Source: Calditrichota bacterium (GTDB taxonomy: Bacteria > CLD3). Taken from it: a stretch of 11,098 nucleotides of DNA. The notes under the pieces were generated by a model that saw nothing but the letters and a program-made list of their open reading frames with translations, had not been told where the DNA came from and did not search any database. The stretch lies in assembly GCA_008501735.1 (NCBI GenBank), contig QQUF01000027.1, positions 1 to 11,098 of the forward strand, in the 5' to 3' direction. Positions 1 through 11,098 of this stretch are shown in pieces. The position numbers and the translations under genes were made by a program. Within the stretch, counting starts at the first letter, position 1, and each line of letters opens with the position of its first letter.

Positions 1-1289
1 CTGCACAAAATAAAATTCAGAATTACTTTAAAGAAAAAGGTGTCGAAGCTCCAAAGTATGTTGGCAAAGACAAACCTGATGGAGACAGAGCTTTTGGACT
101 AGGAACTCTTGGAATAAATTCTGAAATACTTTTGCCAAAAGGAGAATACTTAAAAATAAAAGACGATTCGTTAAAAGTAGTTCGCGGAACTGTTCAAGCA
201 GATATTTTGAAAGAAGACCAAGCTCAAAACACTTGTATTTTTTCAACTGAATTTGCACTAAAAATGATGGGCGATATTCAAAACTTTTTCATTCAAAAAC
301 AAGTTAGGAATTACTACTCTGTTTCCATTTCTGGTTATCACATTGCAGAAGCAGGTGCAAACCCGATTACACAACTTGCTTTTACATTGGCAAATGGTTT
401 CACTTACGTTGAATACTATTTGAGTCGTGGAATGAATATTGATGATTTTGCTCCGAACCTTTCATTTTTCTTTAGTAATGGAATTGACCCTGAATACAGT
501 GTAATTGGAAGAGTTGCAAGAAGAATTTGGTCTTCTGCAATTAAATACAAGTACAAAGGAAATTCAAGAAGTCAGAAGTTAAAATATCATATTCAAACTT
601 CAGGTCGTTCTTTACACGCACAAGAAATTGATTTCAACGACATCAGAACTACTTTGCAAGCACTTTATGCGATTTACGACAACTGTAACTCTTTGCACAC
701 AAATGCTTACGACGAAGCAATTACGACTCCAACAGAAGAGTCAGTTCGTCGTGCAATGGCAATTCAGTTAATCATTAACAAAGAACTTGGTTTGACTAAA
801 AATGAAAATCCACTTCAAGGAGCTTTTATCATCGAAGAATTGACAGATTTAGTTGAAGAAGCTGTTTTGGCTGAATTTGAAAGAATTTCAGAAAGAGGTG
901 GTGTTCTCGGTTCAATGGAAACAATGTACCAACGTAGCAAAATTCAAGAAGAATCGCTCTACTACGAACACCTCAAACACAGTGGAGAATTTCCAATTAT
1001 CGGCGTAAATACTTTTGAAAGACCTTCACATTTAGCAAACGAAATTGACGGAAAAACTGAATTGATTCGCTCAACAGAAGAAGAAAAAGAGCAACAAATC
1101 AAAAATCTTCAAAATGTTTGGAAACGGAATTCTGGAATTACAGAAGAACGGCTTGAAACTCTCAAAAAAGTTGCAATTGAAGGCGGAAATATTTTTGAAG
1201 AACTTATGGAAACAACAAAGTATTGCTCTTTAGGTCAAATCTCAAAAGCACTTTACTTAGTCGGTGGCCAATACCGAAGAAATATGTAA
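1..1289 (+). CDS. icmF: Isobutyryl-CoA mutase fused (IcmF), C-terminal mutase part, 5' end outside window
   Basis: IcmF is a cytoplasmic coenzyme-B12 enzyme that interconverts isobutyryl-CoA and n-butyryl-CoA and carries its own B12-binding and MeaI-like G-protein chaperone domains. Only about 428 C-terminal residues of a roughly 1,100-residue protein are here. The frame is open from base 3 with no stop, so the gene begins upstream; the TTG at 132 is internal. The mutase barrel is recognised by [14 protein letters not shown], by [17 protein letters not shown], by [20 protein letters not shown], by [20 protein letters not shown] and by the terminal GGQYRRNM. At the substrate pocket, [15 protein letters not shown] has Gln (codon 225-227) where methylmalonyl-CoA mutase has the carboxylate-binding Arg207. 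This favours a non-carboxylated acyl-CoA substrate. A terminator follows 22 bases after the stop. The B12 and GTPase domains are presumed and not seen. Confidence 0.95.
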
Positions 1290-1310
1290 CTCAATTAAGA
1301 ATTAAGAATT

Positions 1311-1344
1311 TGGCGGTAACCTTTAAGTTACTGCCATTTTTTTT
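1311..1344 (+). terminator. Rho-independent terminator of icmF
   Basis: A 10-bp stem (1311-1320 with 1327-1336) closes a 6-base loop and is followed by eight T at 1337-1344. In plus-strand RNA every position pairs, one as a G-U wobble. In minus-strand RNA the same position is an A-C mismatch and the downstream run is only weakly T-rich, so it should work mainly for icmF. The right arm overlaps the last codons of the convergent gene. Confidence 0.88.
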
Positions 1345-1988
1345 ATTTGAAACCAAACCTCATTAAATTCTTTGAAATAGATTTTAGAATTCCTATCAAA
1401 ATTGTAAAGTAACTCCCAAAGATTCTCCACTGTTCCCGACTGCAAACCCACTTTTTCAAGAATTTGGTAAAACTCTTTTGAATATTCTAAAACTCTCTCC
1501 TCTTTCAAATTCTCTAACCAATTTTCTAAGTTTTGATTCTTACTGACTTCCATTCCTTTGCAATTTTCATCAGGTGCAACTATGTAAAATTTTTCATTAA
1601 AACTTTCGTCTAAAGTTCGTGCAATCGGTGAAAGCTGACAGACAAAAGGTTTTCCTTTTGTCTTGTGAAGTTTACAACCAAATTTGTAATTTTCAATTTT
1701 TTCTAAAAAAGGACAAAGTTCGTTTTTGAATTTGATTTTACAGAAAGGCAAATTTAGTTTTTCATCAAAAACAATCTCAAGGATTTCTTTTTCAAAAAGG
1801 TAATTGGTTGTTACAACTTCTTTAAAACCAAATCTGCTTAGCCGAAAAATATCGTAAGGTTCTAACCAAACGTCTTGCAAACCTGAGCAACAAAGTCCAC
1901 ACATTTGGCATTCAAAATTAAATTCATTTTTAATTTCTTCAAATCCGTTTACCCGTTCAACCGTTTCTGAGTAAGATTTTCTTTTCAA
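1323..1988 (-). CDS. YkgJ-family CxxCxxCC metal-binding protein
   Basis: A 221-residue protein without signal peptide or membrane helix, so probably cytoplasmic. It has the family signature Cys27-x2-Cys30-x2-Cys33-Cys34 (CQMCGLCC), further cysteines at about 83, 92, 105 and 117, and the matching GCKLHKTKGKPFVCQLSP block. Members of this family are annotated as putative zinc- or iron-chelating (possibly Fe-S) proteins; no reaction is established. The N-terminal half holds all the cysteine motifs; the last 80 residues are helical and unassigned. The start is the TTG at 1986-1988, because an in-frame TAA lies at 1992-1994 and no ATG precedes the cysteine motif. No Shine-Dalgarno site is visible, so the start is the weak point. 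It converges with icmF and is divergent from the lipoprotein gene, apparently monocistronic. Confidence 0.8.
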   Translation of the reverse strand: MKRKSYSETVERVNGFEEIKNEFNFECQMCGLCCSGLQDVWLEPYDIFRLSRFGFKEVVTTNYLFEKEILEIVFDEKLNLPFCKIKFKNELCPFLEKIENYKFGCKLHKTKGKPFVCQLSPIARTLDESFNEKFYIVAPDENCKGMEVSKNQNLENWLENLKEERVLEYSKEFYQILEKVGLQSGTVENLWELLYNFDRNSKIYFKEFNEVWFQIKKMAVT

Positions 1989-2176
1989 ATTTTATGTAAA
2001 ATTTTGTTTAGCATTAGGCTTATTTACTTTAATAAAGGATAAAATTGACTAAATAAGTATTTAAAATAAATGTTATAAATATTTGTCCTGCAAAGAAAGA
2101 AACTATCTAAACTTTTTGCTTTTTTATTTAAAATAAGAAATTCCAATAATGAGTTTTTTTTAAATTCACTAAATAT

Positions 2177-2184
2177 TAACTTTG
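2177..2184 (+). promoter_or_regulatory. Candidate Bacteroidota-type -7 box (TAACTTTG)
   Basis: The sequence fits the TAnnTTTG -7 consensus of Bacteroidota primary promoters and lies 37 bases before the ATG at 2221. That would give a leader of about 30 bases. No good -33 TTG box is seen at the usual distance; the region is a T-run instead. It rests on one motif. Confidence 0.4.
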
Positions 2185-2220
2185 GGAAACATTAACTATA
2201 CTTTTAAAGGAAAGAATAAA

Positions 2221-3747
2221 ATGAAAAAGTTTTTCAAAACTTTATTGATTTCTGTATCATTTCTAATGATAGGTTGTTCCTCAGATGATGATTCTGATAA
2301 CGGAGAGGATACAAAAAATGAATTTGCCCCCTCAGAATTAAGCTTTACCGAAATTTCAAAAACTCAAGTTATGATTAGTTGGAAAGATAATTCATTAGAT
2401 GAAACTAAATTTTCTGTTTTCAGAGGAGTTGGTGGAGACACATTATCTGAGTATTTAATTATTCCTTCAGACTCAACCTCTTTTACCGATACAGTTGATC
2501 CTGAATTCAGTTATAAATATTCTATTAAAGCAGTTACGGAAGCTGAAACTTATGAAAGTGATGTTATGATAGTGACTTATCAAGATCCAGGCGGTACAAC
2601 ATTTAATACAAAAAATTCAGATGATATTGAAACTTTTGCTATTAATTCTGATTTAACTAAAATTGCAACAGGATCAGATAATGGAAATATTACAGTTTTC
2701 GATGTAACTCAATATGATCCAAACGATTTCAACTTAGAAAAGGACTATTCAATTTGGCAAGGAAGTCATTCCACAACTCCTGATAAAATAATTTTTAGCC
2801 CTGATGGAGCAATTTTACTTTCTAAAAGTAGTACTGGACTAAAAGTTTGGGACTCTCTTTCAGGAAGTTTAATATGGAATAACCTCATTCAATTTGACAA
2901 TATTGAGTTCGTGAATAATGGAGACAATATTCTTGGATATGGAAACTCCACATTAACTTTGTTTGACTCTCAAAATGGTAATACTATTTGGAGTAAAGAT
3001 AATATTGACAATGCAGTTTTTCTTTCAAATGGTACCAATGTATTTTGCACAAAACTTGGTGAATTTGTCAATATTGATATTTCAACTGGTGACGATACTT
3101 GGACTTTTACCAATTCTCCTAATGAGATAAAATTATCAGAAGATGGCTCGATTGTAGTGGGTCAATTTGGTACAAACCAAATTATAATTTTTAATAGTGC
3201 TGATGGCTCAATCAAATCTTCATTTACTCATAATTCTGAAATTGATAATTCATTGTTAAGTGGTGATGGTTCAGTTTTTGTCACAATGAATACAAACCCA
3301 CTTTTCCTAAAATTCTCTGATACTGAAACTGGAGCTGAACTTTCAAGTTTTACAATTGATGAAAATGTTGAGTTATCTGAAATGAAAATCAGTCAAGACG
3401 GAAGCTTAATAAGTGGAGATTATTCCCAAAGAGGTAATGTTTGGAACAATATCGGAAACAAAGTAATCTCTCATTATTATGATTCATCGCATGAAATAAC
3501 TGTTTTTTCTAAAGATGGTTCAAAATTTGGTATGGCCGGAAGAAATAGAAGTTTTCCTTCAGGTTATTATTCAGTTCTTGATATTTATACTCCTTCAGGT
3601 GATGAAATTTATGAATTCCAAGATCATAGCGGTAGTTTAAAAAAAGTTTCATTTTTAGAAAATGAGAATAGTATTTTCTTAACAACTTCAAGTAAAGAAT
3701 TATACATTTTAGATTTAAATGAGAAATGGATTTTATCTTCTAATTAG
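2221..3747 (+). CDS. Predicted surface lipoprotein: FN3-like domain plus WD40-like beta-propeller
   Basis: The 508-residue product starts with a lipoprotein signal peptide: MKK, a hydrophobic stretch, then lipobox LMIGC with Cys19. Next comes Ser-Ser-Asp-Asp-Asp, matching the acidic lipoprotein export signal that sends Bacteroidota lipoproteins to the cell surface. Residues about 36-118 resemble a fibronectin type III domain (APSELSFTEISKTQVMISWK start, YKYSIKAVT near the end). The rest holds about nine repeats of the type 'hydrophobic-FSPDG...LKVWDSLSGSLIW' (SPDG, SNG, SEDG, SGDG, SQDG, SKDG turns), a WD40/PQQ-like propeller. No catalytic motif is seen; a binding or adhesive role is inference. 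The ATG at 2221 is chosen over an in-frame TTG at 2182 because the signal peptide begins there and AGGA (2208-2211) sits 9 bases upstream. Codon use differs from icmF: TTG is only about 3 of 36 leucines here, and ATA isoleucine is frequent. Confidence 0.85.
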   Translation: MKKFFKTLLISVSFLMIGCSSDDDSDNGEDTKNEFAPSELSFTEISKTQVMISWKDNSLDETKFSVFRGVGGDTLSEYLIIPSDSTSFTDTVDPEFSYKYSIKAVTEAETYESDVMIVTYQDPGGTTFNTKNSDDIETFAINSDLTKIATGSDNGNITVFDVTQYDPNDFNLEKDYSIWQGSHSTTPDKIIFSPDGAILLSKSSTGLKVWDSLSGSLIWNNLIQFDNIEFVNNGDNILGYGNSTLTLFDSQNGNTIWSKDNIDNAVFLSNGTNVFCTKLGEFVNIDISTGDDTWTFTNSPNEIKLSEDGSIVVGQFGTNQIIIFNSADGSIKSSFTHNSEIDNSLLSGDGSVFVTMNTNPLFLKFSDTETGAELSSFTIDENVELSEMKISQDGSLISGDYSQRGNVWNNIGNKVISHYYDSSHEITVFSKDGSKFGMAGRNRSFPSGYYSVLDIYTPSGDEIYEFQDHSGSLKKVSFLENENSIFLTTSSKELYILDLNEKWILSSN

Positions 3748-3759
3748 TTAAAAACTCTA

Positions 3760-3802
3760 AAAACAATGGCTATTAAATTTCAAATTTAATAGCCATTGTT
3801 TT
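3760..3802 (+). terminator. Terminator-like perfect 21-bp inverted repeat
   Basis: Arms 3760-3780 and 3782-3802 are exact reverse complements, with an A4 run at the left end and T4 at the right end. The inner AAATTT parts would open to form the loop. It lies 12 bases past the lipoprotein stop and before a gene in the same direction. The terminal T-run is short, but the A/T ends fit a terminator active on either strand. Confidence 0.75.
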
Positions 3803-3938
3803 CTAAAATGACTTTGAAAAATCACTTTAAAATATTAATCACCACTTCTAAAATAATTGCCAAAAGAATTAACTAAATACCCAATTTCATTGGTTTATAC
3901 TTATGACAAATTGGTAACTCTAGTTTAAGAGAACACAA

Positions 3939-4706
3939 ATGGAAACAATTTTAAAAACTCAAAATCTTAGCGTCGGAATTCAGAATCAAGTTTTTTTGAA
4001 GAACTTAAACATCGAAATTCCTAAAGGTGAAATTCTTTGGATTATCGGTAAAAACGGCTCTGGAAAAACTTCATTCTTGAAGACAGTTTTAAAATTTATC
4101 CCAATTATTGAAGGTGAAATTTTTGTAAACGGAAACTCTGTTAATGAAATTGACTTTGAAAGTCTTTCAAAATTGGCAGCGTTTGTGCCTCAAAAATACA
4201 TTGGTTCATTTGAAATTACAGTTATGGATTTTCTTTTAACCTCAAGACTTTCCCTAGAGAATAAAATTTGGGGAGTTTCTAAAAAGACAAAAGAAAAAAT
4301 TGACGGCTATTTAGAGTGGTACGGATTACAGAAATTCAAGAACAGGAAATTTTCTGAGTTAAGTGGCGGTGAGAGACAAAAAATCTTGATTCTCGGTGCT
4401 TTAGTCCAAGAAACAGAACTAATTCTTTTAGACGAACCTTTGAACTCTCTTGACCCTCATCATCAATTTGAAATCTGCGAAATTGCAATTCACCTTGCAA
4501 AAAACGAAAAGAAAGGTCTTGTGATTGTTACTCACGACTTAACTTTTCCGCTCAAAATAGGCGGTAAAGTTCTTGTTTTTGAAGGGAATGAGAAATTTTC
4601 TTTTGGAGAAGTTAACGAGATTTTATCAGAAGAATTTTTGACTAAAGTTTACGGTGTGAAGTTCAATTTTTTAGAGAGTCAAGGAAATAAAATCCCTGTT
4701 TTTTAA
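3939..4706 (+). CDS. ABC transporter ATP-binding protein, FecE/BtuD-like (siderophore/cobalamin importer type)
   Basis: A 255-residue ATPase subunit of full domain length that would power an inner-membrane importer. All nucleotide-binding motifs are intact: Walker A GKNGSGKT (37-44), Q-loop Gln85 (FVPQ), signature LSGGE (141-145), Walker B LILLDE (161-166), D-loop SLD and switch His199 (VTHD). The layout FVPQ...FEITVMDFLLTSR and the single short domain resemble the FecE/BtuD/FhuC group, which serves iron-siderophore, haem or B12 import. The substrate is inferred from family resemblance only. No permease or binding-protein gene is adjacent, so it is an orphan here. The ATG at 3939 has no strong Shine-Dalgarno site. 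A terminator-like repeat separates it from the lipoprotein gene. Its TAA shares bases with the stop of the convergent kinase gene. Confidence 0.88.
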   Translation: METILKTQNLSVGIQNQVFLKNLNIEIPKGEILWIIGKNGSGKTSFLKTVLKFIPIIEGEIFVNGNSVNEIDFESLSKLAAFVPQKYIGSFEITVMDFLLTSRLSLENKIWGVSKKTKEKIDGYLEWYGLQKFKNRKFSELSGGERQKILILGALVQETELILLDEPLNSLDPHHQFEICEIAIHLAKNEKKGLVIVTHDLTFPLKIGGKVLVFEGNEKFSFGEVNEILSEEFLTKVYGVKFNFLESQGNKIPVF

Positions 4707-5779
4707 ATTGGAATTTCAATTTGTGAAATAAAAATTTCATTTTTTCTTGAAGTCTCGAATTTAGATTTTTCTCCAAAGAACTGCTCCAACCTATTTTTGA
4801 CATTTTCCAAACCAATTCCAATTCTTTCAGGTTCTTCACAATTCATTTCACAAGGATTTGAAATTCTGATTATTAAAAAACCATTTTCAATTTTTGCTTC
4901 AATTTTAATTTTCCCATTTTCAACCACTTTAGAAAGTCCGTGTTTAATAGCATTTTCGCAAATCGGCTGTAAAATTAGCGACGGAACTTTTACCTTTTTT
5001 GCCTCTTCTTTACAATCGATTTCATAACTCAATCTATCGGAAAAACGGCTTTTCTCAATTGCGAAATATTTCTCCATTAGAATCAATTCTTCATCCAAAG
5101 TGATTAATTCGTCTGCTTTTATTTCTAACGTTGAGCGGAAAAAGTCAGACAGTAGAACAATCATTTTGCGAGCTGATTGTGGGTTTTGAGTAACTAAAGC
5201 GTTTACAGAATTAAGTGAATTGAATAAAAAATGTGGATTGATTTGAAATTTTAGAGCTTTGAGTTCCGATTCACGAGCAGAAATTTTAAGTTCCTTTTGG
5301 CGAATTTTATTCTTTTGAAATGTTTTGTAATCTTCAACTAAGTAAAAAATTCCGACTAAAACTACGTATTTCATCACTCCTTCTTTAAACTGCCACAAAA
5401 TGAAAGAATCGATTCTTATCGCCATTAAACCTTCGATTCCACCAACTTCGTAATTGAACTTGGTCAAAATCGTTAGCCACAAAGCTGAATAACAAAATGC
5501 CAAAATTAAATGAGTAAGAACTAATCGAAGTGGTGAGAAATCACTTAAATTCAAATTTTGGACGTGCCACCAGAACAAAAAGCTAAGAAAAATGAATGGA
5601 ATTTCATTGAAAGTTGAAATGATTAAAGAAAATAAAAGAGAATTAAACTTTGGAAAAACTGAGGAAGTTTGAAATTTAAAAACTAAAGTTGAAATTAGAA
5701 TCCAAATTACCCAACCAAGAAAGCCATAAAAAAAACTCTTCTTGGTTGGTAAAATTGATTTCAATTTAAAAATTTTCAC
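4703..5779 (-). CDS. LytS/YehU-type sensor histidine kinase
   Basis: A 358-residue inner-membrane sensor kinase. Four hydrophobic segments (about 14-33, 45-70, 84-105, 133-149) are followed by a short coiled linker and the His_kinase domain: QINPHFLFNSLNS with phospho-acceptor His183, LDEELILMEKYFAIEKSRF, the N box QPICENAIKHGL with Asn276, and the G box IGIGLENVKNRL (320-331). The usual DNG-like D box appears as RISNPC, a divergence. There is no periplasmic sensor domain, so input is probably through the membrane part or a partner. The GTG start at 5777-5779 overlaps the stop of the TPR gene by 4 bp (GTGA), with AAAGG just upstream, implying translational coupling. LytS-type kinases normally signal to a LytTR response regulator; none is in the window. 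The stop overlaps that of the convergent ABC gene. Confidence 0.92.
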   Translation of the reverse strand: MKIFKLKSILPTKKSFFYGFLGWVIWILISTLVFKFQTSSVFPKFNSLLFSLIISTFNEIPFIFLSFLFWWHVQNLNLSDFSPLRLVLTHLILAFCYSALWLTILTKFNYEVGGIEGLMAIRIDSFILWQFKEGVMKYVVLVGIFYLVEDYKTFQKNKIRQKELKISARESELKALKFQINPHFLFNSLNSVNALVTQNPQSARKMIVLLSDFFRSTLEIKADELITLDEELILMEKYFAIEKSRFSDRLSYEIDCKEEAKKVKVPSLILQPICENAIKHGLSKVVENGKIKIEAKIENGFLIIRISNPCEMNCEEPERIGIGLENVKNRLEQFFGEKSKFETSRKNEIFISQIEIPI

Positions 5780-6582
5780 TTAGCCTTTGCTTCAGAAATT
5801 TTTTCTTGAACTTGAGGAATTAAATTGTATTTAACCCAACCATTTTCAGGGTGAAGTTCCAAAGTTTTGTTGAATTCTTCGAGTGCTTCTTCATTTTCTT
5901 CATTTTTCATCAAAGCAATTCCGTACCAAGTGTGAACTTCAGAATTTCCCCATTCAGGGTAAAGTTCATTTTTAATTTTATATGTTTTAAATTTTTCAAT
6001 AGAAGTCGAAAACGCTTCTAAGGCTCTTTCCAAACTTCCACCAAACATTTTTGGGGTAAAAAATTGGTTTCTTGCAAATTCCAAATGAACTCTTGGGTTA
6101 TCAGAATCCAATTCTAAAGCCTGATTAATTTCACTTGATGCTTTTGAACCCAAAAACATTCCAAGAAAAGCATTCAAGCCAATTCGATTTCCATAAACTG
6201 AACTTAATAGAAGTCTGCTTTCTGCAAAATCTTCTTTAAACTCAATTGATTTCTCTAAATGTTCTTGAGCTTTTTTAAAATATTCGCCTGCTTTATCTTT
6301 ATTTTCATCAGTATCTTCACCTCGAACTACAATTCCTAATCGCCAATTAATGTAACCAATGTAGTAATGAGTTAAGAAAAGATGGTCAGAAGGCGTAACT
6401 CCTAAAATTCTTTCAGCCTTCGCATTTGCGGAAATAAAAAGCGATTCTTTCCAAGCAGAATCTGCAGCTTTAAGTTCACTTTTCAATTCAAGAGTTGCCT
6501 CTTTATAAGTCTCAAAATCCTGCTTGGCAAAGCATAGATTAACAGCGAATAAAACCCAAACAAAAATTAATGATTTTTTCAA
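5776..6582 (-). CDS. Exported tetratricopeptide-repeat (TPR) protein
   Basis: A 268-residue protein with a Sec signal peptide (MKK, hydrophobic core, predicted cleavage after CFA at residue 19), hence periplasmic or secreted. At least three TPR-like helix pairs are visible: about 98-131 (YFKKAQEHLEKSIEFKEDFA), 148-175 (INQALELDSDNPRVHLEFAR) and 215-250 (HTWYGIALMKNEENEEALEE then LELHPENGW). The segment TPKMFGGSLERALEAF joins two repeats. TPRs mediate protein-protein contact; no enzymatic motif is seen. The TTG start at 6580-6582 is well supported: AGGAG at 6592-6596 lies 9 bases upstream and the signal peptide begins there. It sits between the small membrane protein and the kinase with coupled junctions on both sides, so it may bridge receptor and kinase (inference). 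Confidence 0.85.
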   Translation of the reverse strand: MKKSLIFVWVLFAVNLCFAKQDFETYKEATLELKSELKAADSAWKESLFISANAKAERILGVTPSDHLFLTHYYIGYINWRLGIVVRGEDTDENKDKAGEYFKKAQEHLEKSIEFKEDFAESRLLLSSVYGNRIGLNAFLGMFLGSKASSEINQALELDSDNPRVHLEFARNQFFTPKMFGGSLERALEAFSTSIEKFKTYKIKNELYPEWGNSEVHTWYGIALMKNEENEEALEEFNKTLELHPENGWVKYNLIPQVQEKISEAKAK

Positions 6583-6591
6583 AATAACTAT

Positions 6592-6596
6592 CTCCT
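6592..6596 (-). promoter_or_regulatory. Shine-Dalgarno AGGAG of the TPR gene, overlapping the upstream stop codon
   Basis: AGGAG lies 9 bases before the TTG start and shares two bases with the TAG stop (6595-6597) of the small membrane-protein gene. It decides the TTG start and suggests translational coupling. Confidence 0.8.
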
Positions 6597-6810
6597 ATGT
6601 GTTTGAAATGACTTTTTCTGTATTCTTCATTTTATATAAACCGATAAAAGAAGAAATGAATGAAACAGCTAAAAATACAAATAAATATTCAAAATTGTTT
6701 TCTAAGATTAAAAACTCAAAACCATTTTTTCCAAATTGAAATGTAAATGGAATAAGCCCAATGAAAATTGCAAAACCGAAATAATTTTTGTGTAAATTTA
6801 ATGTCTTCAT
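6595..6810 (-). CDS. Small two-helix membrane protein of unknown function
   Basis: A 71-residue protein that I do not recognise. Hydrophobic helices lie at about 10-27 (YFGFAIFIGLIPFTFQF) and 40-59 (FEYLFVFLAVSFISSFIGLY), joined by a short loop with GKNGFEF, and followed by a charged tail (KMKNTEK). It is probably an inner-membrane hairpin. Reality is supported by an ATG with AGGAG (6817-6821) six bases upstream, by its place between two operon genes, and by its stop overlapping the Shine-Dalgarno site of the TPR gene. It starts 37 bases after the TonB receptor stop. Possible roles are a kinase or receptor accessory subunit, but nothing in the sequence shows one. Confidence 0.75.
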   Translation of the reverse strand: MKTLNLHKNYFGFAIFIGLIPFTFQFGKNGFEFLILENNFEYLFVFLAVSFISSFIGLYKMKNTEKVISNT

Positions 6811-6816
6811 TGTTAA

Positions 6817-6821
6817 CTCCT
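6817..6821 (-). promoter_or_regulatory. Shine-Dalgarno AGGAG of the small membrane-protein gene
   Basis: AGGAG with a 6-base spacer to the ATG at 6808-6810. It lies across the loop and left stem of a small inverted repeat (6813-6818 with 6823-6828), so its access might depend on RNA folding. Confidence 0.75.
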
Positions 6822-6825
6822 AAGT

Positions 6826-6844
6826 TAAAATTAAGTTAATTTTA
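6826..6844. repeat. AT-only inverted repeat between TonB receptor and small membrane protein
   Basis: Nine-base arms (6826-6834 and 6836-6844) are perfectly complementary about a single G/C centre. It lies just downstream of the TonB receptor stop in the minus-strand transcript and overlaps the small repeat that includes the next Shine-Dalgarno site. It contains no G-C pairs in the stem, so it is a weak structure; it could attenuate or process the operon mRNA, or be chance in AT-rich sequence. Confidence 0.4.
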
Positions 6845-6847
6845 TTT

Positions 6848-8998
6848 TTAAAAACTTAAACTAAAGCCAAAATAGGCAGACTGCAAAAATGAGCTTTTAA
6901 CTTCTTCGTAGGTCGAAAAATCTTCTGAATACCTTCTATCCAAAATATTTTCTCTTCCCAAAAGATTACTAAACGACAAGTAAAAGACTGTCAAATTTCC
7001 TTGCCAAAAACTGTACAAGTAAGAAAAATTCGTGTCTACTTTCAGATAAAAAGGAAGCCGTTTGTCATTCCAAGTTCCTTCTTGGAAAGTGTAAGGTTTT
7101 CCTGTTGAATAATTTATTGAAATTCCTGTTTGAATTTTGTCCAAGAAAGTCCTTTTTAAAACGGCACTAAAAGTATGAGGAATCGCAAATTCAGGATTCG
7201 ACTTTACTAAGACATCTTCTTGTTTTCTCTTAGCTTGTAAAAAACTGTAAGAAATCCAACCGTCCCAATTTTTCAATTTTCTTTTCAAAAAAATATCCAA
7301 ACCACGAGCAAAACCATTGCCTTCATTTGTGAAATTTAATTCATCATTTTCAAGGATTAAGTTTGAATAAATTTTGTAGTAAGTCTCAGCTCTAAACTGA
7401 AAATTACTTTCAGTTTTGTACTCGTAACCAAAAATGAAATGCTTCGACTTTTGTGGTTTAAGATTTGGATTTCCTTCTTTTTCGTCAAAATATTTTGGCT
7501 CAACAAATTGGTTGTAAACTCCAAAAGCAGAGTTTAGAAATGATTTTTCACTAATTTTATAAGTAGCTGAAATTCTTGGATTAAAAACAACTTTTTCAGA
7601 AATTGATTCTCGCTCTACTCTCACTCCAGTTTTAAAAATTATCTTTCTAAACTTCATTTTTACTTGCGAATAAAAGGCAGTGAGTAAAGAGTTGTAATCA
7701 ATGTTCAAAGTGTCTCTTTCAGCCAAATTCCCCAAATCATTTTGGTCAACAGGAACTGTTCCGTCAATTTCTGTTTTATTTTTAAAAACTTGGATTCCAG
7801 ACTCCAAATCAATTTTTCGATTTACTTTAAATTCCGAGTCAATTCTGAGTTGGTGAACTTTGTCTTCTGTGTCCAAATTCAATGCTCCCTGAGTAGTAAC
7901 TTCGGTTTTGTAATTTGTGAAAGCAACGTTTGAAGTCAAAAGTAATTTTGAGTTTAGAGCTGATGAAAGTTTCAAATTGTAAAGGCTGTTAGCGGATTTG
8001 CTACCAAAATTTGTCGTGTCAGCTTTGTTTGTAAAAGAAAGCCCGACTTCATCTTCTGAATGAAAAACAAAAGTTTTAAGTGTAGTTTTTGGATTAATTT
8101 TGCAAAAGAAATTCGCATTCAAGTCATAACTTTTGGGGTAATTTTGCCAATCTGTGTTACCTGAACTAATTAATTCATTAAACTTGAAAAGTGGTTTTGT
8201 ATTCACCAAGTTCCCTGAAAACGAAACTCCGATTTTATCATTTTTTAGTGGCAAGTTCACTTTTGAACTAATCGCCGCAAGTCCAATACCAAAATTAAAT
8301 TCTGTTTTCGGCGGTACGTCCAAACTTTCCATTTCTAAAACTCCAGAAAGGGCATTGCCAAATTCAGAAGAAAATCCACCTGTTGAAAAGTAAGTTCCTT
8401 TCAAAAGAAACGGACTAAAAGTGCCAAAGAAACCTCCTTGAGGCGATTCGTATTTGTAAGGGTGAAGAATTAAAGCTCCGTCAAGATAAACAGCAGTTTC
8501 TGAGACATCGCCTCCGCGAACAAAAAGTCCAGCAGTTTCACCAATTTTTTGTAAACCAGGGAAAGTCTGAATTGCACGAAAAACATCAGCTGCTGCTCCA
8601 GGAGTTGTTACAACTTCCAAAGTCGTTAAAGCAACTCCCTTTTTGTCAGAAGTCGTGTAAGAACTTGCAGAAATCTCAACTTCATCTACAGTTGTTTCAT
8701 CTTTGTAAAGTGTGAGTTTTATGGGTTTAGTGAAATCAGAAAACTCTTTTTCAAAATTTTCAAATCCGATTAAAGTTGCACAAATTATGATTTTGTTCTG
8801 AGGTTTTGTTTTGAAAGAAAATTGCCCTAAAGAATCCGAAATCGTTCCGTCTAAAGTGCCTTTTACAAAAACATTTGCGAAGGAGATTGGCTTTGAATCT
8901 TCATCAAATATTTCACCAAAAATTCTAATTTTCGCATTTTGAGCAAAAGCATTTTGAAGGCAAAGTAGAGTTAAAAAAATTTGTAGAGTTTTCTTCAT
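6848..8998 (-). CDS. TonB-dependent outer-membrane receptor with carboxypeptidase-regulatory-like domain
   Basis: A 716-residue outer-membrane active transporter, on the short side for Bacteroidota TonB receptors. In order: signal peptide with predicted cleavage after AFA (residue 19); an N-terminal CarboxypepD_reg-like beta-sandwich at about 24-105 (GEIFDEDSKPISFANVFVKG, then GTISDSLGQFSF); a TonB-box-like stretch TTVDEVEISA; a plug domain at about 110-225 (PGAAADVFRAIQTFPGLQ, LFVRGGDVSETAVYLDGA, GGFSSEFGNALSGVLEM); then a beta-barrel ending in the aromatic strand SAYFGFSLSF. No SusD-like partner is adjacent, so a glycan utilisation locus is unlikely. The ligand is unknown; iron complexes, vitamins or peptides are all possible. 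The ATG at 8996-8998 has no Shine-Dalgarno site, unlike the next two genes. It appears to lead the minus-strand operon ending with the kinase. The region 8999-9093 before it shows no convincing promoter motif. Confidence 0.93.
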   Translation of the reverse strand: MKKTLQIFLTLLCLQNAFAQNAKIRIFGEIFDEDSKPISFANVFVKGTLDGTISDSLGQFSFKTKPQNKIIICATLIGFENFEKEFSDFTKPIKLTLYKDETTVDEVEISASSYTTSDKKGVALTTLEVVTTPGAAADVFRAIQTFPGLQKIGETAGLFVRGGDVSETAVYLDGALILHPYKYESPQGGFFGTFSPFLLKGTYFSTGGFSSEFGNALSGVLEMESLDVPPKTEFNFGIGLAAISSKVNLPLKNDKIGVSFSGNLVNTKPLFKFNELISSGNTDWQNYPKSYDLNANFFCKINPKTTLKTFVFHSEDEVGLSFTNKADTTNFGSKSANSLYNLKLSSALNSKLLLTSNVAFTNYKTEVTTQGALNLDTEDKVHQLRIDSEFKVNRKIDLESGIQVFKNKTEIDGTVPVDQNDLGNLAERDTLNIDYNSLLTAFYSQVKMKFRKIIFKTGVRVERESISEKVVFNPRISATYKISEKSFLNSAFGVYNQFVEPKYFDEKEGNPNLKPQKSKHFIFGYEYKTESNFQFRAETYYKIYSNLILENDELNFTNEGNGFARGLDIFLKRKLKNWDGWISYSFLQAKRKQEDVLVKSNPEFAIPHTFSAVLKRTFLDKIQTGISINYSTGKPYTFQEGTWNDKRLPFYLKVDTNFSYLYSFWQGNLTVFYLSFSNLLGRENILDRRYSEDFSTYEEVKSSFLQSAYFGFSLSF

Positions 8999-9093
8999 TT
9001 TCTATTCAATTTAAATTTTGGCAAAACTTAAAGACAAAAATCAAATTTGAAAAACTCATTTCTGTGAAGCGACATTTTTTCCTGTAAACGAAC

Positions 9094-9128
9094 AAAAAAA
9101 GGCAGTAAAGTTAAACTCTACTGCCTTT
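9094..9128 (-). terminator. Rho-independent terminator of the BI-1-family gene
   Basis: In minus-strand RNA a 10-bp stem (9119-9128 with 9098-9107) encloses an 11-base loop and is followed by seven U (9100 to 9094, the first three shared with the stem). It lies 32 bases past the gene stop and isolates this gene from the TonB operon downstream. Confidence 0.9.
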
Positions 9129-9160
9129 GAAAATTTCATTTTGAAACTTTGAGGTGAAAA

Positions 9161-9862
9161 TTAATCTTTATTTCCACCGAAAATTCTAAGAAGGAAAATG
9201 AAAAGATTAATGAAATCTAAGTAAAGTGTCAATGCTCCGATAATTGCAACATTGTGCCCTGCTGCCGTATTCACGTCAACTTCGTAGCTGATTTGTTTGA
9301 GTTTTTGTGTGTCCCAAGCTGTCAATGCCATAAAGATTAAAACTCCTGCGTAACTTGTAATCCAATAAATCATTGAATTTTGGAAAAACATATTTACAAC
9401 TGAAGCAATTATTAAACCGATTAAAGCGGCAAAAGCAATTTGTCCAAGAGAACTTAAATCTTTCTTAGTAGTCATTCCCCAAAGTGTCATAAATCCAAAA
9501 GTTCCACCCGTAATGAAAAAGACTTGTGCGATTGAAGACATTGTGTAAGCTAAGAAAATCACCGACAAAGTAAGACCGTTTAAAGCTGCGTAACCAAGAA
9601 AAGCTGCTGTTGCAACTTGCGGCGACATATTTTGCACTCTTGAGCTAAGCCAAAAAACTAATCCAAGTTGTCCAAGAAATAGAACCCAAAAAAGTGGAGT
9701 TCCAAAAATCATACTTACCAATGATTCAGAAGAAGCCACTGCCATAGAAATAATTCCGGTCAGAAAAAGACCAATTGACATCCAAGCGTAAACTCTTCTA
9801 AAAAATGCGGCGGTTTGTTCATTCGATTCAATTCTTGCGAATGATTGAGTTTGGTCAAACAT
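9161..9862 (-). CDS. Bax inhibitor-1 / YccA-family membrane protein
   Basis: A 233-residue, seven-helix inner-membrane protein of normal family length. A short soluble N-terminus with FFRRVYAWMSIGLFLTG leads into the helices; recognisable family blocks are FLGYAALNGLTLSVIFLAYT, FGFMTLWGMTTKKDLSSLG, MALTAWDTQKLKQI and the C-terminal ALTLYLDFINLFIFLLRIFG. The Asp residues in TAWDTQ and in LYLDFIN correspond to the conserved acidic pair of the family, which in structurally studied bacterial homologues governs a pH-sensitive calcium leak. Other bacterial members (YccA) affect FtsH proteolysis, so the cellular role here is not fixed. The ATG at 9860-9862 has AAAGGAT (9868-9874) upstream. It has its own candidate promoter and a strong terminator, so it is probably transcribed alone. 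Confidence 0.93.
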   Translation of the reverse strand: MFDQTQSFARIESNEQTAAFFRRVYAWMSIGLFLTGIISMAVASSESLVSMIFGTPLFWVLFLGQLGLVFWLSSRVQNMSPQVATAAFLGYAALNGLTLSVIFLAYTMSSIAQVFFITGGTFGFMTLWGMTTKKDLSSLGQIAFAALIGLIIASVVNMFFQNSMIYWITSYAGVLIFMALTAWDTQKLKQISYEVDVNTAAGHNVAIIGALTLYLDFINLFIFLLRIFGGNKD

Positions 9863-9892
9863 TTTATATCCTTTCAGATGTTAAATTCATTT

Positions 9893-9900
9893 CAAAAATA
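9893..9900 (-). promoter_or_regulatory. Candidate -7 box (TATTTTTG) of the BI-1-family gene
   Basis: On the minus strand TATTTTTG fits the Bacteroidota TAnnTTTG -7 consensus and lies 30 bases before the ATG. A TTG lies 12 bases upstream of it, closer than the usual -33 spacing, so the -33 element is doubtful. Confidence 0.4.
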
Positions 9901-9901
9901 A

Positions 9902-9915
9902 TTGTAATTTTACAA
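9902..9915. promoter_or_regulatory. Palindrome TTGTAA-TT-TTACAA, possible operator
   Basis: Six-base perfect arms about a 2-base centre lie directly upstream of the candidate -7 box of the BI-1-family gene, ending one base from the stop codon of the PolX-like gene. The position suits a regulator that blocks or assists RNA polymerase. No specific regulator can be named, and the AT-rich setting weakens it. Confidence 0.3.
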
Positions 9916-11098
9916 CTATTTTTCTAAAACTGTTTCAAAATTTTTTGTATTCAAAACGTTTTCTCTTTGTGCTCCACCTCTCCTTGCAACTTTTATTCCA
10001 TATTTCACATCTTGCAAACCTGTCAGACTATGAGCATCAGGATTAATGCTAATTTTTACGCCTTTTTCAAAAGCTGATTGCATCAATCGCCAATCCAAAT
10101 CTAATCTGTGTGGGCTTGCATTAAGTTCAATACAAACATCATTTTGTGAGCAAGCATCAATTATTTTTTGCATATTTAATTTGTATTCAGGACGAGCTAA
10201 AAGCAATCTTCCAGTCAAATGCCCAAGCATTGTTGTGTAAGGATTTTCAATTGCTTTAATGAGACGTTTTGTCATCTCTTCTTCTGACATTTTAAAATTA
10301 GAATGAACCGAAGCAATGACAAAATCAAAATTTTCTAAAATCGAATCGTCGTAATCCAAACTTCCGTCGTTCAAAATATCGGATTCAATTCCTTTAAAGA
10401 TTTTGAAATTTTCCATTTCCTCGTTCAATTTATCAATTTCAGCGTGTTGTTCAGCAATTCTTGATTCTGTCAAACCATTTGCATAAAAAGCTGTCTTTGA
10501 ATGGTCAGAAATTCCGATGTAAGAATAACCCAAGTTTTGAGCTTCTTTTGCCATTTCTTCCAAACTTGCACTTCCGTCGCTCCAAGTCGTGTGATTGTGG
10601 AAAACTCCAAGTATTTCCTTTTCCTGCACCAAGTTTTCTGAAACTTTAGAACCTTTTTCAACTCCAAAATGTCGAACTTCTGGAAAAATATATTTTATTT
10701 TTTTTACTTGAAAAACCTCTTCTTCTGTTCTAAAACTTTCTTCTTGTGAAAAATGAAGCTCTTTCAGAAAATCCTCAGTTGAATTTTTCTCTAAGATTTT
10801 ACTTCCCAAATTTTCTTCTGAAACTGCTTCAATAACAAAATTTAATCCTGACAAAAGTGTACCAATGATTTTATTTTCTTCAAGGTTTAATTGACTAAAG
10901 TTTTCATTTCCACCAAATTCTAAAACAAATTCTTGTAATTCTTTTTCATTAATAATGGCTAAAAAATAAATTTCATCAACAACTTCAAGCCCCGTAATTA
11001 GTTGTCCGCAAAGAGTTAATTCCTGAGGCTTTAAGCTCTCAATCAAAAATTCTTTCAATTTCTCAGATTCCTCAAAAGCGACGTTGAGCAATTTGTAA
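9916..11098 (-). CDS. polX: PolX-family protein: degenerate polymerase palm plus intact PHP phosphoesterase domain, N-terminus outside window
   Basis: About 393 C-terminal residues of a PolX-type protein; the frame is open to the right edge, so the TTG at 11089-11091 (residue 1 below) is probably internal. Bacterial PolX joins a pol-beta-like gap-filling polymerase to a C-terminal PHP 3'-5' exonuclease and acts in DNA repair. The PHP part looks complete: HNHTTWSDG (165-173), ISDHSK (194-199), KGIESDI, ASVHSN, MLGHLTGR, ELNASPHR and INPDAH supply the metal ligands. Before it, IFPEVR matches the PolX linker. The polymerase part is unlike active PolX: the usual GS-RR-GDxD segment reads CGQLITGLEVVDEIYFLA (28-45), and the later VDLRVV segment reads FVIEAV (85-90), so all three catalytic aspartates seem missing. 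Nuclease activity without DNA synthesis is inferred. It lies 53 bases upstream of the BI-1-family gene, with no terminator seen between. Confidence 0.87.
   Translation of the reverse strand, partial: YKLLNVAFEESEKLKEFLIESLKPQELTLCGQLITGLEVVDEIYFLAIINEKELQEFVLEFGGNENFSQLNLEENKIIGTLLSGLNFVIEAVSEENLGSKILEKNSTEDFLKELHFSQEESFRTEEEVFQVKKIKYIFPEVRHFGVEKGSKVSENLVQEKEILGVFHNHTTWSDGSASLEEMAKEAQNLGYSYIGISDHSKTAFYANGLTESRIAEQHAEIDKLNEEMENFKIFKGIESDILNDGSLDYDDSILENFDFVIASVHSNFKMSEEEMTKRLIKAIENPYTTMLGHLTGRLLLARPEYKLNMQKIIDACSQNDVCIELNASPHRLDLDWRLMQSAFEKGVKISINPDAHSLTGLQDVKYGIKVARRGGAQRENVLNTKNFETVLEK

Follow-up and report, generated by a model that had tools for sequence, protein, structure and literature searches.

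The window analyzed here is the whole of one contig (C3, 11,098 nucleotides) of a 4.14-Mb genome assembled in 59 contigs. Its features are listed in Table 1 together with those of a second contig of the same genome, C52. One end of the window cuts through an IcmF gene and the other through polX. None of the neighbors of polX in the window was a repair gene, and no response regulator gene was found in the window beside the pair encoding the LytS-type kinase and the TPR protein.

Table 1 Positions of genes, domains, and residues on contig C3 (the window) and contig C52
Feature	Position	Strand	Remark
Fused isobutyryl-CoA mutase/GTPase (IcmF)	3-1289	+	C-terminal 428 aa; cut by contig end
CxxCxxCC (PF03692) putative zinc- or iron-chelating protein	1323-1988	-	
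LytS-type histidine kinase (PF06580) directly after TPR protein	4703-6582	-	Stop/start overlap of the two genes
Bax1-I (YccA-like) membrane protein	9161..9862	-	Downstream neighbor of polX
polX, 3′ part (palm, fingers, PHP)	9916..11097	-	393 codons; truncated by the contig end
PHP nuclease domain	9940..10623	-	Pfam PF02811, E 1.5e-12; structure match to PHP proteins
PHP ligand codons 1-5	10597-10599, 10591-10593, 10501-10503, 10384-10386, 10303-10305	-	
PHP ligand codons 6-9	10219-10221, 10126-10128, 10036-10038, 10030-10032	-	
NSTEDFL	about 10765..10785	-	Degraded counterpart of fingers dNTP motif TGSKxxN
V88	10834..10836	-	Counterpart of third catalytic carboxylate (VDL to FVI)
E42-I-Y44	10966..10974	-	Counterpart of carboxylates 1 and 2 (Thermus D198 and D200, alignment numbering); E42 10972-10974, Y44 10966-10968
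GQLIT	10993..11007	-	Counterpart of palm GSxRR; both arginines lost in the alignment
Contig overlap	11066..11096	.	31 bases, exactly identical to the start of contig C52
polX, 5′ part	C52: 3-494	-	164-codon ORF, same genome

Reconstruction of the full-length gene

The 5′ part of polX was located on contig C52, whose ORF carries the N-terminal HHH_8 domain and ends with the residues KLLNVAFEE, which are also present in the window ORF. Within this junction, the window's final two bases (11097-11098) mismatched C52 and changed the first codon of the window ORF from Asp to Tyr, probably as a result of a contig-end error. Joining C3 and C52 yielded the complete gene that had been sought by the sequence-only reading, encoding a protein of 547 aa. 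As its two parts lie on separate contigs and the terminal bases of the window conflict with the overlap, polX might be taken for a decaying pseudogene or an artifact of assembly at the contig ends. We consider this exceedingly improbable, since the joined frame was open for 547 codons without an internal stop, the PHP site was intact, and the sister genome, the only one of the same family compared, encoded an uninterrupted 550-aa ortholog (69% identity) that is likewise followed downstream by a Bax1-I gene. Furthermore, dN/dS for the whole of polX against the sister was estimated as about 0.15; this rough NG86 count is to be taken as indicative, given the saturation of dS at this divergence.

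Domain architecture and fold

The joined protein matched both HHH_8 and PHP of Pfam, and its domain order (8 kDa/HHH, thumb, palm, fingers, and PHP) was that of prokaryotic PolX (PolX1). No match to the thumb family PF14791 was found in the profile search. The sister protein aligned end to end with both solved bacterial PolXs; its best sequence match in the PDB was D. radiodurans PolX (2W9M, E 4.3e-80), followed by Thermus PolX, and its score against the NCBIfam PolX equivalog NF006375 was 398.8 bits, which is under the cut-off of 426.

The window part was modeled using AlphaFold2 with a mean pLDDT of 95.7 and a pTM of 0.90. All modeled palm strands (42-48, 67-73, 76-81, and 86-91) were formed. 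Superposition with VIA-align, as given by aligned ranges and rmsd, covered 386 of the 393 residues for Thermus PolX 3AU6 (2.0 Å, Z 43.0) and 375 residues for 2W9M (2.2 Å, Z 39.9). The palm, fingers, and PHP domains therefore match both structures in fold, and the extent of the superposition on Thermus PolX indicated that the protein retains the fold of a polymerase despite having lost the chemistry.

Polymerase site

The residues of the palm and fingers were compared in an alignment of 110 PolX rows, including Thermus and D. radiodurans PolX. The stretch CGQLITGLEVVDEIYFLA (codons 30-47 of the window ORF) corresponded to GSARR...DLD of Thermus PolX, in agreement with the palm motif proposed from the letters of the sequence, and the metal-site columns fell on E42, Y44, and V88. 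The pairing of FVIEAV with VDLRVV was likewise reproduced by the alignment. The metal-site triad was EYV here, ENT in the sister, and DDD in Thermus; three acids occupied these columns in 79 of the 110 rows, and the other 31 rows were altered. Because the sister is altered at the same columns and 79 of the 110 PolXs keep three acids, the altered triad is not attributable to chance or sequencing error. In the model, E42 and Y44 lay on the first palm strand and V88 on the last; thus, the acid-bearing strands exist with one acid at the three positions.

The canonical GSxRR motif was absent as well, its counterpart being GQLIT here and GKLVQ in the sister, so that both members of the family studied lack the arginine pair. 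Among the 31 altered rows, this pair (the columns of Thermus R190/R191) was kept in 27-28 despite the loss of the triad, which suggests that the arginines of GSxRR serve something other than nucleotide incorporation. In the fingers, GS, which was invariant in the canonical rows, was replaced by ST in both genomes, Lys by Glu, and Asn by Leu or Val (STE..L here). The earlier claim that no GSKEHN-like segment follows the palm thus held in part: a degraded counterpart, NSTEDFL, does exist, but G, S, K, and N of the motif are all replaced. The palm was undeleted (83 residues, compared with 82 in Thermus); deletions are frequent in noncanonical PolX but not required. With its altered triad and altered dNTP-binding residues, the protein was assigned to noncanonical PolX.

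Two residues past V88, the last palm strand carries a second glutamate, E90, in both genomes. Judged by the sequence alone, a weak or altered metal site in the palm is conceivable; E42 and E90 offer the one apparent way of building it, and some nucleotidyl transfer might persist there. Both residues are constant across the two genomes, in contrast to the positions of Y44 (N in the sister) and V88 (T in the sister), and the palm, complete in the modeled fold and of full length, has none of the deletions that are frequent in noncanonical PolXs. However, two of the three carboxylates, GSxRR, and all dNTP contacts of the fingers were lost together, the palm and fingers change fastest between the two genomes, and the AEE PolX of D. 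radiodurans, which has two glutamates at the site, shows no polymerase activity (PMC9226535). A palm that still works through E42 and E90 is therefore very unlikely.

PHP nuclease site

All nine PHP ligands were present in the alignment columns (H167, H169, H199, E238, H265, H293, E324, D354, and H356; HHHEHHEDH), as the sequence-only reading had stated. The nine ligands were also kept in all 31 altered rows, and HHHEHHEDH is the consensus in 98% of altered PolXs (PMC9226535). A 2026 survey reported that the PHP site of bacterial PolX is conserved in 95%, compared with 75% for the polymerase site (PMC12926913).

Phylogeny and constraint

In a quick full-length tree of 106 rows, the sister pair fell in a set of 14 rows, all of them altered (support 98), beside six Bacteroidota PolXs. 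As degraded palms might attract one another, the tree was rebuilt without the palm and fingers columns; the pair and the six altered Bacteroidota PolXs then formed a set of 8 (support 96). D. radiodurans PolX, on a long branch whose placement was uncertain, fell outside the Bacteroidota group in both trees. A single clade for all altered PolXs was rejected (p-AU 0.0009), a value to be read with care given the long branches; the rejection is in keeping with the 2022 description of several independent losses. The loss of the polymerase site was common to both genomes compared; as far as these two genomes can show, it is thus a feature of the family and not of one genome. In seven genomes of another family of the same class, no PolX-level match was found, and two of them gave weak PHP-domain matches.

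Identity to the sister was lowest in the palm (52%), followed by the fingers/linker (56%), and highest in PHP (78%). The mean identities of altered pairs were 42%, 53%, and 78%, respectively, and those of canonical pairs of similar overall divergence were 59%, 67%, and 70%. This profile indicated a shift of constraint away from the polymerase and toward the nuclease, with the gene overall still conserved.

Proposed function and repair context

Alignment, modeling, and phylogeny all support the earlier proposal that the polymerase site is lost while the PHP nuclease and the polymerase fold are kept. In 2022, the PolXs of D. radiodurans (AEE) and D. gobiensis (ARE) were reported to be polymerase-dead and to possess a Mn2+-dependent 3′-5′ exonuclease activity that resides in the PHP site (PMC9226535). 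By analogy with these Deinococcus proteins, polymerase activity would be absent here and exonuclease activity present. The gene thus very probably encodes a full-length noncanonical PolX that is polymerase-dead and acts through PHP as a Mn2+-dependent 3′-5′ exonuclease and 3′-end/AP-site processing enzyme. In the proposed mechanism, the PHP domain would cleave as such an exonuclease or process 3′ ends or AP sites, and the remaining domains (8 kDa, thumb, palm, and fingers) would most likely retain binding to DNA with gaps or breaks, whose 3′ end they would deliver to the nuclease. We infer this scaffold role of the dead polymerase fold, as well as the repair pathway that the enzyme would serve.

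The second, intact polX for which the sequence-only reading suggested a search was not found in either genome, whether the sister protein (E up to 10) or the thumb family was used as the query. The only HHH_8 match above the cut-off in the genome was that on C52, which was rejected as a second copy since it is the missing 5′ end of the same polX. At the thresholds used, neither a Ku gene, an ATP-dependent ligase domain, nor Nfo was found in either genome. Without Ku and an ATP-dependent ligase, classical bacterial NHEJ is unlikely; the absence of Ku is not unusual, as approximately half of the PolX-bearing Bacteroidetes lack NHEJ (PMC9226535).

Within the reading as a polymerase-dead nuclease, the role might be repair of abasic sites (AP endonuclease activity and 3′ clean-up in BER) and not the processing of double-strand breaks. 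The failure to find Ku, an ATP-dependent ligase domain, or Nfo in either genome favors this role, as do the AP-endonuclease and 3′-phosphodiesterase activities of PolX PHP domains (PMC9226535). Both genomes, however, encode an Xth-type AP endonuclease; PolX as the sole AP endonuclease was accordingly rejected, so that it is not the only candidate, and break-repair routes other than NHEJ would be compatible with the absence of NHEJ. We hold the abasic-site role to be plausible while leaning slightly against it. It is also conceivable, though unlikely, that decay has gone one step further in this lineage than in other noncanonical PolXs: the GSxRR arginines, which most polymerase-dead PolXs retain, are gone, the palm keeps its full length, and its surface may have taken on a new contact with DNA or a partner protein outside NHEJ.

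Comparison with known PolX proteins

Prostova et al. described 809 altered PolXs, 27.5% of their prokaryotic set, most of them in one cluster of Bacteroidetes and Deinococcus-Thermus; a hydrophobic residue at Asn, often Glu at Lys, and the loss of GS are typical of the altered proteins (PMC9226535). The protein studied here resembled this main cluster in its five domains, altered triad, intact HHHEHHEDH, position in the tree next to Bacteroidota, and degraded dNTP site, in which Asn is replaced by a hydrophobic residue and Lys by Glu. It differed in its EYV triad, the loss of both GSxRR arginines, its unshortened palm, and in that no Ku or ATP-dependent ligase was found. D. radiodurans PolX (2W9M) has the same fold, an altered triad (AEE), and the PHP ligands HHHEHHEDH, but retains RR of GSxRR, and its palm is 7 residues shorter (PMC9226535). 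T. thermophilus PolX (3AU2, 3AU6, and 3AUO) shares the domain order and fold, whereas it has DDD, GSARR, and TGSKAHS, and its first PHP ligand is Gln. The 2026 survey added PolX-like proteins without the whole polymerase region (PMC12926913). Such actinobacterial proteins and the stand-alone PHP protein YcdX (1M65) likewise have PHP without polymerase function; unlike them, the protein studied here keeps the polymerase fold.

Since altered PolXs were described and assayed in 2022 (PMC9226535), the present protein is an ordinary member of a described kind and leaves knowledge of the family unchanged. Its only additions are one more lineage and the loss of the usually kept RR pair. It represents one more bacterial lineage that apparently keeps PolX for the nuclease alone, and a nuclease-only PolX in genomes where Ku and ATP-dependent ligase were not found fits a role beyond NHEJ.

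Altered PolXs were also observed in Nitrospirota, and Nitrospira is absent from the main text of the 2022 paper on noncanonical PolX (PMC9226535). Eight MAGs (L044, L045, L046, L047, L048, L051, L053, and L060) formed an altered clade of their own, apart from the Bacteroidota cluster, with triads including SLS, SNT, GAV, and RAS. The altered PolXs of L059, L087, and L111 adjoined the canonical PolX of Manganitrophus (L116). Together, these patterns suggest that the polymerase site was lost separately inside one phylum.
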